This document shows, one piece after another, positions 1 through 41,846 of a stretch of DNA of 41,846 bases (the stretch's first letter is position 1; every line of letters starts with the position of its first letter). The DNA is from a virus. The notes beneath the pieces are model-generated. The model was not told where the DNA came from, searched no databases, and saw only the letters and a list, made by a program, of their open reading frames with translations. Position numbers and translations under genes: made by a program. Location of the stretch: positions 1-41,846 of the IMG/VR virus record IMGVR_UViG_3300037042_003108; one strand, given 5' to 3'.

Positions 1-6
1 CACTGC

Positions 7-324
7 ATGGACACCATCGAGCTGGCGAAAAGGCTCATCTCCGGAGAAGAACGCCAGAGCATCACGTCGGCGAGCATCATCACTTGGGGCGGAAGATGCG
101 AGGATCCGCAGGGAGCCTGCGACGACACGATGGCGTGTCTTCGAGGTCTCGCACGGGCCGACACCGAGACGAGGAACGCCTTCTGGTGCCGCCCCGGCAG
201 TTCGGGATGCGCGGCAGATCTCGACCCCATCTGCAAGCAGTACCTACGGATTCCCGAGTCATCCCCAGAAGAACCGGTGGCCGCTCAGGAGCCTTTGGTG
301 GTGCCCTCGGGCGAAAGCTCTTGA
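7..324 (+). CDS. Small cysteine-rich protein, function unknown
   Basis: Predicted 105-residue protein that I do not recognise. It has six cysteines (C31, C38, C44, C61, C68, C76) in its middle half, enough for a small metal-binding or disulfide-held fold, and a Pro/Glu-rich tail. The composition is that of a soluble protein with no signal peptide or membrane segment. The start is the first ATG in the window, so a longer upstream start cannot be excluded. The stop codon overlaps a TTGACC promoter element for the next block, so this is probably the last gene of an upstream operon. Codon usage matches its neighbours, which supports a real gene. Confidence 0.55.
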   Translation: MDTIELAKRLISGEERQSITSASIITWGGRCEDPQGACDDTMACLRGLARADTETRNAFWCRPGSSGCAADLDPICKQYLRIPESSPEEPVAAQEPLVVPSGESS

Positions 325-348
325 CCTGGTACCCGTAGCAGGTAGGAT
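321..348 (+). promoter_or_regulatory. sigma70-like promoter
   Basis: TTGACC (321-326), a 16-bp spacer and TAGGAT (343-348). It overlaps the stop codon of the preceding gene and points toward the structured leader and the initiator gene at 604. It resembles several other promoter candidates in this window. Confidence 0.45.
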
Positions 349-388
349 GGATTTTTGGTTCCTGCGATCGGTGAGCCCAACATCGGTC

Positions 389-417
389 TTGCAGGACGAG
401 ACCGAGTGTGGTACGTT
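389..417 (+). promoter_or_regulatory. sigma70-like promoter directly before the structured RNA
   Basis: TTGCAG (389-394), a 17-bp spacer ending TGG, and TACGTT (412-417). The same TACGTT box is used at 5635. The predicted start point about 7 nt downstream is near G424, which is the first base of the long stem of the RNA candidate at 424-576. Confidence 0.5.
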
Positions 418-423
418 GCTCTT

Positions 424-576
424 GACGTGAGCCCGTCAAGGGTTCCGGAGCAGGGTACCAAGGCGGGGAGCAATCCCCCGCCCAACGGCGCTCCCCGCGC
501 GCCTCGACGCCCTAGCGTCGACTCGTTCTCGACCCTGCAACCCGGTTGGGCCCCTTGACGGGCTCTCGTCTATTTT
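424..576 (+). ncRNA. Candidate structured RNA (self-closing stem with internal hairpins)
   Basis: Bases 424-442 pair with 552-570 over 19 positions with a single T-T mismatch (core GAGCCCGTCAAGGG / CCCTTGACGGGCTC). Nested inside are 450-456 with 532-538 (GCAGGGT/ACCCTGC), then two hairpins. The first can form in two exclusive ways: 462-468 with 476-482, or 463-471 with 490-498 (GCGGGGAGC/GCTCCCCGC). The second is 504-510 with 515-521 around loop CCTA. The closing stem is followed by TATTTT (571-576). A promoter ends at 417, so transcription would start at the base of the stem. It may be an independent small RNA, a regulatory leader of the initiator gene at 604, or a DNA-level origin structure. 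No RNA family is recognised. Confidence 0.5.
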
Positions 577-603
577 GCCCCCGCAGGAGCCTGGAGGTGG
601 AAC

Positions 604-1995
604 GTGCAGGCAGGCTCCGATCAGTTCATCCTCAAGGACTTCGCCTTCTACGACTCGATGGCCACGGCTGTCGTTGGAGTAGGAACCATTGCCGTCTACG
701 AGGTGCTTCGGCGGAACGTGTGGAGGAAGGGAAACACTGGCGGACGGCAGCTCCGAATCGCCATCAAGACCGGAGTCCTCGCGTCCTGCGTCACCCTGGC
801 CAAACTCTCCCTCTACACCGGCATCTCAGTCCGTCAGATCCATCGACACCTCAACCACCTTCGAGACCTTGGATGGGTGAAGGACGTCACCGAGGCGAGC
901 GATGGTCGAGCGATCGTCTTCGAGATGGGCGAGACCGGGCCGGATGGCGCGGAGCGCTACCTCGCTGACGAAGACGTGGCGAACCTCTGGGAGTACATCT
1001 CCCAGGACGCCGAGGCTCAGGGGTGGGATCGCCCTCTCGACATCCTGTGTGCGGAGCGCTTCGCGATCGCCTCGAAGTGGTTCGACCGACCTTCTCGAAG
1101 GCCCGCTGTCCTACCAGCCTTGCCAGACAGTCCGAAGAGCCCCGCCACCGTGGCAGACCCCCCATGCCAAAACGGCAGGGGTCCCCTGCCTGTCAGTCCT
1201 CCAGAATATATAGATCCGAACATACATAACAGCATAGAAAGGTCCGAGGAATACACGTCGCGCGCATACGCGCGTGACGTGCGTGAGAGTTCGTGCTCGA
1301 CGGGTGTGGAACATCGTCCAGATCGGTCCGATCAGGACGCAGGCGTCGAGCAAGATCTCGAAGAAGAAAGCGGCGAGATTGCTATTGACGCCCACCTTGA
1401 GGCGAACGATACTGGACCAACGACCTTGGCCCGGCGCCTCGCGGCGGCGGACCGCGAAGCCGAGAGCGCCGTGGAGAAGAACAGGACGCAGAAGATCGAG
1501 AACGAGCGCCGCCTCCGCACGAAGGAGGCCAAGGCTAAGAACTTCTCCGGACGCCCTGTGGAGCAGTCATTGCACAAGGATCTTCAGAAGTTGTGGTCGG
1601 TCTGGTACGACGTCATCACCGAGACCAACGCTCCTCCAGCCTCGTGGCTTGCGAAGGACGGGGACGTGGCCGGACGGCAGCAGGCCACCAAACTCTTGAA
1701 GATGTACGGTTGTGATCGCACCGTACAAGCCGTATCCTATGTGGTAAGGAACTGGGAGGTCATCGGGAAGAGGTTCTTCAAGCAGGTCCCAGGGGTACCG
1801 TCGCTGGGAATGGTGCTCAGGTTCCACGAGGTGTTGTTCAGGGAAGCGCCCCGGTGGGGTCAGCATCAAGAGGTTCTGGAGGAGTGGGAGAAGTGGTGGA
1901 AGGACAATCCGGCGGCGGCATACGCTCCGGATGATCTCCAGGCTCGACACGACACGGCGTCGAGCGAGCTTTCGGCTCTGGGCCTGGGGACCTGA
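604..1995 (+). CDS. Putative replication initiator / helix-turn-helix replisome organiser
   Basis: Predicted 463-residue protein starting at GTG behind a strong GGAGGTGG site (593-600). Residues about 60-100 form a winged helix-turn-helix (LAKLSLYTGISVRQIHRHL then a strand-like wing). A long, charged, low-complexity linker (about 170-330) joins it to a C-terminal helical domain rich in Trp and aromatic residues (about 335-440). Genes for a helicase loader, helicase and primase follow immediately. A DNA-binding N-domain plus a helical C-domain just upstream of a DnaC-like ATPase fits phage initiators of the lambda O or DnaD type. The assignment rests on architecture and neighbours rather than a diagnostic motif. 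The linker DNA contains an AT-rich island. Confidence 0.5.
   Translation: MQAGSDQFILKDFAFYDSMATAVVGVGTIAVYEVLRRNVWRKGNTGGRQLRIAIKTGVLASCVTLAKLSLYTGISVRQIHRHLNHLRDLGWVKDVTEASDGRAIVFEMGETGPDGAERYLADEDVANLWEYISQDAEAQGWDRPLDILCAERFAIASKWFDRPSRRPAVLPALPDSPKSPATVADPPCQNGRGPLPVSPPEYIDPNIHNSIERSEEYTSRAYARDVRESSCSTGVEHRPDRSDQDAGVEQDLEEESGEIAIDAHLEANDTGPTTLARRLAAADREAESAVEKNRTQKIENERRLRTKEAKAKNFSGRPVEQSLHKDLQKLWSVWYDVITETNAPPASWLAKDGDVAGRQQATKLLKMYGCDRTVQAVSYVVRNWEVIGKRFFKQVPGVPSLGMVLRFHEVLFREAPRWGQHQEVLEEWEKWWKDNPAAAYAPDDLQARHDTASSELSALGLGT
1202..1275 (+). other. AT-rich island plus inverted repeat inside the initiator gene (possible origin)
   Basis: About 40 bp (1202-1241) with runs such as gaatatataga and acatacataac are markedly AT-rich in an otherwise GC-rich gene. 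They are followed by CGCGCG-CATA-CGCGCG (1259-1274). The stretch encodes the disordered linker, so the protein constrains it little. In lambda-type phages the origin lies inside the initiator gene at an AT-rich tract; equivalence here is inference. Confidence 0.25.
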
Positions 1996-2016
1996 ACATG
2001 ACTCCCGGAGGCAACC

Positions 2017-2637
2017 ATGGCCGACACAGCACTGTTCAGGCGTCCGCTGGTCAAGGCGGACCTGATCCGCATGAACCTTCCCGAAGAGCACTGGTACGCT
2101 CGGGTCGATCAGCTCTCGGATGCGTCGCGACCTGTCGTGGAGCGGTACGTCCTCAGCCTGGACCGTCGGTTGGCTCGTGCCGACGGGTTGTACGTCTACG
2201 GGCCGACCGGGGTTGGCAAGACGACGCTCGTGTCGGTGCTGGCCAAGGAAGCGCGGGCTCACGGCTACACCGTGCTCTTCGTCCGGGTGTGGGAGCTACG
2301 AGAGTTGATCCGTTCGAGGGTCGACTTCGACGACGAGACCACCATGGTCGGGCGGGCGCGGGATGTCGACTTCCTCGTGCTCGACGATCTTCGGGAAGAC
2401 GACTCCAGGGAGAAGTTTTTCACGCTCTCGGAGATCACCGCGCTCATCAAGGACCGTCGCGAGCGCCGACGTGTTACCCTGGTCACCTCCAGCGTGGGCC
2501 CCAGGGAGCTGGCGGAGAAGCCGTGGCGTGTGTTCCGAGAGGTGACGGAAGGGGTGCTGGTGCGATTCGGTCTGGAGGGTCCGAACTACCTCGCACTCCG
2601 CCGACCGGAGCAGGAGCAAGCCGTCCTCGGGAAGTGA
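2017..2637 (+). CDS. DnaC/IstB-like AAA+ ATPase, helicase loader
   Basis: Predicted 206-residue P-loop ATPase expected to load the replicative helicase encoded next door onto DNA. Walker A is GPTGVGKTT (62-70), Walker B is VDFLVLDDL (117-125), and a polar sensor-like strand RRVTLVTSS lies at 151-159. The size and spacing match the DnaC/IstB/DnaA-like loader group. The ATG follows GGAGGCAACC at good spacing, 21 bp after the initiator gene. The order initiator, loader, helicase is classic for a phage primosome cassette. A generic IstB-like ATPase with another role is the main alternative, but the context favours loading. Confidence 0.85.
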   Translation: MADTALFRRPLVKADLIRMNLPEEHWYARVDQLSDASRPVVERYVLSLDRRLARADGLYVYGPTGVGKTTLVSVLAKEARAHGYTVLFVRVWELRELIRSRVDFDDETTMVGRARDVDFLVLDDLREDDSREKFFTLSEITALIKDRRERRRVTLVTSSVGPRELAEKPWRVFREVTEGVLVRFGLEGPNYLALRRPEQEQAVLGK

Positions 2638-2658
2638 CCGTCGAGTCGAGGGCGTCCC

Positions 2659-4011
2659 ATGCTTGATCTGCTCTTCGTAGCCGCGATCGTCCGTGACGGT
2701 AGGGACGCCGTCTTCGAGGCCATCAAACGTGGCGTAACCGTTGACTATTTGAGCGGCGAGGGCGCGATCGCCTACCAGTTCGTCCTCGACTACGTGAAGC
2801 AGTTCCCGGACGCTCCTGGTGCGGTTGCGGTCGCAGGTTCGACGAACATCACGCTGCCCCCTCCACTGCCCGAGACGTCGGACTACATCATCGAGGAGAT
2901 CAGGAAGCGACGGCTCCACGATGAGCTTGGGAAGTCCCTCAACGCCATCGTCTCTCATCGAGAGCAGCGGCACCCCCTGGAGGCGTACCAGGAGTTCGAG
3001 GAGCAGGTCCGGAGGCTGCGCCTGATGAACCTGGGCGGCACCAGGACGGTGCCCATGATCTCCCTGGCCGACCCCTTCCTCCAGCACTACGCCGATCTGA
3101 AGGCGGGGAAGACGGGCATCCTGACGCCCTGGCCCTCCGTCAACGACGCTACGGTCGGGTTGTGGCCCGAGGACCTGGTGCTCTACGTCGCTCGGCTGGC
3201 GGTCGGGAAGACCTGGATTCTCATCGTCATGGCGAACCACGCCTGGGTGAACGGCCACCGGGTGCTCTTCGTCACGACGGAGATGAGCCAGATTCAGATC
3301 ATGCAGCGGTGGGTTGGAGTCCACTTCAAGCTCCCCTACAACGACCTTCGGAAAGGGCGCCTGGGCGTGTTCCCTGAGCAGGTCATGAGGGATGGTCTCA
3401 CGAAGCTGTCGTCGGATGATCGCCTTCGCATCATCGGTGGGGAGTTCGACTTCCGAATCGAGAGCATTGAGGCTGCGATCGAGGAGTGCCAGCCCGAGGT
3501 CGTCTTCATCGACGGCGCCTACCTGCTGAAGACCCCTGGGGAGGGGCGCATCGAGCGAGCAGCGGCGGTCTTCGACGAGCTGAAGCGGAGCGCGAAGCGG
3601 AATCACCTTCCGGTCGTGACCTCCACGCAGTTCAACAGGCAGATGAAGGTCAACAACGCGAACACGGCCAGTGCGGACAAGATTGCGCTCACCGACAACG
3701 CTGGCTGGAACGCCTCGCTCGTCTACGGGCTCATCAGGACCGAGGACATGGTTAGGGATCGGCGCATCATCCACAGGCCGATCAAGTTCCGCGAGGGCGA
3801 GGGGAGGGACGTCGAGTGCTGGTTCGACTTCGATCGGATGTGCTTCGACGAGCTACCCCAGGGCCCCGCAGGCGCGGGCGCTGGCGTGGGTCCCGCTGGC
3901 GGAGGGCCTGTTGGTGGCGGTGGGGCTCCGGACGACGACCCCTACGGGACGGGGCTCCTCTTCTCGAAGGGGGATGCGGACGGTAAGAACGGCCCAGACG
4001 TGCCGTTCTGA
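2659..4011 (+). CDS. DnaB-type replicative helicase
   Basis: Predicted 450-residue hexameric helicase of the DnaB/gp41 type, which would unwind DNA at the fork using NTP hydrolysis. The N-terminal helical domain covers roughly 1-125 and the RecA-fold core about 150-400. Walker A reads ARLAVGKT (178-185) instead of the usual GxxxxGKT, so its first glycine is replaced by alanine. Walker B is VVFIDGAYLL (281-290), and TSTQFNRQ (321-328) fits the conserved helicase motif ending in QxNR. A Gly/Pro-rich linker (401-430) leads to an acidic C-terminal end, PDVPF, resembling an SSB tip. The ribosome site is weak (GAGGG before ATG). The gene sits between its loader and the primase. Confidence 0.85.
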   Translation: MLDLLFVAAIVRDGRDAVFEAIKRGVTVDYLSGEGAIAYQFVLDYVKQFPDAPGAVAVAGSTNITLPPPLPETSDYIIEEIRKRRLHDELGKSLNAIVSHREQRHPLEAYQEFEEQVRRLRLMNLGGTRTVPMISLADPFLQHYADLKAGKTGILTPWPSVNDATVGLWPEDLVLYVARLAVGKTWILIVMANHAWVNGHRVLFVTTEMSQIQIMQRWVGVHFKLPYNDLRKGRLGVFPEQVMRDGLTKLSSDDRLRIIGGEFDFRIESIEAAIEECQPEVVFIDGAYLLKTPGEGRIERAAAVFDELKRSAKRNHLPVVTSTQFNRQMKVNNANTASADKIALTDNAGWNASLVYGLIRTEDMVRDRRIIHRPIKFREGEGRDVECWFDFDRMCFDELPQGPAGAGAGVGPAGGGPVGGGGAPDDDPYGTGLLFSKGDADGKNGPDVPF

Positions 4012-4019
4012 GGGTCACC

Positions 4020-4553
4020 ATGGCGAAGAAAAAGCCCCCGGTCGTACCTGTCCTCGTGAAGCACTGCGCGCTCGCTGTCTACAAGAGCGGGGATGTGAAA
4101 GGGTCGATTCTCCAGAAGGTCTACCAGTCGATGCTGATCGCTCGTAGCCGCCTCACTGAATACGGGTTCTTGAAGAAGGGGTCCGAGAAGGGGGGCATCG
4201 AGACCATCAAGCTCACTGGGAAGGGCCTTCGTCGAGAGGCCGAGCACCAGCGGGAGAAGGGGGGAGTCGAGAAGACCGCGCTGTGGGATCAGCTCTACAC
4301 GCTCCTTGAGGCGGCGTCTCCCGAGGAGGGGCTGAAGGCTGCGGAGATCGAGGGGGCCGAGGAGAAGTCCGCCACCGAGTCGGTCGCGCCGAAGCCTGTG
4401 GCGGTAGATCCGAGAGCGGTGCGGGAAGCCCAGCGGCTCCACAGGCTGGCGAAGGCCGCGAAGTCCGCTGCGAAGCCGAGGGCGAAGCGGCTTCGTCGGG
4501 CGACGATGAAGAAGGCGAAGAAGGCGAAGAAGCCGACGAGAAGACGAGGGTGA
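4020..4553 (+). CDS. Winged-helix-like protein with a lysine-rich tail
   Basis: Predicted 177-residue protein not assigned to a family. Residues about 26-76 look like a winged helix (a helical pair, then IKLTGKGLRREAEH as wing and final helix). The last 50 residues are strongly basic with repeated Lys/Ala/Arg blocks (KKAKKAKKPTRRRG), like nucleoid or histone-H1 tails, which suggests non-specific nucleic acid binding. It lies between helicase and primase and starts 8 bp after the helicase stop behind GAGGGTCACC. A role as a replisome accessory or DNA-binding regulator is inference from composition and place. Confidence 0.6.
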   Translation: MAKKKPPVVPVLVKHCALAVYKSGDVKGSILQKVYQSMLIARSRLTEYGFLKKGSEKGGIETIKLTGKGLRREAEHQREKGGVEKTALWDQLYTLLEAASPEEGLKAAEIEGAEEKSATESVAPKPVAVDPRAVREAQRLHRLAKAAKSAAKPRAKRLRRATMKKAKKAKKPTRRRG

Positions 4554-4559
4554 TGGACG

Positions 4560-5609
4560 ATGGACATGGGGCAGATCTCGGCGTTTCTCCACCTGTTGCG
4601 GTGTCGACAGTCATCGGTGTCTGTGAAGTGGGTTCGGGCGACGTGTCCTCTGGCGTACAGGCACTCAAGCGGGGCCGACAAGCACCCCTCTTTCGCCATC
4701 AGCATCAACCCCGGGGACGCGAGCAACTACAGGTGCCTTGCCTGTGGGTCCTCCGGGACGCTCATCTCTCTGCTCTGGCGTCTTGATGCTGACGGGCGTC
4801 CTGTCCCGAGGGGAGCTTTCGAGTTCCTTCAGAAGCACAATCAGCTCGACGTCGACAAGATCGCGGATGCTCCTCCTCCCGCCCCGGACGACTTTCGTGG
4901 GCGCGTGAAGGCGTCCAACGAGTACTTCTCCCCGTCAACACGGGTGAGCACTTTCGTGCATCCCGACGACGAGCCACAGGCGAGCGTTCCCGAAGAGGTG
5001 CTTCGGTCGATGGTGTCGGCGTTGTCCTCCCAGGCCACCGTGCTGGACTACCTGATGCGGGATCCCGTTCCAACCCTAAAGCAAGTGGGGCGCCGACTGA
5101 CCAAGGCGACCATCGTCGAGTGGGAGCTGGGGTGGCACCCCATCGAGCGGCGCATCTGCATTCCGATCCGGGCCGTGGACGGAAAGCTCGTCGCGATCAG
5201 CGGGAGGCTTTTCGAGGAGTCGTCGCACAGCCCGAAGTACCTCCACTCGAAGTTCAAGCGGGACCGGGTGCTCTTCGGGGAGCATAGGCACGATCCGACG
5301 CTGAGAGCCGGGTATCTCTTCGAGGGGTTCTTTCACGTCATCTACTCCTGGCAGGTCGGGTATCGCAACGTCCTCGCGCGCATGGGCACGCACCTGAGCC
5401 GTCAGCAGGCGGACCGGCTTGTCGAGTGGTTCGACCACCTCATCATCGTTCCGGACGGGGACAAGGCGGGCCTGGAGTCAGCGGACCGGGTGAAGGAGAC
5501 CCTGGAGGGGCGCATCGCGAGGGTAGACATAGCGCCCATGCTCAAGGGGAAGGACGCGGACGGGCTTCCTCCAGACACGCTTCGGGCTGTGATGGGCCCT
5601 CCTTTTTGA
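4560..5609 (+). CDS. DnaG-type DNA primase (zinc finger plus TOPRIM)
   Basis: Predicted 349-residue primase that would make RNA primers for lagging-strand synthesis. An N-terminal CHC2-type zinc site is visible as C29, H35, C59 and C62. The TOPRIM domain contains the acidic EG motif (E255-G256), DGD (299-301) in LIIVPDGDKAG, and a downstream KGKDADGL. It is shorter than bacterial DnaG (about 580 residues) and lacks an obvious helicase-binding C-domain, as is common for phage primases. The start lies 6 bp past the previous stop; a second in-frame ATG at 4566 is possible. The protein ends GPPF, part of a shared Pro-Phe ending in this cluster. Confidence 0.85.
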   Translation: MDMGQISAFLHLLRCRQSSVSVKWVRATCPLAYRHSSGADKHPSFAISINPGDASNYRCLACGSSGTLISLLWRLDADGRPVPRGAFEFLQKHNQLDVDKIADAPPPAPDDFRGRVKASNEYFSPSTRVSTFVHPDDEPQASVPEEVLRSMVSALSSQATVLDYLMRDPVPTLKQVGRRLTKATIVEWELGWHPIERRICIPIRAVDGKLVAISGRLFEESSHSPKYLHSKFKRDRVLFGEHRHDPTLRAGYLFEGFFHVIYSWQVGYRNVLARMGTHLSRQQADRLVEWFDHLIIVPDGDKAGLESADRVKETLEGRIARVDIAPMLKGKDADGLPPDTLRAVMGPPF

Positions 5610-5611
5610 GA

Positions 5612-5640
5612 TTGACAACGCCGTTTGTATCGGGTACGTT
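5612..5640 (+). promoter_or_regulatory. sigma70-like promoter
   Basis: TTGACA (5612-5617), 17-bp spacer, TACGTT (5635-5640), starting 2 bp after the primase stop. It would drive the zinc protein and the ssDNA-binding protein with a leader of about 44 nt that contains a hairpin next to the Shine-Dalgarno. Confidence 0.65.
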
Positions 5641-5665
5641 CAGAATCGCCCTGTGGGCTATTAGC

Positions 5666-5685
5666 GGTCCGTGTGGACCAGGAGG
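5666..5685 (+). promoter_or_regulatory. Hairpin abutting the Shine-Dalgarno
   Basis: GGTCC-GTGT-GGACC (5666-5679) ends one base before GGAGG (5681-5685), 5 nt ahead of the ATG at 5691. The same arrangement with the same stem recurs before the next gene, suggesting a translational control element. Confidence 0.45.
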
Positions 5686-5690
5686 ACAGC

Positions 5691-6278
5691 ATGACCGTTC
5701 GCACCAATGCCATCCAGATCTGTGATCGCTGCCTGAAGCCTTTCCAGGAGAAGACGCTGAAGGCTGGGGACGAGGTCCCCGCACTCAAGCAGTTCGGAAT
5801 CACCATCATGCAGTCGACCGGGACGACCAAGGATGTCGAGAAGACCGCGAAGGTTCTCTTGGTCTTCGAGGACATCTGTCCGTCGTGTCAGAGCGCGGTC
5901 GAGGGGCTCATCGGCCGCATCCGGCTCGACGGCGGGGATGGGCGGGGGAGGAAGTCCGACGCGAAGAACGGGGGCCGGAAGCGAGCCCCGAAGACCGAGA
6001 AGGCCCCGGAGACCCCGGCCGAGCCCCCGAAGACCGAAGGGAGCGTCGAGGCCCCAGGGGAGGGTGCGGCGGCAGGGCGCGAGTCGGCGGAGGCGCCCAT
6101 CGTGAAGGCCGAGGTATCGGCGGAGCCCCCGTCGGCGCCCCCTGCCAAGGAAAGCTCGGAAGCTACTTCCGGCGCGCTTCCCGAGGGTGCGGTGCGTGAC
6201 GAGGCCACCGGGGATGTCTACGACACGAGGACCGGCGAGGTGCTCTCGCGGGGTTCCTCGTCCAAGATGCCGTTCTGA
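5691..6278 (+). CDS. Zinc-binding protein with a long disordered Pro/Glu/Ala linker
   Basis: Predicted 195-residue protein. The ATG at 5691 is chosen over an in-frame upstream codon because it follows CAGGAGGACAGC and the promoter lies between them. A four-cysteine zinc ribbon is formed by C11/C14 and C63/C66 (CDRC and CPSC). After residue 75 comes a low-complexity Pro, Glu, Ala and Gly tail of about 110 residues, then an ordered end finishing KMPF. It shares an operon with the ssDNA-binding protein. The layout of a small zinc domain, flexible tail and Pro-Phe tip resembles single-strand-binding accessory proteins, but function is unknown. Confidence 0.6.
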   Translation: MTVRTNAIQICDRCLKPFQEKTLKAGDEVPALKQFGITIMQSTGTTKDVEKTAKVLLVFEDICPSCQSAVEGLIGRIRLDGGDGRGRKSDAKNGGRKRAPKTEKAPETPAEPPKTEGSVEAPGEGAAAGRESAEAPIVKAEVSAEPPSAPPAKESSEATSGALPEGAVRDEATGDVYDTRTGEVLSRGSSSKMPF

Positions 6279-6331
6279 TCGTGTGATCGACACGGGTCGT
6301 GTGACCCATCAAGGTCCGAAGGACCAGGAGG
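6277..6331 (+). promoter_or_regulatory. Tandem leader hairpins before the ssDNA-binding protein gene
   Basis: Three short inverted repeats in 55 bp: GATC-GTGT-GATC (6277-6288, overlapping the previous stop), GGGTC-GTGT-GACCC (6294-6307) and GGTCC-GAA-GGACC (6313-6325). The last is followed at once by AGGAGG (6326-6331) and the ATG at 6338. They may be binding sites for translational autoregulation, as T4 gp32 regulates its own leader. Confidence 0.45.
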
Positions 6332-6337
6332 AAGACC

Positions 6338-7141
6338 ATGCCGCAAGGAGGTTCGTGGTACGAGCAAGGGTTCGATGGAGTCGACCAGGAGCAGCGTCGG
6401 CTCGAAGAGATGCAGGGTCCGGGGCGCATCTGGATCCCGCCGGGGGCGGCGAAGGAACTCGTCATAATCGACGATGAGCCGGTGTGCTTGCACGAGCACA
6501 ACCCGAAGATGAACGGGAGCTACCGCAACTGGTTCACCTGCCTCCAGGGGGTGAGCGACGAGGTGGTGTGCTGCCAGGTCCTGGGCCCGCAGAGCCGGTA
6601 CTACTGCGGGTACCTCACCGTGGTGGACTGCACGGAGTGGGTCGACGGCAAGGGCAACAAGCACCAGTTCGAGATGAGGCTCCTCCAGCTCAAGCTCAAG
6701 AGCCTCAAGAAGTTGCGCCGCAAGAAGGAGGACAAGGGCGCTCTCGTCGGCACCATGTGGAAGTTTCTCCGTGAGGATGACAGCTCCCCCATCTGCGGTG
6801 ACGACTGGTCGCACATGCGAGACGTGGATGTCGCGAAGATGTTCTCGTACGTGACCTACCGGGGCAAGAAGCTGTCGCAGCTCTGGGACGATGCCGAGAG
6901 CAACGCCGAGGCCATGGCGAAGATCAAGCGCACCTTCCAGATCGACTCCGGGGAGGACGGCAAGTTGCCGCGCATCGTGCCCGCCTTCAACTACTTCCAG
7001 GTGCTCCAGCCGAAGGCTCCGAAGGACCTGCGGCTCCAGCTCGTCGGGGTGGAGAAGGACGACGACGACGACAAAACGAAGAAGGGGTCGTCTTCGGGCG
7101 GCGGCGGCGGGTCCGTGAAGGCGGAAGACGTGCCCTTCTAG
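6338..7141 (+). CDS. Putative single-stranded DNA-binding protein with acidic C-terminal tip
   Basis: Predicted 267-residue protein, probably the main ssDNA-binding protein of the replisome. It opens with a GRIWIPPGAAKELVIID strand pattern, a His/Cys-containing segment (CLHEH at 50-54, further Cys at 68, 78, 79, 90, 98) that could hold zinc, and TVVDCTEWVDGKGN typical of phage SSB-like beta domains. It ends in a DDDDD run, a Gly/Ser linker and EDVPF. That ending strongly resembles bacterial SSB (DDDIPF), which recruits replication partners. The gene lies downstream of primase and has an elaborate leader. A second, OB-fold SSB is encoded at 13714, so this one could be a gp32-like functional counterpart. 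Confidence 0.6.
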   Translation: MPQGGSWYEQGFDGVDQEQRRLEEMQGPGRIWIPPGAAKELVIIDDEPVCLHEHNPKMNGSYRNWFTCLQGVSDEVVCCQVLGPQSRYYCGYLTVVDCTEWVDGKGNKHQFEMRLLQLKLKSLKKLRRKKEDKGALVGTMWKFLREDDSSPICGDDWSHMRDVDVAKMFSYVTYRGKKLSQLWDDAESNAEAMAKIKRTFQIDSGEDGKLPRIVPAFNYFQVLQPKAPKDLRLQLVGVEKDDDDDKTKKGSSSGGGGGSVKAEDVPF

Positions 7142-7148
7142 TCTGCTC

Positions 7149-7176
7149 TTGACCTCTCCTTTCTATGTGGTAAGAT
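7149..7176 (+). promoter_or_regulatory. Promoter producing a leaderless mRNA
   Basis: TTGACC (7149-7154), 16-bp spacer ending TGTGG, TAAGAT (7171-7176). Only 6 nt separate the -10 box from the ATG at 7183, and no Shine-Dalgarno is possible, so the transcript should begin at or next to the start codon. The spacer is close to that of the promoter at 25748. Confidence 0.65.
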
Positions 7177-7182
7177 TTCACC

Positions 7183-7431
7183 ATGACGGAACCAGCGACC
7201 AATGGTCGTAACCCTCGGTTGCAGTTCGTTCGGTGGTACCGAAGCGAGCGTCGTCTGGACGTCTTGTTCGACGACTCCGGGACAGAGCGGCTCATCAAGT
7301 TCACCTGGCAGGGCACTGACAGCGTTCCGGGCAACTGGCTGGAGGCTACGAGGGAAGAGGCGGTCTACCAGCGCAACCAAGAGGCTCTCCGGGCCATCAG
7401 GGGGCTCACCCCAGGAGACCTCGGCGGATGA
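7183..7431 (+). CDS. Small protein upstream of the SF2 helicase, function unknown
   Basis: Predicted 82-residue protein, not recognised. The first part is Arg/Asn-rich, followed by a likely beta hairpin (LQFVRWYRSERRLDVLFDD) and a helical C-terminus. The ATG lies 6 nt after the -10 box, implying leaderless translation. The 21-bp operator-like motif at 7194 falls inside codons 4-11. Its stop overlaps the helicase start (ATGA), so the two are translationally coupled. Possibly a helicase partner or regulator; nothing in the sequence proves it. Confidence 0.6.
   Translation: MTEPATNGRNPRLQFVRWYRSERRLDVLFDDSGTERLIKFTWQGTDSVPGNWLEATREEAVYQRNQEALRAIRGLTPGDLGG
7194..7214 (+). promoter_or_regulatory. 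Operator-like near-palindrome, copy 1
   Basis: The core GCGACC-AAT-GGTCGT lies within a 21-bp stretch identical to 28827-28847. It falls about 12-32 bp downstream of the predicted start point, a position suited to a repressor roadblock. No regulator is identified. Confidence 0.5.
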
Positions 7432-8771
7432 AGGTCACTGTCGACTCCTATGCGTGGCTTCCCAGGGCCGAGCTGACGCCGGATCAGATCGTAAGCCTGA
7501 AGCACACCCTCACGGTCGTACCGATCAAGGTCGGGGACCATCCAGGCGAGGATCCGGAGCCCATCCCGTTGTATCAGGACGTCGGCGAATTCCTCGGCAT
7601 CCCCAGGGAGTTCTATTTCTCGCACCGTCGCCCCACGGTTCACGAGACCGTTCTGAAGGTCACGAAGGGGGCGCTCGATGACTGGTCTCCGGTCAAGTTT
7701 TCCGGGGACCTGCGTCCGGAGCAGCGGTCTGCGGTTCAGGAGGTCGCGACCATGTTCCGCTCGGGTACGCTTGGAGGCATCATCCAGGCAAAGCCGGGTT
7801 GGGGGAAGACAGTTGCCGCCCTAGCACTCGCGGCAGAGCTGTCGGTTCCGACGCTCGTCGTGGTCCACAAGGAGTTCCTGATGGACCAGTGGAAGGAGCG
7901 CATCAAGACCTTCCTGCCCGGCGCCAGCATCGGGCACGTTCAACAGGATATGTGTGACTTCCACGGGCGCACGGTGGTGATGGGGATGGTCCACTCGCTC
8001 GCAGGCGCGCGATACCCTGCGGACTTCTACGAGTGGCCTGGGCTCATCATCATTGACGAGGTCCATCGCATCGGGGCCTACACGTGGGCCCCGGTTCCAG
8101 CGAGGTTCCGGGCACGGTGGCGGCTCGGGTTCACGGCTACCCCGCGTAGGAAGGACGGCGCCGACGATGTGTTCTGGCACCACATCGGTCCCATCCTGTT
8201 CGCCGGGAAGGAAGAGCGCCTCAAGCCGACGATCAAGCGGGTGTGGACAAACTTCAAGCTGGTGCAGACAGACCGGTTCAACCCCAACCTCGCTCCGAGG
8301 CACCTCGTGATCAGGTTCCTGTGCGCGAGTCGGCACAGGAACGATGGGATCGTCGACCAGATCGTGCAGGCTCTGGCGAAGGGTCGAAAGTGTCTGGTGT
8401 TGAGCGAGCGCCTGGAGCACCTGGAACGCTTGGAGGCCCGGCTCTCGGCTGTCTGGCCTATGGAGTATGGGGCGCCTCCTACGGTCGGACACTACGTTGG
8501 AGGACGGACGAAGGGGCAGCTCGACGAATCCGCCAAGGCCAGGGTCATCATGGCGACGATCCAGTACGCCGCCGAAGGTCTCGACATCCCCGAGCTTGAC
8601 ACCCTGTTCCTCACGACACCGATGAGCGATGTCGAGCAGGCTATCGGTCGCATCCTTCGTCCTGTGGAGGGGAAGCGCCCTCCCATCGTAGTGGACTTCC
8701 GAGACGATGCTGTCCCTATGCTCGAAGCCTCCAGCAAGGCTCGGGATAGATACTACCGGAGGGCCTTCTGA
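7428..8771 (+). CDS. SF2 DNA helicase (UvsW/XPB-like)
   Basis: Predicted 447-residue superfamily 2 helicase acting in recombination, fork repair or branch migration, comparable in kind to T4 UvsW. Motif I is AKPGWGKT (121-128), motif II DEVH (210-213), motif III FTATP (235-239) and motif VI QAIGRILR (404-411), with GLDIPELD (384-391) as motif V. The N-terminal 90 residues form a small accessory domain of unknown fold. It overlaps the previous stop by ATGA and is itself overlapped (TGATG) by the next gene, so it is the core of an operon starting at 7183. It is followed closely by the RecA-like gene, supporting a recombination role. Confidence 0.85.
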   Translation: MKVTVDSYAWLPRAELTPDQIVSLKHTLTVVPIKVGDHPGEDPEPIPLYQDVGEFLGIPREFYFSHRRPTVHETVLKVTKGALDDWSPVKFSGDLRPEQRSAVQEVATMFRSGTLGGIIQAKPGWGKTVAALALAAELSVPTLVVVHKEFLMDQWKERIKTFLPGASIGHVQQDMCDFHGRTVVMGMVHSLAGARYPADFYEWPGLIIIDEVHRIGAYTWAPVPARFRARWRLGFTATPRRKDGADDVFWHHIGPILFAGKEERLKPTIKRVWTNFKLVQTDRFNPNLAPRHLVIRFLCASRHRNDGIVDQIVQALAKGRKCLVLSERLEHLERLEARLSAVWPMEYGAPPTVGHYVGGRTKGQLDESAKARVIMATIQYAAEGLDIPELDTLFLTTPMSDVEQAIGRILRPVEGKRPPIVVDFRDDAVPMLEASSKARDRYYRRAF

Positions 8772-9547
8772 TGGACTCGAAGGACCACAACGAGAAGCGT
8801 CGGAGTCGCTACGCTGGTGATTCAGAGTATCGGGAGAAGGTTCGGGGCTGGAACGACTCGGGGCGGCTTCGGGCGAAGGCAGCGGAGCGAGGGGCAGTCA
8901 AGATTCGACCTTCGAGCGGGTCCTGGAAGACGGTCGAGATCGAGATCGATGGTGTCCTCACGAGGGTGTTCACGGTCGGCGCGCTGGCGCGGGCGATCGG
9001 GAAGGGGGTGTCGACGATTCGGATGTGGGAGCGCAACGGGGTGCTTCCCGAGACGCCCTATCGGTCCTCGAAGGGGGACAGGCTTTACACCCTGGAGATG
9101 GTCGAGGCGGTCCGGGAGGCGATGCGGAAGTCAGGCAAGCTCAAGGAGTCGCTTCTGACTCCGAAGACAAAGCCTCCTTTCGTCGTTCGGAAGGTCCGTT
9201 TCTCAGGAGCCGAGCCGATCGAGATGAGGCTCTACAAGGTCGGGTCGCTCGCCAAGGCCGCGAACAGGACGGTGGTGGCTCTCTGCCTGATGGAGAAGCG
9301 GGGGGTGCTTCCGAAGACGCCGCTGATGGCGTCCGGGCTCAAGTACAGGCTCTACACGGTGGAGATGATCGAGGTGGTGCAGAAGGCGTTCGAGAAGAGG
9401 GGGAACCGAGTCCGGGGGAGGGAGGACTGGCTCGGGTTCTACGAAGAGGTGGTGCGCGAGTGGACGAGTCTCGGGGTAATGGACGCGAGGGTTGAAGATG
9501 AAGACGAAGGTGATTCCGGAAGAAGCGGTCCCTCCGATCACGGATGA
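8771..9547 (+). CDS. Protein with two MerR-like winged-helix domains
   Basis: Predicted 258-residue protein with a duplicated MerR-type DNA-binding unit. The first covers about 66-118 (FTVGALARAIGKGVSTIRMW, then RLYTLEMVEAV). The second covers about 154-208 (LYKVGSLAKAANRTVVALCL, then YRLYTVEMIEVV). Both keep the helix-turn-helix followed by a wing with 'YR/LYT'. A basic N-terminus precedes them and an acidic tail ends the protein. There is no effector-binding domain as in classical MerR. It may bind a direct or inverted repeat as a monomer and is a candidate regulator or origin/recombination DNA-binding factor. It starts TGATG at the helicase stop. Confidence 0.65.
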   Translation: MDSKDHNEKRRSRYAGDSEYREKVRGWNDSGRLRAKAAERGAVKIRPSSGSWKTVEIEIDGVLTRVFTVGALARAIGKGVSTIRMWERNGVLPETPYRSSKGDRLYTLEMVEAVREAMRKSGKLKESLLTPKTKPPFVVRKVRFSGAEPIEMRLYKVGSLAKAANRTVVALCLMEKRGVLPKTPLMASGLKYRLYTVEMIEVVQKAFEKRGNRVRGREDWLGFYEEVVREWTSLGVMDARVEDEDEGDSGRSGPSDHG

Positions 9548-9935
9548 GGATCGGCTGGAGCAAGATCATCGGGAGTTTGAAGAGATCCTGGTGGATGGCC
9601 CAGTGGTGTGCGCTCCGATCGTGCTGACGGTCACGCGCCAATACAAGCATGGGGGAGAGAAGGTCGAGGACGACGAGGTTCTGGCGGACGACACGCTGGA
9701 GGTACTGGATTTTCACGTACCCCCGGGCGAGGTCGATGTTCGGGTAGGGGTCACGAAGAACCTGGGCAACTACGAGTCGGTCCACGTTTCTGTCGGACTC
9801 AGGGTTCCCTGCTATCGAGAGGAGGCTGTGGAAGCCTTCAACCATGCCAGGGAGTTCGTGACGAAGCGGGTCCAGGACGAGATCACGAGTGCCATCGAGG
9901 CGGCGAAGACCAAGGGCGTGAAGGCGCTCTTCTGA
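9498..9935 (+). CDS. Small acidic phage protein of the 'NLGNYES' type, function unknown
   Basis: Predicted 145-residue protein. The ATG at 9498 is preferred over an in-frame TTG two codons earlier. It overlaps the preceding gene by 50 bp. An acidic N-terminal third leads to a beta-rich centre with the phrase TKNLGNYESVHVSVGLRVP, then a long C-terminal amphipathic helix (about 105-140). This phrase resembles small proteins I associate with phage replication regions; no biochemical role is known to me. It lies directly before the RecA-like gene and probably belongs to the same operon. Confidence 0.6.
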   Translation: MKTKVIPEEAVPPITDEDRLEQDHREFEEILVDGPVVCAPIVLTVTRQYKHGGEKVEDDEVLADDTLEVLDFHVPPGEVDVRVGVTKNLGNYESVHVSVGLRVPCYREEAVEAFNHAREFVTKRVQDEITSAIEAAKTKGVKALF

Positions 9936-9944
9936 GGAGACCAC

Positions 9945-11075
9945 ATGGGAGAACGCTTCGACAGGCTCCTTGCGAGCAAGCTCGTCGCGGACATGCGTAA
10001 GGCGCACGGGGAGTCCATCATCGTGGCTGCGAGGGACTATCGCATCCAGCGGGTGCCGCGCGTCAAGACCGGCATCTTCATGCTCGACTACGCCCTGGGT
10101 GGGGGCTTCCCGGCCGGGCGAACCAACATCGTCTGGGGCGGGAAGTCGACCGGCAAGTCGGACATCTGCACTCGCGCGCTCGCGAACGCTCAGATGCTGT
10201 GCTCGAACTGCTACAAGGTACTCCCCGCGTTCGCCAGCTTCGTGGTCGCGGACGCGGATGGGGTGATGGACGTGTGCTCCTGCGACGAGCCCAGGGACCA
10301 CGTCTGCGCCTACATCGACGTCGAGGGCACCTGGGACCAGGAGTGGGCCCGGAACCACGGGGTCAACACCGACACGGTCCTGCTCTCTGTTCCGGAGTAC
10401 GCCGAGCAGACCTTGGACATCGCCGAAGGGCTCCTCTTGTCGGGCGAGGTCGACTTCCTGGTGATCGACTCCCTGGCGTTCTTGACCCCTGCGAAGGAGA
10501 TCGAGGAGAGCACCGCGAAAGCTCTCCAGGCAGAGCAGGCTCGCGTCCTCGGGAGAGGCATCAGGAAGTTCGGCGCCGCGCTCAACAAGTTGGGGAACCA
10601 GACCGGTCGACGCCCCACGCTGTTGTTCACGAATCAGATCAGGATGAAGGTCGGGCTTCTCTTCGGGAACCCCGAGACGCAGCCCGGGGGGAACGCCCCA
10701 GGGTTCTCCGCCACGACGGAGACGAAGACGTACGGTGGCAAGTATCAGATGGATGACGTGACCGGAAGACCGATCCACGTCGATCTCGACTTTCGGGTGG
10801 AGAAGAACAAGTCGGCTGGGGCGCACATCGAGGGGTCGTGGCGTCTGATGTTGAGCGACGGCGAGCTGAAGAAGAAGGGCGAGGTCTACGACGAGCCCGC
10901 TCTGGTCGATAAGGCGCTGGCGCTCGGGCTCATCGAGAAGGTCAACAACAGCAACTGGAAATGCCTGGGAGAGAGCCACAGGTCGAAGTCCGCGATCGTT
11001 CAGATGCTGGCGAAGGATCCGGCAGCGAAGCAAGTGTTCACGCGAGCGATGCTGAAGGTTCTGCTGGTGGACTGA
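9945..11075 (+). CDS. RecA/UvsX-like recombinase with a cysteine-rich insertion
   Basis: Predicted 376-residue recombinase that would form filaments on ssDNA and drive strand exchange for repair and recombination-dependent replication. Walker A is GGKSTGKS (65-72), the catalytic-glutamate strand is YIDVEGTWD (123-131), and Walker B is FLVIDSLAFL (171-180). Between Walker A and the glutamate strand lies an extra segment with C86, C89, C111, C113 and C121, likely a zinc-binding insert not present in E. coli RecA. A later segment GNPETQPGG (about 241-250) fits the DNA-binding L2 loop. Strong GAGGAG site before the ATG. Ordinary RecA features otherwise. Confidence 0.85.
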   Translation: MGERFDRLLASKLVADMRKAHGESIIVAARDYRIQRVPRVKTGIFMLDYALGGGFPAGRTNIVWGGKSTGKSDICTRALANAQMLCSNCYKVLPAFASFVVADADGVMDVCSCDEPRDHVCAYIDVEGTWDQEWARNHGVNTDTVLLSVPEYAEQTLDIAEGLLLSGEVDFLVIDSLAFLTPAKEIEESTAKALQAEQARVLGRGIRKFGAALNKLGNQTGRRPTLLFTNQIRMKVGLLFGNPETQPGGNAPGFSATTETKTYGGKYQMDDVTGRPIHVDLDFRVEKNKSAGAHIEGSWRLMLSDGELKKKGEVYDEPALVDKALALGLIEKVNNSNWKCLGESHRSKSAIVQMLAKDPAAKQVFTRAMLKVLLVD

Positions 11076-11494
11076 AGGGGCCGACGCCCCGAGTTTTCGC
11101 GGATCGCAACTACGAGCGCTCGAAGCGATCGACGCGCCACGAACGACGTGTAGCTCAGAAGCTGGGAGCGAAGCGCCTCCCTCGTTCCGGAGGGAGGCCC
11201 TGGTCCAAGTACGACTCGACCACGGACGGCGGCGACCTGACCAGCCCCGTGTTGCACGTGGAACACAAGAGGGTAGAGCCGAAGACCAAGTCGATCAGGA
11301 TCCCCAGGGAGTGGCTGTCGAAGGTCTCCGAGGGCGCCAGACGCCGGTTGAAGGTGCCTGCTATCGTCGTCACCTTTGAGGACGCTCAGGGGTATGAGGC
11401 GGACTGGCTGATGGTTCCCCTGGACACGGCGAAGCGCTTGATGGACGTCCAGTTGTCGGAGGAGGCTGATGAAGATCGGGGCGAGAGACCTTGA
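10961..11494 (+). CDS. PD-(D/E)XK nuclease, Hjc-like resolvase or endonuclease
   Basis: Up to 177 residues. Catalytic pattern: E61 (RHERRVAQKLGA), GD at 91-92, then E101-x-K103 in HVEHKR, the PD-(D/E)XK signature; a following helix has IPREWL. This resembles compact Holliday-junction or VRR-type nucleases. The start is uncertain. The only standard in-frame start is ATG 10961, 115 bp inside the recombinase gene; the conserved part begins after residue 45, and a CTG at 11070 near the recombinase stop is an alternative. With the RuvC-like protein at 13154 it gives two possible resolvases in one module. Confidence 0.65.
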   Translation: MPGREPQVEVRDRSDAGEGSGSEASVHASDAEGSAGGLKGPTPRVFADRNYERSKRSTRHERRVAQKLGAKRLPRSGGRPWSKYDSTTDGGDLTSPVLHVEHKRVEPKTKSIRIPREWLSKVSEGARRRLKVPAIVVTFEDAQGYEADWLMVPLDTAKRLMDVQLSEEADEDRGERP

Positions 11495-11798
11495 GCGACT
11501 CCGTGAGAACCTCACCATTTCCGCGCTCGGGAGGGTGCGGTTGATCGTCGAGTCGGAGGAGGGAAAGCTCTCCATCCAGATGGAGTGCATTTCGTGTGAG
11601 GAGCTGTTAGAGTGGGACTCCAAGAAGAGGTGGTGGGCGTGTCCGGCGTGTCGACAGGAAACCACTGAGCAGGAGGCCGGGGACCTTTTCTCGGAGTGCC
11701 ACCGGGCGCTCGGGATCGTGATGGATGGACGGACGACGGATGATGGCAAAGGAGCTGGACGATGGGCCGATCGGCTGCGGGGTCTGATGGGGAGCTGA
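11469..11798 (+). CDS. Small zinc-ribbon protein
   Basis: Predicted 109-residue protein starting at ATG behind GGAGGAGGCTG, overlapping the nuclease gene by 26 bp. Two Cys pairs (CISC, then CPAC about 18 residues later, around residues 40-61) make a zinc ribbon with an intervening WDSKKRWW strand. The rest is charged and helical. Small ribbons of this kind in phage operons often act as transcription or replication accessories; no specific role can be given. Its end overlaps the following nuclease gene by 37 bp. Confidence 0.6.
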   Translation: MKIGARDLERLRENLTISALGRVRLIVESEEGKLSIQMECISCEELLEWDSKKRWWACPACRQETTEQEAGDLFSECHRALGIVMDGRTTDDGKGAGRWADRLRGLMGS

Positions 11799-12661
11799 AG
11801 CCCCTGATTCGTAGGGCCCTCCGGAGCGTCAGAGAGACGCATCCATTGAACGCCAACGTAGCTGCGGACGCGCCGGGAGGGATGATCCGCATCTCCGCCT
11901 TCGCGGGCCTCTGCGCGCGTGAGGAGGTGCTCTGTTCGGCTGGGAGGCTCAATCTCGTCCGGAAGGAGGCCATCGAGCCTGACGTCGGGACGTACTTCGA
12001 GCACGGGAACGGTCTGCACTGGGTAATTCAGAATCGAATCCTCCCGGACACCGGAGTCATTCGAGGGCGGTGGTTGTGCGGCCACTGCGGGGAGTACTAC
12101 GGCGGGTACAAGGCGTGGATAGTCGACGCCGACGGGCCCAAGAAGAACAAGGAAGTGCTGCACGCCGCGCAGCAGCCTCGTTTCAAGACCTGTCCCTCCT
12201 GCGACGCCCCGATGACCTCGGCGTCCAGCATGTACTCCGAGCAGCTCATCTACGACCCGACGTATCGCTTGACTGGACACCCTGACGGGTTCCTGTGGAT
12301 TGAGTCTCTTCCGGGTCTCGGTCTCCTGGAGGTCAAGAGCATCAACCCCAAGGGCGCGTGGGAGGTTCGGGGGTGCCCGAAGTTGGACCACGTCGTCCAG
12401 GCGCAGTGCTATATGTGGCTCACCGGTTGTCGTTGGGCGAAGATCCTCTACTGGGACAAGGCCGGTCAGGGGATGTCTTCGTTCATCGAGCACCTCATCG
12501 AGTATGACGAGGACCACGTCGATGCGATCCGAAATCTCCTCCAGGCGATCTGGGAGGGTGTGAAGGGGGAGGGCATCCCGGAGCGCATCTGTGAGTCCTC
12601 CGTGTGCTCCCGCGCGAAGTTGTGCTCCGTGGCGAAACCCTGCTTCGAGGAGGTTCGATGA
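11762..12661 (+). CDS. Cas4/RecB-like PD-(D/E)XK exonuclease with Cys clusters
   Basis: Predicted 299-residue nuclease. The catalytic core reads GHPDG (D175), LLEVKS (E190, K192) and HVVQAQCYMWL (Q213/Q215 with Tyr), the RecB/Cas4 motif set. Four cysteines near the C-terminus (C277, C282, C288, C294), perhaps with C51 or C58, fit an iron-sulfur cluster as in Cas4/AddB. An additional CGHC...CPSC ribbon (106-147) is inserted upstream of the core. Expected to resect DNA ends for recombination or replication. No cas1 or cas2 is present, so a CRISPR role is not implied. The start overlaps the ribbon-protein gene; the end overlaps the next gene by ATGA. Confidence 0.8.
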   Translation: MGRSAAGSDGELKPLIRRALRSVRETHPLNANVAADAPGGMIRISAFAGLCAREEVLCSAGRLNLVRKEAIEPDVGTYFEHGNGLHWVIQNRILPDTGVIRGRWLCGHCGEYYGGYKAWIVDADGPKKNKEVLHAAQQPRFKTCPSCDAPMTSASSMYSEQLIYDPTYRLTGHPDGFLWIESLPGLGLLEVKSINPKGAWEVRGCPKLDHVVQAQCYMWLTGCRWAKILYWDKAGQGMSSFIEHLIEYDEDHVDAIRNLLQAIWEGVKGEGIPERICESSVCSRAKLCSVAKPCFEEVR

Positions 12662-13164
12662 TGTCGGACGAAGCGACCCTCAAGGAGACTCAGGAGAAGG
12701 CCCCAGATCCAGCGCCGCCCCAGGAAGGCTTCCCCCCACTGATTGTGGACCCCAATCGGCTCTTTCCCCTTCCGCAGTCGATGTGGGACGCGCACTGCGA
12801 CCACTGCGATAAGCGGCAGTCCCGATGGCTGTTCGTGCCCGTCGAGATGGGTCCTCCGATCGAAATCAACGTGCCCGGTTCGACACGGGCGGCTGGGCAC
12901 GTGATCTGTTCGCTGTGCTGGCTCTACGAGTCCGAGTGGGGGCTCAAGCGTCGAGAGCACATCGACGCCTACATCCGTGAGGTCGAGCTTGAGAGCAAGG
13001 CCGTCTTCGCCAGGGCGGAGGACGGTCGGTTGTGGAGCTGTCGGGATGCGGATCGCATCATGGGCGCGATCGCCCTGACGTCCCGCATCTTCGTTCGCCA
13101 CCACATGCAGATGCAGCTCCGGAAGCAGATGGGGGTGGGGAGCGGAGGGTCGGATGGGGAGTGA
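12658..13164 (+). CDS. CxxC-containing protein, function unknown
   Basis: Predicted 168-residue protein. The ATG at 12658 is selected because it follows GAGGAGGTTCG and overlaps the nuclease stop as ATGA. Two CxxC pairs (CDHC and CSLC, about 40 residues apart) could bind zinc; the N-terminal 40 residues are Pro/Glu-rich and the C-terminal half is helical and basic. Overlaps the RuvC-like gene by 11 bp, so it is translationally coupled with it. No family is recognised. Confidence 0.6.
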   Translation: MMSDEATLKETQEKAPDPAPPQEGFPPLIVDPNRLFPLPQSMWDAHCDHCDKRQSRWLFVPVEMGPPIEINVPGSTRAAGHVICSLCWLYESEWGLKRREHIDAYIREVELESKAVFARAEDGRLWSCRDADRIMGAIALTSRIFVRHHMQMQLRKQMGVGSGGSDGE

Positions 13165-13717
13165 CGTGTACATCCTCGGGGTCGACCCCGGCTTTGCGTC
13201 CTTCGGGTGGTGTATCGTTCAGCTCCTTCCTCAAGGGGAGGAGGTGATGAAGGTGGACGTCGTCCGGACCGAGAAGTCCTCGAAGAAGAAGAACGTGAAG
13301 GCGTCGGACGACGACTTCCACCGGTCTCAGGAGATCGCCAAGGTGCTCCATGCCACCGTGGAGAAGTGGAAGCCGAGGGCCGTTGCCGCCGAAGCGATGT
13401 CTTTCACCCGGAATGCCAGCTCTGCGGCCAAGGTCGCGAGGGTGTGGGGGGTGCTCGCAGACCTGTGTCTCGTTCACAATCTTCCGATGGTTCAGGCCAG
13501 CCCGCAGGAGATCAAGAAGGTTCTCTGCTCGGACAAGTCCGCGACGAAGGAGCAGGTGCAGGAGGCGTTGGAAGGACGCTACCAGCGCGACTTCCTGCTG
13601 TTCACCCAGCAGGTCCCGAAGGGCCAGTGGGAGCACGGGTTCGACGCGGCTGGGGCTGTGGTGGCGTGCTTGGACACCGACGTGCTCAGGATGGCTCGTC
13701 GGATGGGCGGGTCATGA
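13154..13717 (+). CDS. RuvC-like Holliday junction resolvase
   Basis: Predicted 187-residue RNase H-fold nuclease. Acidic residues occur in the expected order: D11 in ILGVDPGFASFGW, E80 in AVAAEAMSF, and H161/D164 in EHGFDAAGAVVA, with a KK pair at 121-122. This matches RuvC in length and layout, so it should cleave four-way junctions produced by recombination or stalled forks before packaging. It starts inside the preceding gene and ends ATGA into the SSB gene. Phage RuvC-type enzymes can also act on flaps; the substrate is not decided by sequence. Confidence 0.8.
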   Translation: MGSDVYILGVDPGFASFGWCIVQLLPQGEEVMKVDVVRTEKSSKKKNVKASDDDFHRSQEIAKVLHATVEKWKPRAVAAEAMSFTRNASSAAKVARVWGVLADLCLVHNLPMVQASPQEIKKVLCSDKSATKEQVQEALEGRYQRDFLLFTQQVPKGQWEHGFDAAGAVVACLDTDVLRMARRMGGS

Positions 13718-14076
13718 GGGGTATCAACAAGATGATCATCTCGGGGAACGTGTCGGGGGACATCAACTTCTCCGAGCTGCCTGGAGGGGACCCAGCGCTT
13801 TCGTTCGCGTTGGCCTCGGATCGGCGCGATGGCGGTGGGGGTCAGGTGACGGTGTGGGCCCGCGTGAACGTATACATCATCCCCCTGATCGACATCTGCC
13901 GGATTCGATTGAAGAAAGGGGGCTACGTCCTCATCGATGGGGAGCTGATGAACCGGGAAGGTGTGCATGGGAAGCTCACCGAAATTCGAGCCCGGGAGAT
14001 CATCTTCCTGGATCCGGCATCGTTTGGGAGAGGAGATCGGGATGGCACTAAGCGGAGTAGGGCTAACAGCGACTGA
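13714..14076 (+). CDS. ssb: OB-fold single-stranded DNA-binding protein (bacterial SSB type)
   Basis: Predicted 120-residue protein starting ATGA at the resolvase stop. It follows the bacterial SSB pattern: MIISGNVSGD, SFALASDRR, VTVWARVNV, then KKGGYVLIDGEL and a final TEIRAREIIFL strand. The usual glycine-rich linker and acidic DDDIPF-like tip are missing; it ends in the basic stretch TKRSRANSD. It could bind ssDNA without recruiting partners, leaving that to the EDVPF-tailed protein at 6338. The end overlaps the next gene by 35 bp. Confidence 0.75.
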   Translation: MRGINKMIISGNVSGDINFSELPGGDPALSFALASDRRDGGGGQVTVWARVNVYIIPLIDICRIRLKKGGYVLIDGELMNREGVHGKLTEIRAREIIFLDPASFGRGDRDGTKRSRANSD

Positions 14077-14914
14077 CATCCCCGGGTCGGAGACCTGGAG
14101 CGACAAGGTTCGGCGTCGCGCTCGAACCCTGATTCGGACGATCGACAAGGGGTACATGGAGCTGGGGGAGTTGCTTTACACGGTGCATGACACTCCGGTC
14201 GACGGGAATCCCAACAACCCGTCGGTCTGCGTGTCGTGGGGGTACTCAGGCTTCGCGGACTGGGCCACGAAGGAGCTTTCACTCCATCGACGGAAGGCTG
14301 AGAGGCTTCGGCGCATCTGGTGGGAGCTGGAGGTGCGTCTTGCTGGTCAGCTCTCGACCGCGATCAAGCAGCGCATCGTGGAGCTGGGGTGGTCGAAGGT
14401 TCGAGAGATCGTGCGTGTGTTGTCAGGCGAGAACGCGGAGCAGTGGGTCGAGATGGCTGAGAACCTCACGCACCCGGAGTTGTGCGCCGCCATTCGACAG
14501 GCGCTGATCGATCAGGAGAAGAAGGATCAGGCCGAGGCTGTCGGGTCGGAGGACGAAGACGATGAGGAGGGCGGGTACCCGAACCCTCCAGAGGACATCG
14601 ATCGGTTCAAGTGGAAGAATTTTCACCTGACTCCGGAACAGCGTGAGAACGTGAGGATGGCGATCGAGCGGGCGAAGGAGATGGCAAGCTCGACCAAGGA
14701 GGGCCACTGCCTCGACCTCATTTGCACCGACTTTCTAGCTACGAACGACTTTCGGAAAGCCGACGACCCCGAGACCCCTCTGCGGTTTCTGGTGAAGTTC
14801 GAGCGCCTCATGGGGCGTCGTATCGTGATCGTGGATCCCGAGACCTGGACGATCGAGTACGGGATCGACGCTCTGCAACGTGTCGCGGACGCGCGAGACA
14901 AGAAAGGGGATTAG
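14042..14914 (+). CDS. Helical protein upstream of ParB-like gene, function unknown
   Basis: Predicted 290-residue protein; ATG 14042 follows GAGAGGAGATCGGG. The N-terminal part is helical, with IDKGYMELGELLY and WGYSGFADWATKEL, reminiscent of phage proteins that sit beside ParB-like factors. A strongly acidic stretch (SEDEDDEEGG, about 169-178) divides it from a C-terminal helical domain starting LTPEQRENVRMAIERAK. No catalytic motif was recognised. It is transcribed with a 76-residue peptide and the ParB-like gene, suggesting joint action on DNA, but this is only context. Confidence 0.6.
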   Translation: MALSGVGLTATDIPGSETWSDKVRRRARTLIRTIDKGYMELGELLYTVHDTPVDGNPNNPSVCVSWGYSGFADWATKELSLHRRKAERLRRIWWELEVRLAGQLSTAIKQRIVELGWSKVREIVRVLSGENAEQWVEMAENLTHPELCAAIRQALIDQEKKDQAEAVGSEDEDDEEGGYPNPPEDIDRFKWKNFHLTPEQRENVRMAIERAKEMASSTKEGHCLDLICTDFLATNDFRKADDPETPLRFLVKFERLMGRRIVIVDPETWTIEYGIDALQRVADARDKKGD

Positions 14915-14916
14915 AA

Positions 14917-15147
14917 GTGACGCTCGCACTGCCGGTTCATCCGGACACCATCCATGAGGAGCTGATCAGCATCGACAAGATCGTTGCGAAGTGGAAGGCG
15001 CGGGTGAATGAAGGCATCCCGTGCATCGACCTTCCAGGGCCGGACGCCGAGGAGGCTCTCGACAACTTCCTTCGGGAGTTTTCGGGGGAGCTGCTCCTGG
15101 TCGCCGGAAAGGCTCACAACCTGGCGATCGTCTTGGCCGAACGATGA
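14917..15147 (+). CDS. Small helical protein
   Basis: Predicted 76-residue protein beginning at GTG 14917, 2 bp after the preceding stop, behind AAAGGGGA. It is mostly alpha-helical and acidic (HEELISIDKIVAKWKARV, then DAEEALDNFLREFSGELLLVAGK). The stop overlaps the ParB-like start by ATGA, implying coupled translation. No family is recognised; its size suits a small partner of one of its neighbours. Confidence 0.55.
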   Translation: MTLALPVHPDTIHEELISIDKIVAKWKARVNEGIPCIDLPGPDAEEALDNFLREFSGELLLVAGKAHNLAIVLAER

Positions 15148-15992
15148 GTGCCGACGCCACAGCGACTCCTTCCTCGCACTTCGAGGAGATCGAGACAGAC
15201 CTCCTGGAGAACAACGCCTGGAACCCAAACGTCATGGCTCAGGGGGAATTCGATCGTCTCGTCGAAGAGATCCAGACCGTGGGGTTCATCGATCCCATTC
15301 AGGTCGTCCCGCTTGGGGGGCCTGAGACCGGGAAGTACCGGATCATCGGAGGAGAGCATCGAGCGGCGGCGGCTCGGGAGCTGAAGCTGCCCAAGGTTCC
15401 TGCGATGGTTCTGGACGGTCCTCGGTGGCAGGACGAGGACCTTCAACAGCTCGTGACCGTCCGGCTGAACGTGCTGCACGGAAAGCTCAACCCCGAGAAG
15501 ATGGCGGTTCTCTATAACCGCATGGCGACGAAGTACGGCGAGGAGGCGCTTCAGAAACTATTCGCGTTCACGGACCAGCACGGTTGGGAGAAGATGCTGT
15601 CCCAGATCAAGCACGGGCTGGTGAAGGCGGGGATACCCAAGGAGAAGCGCAAGGAGTTCGACGAGAAGGCCAAGGAGGCTCGGACGCTCCACGATCTGGA
15701 GCGCATTCTGAACGAGCTGTGGTCGAGCTACGGCGACACCATGAAGCTGTCGTTCATGATCTTCACCTTCGGGAAGCGCGAGCACATCTACATCCAGGCG
15801 GACAAGAAGACGCGGGACGCGATGCGGCGGGTGGCGAGCTACTGCAAGGCCCGCTCGAAGGACATCAACACGGTCCTGGGACCGACCATCATCGCTCTGG
15901 CGGACGTCCTCAAGCAGAAGGAGGCTGAGGAGCAGGCGGCTGGGAAGGAGGTCAAGCCCCCGGGGCCTGAACAGGACGACGTTGAGTTTTGA
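15144..15992 (+). CDS. ParB/Spo0J-like (ParB-Srx fold) protein
   Basis: Predicted 282-residue protein. The N-domain has the ParB arrangement: NAWNPNVM, then EFDRLVEEIQTVGFIDPIQV, then YRIIGGEHRAAAARELK with GGEHR (69-73) in place of the ParB GERR box, and VPAMVL. ParB boxes bind CTP or act as nucleases in different subfamilies, and which applies is unclear. The middle and C-terminal parts are helical and charged; the end is QDDVEF, similar to the acidic tips of the replication proteins. Possible roles are a DNA-sliding clamp, a segregation factor or a nuclease. The stop codon overlaps the promoter for the giant gene. Confidence 0.75.
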   Translation: MSADATATPSSHFEEIETDLLENNAWNPNVMAQGEFDRLVEEIQTVGFIDPIQVVPLGGPETGKYRIIGGEHRAAAARELKLPKVPAMVLDGPRWQDEDLQQLVTVRLNVLHGKLNPEKMAVLYNRMATKYGEEALQKLFAFTDQHGWEKMLSQIKHGLVKAGIPKEKRKEFDEKAKEARTLHDLERILNELWSSYGDTMKLSFMIFTFGKREHIYIQADKKTRDAMRRVASYCKARSKDINTVLGPTIIALADVLKQKEAEEQAAGKEVKPPGPEQDDVEF

Positions 15993-16017
15993 TCCCCTCC
16001 GGTTGTAGAACTAGGGT
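15989..16017 (+). promoter_or_regulatory. sigma70-like promoter of the giant gene
   Basis: TTGATC (15989-15994), 17-bp spacer, TAGGGT (16012-16017), overlapping the ParB-like stop. It is followed by GGAG (16024-16027) and the ATG at 16034, giving a leader of roughly 10 nt. Confidence 0.5.
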
Positions 16018-16033
16018 GGGCCCGGAGACCATC

Positions 16034-19000
16034 ATGATGCAGCAGACCGCGCTACGCTTGACCGAGCAGGACGTCCCGAAGAAGAACATCAACGCCTCGA
16101 AGTTGGTGCCGGTCTTCGACTGGGACGACAAGGTCATCTGGGTATTCGTGAAGCAAGCCGGTGGCGGGGTTCTCGGCCCCGTAGAGGTCGCGCACAGCAA
16201 GATCGACTCCTACGCCGGAAAGCTCTCTTGGCCTTCGCAGGAGATGTGGTACAGCGGCAAGATCGACCCGACCAGCTACTCGGGGCCGCAGGACATCCTT
16301 CCCATCACCTGGACACCTGGGGAGCCCTTCCCGAAGGAGGTTCCCGCGAAGGCCCCCTCGACGTGGGCTGTGAAGATGGTGTTCCAGCCGGTGGCGGCGT
16401 CCCCCGAAGAGGTCGAGATCGCCCACAAGGTGCTGCCGAAGGCGGCGTCGCACGACTTCGAGGGATCCCTGCCCCTCACCCCAGGGGAGCTGGAAGATAC
16501 CGGCAAGACGGACGCGAACGGCTTCCCGGTGTGGAAGGACAAGACGACCGGAGAGAAGTTGTCGCTCCTCCCAGGCGACAAGCTCGCGATCTGGTCTGCG
16601 GCCGAGCACAAGTACCACTACGTCATGAAGACCGAGTCGGGGTGGTCCATCGATTTCACCCTTCCCTTCGCGGCTCCGGAGGACCTGGACGTCGAGAAGA
16701 AGGCGGTGCCGAAGGAGGTTCTGCCCAAGGACTTCGAGCTGCCCCCTGGATACGTCACCACCTACGCTTCTTCCCAGGTGGTGATGGCGAAGACGCCGAA
16801 GGGTACGGCGGTGAAGTGGCTCGACACGACCCACTCGTGGGTGTACATGGACACCCCCTGGCAGGCGCACAACCCGGGTGAGGAGGAGATCGACAAGGCT
16901 GCGAAGGTGGTGGCACCGGAGCCCAAGCCGGTGACGGTGTCGACGACTCCGGTAGCGCCTCAGCCTCCGGTCCCTCCACAGGCGCCTCCGCAGAAGGTCA
17001 TCACGACGGTGGCCCCAGTCTCGAAGGCGCCCCAGGATCAGCCTGATCTGAAGTTGCCCGTAGGCTTCGAGCTACCAGCAGAGCACACGCTCACCAGCAG
17101 CACGCCGAAGGCGGTCTTCGTGAAAACTCCCGGCGGAGTCGCTGTGAAGTGGGTCGTGAAGCTGAGGTCCTGGTGGTACGTGGATCAACCCGGCAAGGAG
17201 TACAGGCCGGGCGAGGGTGGCGTAGGGGCGGTCATCACGCCTCCGGTGCAGTCGGCTCCCCCACCTCCGGTTCCTTCCGCGCCCGAGGTTCACGCGCCGC
17301 CCCCTGCGGCGAAGGTCGAGCCGCCAGCACCCCCTGAGCCCAAGCCCGCCATCATCCAGCCAGGGGCCCCTAAGAACCCGAAGGGTTTCGAGATCATCGG
17401 ACCCCAGAATAAGCATGGGCTGTGGCCTATACAGCACACGGAGACCTACGACGACGGGAACTGGTTCGTGCATCAAGACGGGACGGTCTACCATTTCCAT
17501 CCCGCCGCGATGGACTACAGCACCTGCAAGTACGGTCCGATGGGGTGGATCGAGGACAACAGCGTGCCCCTAGTCTCGGGCGCGTACTTCCAGATGAAGA
17601 AGTTTTACGGGCCGAATCCGAAGATCCCCGAGGGGTTCGTTCACTTCGGCTACGACGTCAACGGCCTCCTCCTGATTCAGAAGGGGTCTGCCCCGCCAGT
17701 CTCGTTGCTTCCGAACGGGTCCAGAGCGTGGTGGTTGGTCAAGGTTCAGCAGTACAAGCTGGAAGACGGCAGCTACCTGAAGCTGGACGACATCCTCGCT
17801 GGGAACTTCGGGAAGGCTGCGAAGGCAGTCACCGTGGCGGACATTCCGGAGGAGCCTCCGCACTGGTTGACCTACGTCGGGGAAGTGGACGCGAACGGGC
17901 TCCCGCTGGTCAACGAGTATTCTGACGATCCGGATGATGATGATCTTCTGAAGCGGCTCACACTTCTCCCGGACGAGCGCGTGGCGAAGTGGACCGGGGC
18001 GAAGTACCAACCGTTCAAGTACGTCGAGGTCACGCACACCATCAAGCCGGACAAGCAATCTTCGCTCCTGACCCCTGATGACGTCCTGGAGATGATGTCG
18101 ACGCTCGGGCTGACGGTGAAGGACGGTCGATACTACAAGGTGCTCGACTCCAACAAGGTCTACGACCCCTCGTTTCCGGCGGGCTTCGAGCCGCTGAATC
18201 CAACGGATGGTGAGGTCGGGCTCGTTCCGGTGCGGCAGGTCTCCACGAACAAGAAGTTCTACATGCTTCCTGGGGACATGGTGGCGAGCGACCTCGACGG
18301 GGATCTCAAGAAGTTCGACGTTTTCGGTGTCACCCAGGACGGTCTCAAGCCGAAGTCCGAGTACCAGGGGTTGGGTTTCGGGCAGATCGCCATGATGACG
18401 AAGGGCCTCGATCCGAACCCGCCCAAGTACACGAGTATCACCAGCAAGACGGACAAGAATGGGTACCTCATGGTCCGGACTCGTCCGTCGGACCCGGATT
18501 CTTCGGACGAGCTTTCCCTCCTTCCGAACGGGGTCGTCGCGAAGTGGGAGCAGTCGAAGAAGAAGTACGTCGTGTGGGAGTGGGACGACGAGTTCAAGGA
18601 CTTCGGTCCGGACGTCACGCGGTCCTACACGCTGAAGCAGGTCCTCACGTTGCAGGCGAAGAAGTTGCCTGGGATGCCGAAGGCTGTTCCAGCGGTGAAG
18701 CCGTCTCAGTCGGTGATGAAGGCGCCCGATCCGACACCGGCTCCTGACTACGCCATGCAGGACACCGGATCTCTGGACGAGAACGGCCACACGATCCAGA
18801 AGCACCTCCTGACTGGGGAGACGTACGTCCTCCTCCCGACGAGCCATCCTGTTCTCGGCATCTGGGTGAGCCAGACGAAGGCGTACAGGATGGTCGACTG
18901 GGACCCCGTAGCGAAGAAGTACAATCTCGCCTGGAAGGATGAGAAGCCAATTTGGTACCTCCCCGGGGACCCGGACGTCTTCGTAGGGGACGTCGAGAAG

Positions 19001-22000
19001 GGCGGGGTGAAGAAGGCCCAGAAGAAGCCTCCGTCAGCCGATCTGACGCCCTCTGACGACCTCGACCCGAACGGGTACAAGCAGAGCTACCACAAGAAGG
19101 GGGGCCCAGCGTCGATGGACCCTCTGATGGGTCCGTTCTCTCACCTTCCTGGTGGAAAGTTGGGGAAGTGGGTTCCGGATCAGCACTTCTATCAGCGAGT
19201 CTCTTTCAACTCCACGACAGGCTTGTACGAACCCCTTGTGGATCCGAAGACAGGGAACCAGGAATGGGTTGTTCCTTCAGGGATGATGAGCACGGTGGGA
19301 TCGGTTCCATTGGGCGTTTTCTTCCCTGGGGAACTCCCCGAAGCCCTGGACAAGCTCGACGTCCCTCTTCATCGGGATGAGAACAACACCTCGGCAGTGA
19401 CTCTACCTAATGGGCTGCTGCTCCGTGTACCGATCACGAACCCCAACGCGATCGAGCTGCTGACGAAGTCTGACAAAGGCTTCACGACTTTCGGGAAGCC
19501 CCTCACCAAGAAGGTGCTGTTGGGCTTGTTGGAGGCGCTCCCACTGAAGGACGCGCAGGCGCTGCACCCGCTCGGGAAGGCGGACCCGAATCAGTTGCCT
19601 CTCTTCGAGCCGAACAACATGCCGGGCATGACGCTCTCGTTACTTCCGAACGGGAAGTACGCTTTCTGGATCTCGCAGGACGCGACGTATGTGAGGTGGA
19701 GCCAGGACGACTATGGGAAGTGGGTTCCAACGCATCCCTGGGAGGTCTTCACGCTGAGTCAGGTCAAGGCCGTGTGGGCGGACGTCTCGGCGGTTGTGGT
19801 ACCTGCGGAGGAGGATGAGAGCAAACTCATGCTCACTTACGAGCTGGACTTGAACGGGATCAAGAGGGTGAGGACCCCCTCGGATCATTATTTCTCCCAG
19901 CTCCCAAGCGGTACGGTTCTGCACTGGAACCCCTACGAGAGCTACTACGAGGTGATGACCTTCTCGACCGAGGAGGGGGCGTGGGTCGTCAAGACCCCGT
20001 TGCAGACCCTGTACCCAGTCGAGGCGAAGCTGGCCTTGTCGAATGACCCCTCGGCCTTGGAGGCGGTTGGGACCAAGGACTCGAACGGCTTCCCTAAGTA
20101 CCAGGGCAAGGACAGCGACGATCGCTTCGTGAAGTTGCCCGACGGGCAGTTCGCCGAGTTCGAGAACTTGAGCGGGAAGTACATTCCCGTGACCTGGGAG
20201 GGGTCTTTCTGGAAGAGGTACTACGACAAGGCGTACACCGCGAATCAGGCTTTGACGCTTGGAAAGACAGTTCCGGAAGCACCTGAGCCGGTCAAGTCGG
20301 CCCCCATGACGGCCGATCCGGTGAAGCCTCCGGACTTCGACAAGGTGACTCCGCCAGGACCTCACGAGGCGGAGTTCGACAAGAACGGTCTGCCGGTGTT
20401 CATGACGGGCCAGGGTCTCAAGCTCTCCTGGCTCCCGAACGGCACGTTCGCCACCTGGGCGGCTGCGGCCAAGAGGTACTCCGTGCGAGAGCTGGTGAAC
20501 GACACCTGGCTCCCCACGCATCCCACCGTGAAGTACACGCTGGACGAGGTCCTGATCATGGTCGAGACGCATGGTCCCTTCGCACCGAATGGGCCGAAGG
20601 CCATGTACAAGGGGAAGAAGGGCCCGATCCCGTTCCTCGGTCACCACGACGACCTCGGGCTCCCCGCGTACGAGTCGCACGACGCCGATGTCGACTTGCA
20701 CCGTCTTCCCGACGGGACGTGGGTTCATTGGAACGACGACACAGGCAAGTACGAGATGGTCGAGCAGCAGGACGACGGCGCCTGGATCTTCCCGACGCCC
20801 ATGAAGTTCTTCACCAAGAAGGACGTCCTCGACATGACCAACCAGGCGGTTCTGTCGAAAGCTCCGCCTGTCCAGACCCAACCACAAATCGTCGAGCCCC
20901 AGTCGAAGCCTTTGTCTCCGGACCATCCGGACATCCTTCCCGACCCGAACGGTCCCGACCCGAACGGGATCAAGACCTACATCCACAAGGACCAGCAGGC
21001 GTCGAAGTTCGCGACTCCCGTGGTCTGGCACCCGGGAAAGAAGGCGTTCTACTGCCTGGTCGGCAAGTCGTACGTCCTCGCGAAGTGGGTCAAGGGCGCT
21101 CAGAAAGGGGACTGGAACTTCTACTTCAACGAGGAGCTGACCCCCGACGAGATGAAGGCTGCGACGGCGGACTCTGACGCGCCTCCGTCCGGATTCGTCC
21201 CGCCTCCAGGGCTTCCGGCAGGAGTCGCGCCGCTGCTCGGTGGTGCTGGTGGGGGGACTCCTCTCAAGGACAAGCACGGGCTCATCTACTACACCAGCGA
21301 GAAGGTTCCTGGCTCACAGGTGCTGCTGCTCCCGAACGGTGAGTTTGTTACGGAGGTCGAGGACGAGCACACAAACATCACCTCCTATGTCGTCGTGAAG
21401 TTGAATAAGTACGGCTACTGGCAAGCCGTCGGCCTCGACCTCGCCATGTCGGGCAAGGAGTATACCCCAGACGAGCTGAAGGCGCTGGTGACCGGTACGG
21501 CTCCTGCGAGCCCTCCATCTCCTGCGGGCTCGACCGTGTCCACGATTGGCGTGTCCGGTCCGGGGTCAGCCTACCTTCCGTACTCCGGTGGTCCGGACGA
21601 GAACGGGTTCCCCCGTTACGTGCATACGGACGCCGATCCAGATACGGACTACCCAGTCACGTTGCTTCCCAACGGCGAGTTCGCGAGATGGCTCGGTCTC
21701 TCGAAGCTGTACCAGGTCATGCGGTGGGATAGCATCCCGCCACCCTCGTGGGAGAAGCTCTACAAGCCCAGCGGTGCGAACGCGGTCCACACGCTGGCCG
21801 AGGTCGAGGCGATGGTGAGCGGGAAGCCCTCGACAGCGACGGCGCCCGATCTTGGGAACCTCGTCCCCATCGACAAGACGGACAAGAACGGTCTCAAGTA
21901 CTATCAGGACAAGAACCACCCATCGTTCAAGCTTTCCCAGATGCCTGACGGGGCTACCTTCGGACACTGGGTCCCGAAGAAGCAGGCGTACCAGAAGATG

Positions 22001-25000
22001 GCGTTGCAGGACGACGGCTCCTGGGAGTCAGCCACCTTCCCGATCACCTTCATCCCACTCTCAGACGTCGAGGCGATGAAGATCGCGATGGGGTATATCG
22101 CCTCTGCGACTCCGCCGTCGACACCTCTGACACTGTCCACGGCTCCCTCCGTGCAGGGGCTGTCTCCGAACCATCCGGACATCGTGAACAGCGGTGAAGT
22201 CTCGAACGACTTCATGCTGTACTACCACAAGCTCAACTCGGACGAGAAGGTTGTGTGGGCTGGCGGGGCGTTCTACTACCCTACGGCGAAGACGTACCAC
22301 AAGTCGGAGTGGTCACCGAAAACGAACGAGTGGATCTTCGTTGGCGAGCTGCCGCTGCTGGTGGGCGAGCTGAAGGCGCTCGACGACAAGGGCGGCTCCG
22401 TCGGGACGTCCGCCTTCGATCCTCTCAGCTCCCTCATGGGGTTGCCTCCGACGCTGAAGGCCCTCACGGAGAATGATCCGAACGGCTACCCGATGGTCGA
22501 GGTCATCGCGGAGCCTGGGAAGAAGCTGACGCGGCTCCCGAACGGGGAGATGGCGAAGTGGGCTGTCTCTCCTCAGAAGTACAGGAAGTACGAGTACGAC
22601 GCCGCAGGAGATTTCTGGTCCTCTTCCGATCCTGCGGTCTGGTGGACGCTGGACCAGGTCAAGGCCATGGATCCCTCGTCTTCTGCGCCCGTGTCTGACG
22701 ACGAGCCCGGGGAAGCCCCCCTGGATGCGTTCGTGGATCCCAACTTCAAGTGGAGTTCAGTTCTAGGCGTTCCGGACATCAAGGACCTCGCCTATGTCGG
22801 GGACGGGGCGGCTCTCGGCTACGCTGGCCTGGGCAAAAAGGACATCTTCGAGGACCCCACCACCAAGCAGCGGTACATCTTCAAGCCCGCGATCCCGAAG
22901 GGCGGGAGCAAGACCGAGCTGTTCCGGGCGCGCGTGCAGGAGGCGTACGCAGCTTTCGCCGTCAAGATCCGACCGGAGCACATCCCCATCAAGACGGTGA
23001 CCTACAACGGTCAGGTCGGAACTCTTCAACCGGAGCTGAAGGTCAAGACGAACACGCTGAAGGGGGTCAAGCCAAAGGATCTCACCCCACAGCAGCGGCA
23101 GGACCTCACCGTCGAGCACCTGCTCGATTGGACCATGTCCCAACACGACACCCACTCGGACAACTTGATCATCACCGAGGATGGGCGGTTGATCTCGGTC
23201 GACAAGGAACAGGGCTTCCGGTACTTCATGAAGAAGGACCACTCCGACAAGCTCTCGGTGGACTACCAGCCTAACGACACGGTTTACACCCCTTATTACA
23301 ACATCTTCTGGAAGGCGTTCGAGAAGGGAGAGTTCGATCTCGATCTGAACGCGATGCGGAATGCCATGCAGAAGATCGAGGCGATCTCTTCGGAAGAGTA
23401 CATGAAGTTGGTTGAGCCCTACGCCGCATCGATTCTCAAGACCAAAGAGGAGCGGGATCGGTTCGTGGAGAAGGCGCTTCTGCGGAAGTTGCACGTCCGA
23501 AAAGACTTTGAGACCTTCTTGACCGATAGATACAGGAAGCGCACAGGGAAGACCAACAAGCGCTTCAGCTTCGAGTCTGGCTGGGCGGGGGAGTGGACTC
23601 CTGGGGCAGTAGCACCCACCACGCAGACGCTTTCCGGGCCCGAGTACGCTGCGCTGAAGAGCATCAAGATCCGGAAGTTCGAGCACCCAACCATCACGAC
23701 AGAGGACCCGACAATCACGACATTGAAGGTGCCTGCCAGCCACTCGATCGACGAGCTGCTCAAGTTCCTTTCGGACCTGGGACTGGAGCAGGTGGAGGTT
23801 GGGGGCATCAAGACCACCACGACCAGCAGCAACCACAAGGTGTGGGTGAAGACGGCGCAGTTTGAAGCTGCGAAGATCGAGGTCGATGTGCCTCCTCCAT
23901 CAAAAGGTGGCACCCCGTTCAAGCCCCTTTACTGGCCTGATTTGCTTGACACCCCCAAGATGGAGGCGAATTCCTCAGAATGGGCGACGATCGGGAAGCC
24001 CGGGGTAAAGGTCGGCTACCTCGGAAAGAAGTTGACGTCGGATGGCGGGATGGTCGAGGGGCAGACGGTTCGAGTGAAGAAGTTCCAGGACGAGAAAGGT
24101 CCCTACCACCTGGTCCACTTCAAGCTCCGGGAGCACCAGTGGTCCGCTCTGGCACACTCGTCCAAGGCTCATGCCTCGGAGTACACCTACTACCGGGCCG
24201 ACTGGGACGGCGCTACAGAGACCTTCACCGAAGAAAGTGCCACATCGATCAAGGTGAAGGCCAAGAGCTGGACTGATGGCGCCGTAGAAGCCAACGTCAT
24301 CACCGATCGCAACCACTGGTCGTACATGGGCAGTGTGTACATGAAGGTCAGATCTAACGATGTGGCGGGATCTGTGAAGGCGGCTCTGGATGCGGTGAAG
24401 AAGGGGTTCTCCAAGGAGGTGTTCCGGGATCCAACCCCGAAGGAGTTGGAGGTTTACAAGCTGAGTCAGCTCCTGTGGTACTTCGCCCCGCAGATCGCGG
24501 ATGCCCTTCCGGCCGAGCCAGATCGGACGGTGGAGGATCTGAAGTCGAAGTTGGCTGCGGTGCCTGGGTTCGACATGGGTTGGATTGACAAGACGGAGTA
24601 CCAAGACACCTTCGAGGGGGTGTCGTCGTTCGTACTTCCAGGGCTCTGGAAGATGATGGCCCAGGGAAAGCTCAAGTTCGTGTTCAACGGAATTTCGAGT
24701 CTCAACGCCGCCGTGAACATCTGCTCCGGGAACGGGCTCATGGGCATCCACGAGAGGGCTCTGTCCGGGATCGGTCCGACGAGCTACTCATCAGGCGGGG
24801 GGTCGCCTGGTCAGGACATCTACTCTGGGAGTGGGGATCAAATTCTGACTCGTATGGTGTACTTCCCGGCAGCGTCGTCGCATGGTTTCTCCTCGCACTC
24901 ATTCGATGGGGCGTATCAAGCCATTCTGCACCCCTCTGTGCTCGATCGCCTGGACACGTACATGCACACTTCGGATAACTACGGGTATTGTCGACCAGAT

Positions 25001-25333
25001 CACCCCTCATTCCATTCGGCAGCTCCGGATGGGAGCTACACTTGGAAGAGCAGGTCTTCGGTGTTGAAGACCTCGGAGTCGATTCAGAACAGCTACCACA
25101 CCGGGAATGAGATTGGGTTTCGTAAAGGGGTGTCCTCGAAGAAGATCATCAGGCTCGCAACGCAATCCGAGACCTCCAACTATAGCGGCCATCCCGGGCG
25201 AAAAGAGTTCATCGACGCCATGCGAAGCAAGGGATTCGAGGAGGTGAACGGAGTTCCTCTGGAGGACTTCGTTGTGGTCGTGAACAATCTCCAAGAGGCG
25301 TACGATAAGTACGTGAAGCCTCTGGGGATCTGA
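16034..25333 (+). CDS. Giant 3099-residue repeat protein with kinase-like domain
   Basis: Single uninterrupted reading frame; ATG 16034 follows GGAG at 6 nt, although an in-frame TTG lies at 15989. Residues about 150-2225 hold roughly 20 degenerate repeats of 70-110 residues, each with a 'DxNGxP', an 'LLPNGxxAxW' and a final 'YTLxxVxxM', joined by Pro-rich linkers. About 2240-2520 is a protein-kinase-like domain of HipA/phosphoinositide-kinase style: FKP lysine K2284, helix glutamate E2303, catalytic HDTHSDN (D2372, N2377) and metal-site D2390. The last 500 residues are unclassified (HPSVLDRLD at 2966, NEIGFRKG at 3025). It is likely a multi-domain effector, perhaps ejected with DNA or acting in the host cell. 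It has its own promoter. Confidence 0.75.
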   Translation: MMQQTALRLTEQDVPKKNINASKLVPVFDWDDKVIWVFVKQAGGGVLGPVEVAHSKIDSYAGKLSWPSQEMWYSGKIDPTSYSGPQDILPITWTPGEPFPKEVPAKAPSTWAVKMVFQPVAASPEEVEIAHKVLPKAASHDFEGSLPLTPGELEDTGKTDANGFPVWKDKTTGEKLSLLPGDKLAIWSAAEHKYHYVMKTESGWSIDFTLPFAAPEDLDVEKKAVPKEVLPKDFELPPGYVTTYASSQVVMAKTPKGTAVKWLDTTHSWVYMDTPWQAHNPGEEEIDKAAKVVAPEPKPVTVSTTPVAPQPPVPPQAPPQKVITTVAPVSKAPQDQPDLKLPVGFELPAEHTLTSSTPKAVFVKTPGGVAVKWVVKLRSWWYVDQPGKEYRPGEGGVGAVITPPVQSAPPPPVPSAPEVHAPPPAAKVEPPAPPEPKPAIIQPGAPKNPKGFEIIGPQNKHGLWPIQHTETYDDGNWFVHQDGTVYHFHPAAMDYSTCKYGPMGWIEDNSVPLVSGAYFQMKKFYGPNPKIPEGFVHFGYDVNGLLLIQKGSAPPVSLLPNGSRAWWLVKVQQYKLEDGSYLKLDDILAGNFGKAAKAVTVADIPEEPPHWLTYVGEVDANGLPLVNEYSDDPDDDDLLKRLTLLPDERVAKWTGAKYQPFKYVEVTHTIKPDKQSSLLTPDDVLEMMSTLGLTVKDGRYYKVLDSNKVYDPSFPAGFEPLNPTDGEVGLVPVRQVSTNKKFYMLPGDMVASDLDGDLKKFDVFGVTQDGLKPKSEYQGLGFGQIAMMTKGLDPNPPKYTSITSKTDKNGYLMVRTRPSDPDSSDELSLLPNGVVAKWEQSKKKYVVWEWDDEFKDFGPDVTRSYTLKQVLTLQAKKLPGMPKAVPAVKPSQSVMKAPDPTPAPDYAMQDTGSLDENGHTIQKHLLTGETYVLLPTSHPVLGIWVSQTKAYRMVDWDPVAKKYNLAWKDEKPIWYLPGDPDVFVGDVEKGGVKKAQKKPPSADLTPSDDLDPNGYKQSYHKKGGPASMDPLMGPFSHLPGGKLGKWVPDQHFYQRVSFNSTTGLYEPLVDPKTGNQEWVVPSGMMSTVGSVPLGVFFPGELPEALDKLDVPLHRDENNTSAVTLPNGLLLRVPITNPNAIELLTKSDKGFTTFGKPLTKKVLLGLLEALPLKDAQALHPLGKADPNQLPLFEPNNMPGMTLSLLPNGKYAFWISQDATYVRWSQDDYGKWVPTHPWEVFTLSQVKAVWADVSAVVVPAEEDESKLMLTYELDLNGIKRVRTPSDHYFSQLPSGTVLHWNPYESYYEVMTFSTEEGAWVVKTPLQTLYPVEAKLALSNDPSALEAVGTKDSNGFPKYQGKDSDDRFVKLPDGQFAEFENLSGKYIPVTWEGSFWKRYYDKAYTANQALTLGKTVPEAPEPVKSAPMTADPVKPPDFDKVTPPGPHEAEFDKNGLPVFMTGQGLKLSWLPNGTFATWAAAAKRYSVRELVNDTWLPTHPTVKYTLDEVLIMVETHGPFAPNGPKAMYKGKKGPIPFLGHHDDLGLPAYESHDADVDLHRLPDGTWVHWNDDTGKYEMVEQQDDGAWIFPTPMKFFTKKDVLDMTNQAVLSKAPPVQTQPQIVEPQSKPLSPDHPDILPDPNGPDPNGIKTYIHKDQQASKFATPVVWHPGKKAFYCLVGKSYVLAKWVKGAQKGDWNFYFNEELTPDEMKAATADSDAPPSGFVPPPGLPAGVAPLLGGAGGGTPLKDKHGLIYYTSEKVPGSQVLLLPNGEFVTEVEDEHTNITSYVVVKLNKYGYWQAVGLDLAMSGKEYTPDELKALVTGTAPASPPSPAGSTVSTIGVSGPGSAYLPYSGGPDENGFPRYVHTDADPDTDYPVTLLPNGEFARWLGLSKLYQVMRWDSIPPPSWEKLYKPSGANAVHTLAEVEAMVSGKPSTATAPDLGNLVPIDKTDKNGLKYYQDKNHPSFKLSQMPDGATFGHWVPKKQAYQKMALQDDGSWESATFPITFIPLSDVEAMKIAMGYIASATPPSTPLTLSTAPSVQGLSPNHPDIVNSGEVSNDFMLYYHKLNSDEKVVWAGGAFYYPTAKTYHKSEWSPKTNEWIFVGELPLLVGELKALDDKGGSVGTSAFDPLSSLMGLPPTLKALTENDPNGYPMVEVIAEPGKKLTRLPNGEMAKWAVSPQKYRKYEYDAAGDFWSSSDPAVWWTLDQVKAMDPSSSAPVSDDEPGEAPLDAFVDPNFKWSSVLGVPDIKDLAYVGDGAALGYAGLGKKDIFEDPTTKQRYIFKPAIPKGGSKTELFRARVQEAYAAFAVKIRPEHIPIKTVTYNGQVGTLQPELKVKTNTLKGVKPKDLTPQQRQDLTVEHLLDWTMSQHDTHSDNLIITEDGRLISVDKEQGFRYFMKKDHSDKLSVDYQPNDTVYTPYYNIFWKAFEKGEFDLDLNAMRNAMQKIEAISSEEYMKLVEPYAASILKTKEERDRFVEKALLRKLHVRKDFETFLTDRYRKRTGKTNKRFSFESGWAGEWTPGAVAPTTQTLSGPEYAALKSIKIRKFEHPTITTEDPTITTLKVPASHSIDELLKFLSDLGLEQVEVGGIKTTTTSSNHKVWVKTAQFEAAKIEVDVPPPSKGGTPFKPLYWPDLLDTPKMEANSSEWATIGKPGVKVGYLGKKLTSDGGMVEGQTVRVKKFQDEKGPYHLVHFKLREHQWSALAHSSKAHASEYTYYRADWDGATETFTEESATSIKVKAKSWTDGAVEANVITDRNHWSYMGSVYMKVRSNDVAGSVKAALDAVKKGFSKEVFRDPTPKELEVYKLSQLLWYFAPQIADALPAEPDRTVEDLKSKLAAVPGFDMGWIDKTEYQDTFEGVSSFVLPGLWKMMAQGKLKFVFNGISSLNAAVNICSGNGLMGIHERALSGIGPTSYSSGGGSPGQDIYSGSGDQILTRMVYFPAASSHGFSSHSFDGAYQAILHPSVLDRLDTYMHTSDNYGYCRPDHPSFHSAAPDGSYTWKSRSSVLKTSESIQNSYHTGNEIGFRKGVSSKKIIRLATQSETSNYSGHPGRKEFIDAMRSKGFEEVNGVPLEDFVVVVNNLQEAYDKYVKPLGI
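16498..22670 (+). repeat. About 20 degenerate protein-coding repeats
   Basis: Repeats are visible at protein level only; DNA similarity is low, so they are old duplications. Good examples lie near 18440-18650, 20350-20570, 20640-20850, 21590-21820 and 22470-22670, each holding the 'LPNG/LPDG' core and a downstream Trp/Tyr strand. Confidence 0.7.
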
Positions 25334-25343
25334 GGAGTAGAAG

Positions 25344-25751
25344 ATGTCGTTTGTGTTTCGTTGCGCCTACCTGATGGAGTACTTGAACGACCACAATCCG
25401 CTGTCTTCTGGGTGGATCGTCACCGGGATGCGTCTGCTCTATCGGGGCCGGGAGAAGGTTCCAATTTGGCAGGGGGTCTCGTGGGGATGCGCTGGTAGGG
25501 AGTTCGAGGGGAAGATCGTCGAGGAACAGGAGGACGGAACCATCGACTTCGAGTGTGTTCAGACGGACAGCCAGGGGAAACCCTGGGTGTTTCGGTTCCA
25601 CCCCCTCACGATCTCCAGGCTCCAAGAGGCGTGGCCGGACATCCTCGAAGACCTCAAACCTGTGGCCACCGACTCGGCTCTCCAAGAGCGGCTGCTGGAG
25701 GAGTACCACCAGGAGTACAGGGAAGAAGGGCCGTTGCACCTGGGCGGTTGA
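25344..25751 (+). CDS. Small protein between giant gene and DNA polymerase, unknown
   Basis: Predicted 135-residue protein with ATG after GAGGAGTAGAAG, 10 bp past the giant gene, so the two are probably co-transcribed. It looks like a small beta-rich domain (WIVTGMRLLYRGREKVPIW, IDFECVQTDSQGKPWVFRF) followed by an acidic helical tail. No motif was recognised. A polymerase promoter overlaps its last codons. Confidence 0.55.
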   Translation: MSFVFRCAYLMEYLNDHNPLSSGWIVTGMRLLYRGREKVPIWQGVSWGCAGREFEGKIVEEQEDGTIDFECVQTDSQGKPWVFRFHPLTISRLQEAWPDILEDLKPVATDSALQERLLEEYHQEYREEGPLHLGG

Positions 25752-25776
25752 CAATCTCTTTTCTATTTGGTACTGT
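25748..25776 (+). promoter_or_regulatory. Strong promoter giving a leaderless DNA polymerase mRNA
   Basis: TTGACA (25748-25753), 17-bp spacer ending TTTGG (an extended -10 TGn), TACTGT (25771-25776). The GTG start at 25783 is 6 nt downstream, so there is no room for a Shine-Dalgarno. The spacer nearly repeats that of the promoter at 7149. Confidence 0.7.
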
Positions 25777-25782
25777 TCCCTA

Positions 25783-27591
25783 GTGAATTATCGTCTGATC
25801 ACCTCTCCAGAAGACCTTCCGATTGCGGCTGAAGCGATCGCCAAAGCATCGGTGGTGGGGCACGACATAGAGACCACGTCGCTCGATCCCCAAGACGGCG
25901 AGATTCGCCTGGCGCAGTACATCGTGCCCAGCGAGGACAACGACGGCGCCGGAACGATCTTCGTGATCGACCTCTTCCAGACAAAGGGGTTCGGTCCTGT
26001 TCTTCAGGCGATGAGAGACTCGAAGGCGATCTGGGTCATTCACAACGCGAAGTTCGAGCAGAAGTGGTACTGGTATCATCATCGATTCCGCCTGTGGCCG
26101 ATCTTCTGCACGTTCCGGGCGAGCGCTCTCCTCTACAACGGAAAGGTGGCGTTGCACCACGATCTCTACTCGGTCATGGCCCGGGAGCTGTCGGTGTATC
26201 CGAAGTCCAGGGACCAGAGCGAGACGAACTGGAGCGGGCATCTGACGGAGGAACAGATCCGATACTCGGCCGAGGACGTGTTGCATCTGTTGAGGCTGAG
26301 GATCGCGCTGAGGGAAAAACTCGACCGGGACTACTTGCTGCGGGTAGCCCTGATAGAGTTCGATGTTGTGCTGGCGGAGGGGCGCGTCGAGCTGAACGGG
26401 TTTCCGATCGACAAGGGGCTGTGGCTGGCACTGGCGGAGGCGAACGTCATCGAACGGGTTCGGCTCCGGGAGGAACTGCTCAACGAGTTGCCGCACCCGA
26501 AGGGTCAACTCGGCTTGCCCGGTATGGCTCCCGGGTGGAACATCGATTCCCCACAGCAGATGAAGGAGGTCTTGCAGCGTCTTGGGGTGAAGTTCAAGGA
26601 CGACGAGGGTACTGCCGAGATCGTCCTTGCCCAGAAGGCGTCCAGGTGCAAGTACATCCCGAAGATCTTGAAGTATCGACACATCGCGCAGTTCGTGAAG
26701 ACGTTCGGGGAGCCGTATCTGCGTCACGTGCGCGAGAGCACTGGGCGCATCCATGCGGATTACTACCCCATGCTGGTGACAGGACGATACGCACCGAGCG
26801 GCCCGAATCTATCTCAGATCCCCAGGGATGCGGACTTCCGAAGGTGTTTCGCGACCGTTCCTGGGAGGATTTTCGTCTTGGCGGACTACTCGGGCATCGA
26901 GATGCGGATCTGCGCCGAGATTTCTGGGGACCCGGCGCTCACGGGGGTCTTCGTTCGAGGGGAGGACGCTCATCGGGCTACGGCAGCGATCATCACCGGG
27001 AAACGTCCCGAAGACGTCTCGAAGGGGGAGCGCCAAGAGGCGAAGCCAGTGAACTTCGGGTTCATCTACGGCATGATGCCGGACAAGCTCGTGCTGTACG
27101 CGCAGGCGAACTACGGTGTTGTCCTATCGCTTGGGCAGGCTCGCAAGTACAGGGAGCGCTACTTCGAGCGGTACTCCGGAGTCGCCTCTTGGCACAAGCG
27201 GGTGCTCAGGGATGGGCAGCGGACCGGTATCTCCAGGACTCTCAGTGGGCGTCTTCGCTACTTGGACCCACACGATGCCTACAACGAGTTTTACAACACC
27301 CCCGTGCAGGGGACGGGCGCGGACGCGCTGAAGGCTTCCCTGGCGATCGTCCAGCGTAAGATCGACGCAGAGTTCGGGATCTCGGCGCCGAAGCAGGCGG
27401 ACGGCCCGGTGTGCTTGGATCACCACGTCCACGACGAGATCATTGCGGAGTGCAACGACCATCCGGAGATGGTCGAGCACACGAAGACCATCGTCCACGA
27501 CGGGATGTACGAGGGCATGGCACAGTTCCTCAAGAACGTCCCGACGGTGGTGGATCCGTCGGCGGGGCGTTCTTGGGCTGCGGCGAAGTGA
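25783..27591 (+). CDS. Family A DNA polymerase with 3'-5' exonuclease domain
   Basis: Predicted 602-residue replicative polymerase. The reading frame runs open further upstream, but the GTG at 25783 lies 6 nt after a promoter -10 box and starts the conserved protein. Exonuclease: D28-x-E30 (HDIETTSLD), HNAKFE (N88, with E92 where Asp is usual) and Y161-D165 (YSAED). Polymerase: TGRYAPSGPNLSQIP (333-347), motif A ADYSGIE (D368, E373), O-helix R417, K421, F425 followed by YG, and motif C HDE (550-552). Phe at 425 matches E. coli Pol I rather than T7, whose Tyr relaxes dideoxynucleotide discrimination. It would copy the phage genome with the helicase and primase of this window. Confidence 0.92.
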   Translation: MNYRLITSPEDLPIAAEAIAKASVVGHDIETTSLDPQDGEIRLAQYIVPSEDNDGAGTIFVIDLFQTKGFGPVLQAMRDSKAIWVIHNAKFEQKWYWYHHRFRLWPIFCTFRASALLYNGKVALHHDLYSVMARELSVYPKSRDQSETNWSGHLTEEQIRYSAEDVLHLLRLRIALREKLDRDYLLRVALIEFDVVLAEGRVELNGFPIDKGLWLALAEANVIERVRLREELLNELPHPKGQLGLPGMAPGWNIDSPQQMKEVLQRLGVKFKDDEGTAEIVLAQKASRCKYIPKILKYRHIAQFVKTFGEPYLRHVRESTGRIHADYYPMLVTGRYAPSGPNLSQIPRDADFRRCFATVPGRIFVLADYSGIEMRICAEISGDPALTGVFVRGEDAHRATAAIITGKRPEDVSKGERQEAKPVNFGFIYGMMPDKLVLYAQANYGVVLSLGQARKYRERYFERYSGVASWHKRVLRDGQRTGISRTLSGRLRYLDPHDAYNEFYNTPVQGTGADALKASLAIVQRKIDAEFGISAPKQADGPVCLDHHVHDEIIAECNDHPEMVEHTKTIVHDGMYEGMAQFLKNVPTVVDPSAGRSWAAAK

Positions 27592-27602
27592 CAATAGCAA
27601 AC

Positions 27603-27631
27603 TTGACGATCCTGACGGGGTCTGGTATTGG
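27603..27631 (+). promoter_or_regulatory. Promoter of the ThyX/bS21 operon
   Basis: TTGACG (27603-27608), 17-bp spacer ending CTGG, TATTGG (27626-27631), 11 bp after the polymerase stop. The leader then holds a hairpin and a strong AAGGAGG. Confidence 0.5.
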
Positions 27632-27645
27632 TTGGAGCGGTGGCT

Positions 27646-27667
27646 CGGAAGTAACTTCCGAAGGAGG
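27646..27667 (+). promoter_or_regulatory. Hairpin abutting Shine-Dalgarno
   Basis: CGGAAG-TAA-CTTCCG (27646-27660) is followed without a gap by AAGGAGG (27661-27667), 6 nt before the ATG at 27674. The layout matches the hairpins before 5691 and 6338 although the stem sequence differs. Confidence 0.45.
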
Positions 27668-27673
27668 CGAAGG

Positions 27674-27841
27674 ATGCACGGACCGGCATGGGTTGGGCTG
27701 TTCACGCCGCTGGGGCGGTTCCTGTTTCTCGTCGGGACCCTCATGAGGGCGGTGGCCGGGGAGTTCGGGGTGAAGGCGTTCGTCTGCGGGCTCCACCAGG
27801 CCGCGCAGGTCACCCGCTACGCGCGGGCTGTGGGGTTCTGA
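27674..27841 (+). CDS. 55-residue hydrophobic peptide
   Basis: Starts at ATG behind AAGGAGGCGAAGG, one of the best ribosome sites in the window, and ends 2 bp before thyX. The N-terminal half (VGLFTPLGRFLFLVGTLM) is hydrophobic enough for one membrane helix; the C-terminal half is basic and Ala-rich. Such peptides occur as phage membrane or inhibitor proteins. Function is unknown, but the strong signals argue that it is translated. Confidence 0.55.
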   Translation: MHGPAWVGLFTPLGRFLFLVGTLMRAVAGEFGVKAFVCGLHQAAQVTRYARAVGF

Positions 27842-27843
27842 CC

Positions 27844-28485
27844 ATGCCCAACATCGTACAGGCCAAGTACGAGATCGTTCGCTACCCGACGAACTACATC
27901 GAGGACATCGAGCGCGCCGCTCGAACGTGCTACCAGAGTGCGGACCTGATCGCTCTCGGTACCGGGGAGAAGCTGGTCAGAGGGCTGGTCGAAAAGGGCC
28001 ACTGGCCGGTGATCGAGTTCGGGGGGTACATCTGGGCCCAGTTCGGGTCCAACCGTGGCTTCACCCACGAAGCTGTCCGGCACCGGCTCATCTCGGCGGC
28101 GCAGGAGTCCACGAGGTACTGCAACTACCTCAAGGAGAAGTTCGGGAGCCAGATCACCGTCTGCGACCCAGCGGACGTGATCGCCATGAAGATTTCGGAC
28201 CCGGAGAAGCGGGCTCGCTATCGGCTCAAGATGATCGCGAGCTGGACCCGCGCCGAGGCTGAGTACATGGACCTCGTGGCGGACGGGTGTCCGGCCGAGC
28301 TGGCGCGCGAGGTGCTCCCCATCGGGCTCAAGTCCGAGCTGAACATCAACGCCAACCTCGTCGAGTGGCGGCACATCTTCAAGTTGCGGACCTCGAAGCG
28401 CGCCCACCCGCGTATGCGCGAGGTCATGATCCCCCTGCTGGCCGAGGTCAAGCAGAAGATCCCCATCATCTTCGACGACCTCTGA
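27844..28485 (+). CDS. thyX: Flavin-dependent thymidylate synthase ThyX
   Basis: Predicted 213-residue enzyme making dTMP from dUMP with methylene-tetrahydrofolate and FAD. The family signature RHRxxSxxxxSxRY is present at 79-92 (RHRLISAAQESTRY). The length fits ThyX; flanking conserved segments such as ARTCYQS (26-32) and LPIGLKSELNINANLVEWRH follow the family pattern. It would raise dTTP supply during phage replication. It lies between a hydrophobic peptide gene and a bS21 gene with 2-6 bp gaps, so all three are co-expressed. Confidence 0.93.
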   Translation: MPNIVQAKYEIVRYPTNYIEDIERAARTCYQSADLIALGTGEKLVRGLVEKGHWPVIEFGGYIWAQFGSNRGFTHEAVRHRLISAAQESTRYCNYLKEKFGSQITVCDPADVIAMKISDPEKRARYRLKMIASWTRAEAEYMDLVADGCPAELAREVLPIGLKSELNINANLVEWRHIFKLRTSKRAHPRMREVMIPLLAEVKQKIPIIFDDL

Positions 28486-28491
28486 GGAACC

Positions 28492-28773
28492 ATGGACAGA
28501 TACCCTCCGGTGTACGACTACAGGCCCGAGCCGTCCTACGCGGACAAGCACGAGCCCGTCATTCTGAGGCCCCTGGAGGTCTACGTGTCGGACGGGAAGA
28601 TCGACAAGGCCCTCCGGAAGTTGAAGCGAAAGCTCGCCAACGAGGGGGTCTTGAAGGAGCTGAAGAAGCGGAGGCGCTACATGAAGCCTTCTGCGAAGAG
28701 GCGCCGCAAGGAGGCTGACGCGGCGAGGCGTCGAAGGAAGCGTGAGAAGGCGCACGAGAAGTTCAAAGGATGA
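28492..28773 (+). CDS. rpsU: Phage-encoded ribosomal protein bS21
   Basis: Predicted 93-residue basic protein. Residues about 27-75 follow bacterial bS21: PLEVYVSDGKIDKALRKLKR, then NEGVLKELKKRRRYMKPSAK and a basic helix. The pattern of a short strand, a long first helix, 'GVL.E...RR.Y.KP' and a final Arg/Lys helix is characteristic. A 25-residue N-terminal extension with Tyr/Pro is unlike the cellular version. bS21 binds near the anti-Shine-Dalgarno end of 16S rRNA and affects initiation, so a phage copy may retune host ribosomes for phage mRNAs. Weak GAGGA site, 6 bp after thyX. Confidence 0.8.
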   Translation: MDRYPPVYDYRPEPSYADKHEPVILRPLEVYVSDGKIDKALRKLKRKLANEGVLKELKKRRRYMKPSAKRRRKEADAARRRRKREKAHEKFKG

Positions 28774-28796
28774 TGAGGGGCTAGGACGGGTGAGGG

Positions 28797-28825
28797 GGTA
28801 AAGACGACAAGTTGTCGTCTTTACC
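28797..28825 (+). terminator. Perfect 12-bp inverted repeat, terminator or regulatory site
   Basis: GGTAAAGACGAC - loop AAGTT - GTCGTCTTTACC. It is placed between the bS21 gene and the terminase operon, just before the operator-like motif. It is not followed by a T-run, so a rho-independent terminator is not certain; a protein-binding site is also possible. Confidence 0.5.
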
Positions 28826-28826
28826 T

Positions 28827-28847
28827 AGCGACCAATGGTCGTAACCC
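28827..28847 (+). promoter_or_regulatory. Operator-like near-palindrome, copy 2
   Basis: The 21-bp stretch is identical to 7194-7214 (core GCGACC-AAT-GGTCGT). Here it lies about 40-60 bp upstream of the predicted terminase-operon start point, a typical activator position. Confidence 0.5.
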
Positions 28848-28874
28848 CTTCTGGCCTTTAGGGTTGCGCCTCCG

Positions 28875-28880
28875 TATGAT
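28875..28880 (+). promoter_or_regulatory. -10 box of putative late promoter, leaderless
   Basis: TATGAT lies 6 nt before the ATG at 28887, the same geometry as at 7171 and 25771. No good -35 hexamer is found at 16-18 bp, which suggests activator dependence, perhaps through the motif at 28827. Confidence 0.45.
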
Positions 28881-28886
28881 GGGTGT

Positions 28887-29546
28887 ATGACCCGCCGAAG
28901 AAAGATGACTCTTCAGAGCCGAGATACTCGGTTCCCGAAGATCCGCTCCCTCCAGTGCTTCCAGGAGGTCTACGATCGCTTGTGTGCTGGGTGGGCGATG
29001 CAGGAACTTGCGAGGTTCATCCAGGAGGACCGCCGGGAGTATCTGGACGTCACTCGGCAGGGACTCGCGCAACAGCTCTCGGATTTCCGTAAGTCCGTTC
29101 CGGCCGCACACCTTGTGCAGAAGCGCTTTCCGGAAGTGTTCGATCAGGCGAAGGCTCGAATGGAGGCTGGGCTCAACGAGCTGGAGGAGCTGGAAGAGCT
29201 TTACCTCATCCAGAAGGCCCGGATCGGGATCGACACCGCTACGGAGAAGACCATCAAGAAGCTGTTGCCTTCCATGACGGGGGAGATCCGTGAGGCGCGG
29301 CAGATCTTGGAATCCATGGCGACCCTGAAGATGGACATGGGGCTCATCCAGAGAGCCGCGAAACCGGGTTCGGGTCTCAACGTGTCCGTAGAGGTCGAGG
29401 CGAAGTTGCATGAAGAGGTCTCCGCACAGTTCGGGAGTCCCGACGTCAGGGCGGTGCTGGATAGCCCTGAGTCCCGACGTCGCGTCATGGGGGTGGTCGA
29501 GCGCTTCTTGAAGCTGCCCAAGCCGGAAGACGACGGGGCCAACTGA
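28887..29546 (+). CDS. Putative small terminase subunit
   Basis: Predicted 219-residue protein directly upstream of the large terminase. An N-terminal helix-turn-helix-like part (FQEVYDRLCAGWAMQELARFI) with basic residues is followed by a coiled-coil-rich centre (EAGLNELEELEELYLIQKAR) and a C-terminal acidic tail, the general plan of small terminases that recognise phage DNA and form rings. No diagnostic motif exists for this family, so the call rests on position and layout. The ATG is 6 nt after a TATGAT box, so initiation is probably leaderless; an internal ATG at 28905 is possible. Confidence 0.55.
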   Translation: MTRRRKMTLQSRDTRFPKIRSLQCFQEVYDRLCAGWAMQELARFIQEDRREYLDVTRQGLAQQLSDFRKSVPAAHLVQKRFPEVFDQAKARMEAGLNELEELEELYLIQKARIGIDTATEKTIKKLLPSMTGEIREARQILESMATLKMDMGLIQRAAKPGSGLNVSVEVEAKLHEEVSAQFGSPDVRAVLDSPESRRRVMGVVERFLKLPKPEDDGAN

Positions 29547-29549
29547 TTC

Positions 29550-31577
29550 ATGCCCATCCACTACCAGGGCGGGCACTGGAGATCCGAGCGAACCCAGGCC
29601 GAGGACGCTGCACTTCTGGAGCGCGACATGGAGGCGCTATCCGAAGAAGAGCGGAGAGCGGTCCAGGTCATCTTCCAGGACATGGCTTCGTCGGAAGGGG
29701 ACTTGTCGCTCTTGCAGACGATCGGTCTGCTGGAGTGGCAGCGAACCCCGGTCGACATGAAGACGTTCGTGATGGATCCCTACTATCTTGGGAACACCTG
29801 CGACAATCTTTACCCCGCGTGGCTGGAGGACCTCACCGACTTGTTCTCCGGGGGCTATCGCGAGGCCATCTTCACTGGGGCGATCGGCACGGGAAAGACC
29901 TTCGCCGCCTCGATCGGCATCTGTCGCATCCTTTACATCCTGAGCTGCATGAAGGACCCCCACCGGTCCTTCGGCATCGCGGCCAACTCCAACATCTCGA
30001 TCGTCGCGTTGTCCGTCAACGAGGTTCTGGCGACCAAGGTCGCATACGAGAACGTGGCGACCAAGATCGAGGCGTCGCCTTACTTCCAGGAGAACTTCCC
30101 GTTCGAGAAGACCAAGAAGGAGCTGCGTTTCCCCCGGCACATCTGGGTCGCGGCTCGGGCCTCGAATGATGGATCAGTGCTCGGTCTCAACGTCATCGGA
30201 GGGCTGCTCGACGAGGTGAACTTCATGCCTCGTGCGTCGAAGGGACAGGACCCCAGATTCAACCTGATGGACCGCGCCGAGGTGCTCTACAACGCCATGC
30301 TGCGGCGCATGAAGTCCAGGTTCGAGCGCAAGGGCAAGCTCCCTGGGACGCTGTTCGTCATTTCCTCGAAGCAGACCCACGACGACTTCACGGCGAAGCG
30401 CATCCTATCGTCTCGGAGTGACTCCTCCGTCTTCGTTCGCGACTATTCTCTATGGGACGCGAAACCCGAGGCGTACGCTGCGGGCGAATGGTTTCACGTC
30501 GTTGTTGGAAACGAGCAGGCCCCGAGCCGAATCGTTCCTGAAGATACGGACATCGAAGAGGTCGCAGCGGTTCTTCCAGAGGACTGCGTCATCATCGATG
30601 TTCCGGTGGACTTCCGCAGTGACTTTGAGACGGATCTGGAGGGGGCGATTCGAGACCTCGCTGGCGTGGCCACGGTCACGGTCAGTCCCTACATCCAGCG
30701 CAGGACCAAGATTATCGATGCGATTCGGAAGGACCTCGTCCACCCCTTCAGCGTCGAGTCGTACGATCCTTCGCAGCCCGGCTACTTCCACTGGCATCGT
30801 ATGGTCAGGATCAACCCGCAGGAGGGGGTTTCCAGGCCGATCGTGAGCCCCTACGCACCTCGGCACATCCACATCGATCCGTCCTCTACAGGGGACGCGA
30901 CAGGGTTTGCGATGGGGCACGTCGCGGGGTGGAAAGAGATTGTTCGGCGAGATGACGACGGGAACCAGTATCCGGAGCGGGCTCCAGAGATCGTCATGGA
31001 CGTGTTGTTGCAGATCGTCCCCCCGGCAGGTGGGGAGATCATTCTCGGAGACGTTCGCAAGCTCGTCTATCAGCTCTCGAAGCACGGGTACATGATCACC
31101 TGCGTCTCGATCGACTCCTGGAACTCCGTCGAAGCGATTCAGAAGTTGAGTCAGAGGGGCTTCAATGCGATGCAGCTCTCGGTCGATCGCACGCTGGGTC
31201 CGTATGACATGCTGAAGTCGGCCTTGTACGAAGACCGGTTGTTCTACTACGACTACCCCCCGCTCTTGCAGGAGTTACGGGAGCTGGAACACGATAGGCA
31301 CAAGCGGAAGATCGACCATCCGCTCCGAGGCAGCAAGGACGTTGCCGATGCGGTGGCCGGGGTGGTCTGGACGCTCATCGAGAACTCCTCTCACTACCCG
31401 CTCTCGATCATGCGGGGCGTTTCTCAGGCTCCTGACGTGTGGATGATGGAGCACCAGCAGTCAGCCCTCGCGCGCTCGTACGGGAGCGAAGACGTGGCGG
31501 ATACGGGGAACTCCCCGTTGCTTCCGGCCTTTCTGCTGGGGTCGGGAGAGTTTGACGGCGGTGGAAGTGACTTCTGA
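29550..31577 (+). CDS. Terminase large subunit (packaging ATPase/nuclease)
   Basis: Predicted 675-residue motor protein that would pump DNA into proheads and cut concatemers. Walker A GAIGTGKT (110-117) and Walker B VIGGLLDE (215-222) mark the ATPase; the RNase H-like nuclease has D443 (HIDPSSTGDATG), D522 (SIDSW) and D597/D600 (GSKDVADAVAG). About 60 residues precede the ATPase domain. It starts 4 bp after the small subunit with a weak ribosome site, so coupled translation is likely. Its companion gene and the portal nearby confirm the role. Confidence 0.9.
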   Translation: MPIHYQGGHWRSERTQAEDAALLERDMEALSEEERRAVQVIFQDMASSEGDLSLLQTIGLLEWQRTPVDMKTFVMDPYYLGNTCDNLYPAWLEDLTDLFSGGYREAIFTGAIGTGKTFAASIGICRILYILSCMKDPHRSFGIAANSNISIVALSVNEVLATKVAYENVATKIEASPYFQENFPFEKTKKELRFPRHIWVAARASNDGSVLGLNVIGGLLDEVNFMPRASKGQDPRFNLMDRAEVLYNAMLRRMKSRFERKGKLPGTLFVISSKQTHDDFTAKRILSSRSDSSVFVRDYSLWDAKPEAYAAGEWFHVVVGNEQAPSRIVPEDTDIEEVAAVLPEDCVIIDVPVDFRSDFETDLEGAIRDLAGVATVTVSPYIQRRTKIIDAIRKDLVHPFSVESYDPSQPGYFHWHRMVRINPQEGVSRPIVSPYAPRHIHIDPSSTGDATGFAMGHVAGWKEIVRRDDDGNQYPERAPEIVMDVLLQIVPPAGGEIILGDVRKLVYQLSKHGYMITCVSIDSWNSVEAIQKLSQRGFNAMQLSVDRTLGPYDMLKSALYEDRLFYYDYPPLLQELRELEHDRHKRKIDHPLRGSKDVADAVAGVVWTLIENSSHYPLSIMRGVSQAPDVWMMEHQQSALARSYGSEDVADTGNSPLLPAFLLGSGEFDGGGSDF

Positions 31578-31600
31578 TTCTCTGGATGTCGTGGTAAGGA
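31572..31600 (+). promoter_or_regulatory. Possible promoter before the portal pair
   Basis: TTCTGA (31572-31577), 17-bp spacer ending CGTGG, TAAGGA (31595-31600), overlapping the terminase stop. The -35 is poor, but the TGG-TAAG context matches the better promoter at 7149. Confidence 0.35.
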
Positions 31601-31630
31601 TCGGGGAGCCATCCGCGATCGGAGGCGTCG

Positions 31631-31972
31631 ATGGATGAGACGTTGAGGCAGCAACTGGAGGACGTGTTCGGAACGGGGGCGCAGCCTTCTCCCGGCGGGA
31701 CTGGGGCGGTTCTCGTTCGTCCCTCGAAGCTGTCCATGGATCTCGCCCAGCAGGTGATTCGAGAGATGCCCCTGGACGGGTTGTATCGAGACCTCGGTGC
31801 TGTCGCCGCCATGTTGGTAGCGGATGAGCTGGAGAGTCGGGGCCTTCGCCCAGCGGACTACGCCACCCTCCCGGAACTTCCCCAGGCCGTCGCGAGACGA
31901 TTGGGCGGGTACCTACTCCGGTCGGGCGAGTTTTCGACCGCGTTCGTTCAGAACCTGATGGCGAGGGGATAG
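31631..31972 (+). CDS. Small protein between terminase and portal, unknown
   Basis: Predicted 113-residue protein with ATG behind GGAGGCGTCG. Mostly helical (SMDLAQQVIREMPLDGLYRDLGAVAAMLVADELESRG), with a Gly/Pro-rich N-terminal part. No family recognised. It is followed immediately by the portal gene, so it is likely a head or packaging accessory. No transmembrane segment. Confidence 0.6.
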   Translation: MDETLRQQLEDVFGTGAQPSPGGTGAVLVRPSKLSMDLAQQVIREMPLDGLYRDLGAVAAMLVADELESRGLRPADYATLPELPQAVARRLGGYLLRSGEFSTAFVQNLMARG

Positions 31973-33775
31973 ATGGGCGCTGTTCAAAACGTCGTCGATC
32001 GCCTTCGCCGAGCGTTTATTACGGACAAGGAGCGTGGTGGGGACCTTCTGGCGAGGGGGTCGACGTCTCCAACGTATCCCGACTCCGGGTACGATCTCCT
32101 CCAGGCGTACGGCTACGACGCCCTTTCTGACTACCTGCGGCTGGAGCATGACCTCCTCAGTCGATACGTGGACTACGAGGAGATGGACGACTACCCCGAG
32201 ATCTCATCGGCGGTGGACATCTATGCGGACGACGCTTCTCAGCCGGACACCCAGCTCCAGCGCACCGTGTGGATCAGCTCCCCGGACAAGACTCTCCAGG
32301 GAGTGCTCGACGATCTCTTCTACATCCGACTGCGGATGGACGAAGAAATCTGGGAGCTGACCCGGAGCCTCGTGAAGTACGGAAACGACTACGAGGAGAT
32401 GCTGGTCACGAAGGAGGGCGTGGTCGGGCTGAACTTCCTTCCAGCTCCGACGGTTCGGCGTGTGGAGGGTCCTCGCGGAGAGCTGTACGGCTTCGTTCAG
32501 GACTTCCGTGGGCGGTTCGGATACAGTCCCCAGGAGTTCCAGAAGCTGCTGATGCAGAGGACGGACTCGATCCGAAACATGATGCAGCCGGGGGGCGGTA
32601 CCGTCTGGCAAGGTGGGGGGCTTCTCCAGCAGGTCTCAGCGCTCGAAACATGGGAAGTGGCCCACTTCAGGCTGAGGGGGAAGCACCGTCGCAGCGTGTA
32701 CGGCTACTCGGTTCTGGAGTCGGCTCGGTGGATCTGGAAGCGGCTGATGCTTCTCGAAGACGCCGCCATGATCTATCGGCTCCAGCGAGCCCCTGAGCGG
32801 TATGCCTTCTACGTGGACGTCGGTGACCTGCCTCCTGGTGAGGCGCTGGCCTTCGTCAACAAGATGCGTCAGCAGCACCGGAAGAAGCGGTTCGTCAACC
32901 CTTCGACCGGCAAGCTCGACCTGAAGTTCGATCCACTCTCTCAGGACGAGGACTTCTGGGTTCCCGTTCGGAAGGGGGTCGAGGGGACCAGGATCGAGGT
33001 GCTCGGGGGGCCCTCCTGGCAGCACATGGAAGACGTGGAGTACTTCCAGAACAAGCTCTTCTCCGCGCTGAAGGTGCCCAAGGCGTACCTAGCCCAAGAC
33101 GAGAACGTGGCCAGGGCGGTTCTGTCGAGTGAGGATGTTCGGTTCGCTCGTTCTGTACTCCGGGTGCAGCGCGAGGTGAAGAACGGGCTCTCGAAGATCG
33201 CCCGTACGCACTTGGCCGCGCTCAACATCGATCCGTACGCTGCGGAGTACTCCATCCACATGACCGTTCCGTCCGCCATCTTCGAGCTGGCGCAGCTCGA
33301 AGTTCGGAACGCTAGGGCGGACCTCGCCGCGCGTATGCGGGAGCACGTTTCGTTGCCGTGGGTGCTCAAGAACGTCTATCTGCTGTCTGACGATGACCTT
33401 GAGGTCATCATCCGTCAGCGGTCCGAAGACACGGTTCGGGAGGGCAAGGCTGCGGCCGAGGTCGAGAAGATGTCCGGCATGGCTCAGGCCGAGGTCGAGA
33501 AGGCGAAGATGCCTCCGCCCGGGATGGAGGGCGTGACCAGCGACGAGAAGGCTCTCAAGGGACTCAGGCTCCTTGAGCGCAAGCTTGCTTCTCTGCCAGC
33601 GTCTCAACGCAGACCCATCACAGAAGAAGAGCTGTTCCGTGGGGGGACGAGCGCCGGTCGAGGGGCGGAGCGGAAGTTGAACGCCATCATCCAGAGCAAC
33701 GGACAGACGGCGAAGCACATCAAGGAGATGAGCGGTCTTCTACACGACCTGGCTGTGGCCGCGCGTCGTGGGTGA
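31973..33775 (+). CDS. Portal protein (T4 gp20-like)
   Basis: Predicted 600-residue portal, the dodecameric vertex through which DNA enters and to which the neck attaches. T4-type signatures are visible: YGYSVLESAR (243-252), LQRAPER (270-276) and FYVDVG (279-284), with HFRLRG at 231-236. The first 60 residues and the last 90 are charged and helical. The order terminase, portal, acidic core protein, protease, capsid is as in T4-like phages. The start follows GAGGGGATAG with no gap after the preceding stop. Confidence 0.88.
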   Translation: MGAVQNVVDRLRRAFITDKERGGDLLARGSTSPTYPDSGYDLLQAYGYDALSDYLRLEHDLLSRYVDYEEMDDYPEISSAVDIYADDASQPDTQLQRTVWISSPDKTLQGVLDDLFYIRLRMDEEIWELTRSLVKYGNDYEEMLVTKEGVVGLNFLPAPTVRRVEGPRGELYGFVQDFRGRFGYSPQEFQKLLMQRTDSIRNMMQPGGGTVWQGGGLLQQVSALETWEVAHFRLRGKHRRSVYGYSVLESARWIWKRLMLLEDAAMIYRLQRAPERYAFYVDVGDLPPGEALAFVNKMRQQHRKKRFVNPSTGKLDLKFDPLSQDEDFWVPVRKGVEGTRIEVLGGPSWQHMEDVEYFQNKLFSALKVPKAYLAQDENVARAVLSSEDVRFARSVLRVQREVKNGLSKIARTHLAALNIDPYAAEYSIHMTVPSAIFELAQLEVRNARADLAARMREHVSLPWVLKNVYLLSDDDLEVIIRQRSEDTVREGKAAAEVEKMSGMAQAEVEKAKMPPPGMEGVTSDEKALKGLRLLERKLASLPASQRRPITEEELFRGGTSAGRGAERKLNAIIQSNGQTAKHIKEMSGLLHDLAVAARRG

Positions 33776-33790
33776 TGGATTTGCCCTTCC

Positions 33791-33819
33791 TTGACACGGT
33801 TTTGGGGAGATTGTAGTGT
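33791..33819 (+). promoter_or_regulatory. sigma70-like promoter inside the portal/33816 junction
   Basis: TTGACA (33791-33796), 17-bp spacer, TAGTGT (33814-33819). The -10 box overlaps the GTG at 33816, so transcripts from here would use the ATG at 33828, 8 nt after the box. Confidence 0.5.
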
Positions 33820-34724
33820 CAGCTCAGATGGACCGCCCTGAGAATTTTCTTCCTCCCTCAGAACTGAATCGGCTGTCCTGCGGGAGTCACGAGCGGCACG
33901 TTTGTCGTGTTGTGGAGACGCTCCGTGGTCACCTGGAGGGCAGGTCGTTCGAGGTGGTTGGAACCTGGGCGCTTGAAGCCACAGCTCGGGTGGGTAACGA
34001 GTTCTTCAGGTTTTTTCTGGAAGAGTCCCCTTCCGGGCGTCTTCAGGTTCGGGAGTCGAGGCCGATCGACGTCGTGACGGTGGAGCAAACGGAGACCAGA
34101 GATCGCTGGTTGGTGGAGGCGCGGGAGATCGCGTCTTTGTTCCTCCACGGGGCTGATTCGTTGGCCGACGTTCGCTTGCGCGCGTTGGTGTCGAGGGTTC
34201 GTCCCTCGCTCTGCGAATCGGTCGTCGTCGGTGAAGTCGAGAAGAAGCTGAGGGTCCCGCGTACGTGGCGTTCGGTGGTCGAGTCGCAGCGATCTGAACC
34301 CACGCTGTTGTCCGCCAATCAAGCTCCGACAGAAGATCGGTTGCGATTGACGTTTCGGGCGCTGTATGATGATGCGGTCAAGGGCGATCCCGGTTTGCAT
34401 GTGGATCGGGTGAACGAGGAGCTGGGCTGGGTGCTCGATCGCTCGCAGCAGATTCTGAATGAGACACGGGCGTACCTCGCTTCGGCTCGGGGCGCACTGC
34501 TACAGGAACATGGGCGCGAGCCGGTGCTCGCGTCTTTCGAGGGCTTCGCCACCGACCTGATCGAAGACCTGCGGACCTTGCATGAGGAAGGAACTCGTGC
34601 AGCCTTGGATCTTGGCGACGTGCGCCAGCGTGCGCGTCTCCACGATGTACTGGCGGAGGGTCTTCAGGAGCGAAGCGGCGCATGTTGCTTCGTCGCTGTG
34701 GTGGCTGATCAGTTGATCTCGTAG
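33816..34724 (+). CDS. Protein between portal and core protein, unknown
   Basis: 302 residues from GTG 33816, which has a GGGGAG site 6 nt upstream, or 298 residues from ATG 33828 on a leaderless transcript from the promoter at 33791; both may be used. The sequence is a charged mix of helix and strand with no motif I recognise; the last third is helical (LLQEHGREPVLASFEGFATD). The position among head genes suggests a virion or assembly protein. GC content and codon use are as in the neighbours. Confidence 0.6.
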   Translation: MSAQMDRPENFLPPSELNRLSCGSHERHVCRVVETLRGHLEGRSFEVVGTWALEATARVGNEFFRFFLEESPSGRLQVRESRPIDVVTVEQTETRDRWLVEAREIASLFLHGADSLADVRLRALVSRVRPSLCESVVVGEVEKKLRVPRTWRSVVESQRSEPTLLSANQAPTEDRLRLTFRALYDDAVKGDPGLHVDRVNEELGWVLDRSQQILNETRAYLASARGALLQEHGREPVLASFEGFATDLIEDLRTLHEEGTRAALDLGDVRQRARLHDVLAEGLQERSGACCFVAVVADQLIS

Positions 34725-34733
34725 GAGGAAGCA

Positions 34734-35822
<1,089 letters not shown>

Positions 35823-36060
35823 TCGAGCGGCGGAAGCGGGCGTCTCCGGACCGTGACAAGTCCTGGCGCCTCCGTCGCACGGCTTATTCCTCTGGAAGAC
35901 GCGAAGAGATCGGAGTGGAGAAAAGCCCGGTGAAGCGAAAAACTCGAACCGTCGGTGGGCGCTCCTCGGTGCTGGAGAAGCCGGAAGCGGTTGGAGGCTC
36001 GGTGATCGATCGGACTCCACTTCGATCCAACTTCCGTTGGAAGCGATCGTAGGGGCATAC
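35823..36060 (+). other. 238-bp gap between core protein and protease genes
   Basis: No convincing gene. It contains a hairpin TCCAAC-TTCC-GTTGGA (36026-36041) close to the protease start and the weak peptide frame at 35915. No promoter of the family seen elsewhere was found in it. Confidence 0.4.
35915..36052 (+). CDS. Possible 45-residue basic peptide
   Basis: Open GTG-start frame encoding a basic peptide (starting MEKSPVKRKTRTVGG) in the gap before the protease gene. The ribosome site is poor and no homology is evident. Small basic head proteins exist near this place in T4, which is the only reason to list it. Confidence 0.2.
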   Translation: MEKSPVKRKTRTVGGRSSVLEKPEAVGGSVIDRTPLRSNFRWKRS

Positions 36061-37593
36061 ATGGAAGCGCTGACAGCGACATCCGCCAACCTGAAAAACC
36101 AGCTCATCGACGAGCAGGTTCATCACAGCGTACTCACGTTGGTGGAGGGCACCGGGAATCGTGCTGGACGTGTGTTCGCTCGCGGGGAGTTCGGGCACTC
36201 TACGAAGCCCACAGCCAACGGTCGGCGCTATCCTCGGAAGGTCTGGGAGAAGAACATCGACCGGCTCCAGGAGAACCTCCAGGGCCGGAAGGTTCTCGGA
36301 GAGCTGGATCACCCCTCCGATGGGCGTACATCGCTCCAGCGCGCTTCGCATGTCATCACGGAGATCCACCTCGAAGACGAGCGGGTGATGGGTGAGGCCG
36401 AGATCTTGGACACCTCGAAGGGTCGAGATCTGAAGGCCATCCTCGCGGCGGGTGTTCCTGTCGGTATCAGCTCCCGTGGGTACGGGAGCACGCATCCCGA
36501 CGGCGAGGGCATCGAAGAGGTGCAGGACGATTACAAGCTCGTGACCTTCGATTTCGTGGCGGAGCCTGCGGACAGCACTGCGTACCCACAGGTCTTCTTC
36601 GAGGGGACAGAGATCCCCGAGGAGCAGCGGATGGCGGACGACGGCGTGGAAGAAGGGACGAAGGCTCCGGACGAGGCTGAGACCCCGGAACCGATCCTTG
36701 AGGATTCGCGAGTGGAGGAGCTGCGGAAGGAGTTTTCCGAGCAACTGCTCGCCAAGATCGAATCGATGCGCTCTGATGTGACCGAGCAGGTCCGTCAGGA
36801 GTTGCTTTCGGATCCCACGATGTCAAGCGCCACGGAGGCGCTGCGGAAGATCCAGGGCATCCTCCAACCCTTCTCGCTCTCGGAGGACGTTCGAGACCAC
36901 CTCGTTCAGAAGGACCAGGAGATCGCCGAGCTAAGGACGAGGCTCGAAGAAGCGACGGAACAGCTCGAACGAAAGGACGAGCTGATCGAGACACTGACGT
37001 CGTCGGTTCGCGAGGCCGGGTACAAGTACCACATGGAGCGCCTGTTGTCCGGTCATCCGATCGAGATCGTCGATGTGGTGCGCGATCTCGTCGATGTCTC
37101 TACGTTCGAGAGCGCTGACTTGCTCTCGGAGCAGGTGGAGAAGGTGCTGAAGGAACTTCTCACGCAGCGTCAGCAGGAGCAGCGTGCGGAGGATCGTCGG
37201 GAAGAGAAGGCGGCTGGGCTCCGCACCAAGAATCGGGAGTTGGCGGAAGATCTCTCTCGGGTCAAGAAAGAGAATCGCGCGCTCGCGATTCGCACATACG
37301 CTTCGGAGCGATTGCAAACTCATCCGAAGGGTGCGAAGATCATGCGGGTGTTGGAGAGCGTCGGCTTCAAGTCCGAGGATCAGATCGATCAAGTGATCGA
37401 AACCTACCGGGAGCCGAAGCTGGACGCAGACGACATGGAAGCCATTCGGGACAGGATTCGGACGAAGCTGGGTGGGGGTCGAGAGCACCTCGTCGAAGAC
37501 GGGGCGTTGACGGCTCGTTCTGAACGGGGTATCAATGGGCTTGGAATGAGCTTGGTCGAATATCGAAAGCTCTCCGGGCTCGAAGGGACATGA
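36061..37593 (+). CDS. Prohead protease fused to a scaffold-like coiled coil
   Basis: Predicted 510-residue protein. The first 185 residues are a T4 gp21-type protease: NGRRYPRKVW (53-62), GELDHP with H84, GISSRG with S137/S138, and VTFDFVAEPADSTAYP. After an acidic linker (about 185-220) comes a long coiled-coil-rich region (about 220-510), resembling a scaffold of gp22 type. Protease and scaffold are separate genes in T4, so this is a fusion that could self-release by cleavage. ATG 36061 follows TAGGGG; an upstream TTG (36037) is in frame but unlikely. The capsid gene follows. Confidence 0.8.
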   Translation: MEALTATSANLKNQLIDEQVHHSVLTLVEGTGNRAGRVFARGEFGHSTKPTANGRRYPRKVWEKNIDRLQENLQGRKVLGELDHPSDGRTSLQRASHVITEIHLEDERVMGEAEILDTSKGRDLKAILAAGVPVGISSRGYGSTHPDGEGIEEVQDDYKLVTFDFVAEPADSTAYPQVFFEGTEIPEEQRMADDGVEEGTKAPDEAETPEPILEDSRVEELRKEFSEQLLAKIESMRSDVTEQVRQELLSDPTMSSATEALRKIQGILQPFSLSEDVRDHLVQKDQEIAELRTRLEEATEQLERKDELIETLTSSVREAGYKYHMERLLSGHPIEIVDVVRDLVDVSTFESADLLSEQVEKVLKELLTQRQQEQRAEDRREEKAAGLRTKNRELAEDLSRVKKENRALAIRTYASERLQTHPKGAKIMRVLESVGFKSEDQIDQVIETYREPKLDADDMEAIRDRIRTKLGGGREHLVEDGALTARSERGINGLGMSLVEYRKLSGLEGT

Positions 37594-37651
37594 GATCGAC
37601 TGGCGGGCGACGACTCGCCACGCAAGGCTCGTAGCAGGAGGAGCGCAGAAA

Positions 37652-39148
37652 ATGGAAGCTCGACAGATGTTGCATGAAGAGGGTCGTCGCACGATCGCCG
37701 ACCAGAGCTACGTCGGGGCTCTCATCCGGAAGTGGGGCGACTTCCTGGAGGGCTTGCCGGACCGGACCGAGCAGGATCGGTACATCCTCGGATGCACCGC
37801 GATGCTCATGGAGAACGAGTCCGTGTGGCTCCAGTCGCTGACGGAGGAGACCCGAAGCGTGAACGTCGGCTCGTTCACGAAGTTCATCTTCCCCGTGCTG
37901 CGGCGCGTGTTCCCGAACCTCATCGCCAACGAGATCGTCAGCGTGCAGCCGATGACGGCTCCGATCGGCGCGGTCTTCTTCCTCGACTACGTGTACGGTT
38001 CGACGAAGGGCGCCACGACCGAGGGCAACGTCTTCCCGCGCGACTTCGATCGCGACTACTCCAGCGAGTTCGTGAACGGCGAGCAGGTCGCGACCGGTGA
38101 CGGTGCGGCCTACGGTGGCGTCGGCACGCCGCTCGACGCCAATCTCGCCTGGACGCCCATTCGTCCGCTCGACGCGACGCGCGGCTTCAGCGTCGTGCTG
38201 AAGGACATCGATCCGGCGACCGGCGCGGCGGTTGCGGGTCAGGTCCTGACCGACAACGGCTCGGGCGGCTTCACGGGCGGTGGCGTCGGTGCCACGATCA
38301 ACTACTCCAACGGCTCGATCGTCGGCGCGCTCTTCACGGCGGCGCCCGCCAACCTGCACCCGATCAAGGCGTACTACTACTTCGACGGCGAGCTGAACAC
38401 CAAGGTCCCCGAGATCAAGCTGGACGTCAAGAAGGCGCCCGTCGAGGCGATGCCGCGTCGGCTCAAGGCCCTGTGGTCGAGCGAGGCGGCGGAAGACCTC
38501 CGCGCCTTCCACGGGCTCGACGCCGAGACCGAGATCGTGTCGATCATCGCGCAGGAGATCGCGCTGGAGATCGACCGCGAGATCATCCAGGACCTGTTCC
38601 TGAACTCGACCGGCACGACCGGTGCGTTCGATCGCATCCCGCCCAGCGGCATCTCCGAGCTGGACCACCTGCGGTCGATGCTGACCCAGATCTCGACGGT
38701 CAGCAATCTCATCCACAAGAAGACCCTGCGTGCGCCCGCGAACTGGATCGTCACCTCCCCCGAGGTGTCGGCCCTGCTCGCCCAGCTCACCACGCACGGC
38801 TTCTACAAGCCGATCTGGTCGGGGGACATGAACCCCGCGTCGTCGCACGATCAGATGCGGCCTCGCACGCAGCACGGCCAGTTCACGATCTACAAGGCCG
38901 GAACGCTGATGAACAAGTGGGTCGTCTACGAGGACCCCTTCTTCACCAGCAACAAGATGATGATCGGCCTCAAGGGCGGTTCGTTCCTGGAGTCCGGGTT
39001 CGTGTGGGCGCCCTACGTTCCCCTCCAGGTCACGCCGACCTTCCTGGATCCGAGCGACTTCAGCTTCCGCAAGGGTCTCCGGACCCGCTACGCGAAGAAG
39101 CTGCTCCGCCCCGACTTCTACGGGCAGCTCACGATCCAGCACCTCTAG
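37652..39148 (+). CDS. Major capsid protein (T4 gp23-like)
   Basis: Predicted 498-residue capsid subunit, HK97 fold. The T4-like segment FPVLRRVFPNLIAN (80-93) with SVQPMTAPIG (97-106) is the clearest match; the end (KGLRTRYAKKLL) is also typical. LTE at 63-65 fits the (L/I)xE cleavage rule of T4 protease and coincides with the T4 gp23 cleavage position, so the first 65 residues may be a removed core-binding arm. Very strong site AGGAGGAGCG. Codons are more strongly C/G-ended and regular than in the neighbours, consistent with very high expression. Confidence 0.9.
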   Translation: MEARQMLHEEGRRTIADQSYVGALIRKWGDFLEGLPDRTEQDRYILGCTAMLMENESVWLQSLTEETRSVNVGSFTKFIFPVLRRVFPNLIANEIVSVQPMTAPIGAVFFLDYVYGSTKGATTEGNVFPRDFDRDYSSEFVNGEQVATGDGAAYGGVGTPLDANLAWTPIRPLDATRGFSVVLKDIDPATGAAVAGQVLTDNGSGGFTGGGVGATINYSNGSIVGALFTAAPANLHPIKAYYYFDGELNTKVPEIKLDVKKAPVEAMPRRLKALWSSEAAEDLRAFHGLDAETEIVSIIAQEIALEIDREIIQDLFLNSTGTTGAFDRIPPSGISELDHLRSMLTQISTVSNLIHKKTLRAPANWIVTSPEVSALLAQLTTHGFYKPIWSGDMNPASSHDQMRPRTQHGQFTIYKAGTLMNKWVVYEDPFFTSNKMMIGLKGGSFLESGFVWAPYVPLQVTPTFLDPSDFSFRKGLRTRYAKKLLRPDFYGQLTIQHL

Positions 39149-39185
39149 GCGCCTGACGGCCTTCGCCGGTCGTACTCATAGCGCC
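39148..39185 (+). terminator. Stem-loop after the capsid gene, possible terminator
   Basis: An outer stem GGCGC (39148-39152) with GCGCC (39181-39185) encloses a smaller hairpin with loop CTTC (39157-39167). No long T-run follows, so termination is only suggested by its position between the capsid gene and a promoter. Confidence 0.35.
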
Positions 39186-39206
39186 CTCTCCAGCCGTTCC
39201 CACGGG

Positions 39207-39235
39207 TTCCCATCCCTCTGCCGATGGTGTACGAT
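39207..39235 (+). promoter_or_regulatory. Possible promoter for the post-capsid operon
   Basis: TTCCCA (39207-39212), 17-bp spacer, TACGAT (39230-39235). The -10 box is good and the -35 weak. The palindrome at 39264 lies about 22-38 bp downstream of the expected start. Confidence 0.4.
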
Positions 39236-39263
39236 GACCTCGGTGTGAGCGAAGCTTGACGGT

Positions 39264-39280
39264 TGCGACCGATGGTCGCA
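39264..39280 (+). promoter_or_regulatory. Operator-like palindrome, variant copy 3
   Basis: TGCGACC-GAT-GGTCGCA, with 7-bp perfect arms, the same half-site as the motif at 7194 and 28827. It lies in the leader between the promoter and the ATG at 39292. Confidence 0.5.
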
Positions 39281-39291
39281 GGGAGTCGGAG

Positions 39292-39867
39292 ATGGACGCT
39301 GGTGATGTTCTGAAGGAGCTTCGAGGGCTAGGGGCACTCGGCAGAGTCAGGAGACCGGAGCGGGAGGTGGAAGCATCTAAGACTCCCTCCGGGGTGTGGG
39401 AACGTGATCCAAGGATAGCTCCTACTCAGGAGGCTCTTCGCGCTGTGGCCGAGCGTCTAAGCGCTCTTCGTCAGGCTGAATCGGACTTCGACATCGCCCT
39501 GAAGCGGGTCTTCGACATCTGGGAAGGAGATCCTCCTCTGGAGGCTGCTGAAGTGTCGTCGGGTGGCGAAGAAGTTCTTTCCACTCCAGCTCCTCCAGTT
39601 CGGAAGGTGATTCGAGATGTTCCGAAGATCGAGGCCAGCCCGGAGGAGATCCGCCTCGCCAGAGAAGCGGCGCGACGGAAGATCTTGGGAGAGGACATCA
39701 CAGACGAGGCGTTGAGACGAAGGGTGCTGGAGGGGGAAGAGGACGACGTCCCATTCGTCGGTCAGGTTCGAGTCACTGCGGAGAGCGCGATCATGGGAGA
39801 GACCACGGTGGGCACGTTCGGGACCGTCAAGCCGAGTTTCCCCCAGGAGGTGAAGAGCGATGCGTAG
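39292..39867 (+). CDS. Virion-region protein of unknown function
   Basis: Predicted 191-residue acidic, mostly helical protein. ATG 39292 is chosen over an in-frame TTG at 39256 since it has GGGAGTCGGAG in front and the TTG lies within the operator region. Notable parts are a helical SALRQAESDFDIALKRVFDIW segment and a C-terminal basic-acidic helix (RLAREAARRKILGEDI) followed by EEDDVPFVG. No family recognised; its position between capsid and neck genes suggests a head or head-tail joining role. Confidence 0.55.
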   Translation: MDAGDVLKELRGLGALGRVRRPEREVEASKTPSGVWERDPRIAPTQEALRAVAERLSALRQAESDFDIALKRVFDIWEGDPPLEAAEVSSGGEEVLSTPAPPVRKVIRDVPKIEASPEEIRLAREAARRKILGEDITDEALRRRVLEGEEDDVPFVGQVRVTAESAIMGETTVGTFGTVKPSFPQEVKSDA

Positions 39868-40303
39868 GTTCAGGAAGCGGTCGGATTTGGCGATGGTGCT
39901 CCTACCAGGTCGAGGGCGTATTCGGCCCTTCGAGCTGCTGGTCGGTGAGGAGTACGCTAGGTTCTGTCCCTCGCTGCTTGAGGAGGTGCCCGAAGAGCCT
40001 CCAATCGAGCAGGTTCCGCAGCCAGTGATGAAGCCTGCTCCGAAGCCCAAGGCTGCTCCGGAACCCAAGCCGGAACCCAAGCCGGAACCCAAGCCGGAAC
40101 CCAAGCCGGAACCCAAGCCGGAACCCAAGCCGGAACCCAAGCCGGAACCCAAGCCGTCGCCTGCGGCGACATCCGTTCCAGTTCCAGACGGGACGTGGTC
40201 TCGCAAGGAGCTGGGGGATTTCGCAGGGACCCTGGGGCTCAAGACCGCCGGTATGACCAAGGCGGAGCTGCTGACCGCGATTCGGAAGGCGAAGAAGGTA
40301 TGA
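39860..40303 (+). CDS. Protein with PEPK repeats and HeH/Rho-N-like C-terminal domain
   Basis: Predicted 147-residue protein overlapping the previous gene by 8 bp. A basic N-domain (RKRSDLAMVLLPGRGRI) is joined to a C-terminal helix-extended-helix motif (WSRKELGDFAGTLGLKTAGM, then KAELLTAIRKAKK) of the Rho-N/SAP-like type by a rigid Pro-rich linker with eight exact PEPK units. Such C-domains often bind nucleic acid. Repeat number may vary between relatives. Function unknown; perhaps a DNA- or capsid-associated protein. Confidence 0.65.
   Translation: MRRFRKRSDLAMVLLPGRGRIRPFELLVGEEYARFCPSLLEEVPEEPPIEQVPQPVMKPAPKPKAAPEPKPEPKPEPKPEPKPEPKPEPKPEPKPEPKPSPAATSVPVPDGTWSRKELGDFAGTLGLKTAGMTKAELLTAIRKAKKV
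40058..40153 (+). repeat. Eight perfect 12-bp tandem repeats
   Basis: CCGGAACCCAAG repeated eight times in frame (PEPK), without substitutions. Perfect identity suggests recent expansion by slippage. Confidence 0.9.
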
Positions 40304-40476
40304 AGTGCCCGAAGTGTCAGCACCCTGAAGTACTTGTCGAGGACTTGGGGGCGGGGAGCAAGAAGATCAAGTGTCCGAAGTGCGGCCTCAACGAGATCCG
40401 AGACAAGGAAGGTCGAAAACTTCTCACCGGGGATACCGGGGAGGGTAGAGGTTCCGGTCGCCTGATGCTATCCTGA
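40300..40476 (+). CDS. Short zinc-ribbon protein
   Basis: Predicted 58-residue protein whose ATG overlaps the preceding stop (ATGA). Two CPKC pairs (MKCPKCQ at the start and IKCPKCG about 20 residues later) give a classic zinc ribbon; the tail is Gly/Arg-rich. Small ribbons may bind nucleic acid; no role can be stated. It belongs to the post-capsid operon. Confidence 0.6.
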   Translation: MKCPKCQHPEVLVEDLGAGSKKIKCPKCGLNEIRDKEGRKLLTGDTGEGRGSGRLMLS

Positions 40477-40489
40477 AGGCGAGGTCGTC

Positions 40490-41233
40490 ATGGCGGACTG
40501 TCGTCCTTCCAACAATCGGTTGATGACCCGAGAGGAGCTGGCCCCGTGGATCATGCGGAGGCTTGGGGCTCCCGTATGGAAGATCGAGGTCTGTACCGAC
40601 CACGTCCTTGACGCCGTAGAACAAGCGGTTCGCTGGTTCGTCGCCAAAAAGGGGGTGGTCAAGCTCTTCTCCATGCAGATGACCTCCAGCCAGGTCGAGT
40701 ACGACCTCGACTGTGAGATCGACCGCGTGATCGACGTCATCCCAACGACGCAGAAGATGGATCTGTCGATGATCTTCTCCCCCTTCACGCTGCTGGAGGA
40801 GAAGATCCCCTACGACGTATTCGCGTCGGGCGGGTCCGGTGGGCTCTACTCCAGCTACGTCCAGGCTCTTCAGTACATCGAAACCGCGAAACGCATCCTG
40901 AGTGCGGACTTCGAGTGGTACCAGATCAACCAGAAACTGTTCATCGCGCCTCCGCCAGCGAACAGTCGACAAATGATCGTCTGGGCGAAGGTCAACTTCA
41001 CGCAGATCGAGTCCTTGACGGAGCGGGACCACGAGATGTTGAAGCGCTACGCTCTCGCCAAGGCGATGCAGGATCTGGCCTGGATTCGTGGGAAGTACAC
41101 GGACTATCCGAGCGCCCAGGGCACGCTCTCCATGAACTGGGATCGACTTCTTGACTGGGCTGACACCGAGCTTGAGAAGTTGAACGAGGAGATCATGGAC
41201 AGCGCGGGCCCCATGGGTTTCATGACAGGCTAA
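40490..41233 (+). CDS. Putative neck / head-completion protein (gp13-like)
   Basis: Predicted 247-residue structural protein. The C-terminal part (DFEWYQINQKLFIAPPP, then LKRYALAKAMQDLAWIRGKY and a helical end) resembles head-completion proteins of T4-like phages such as gp13, which seal the filled head. The N-terminal half is helical with VVKLFSMQMTSSQVEYDLD. There is no enzyme motif. The assignment depends on pattern memory plus its place after the capsid gene and before another putative neck gene. The ATG has a modest site, 13 bp after the zinc ribbon. Confidence 0.45.
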   Translation: MADCRPSNNRLMTREELAPWIMRRLGAPVWKIEVCTDHVLDAVEQAVRWFVAKKGVVKLFSMQMTSSQVEYDLDCEIDRVIDVIPTTQKMDLSMIFSPFTLLEEKIPYDVFASGGSGGLYSSYVQALQYIETAKRILSADFEWYQINQKLFIAPPPANSRQMIVWAKVNFTQIESLTERDHEMLKRYALAKAMQDLAWIRGKYTDYPSAQGTLSMNWDRLLDWADTELEKLNEEIMDSAGPMGFMTG

Positions 41234-41237
41234 CCTC

Positions 41238-41825
41238 ATGGCTGATCTGTGTGGCGGAAAAGGACCTGGGAGCACGCAGTTCGCCGAGCTGCCAGGGGCC
41301 TGTTCGTCGAAGTGCCCTCCGTTCAAGATCGATGCGAGTGAGGGCGCGGTGTTCGATCACTTCGCCCAGGAGCACGTTTCGGCTACCGGTACGGAGCTGC
41401 ACTACTGGCACCAGGATCTAGAGACGTCTCGACGGGATCCTCTCTACGACGAGCCGATCAACAGGGCTTGGACGGGTCCCTACAAGATTACCGGTTTCGT
41501 GGAGTACATGGAGGGCCAGCCCGGGATGCGCGAGGAGGGGGCCTTTGTTCGGTGGGAGGGGCGCATCTGGATCGCCCGCAAAGAGCTGGAGGACAACAAT
41601 GCGCCACCTCCGATGGAGGGCGATGTCATCCAGTACTGGGACGACAGGTTCTTCACCGGGTTCGCGGTCAACGACGAAGAGGGTGTGCCACGGGCTGGGT
41701 ACTACTTCGATGTGGTCAAGGCCAGTGACGATGGGCACGTGGGGGATACGAGTCACTTCGTCGGCTTCTCGCTTCAAGTCCTGCGGCGTACCGAATTCAC
41801 CCCAGAGCGCCGCTTGGAGGGCTGA
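41238..41825 (+). CDS. Putative neck or head-tail connector protein
   Basis: Predicted 195-residue protein starting 4 bp after the preceding gene. The N-terminus has three Cys (C5, C22, C26); the middle is beta-rich (ITGFVEYMEG, FVRWEGRIWIARKELED) and the end reads HFVGFSLQVLRRTEFTPERR. The position suggests a T4 gp14-like neck partner, but the resemblance is weak and no motif is decisive. The next start overlaps its stop as TGATG. Confidence 0.4.
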   Translation: MADLCGGKGPGSTQFAELPGACSSKCPPFKIDASEGAVFDHFAQEHVSATGTELHYWHQDLETSRRDPLYDEPINRAWTGPYKITGFVEYMEGQPGMREEGAFVRWEGRIWIARKELEDNNAPPPMEGDVIQYWDDRFFTGFAVNDEEGVPRAGYYFDVVKASDDGHVGDTSHFVGFSLQVLRRTEFTPERRLEG

Positions 41826-41846
41826 TGGACGTTGTCAGGGTTGGAC
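41824..41846 (+). CDS. Start of next structural gene (partial)
   Basis: ATG at 41824 overlaps the previous stop and follows GGAGGGCTG, an apparently good ribosome site. Only the first seven codons (MDVVRVG) lie in the window, so no function can be given. Confidence 0.5.

Follow-up and report, generated by a model that had tools for sequence, protein, structure and literature searches.

In the satellite phage P4, an RNA derived from the leader of the replication genes, the cI RNA, pairs with one site upstream of itself (seqA) and one downstream (seqC) and terminates the replication transcript; it is reported to arise by processing (PMC4825925). The put RNA of phage HK022, about 70 nt long and located downstream of an early promoter, folds into two stem-loops and acts without protein factors (PMC9378689). 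A single promoter region of the Gifsy-1 prophage gives rise both to a short, terminator-ended RNA, IsrK, and to a read-through mRNA (PMC4825925), and the target of gp32 in T4 and RB69 is a leader pseudoknot of diverged sequence but similar structure (PMC535899). We used these four as working analogues of the phage leader described here, without claiming membership for it in any of them; by analogy, the P4 cI and HK022 put RNAs appear to be the nearest in function.

The leader consists of a 5′ hairpin, HA, followed by a larger structured RNA, R. As in P4, an RNA within a replication-gene leader has a motif whose complement lies farther upstream in that leader, but here the partner is a hairpin loop, the site is a bulge beside a long closing stem, R has in the window's subgroup a promoter-like element and a terminator-like end of its own, and neither a downstream seqC nor homology at the Rfam level was found. 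The leader shares with HK022 put a structured phage RNA downstream of an early promoter, but in place of two stem-loops in about 70 nt it has a predicted pseudoknot with a long closed stem, made of HA plus an R of 74 to 147 nt. With T4 gene 32 it has in common a pseudoknot in a phage replication-gene leader, with structure kept while sequence changes (PMC535899); the T4 pseudoknot, however, measures about 28 nt and lies next to the ribosome-binding region, whereas ours would occupy 100 to 200 nt and leaves the ribosome-binding site outside; in the window, 23 nt separate the end of R from the Shine-Dalgarno sequence. That one promoter region would yield both a short terminator-ended RNA and a read-through mRNA recalls IsrK (PMC4825925), but the genes are others and HA is not part of the transcript from the inner promoter, P_B.

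The window, by which we mean the whole stretch analyzed, is a virus fragment of 41,846 bases with about 62% G+C (IMGVR_UViG_3300037042_003108), and its recognized genes all lie on the + strand. An open reading frame that is the 3′ end of an upstream gene (7 to 324, +), with a homologue at the same place in L040, L041, L043, and L045, precedes the leader. The leader is followed by the Shine-Dalgarno sequence GGAGG (594 to 598, +) and the first operon gene (604 to 1995, +), a probable replication initiator of 463 aa whose homologues have winged-HTH matches, and then by genes for a DnaC-like helicase loader (2017 to 2637, +) and a DnaB-like helicase (2659 to 4011, +). After these come a primase, a helicase, a UvsX-like recombinase, an exonuclease, and a RuvC-like resolvase; further genes encode a ParB-like nuclease, a DNA polymerase, and a thymidylate synthase, and the last group comprises terminase, portal, protease, and T4-like major head protein. 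An open frame of 3,114 residues inside the replication region (15989 to 25333) had no Pfam match at an E value of 0.01. An additional open frame separates R from the initiator gene in some relatives (L043, 1317 to 1517; L045, 1062 to 1517). The initiator is a fast-changing protein, its homologues being 27 to 38% identical to that of the window. No close relative of the window was found among 50,697 annotated phage records, Blast searches of known phages with the region and the first gene returned nothing useful, and the initiators of L209 and L200 had no matches there. Searches of GTDB genomes with DnaB and capsid proteins also yielded no relatives that would point to a host.

R (424 to 570, +) is defined by its fold, covariation, and relatives. 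Its closing stem, P1, pairs 424 to 442 with 552 to 570, and the 95% complementarity of the two arms bears out the 18 of 19 pairs counted in a preliminary description of this DNA. Within P1, the minimum free energy (MFE) fold and covariation place P1b (445 to 448 with 542 to 545), P2 (450 to 456 with 532 to 538), and the hairpins H1 (462 to 482), H2 (487 to 503), and H3 (504 to 521), all on the + strand. The MFE of R in the window is −91.8 kcal/mol (z = −7.53), a value reached by none of 200 shuffled sequences, and the z scores of ten relatives range from −4.8 to −10.0. R varies in length from 74 to 147 nt and P1 from 17 to 27 pairs, while the apical part ranges from one hairpin (L200, 74 nt) to three (the window, 147 nt); given this variability, the common core comprises HA, P1, and the loop-bulge contact described below. 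A two-way switch between 462-468/476-482 and 463-471/490-498 had also been proposed. Both pairings can form, but only the first is kept in relatives; the alternative hairpin pairs in 56% of alignment cells versus 53% in shuffles and was rejected as specific to the window.

To obtain relatives, 38 related contigs were fetched by their head protein, and a homologue of the first gene is present in eight of them. The window and five relatives were used to build a covariance model, which located the element directly 5′ of the first gene in those six genomes. Among loci retrieved through their helicase, the model gave weaker matches to L200 (E = 1.5e-6) and L208 (E = 4e-4). With the near-identical records G011 and G012 counted once, the elements number 11, the four closest being similar in sequence and not fully independent. 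In every case the initiator and DnaC genes follow the element directly and share its strand. The regions scanned in L193, L194, L199, L202, L204, L205, L207, L210, and other DnaC/DnaB loci held no element, and DNA-pattern searches of viral contigs added no members. In the structure alignment, 94% of cells were paired, compared with 37 to 46% when the partners were slid. The preliminary description had named compensatory stem changes in related phages as a check, and these are present: 19 of 46 pairs changed on both sides versus 7.3 in shuffles (11 in P1 alone), in an alignment that was fitted to the structure and so flatters the count, although an earlier MAFFT alignment had already given 17 such pairs. 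Fold z scores, covariation, and position in relatives thus agree on a self-closing structured RNA ahead of the replication genes.

The same description had recognized no known class, and no match in the window reached an Rfam gathering threshold; the leaders of four relatives had no Rfam match at an E value of up to 1. One candidate, VA RNA (RF00102), scored 27.8 bits (E = 0.01) in the window against a gathering score of 62 and nothing in the four relatives, and was set aside as a lookalike in outline only. The loose analogy once drawn to 6S RNA, which likewise has paired ends and a length of about 150 nt, proved unnecessary: the Rfam 6S models were unmatched, and R differs in its multibranched interior, its docking bulge, and its partner hairpin. 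Inspection of the 11 elements revealed no shared motif of the kind that forms a conserved aptamer core in riboswitches.

HA (366 to 388, +) has a stem of 366 to 373 with 381 to 388 and the loop AGCCCAA. Its loop segment X, GCCCAAC (375 to 381, +), is the exact complement of X′, GTTGGGC (545 to 551, +), which occupies a bulge on the 3′ side of R (546 to 551) abutting the 3′ strand of P1. HA lies outside the interval covered earlier (389 to 576); this hairpin and its match to R, the main finding here, had been missed, as had the outer promoter, P_A. Every genome with the element has a hairpin of the HA type between P_A and R, in most elements near the predicted 5′ end of the P_A transcript. The loop-bulge complement is found in all 11 elements, with 5 to 11 nt of exact match and at least 7 nt in ten of them; the shortest, of 5 nt, is that of L041, and L047 has a weak HA stem. 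The letters of X and X′ differ wholly between lineages while their mutual match is kept, as in GGTGCCCACCC/GGGTGGGCACC (L047), AGGCGGC/GCCGCCT (L200), GAGCGCGT/ACGCGCTC (L208), CGTAAAC/GTTTACG (L192), CTAAGCC/GGCTTAG (L211), and TCGATTC/GAATCGA (L209). X′ lies immediately next to the P1 3′ strand, and the complement takes in 1 to 4 nt of that strand in several lineages. Because the order X, P1-5′, X′, P1-3′ crosses, HA and R together would form a pseudoknot, and the conserved match implies that R acts jointly with sequence lying 5′ of P_B.

The complementarity test was devised after the pattern had been seen; the permutation test and the architecture scan cover all elements by fixed rules. When loops and bulges of seven families were mismatched, the complement averaged 3.05 nt, and the seven loops can be assigned to the bulges in 5,040 ways, of which the true pairing alone attained the observed sum. 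The X-X′ duplex energy averaged −13.1 kcal/mol for own partners versus −3.2 kcal/mol across families. In the architecture scan, which required a P1 of at least 15 bp and covered 2.5 Mb, every match with an X of at least 7 nt lay at this leader, and shuffled leaders gave none in 3,300; the scan recovered 8 of the 11 elements, L040, L041, and L047 falling below the thresholds for hairpin stem or complement length. A looser scan of a further 1.7 Mb (seven further records from relatives, including two of about 200 kb, together with portions of four known phages) returned four coincidences, none before an initiator gene.

The exact heptamer GCCCAAC occurs on the + strand of the window at 375, 480, and 27846 only. 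The copy at 480 to 486 follows H1 inside R and has counterparts at the same place in L040, L041, and L045; judging by its sequence, this copy could rival the HA loop as partner of the bulge in the window's subgroup. An internal pseudoknot between 480 to 486 and X′ is complementary in the closest genomes but overlaps H1, and no such site was recognized in distant elements. We also considered whether X′ might be a seed that pairs elsewhere in the window, but 7 sites against 4.6 expected is not an enrichment.

P_A is a promoter of the sigma-70 type, TTGACC-N16-TAGGAT (321 to 348, +; TTGACC at 321 to 326, TAGGAT at 343 to 348). TTGAC(C/T) lies 104 to 124 nt upstream of R in 7/7 genomes of the window's subgroup, and TTGAC is also found upstream of the element in L192, L208, L209, and L211. 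The stop codon of the upstream gene (322 to 324) falls within the P_A −35 box, an overlap seen in several relatives as well. P_B has the extended −10 element TGGTACGTT (409 to 417, +) and a weak −35, TTGCAG (389 to 394). Both hexamers of the promoter first proposed here, TTGCAG-N17-TACGTT, are present (389 to 394 and 412 to 417), but its −35 is not kept in relatives, the extended −10 being better conserved. A TGNTANNNT box ends 6 to 7 nt 5′ of R in all seven subgroup genomes and is absent from all four more distant ones; this spacing would place the first base of R at or next to the transcription start. The TATTTT noted after the stem is also there (571 to 576, +), a terminator-like T-rich tract whose counterparts follow P1 in relatives. 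Such a tract lies 3′ of R throughout the subgroup (7/7) and not in the other four genomes; those of the window and L047 (TTTAT) are weak, that of L047 the weakest. In the window's subgroup R is, by its sequence, laid out as a promoter-to-terminator small RNA.

Sequence comparison establishes HA plus R as a conserved two-part RNA leader of the predicted initiator-DnaC-DnaB operon. We propose that this leader, HA (366 to 388) with R (424 to 570), would be the 5′ RNA of the early operon, in which X in the HA loop pairs with X′ in the bulge of R and HA is docked at the inner end of P1, whether in cis, within a P_A transcript, or in trans, through the small RNA. Within the window's subgroup, R would run from the P_B start to the T-rich tract, and many transcripts probably end there as a stable RNA of about 150 nt. 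In the window the tract and the first ribosome-binding site are only about 17 nt apart, which leaves no room for a promoter. Polymerase would therefore have to read through to reach the operon, and the extent of read-through is likely set by HA docking, toward either more or less termination. The position of the ribosome-binding site outside the structure speaks against a simple translation block, and, as four lineages have HA and R without a T-rich tract, termination cannot be the sole shared function. On balance, we lean toward a pseudoknotted two-part leader that regulates the amount of transcription entering the replication genes. For R itself, a small RNA or an attenuating leader, the two options named at the outset, remain the right pair.

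The same contact might instead be used in trans, as by P4 cI RNA, which acts on transcription ahead of the replication genes (PMC4825925), a role we infer here by likeness. R made from P_B would then use X′ to pair with the HA loop in newly made P_A leaders and cause their premature termination, as a self-limiting or immunity device. The match of a motif inside R to an upstream hairpin loop of the same leader and the promoter-to-terminator layout in all seven subgroup genomes would fit. We nevertheless consider this doubtful, as a separate promoter and a T-rich tract are both absent from four lineages, HA lies just 10 to 18 nt from R, which favors pairing in cis, and no downstream counterpart of seqC was found, the + strand heptamer occurring in or near the leader at 375 and 480 only.

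A put-like element, in which the HA-R pseudoknot binds RNA polymerase and brings about read-through of terminators, including the T-rich tract, along the long operon, would explain why HA and R are kept where no terminator follows and why a terminator-like tract sits ahead of an operon; the element is also placed suitably, just 3′ of the upstream promoter and ahead of many same-strand genes. Since the elements have no sequence motif in common and the size differs (R alone is 74 to 147 nt long), we regard processive antitermination of this kind as improbable. Lower still we place an autoregulatory site like that of T4 gene 32, at which the initiator or another replication protein would bind the pseudoknot and repress its own mRNA. 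The precedent of a leader pseudoknot with diverged sequence and similar structure (PMC535899) suits it, and fast change of the RNA could track the fast-changing initiator, but the ribosome-binding site lies outside the structure and this reading gives no reason for P_B or the T-rich tract.

That the long stem serves as a passive 5′ stabilizer or an RNase III processing signal is very unlikely: a P1 of 17 to 27 pairs and an HA near the 5′ end of most P_A transcripts would suit such a role, but it leaves loop-bulge complementarity through complete sequence change unexplained. A DNA-level origin or operator with cruciform potential, suggested by the inverted repeats and their position upstream of replication genes, is scarcely credible, because + strand G-U pairs in P1 and the next helix and covariance-model scores that are much lower on the opposite strand favor a + strand RNA, the promoter and T-rich tract share that strand, and X and X′ always fall in loop and bulge.

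Returning to the two-part leader that gates transcription, the retention of shape and loop-bulge match despite completely changed letters suggests a new RNA control element in a little-known group of large phages; the literature compared consisted of open-licence papers, and an earlier description is possible. It is plausible, though we would not yet bet on it, that the elements form a class defined by geometry, in which a 5′ hairpin docks in a bulge by a long closing stem and gates RNA polymerase into the operon, and which one lineage has made into a free-standing small RNA, running from promoter to terminator, that can act in trans on its own leader. Because the sequence changes completely, a covariance model of one lineage reaches the others only weakly or not at all; the element was found by a geometry scan. 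If early replication genes are gated in this way, an RNA-centered switch would be added to environmental phages with T4-like capsid proteins, and the set of elements would offer a natural series from leader element to free-standing small RNA.

Two minor observations concern individual relatives. In L046 (1 to 78), the leader of G005 is truncated and contains a short hairpin (AGCCCACG / CGTGTGGGCT) ahead of the gene, possibly the end of a different version of the element. An intein with a LAGLIDADG domain is present in the DnaB gene of L209 (4171 to 6780), and DnaB frames of similar length, 849 to 858 aa, in L210 and in L090, the contig that holds L211, suggest a putative intein there too.
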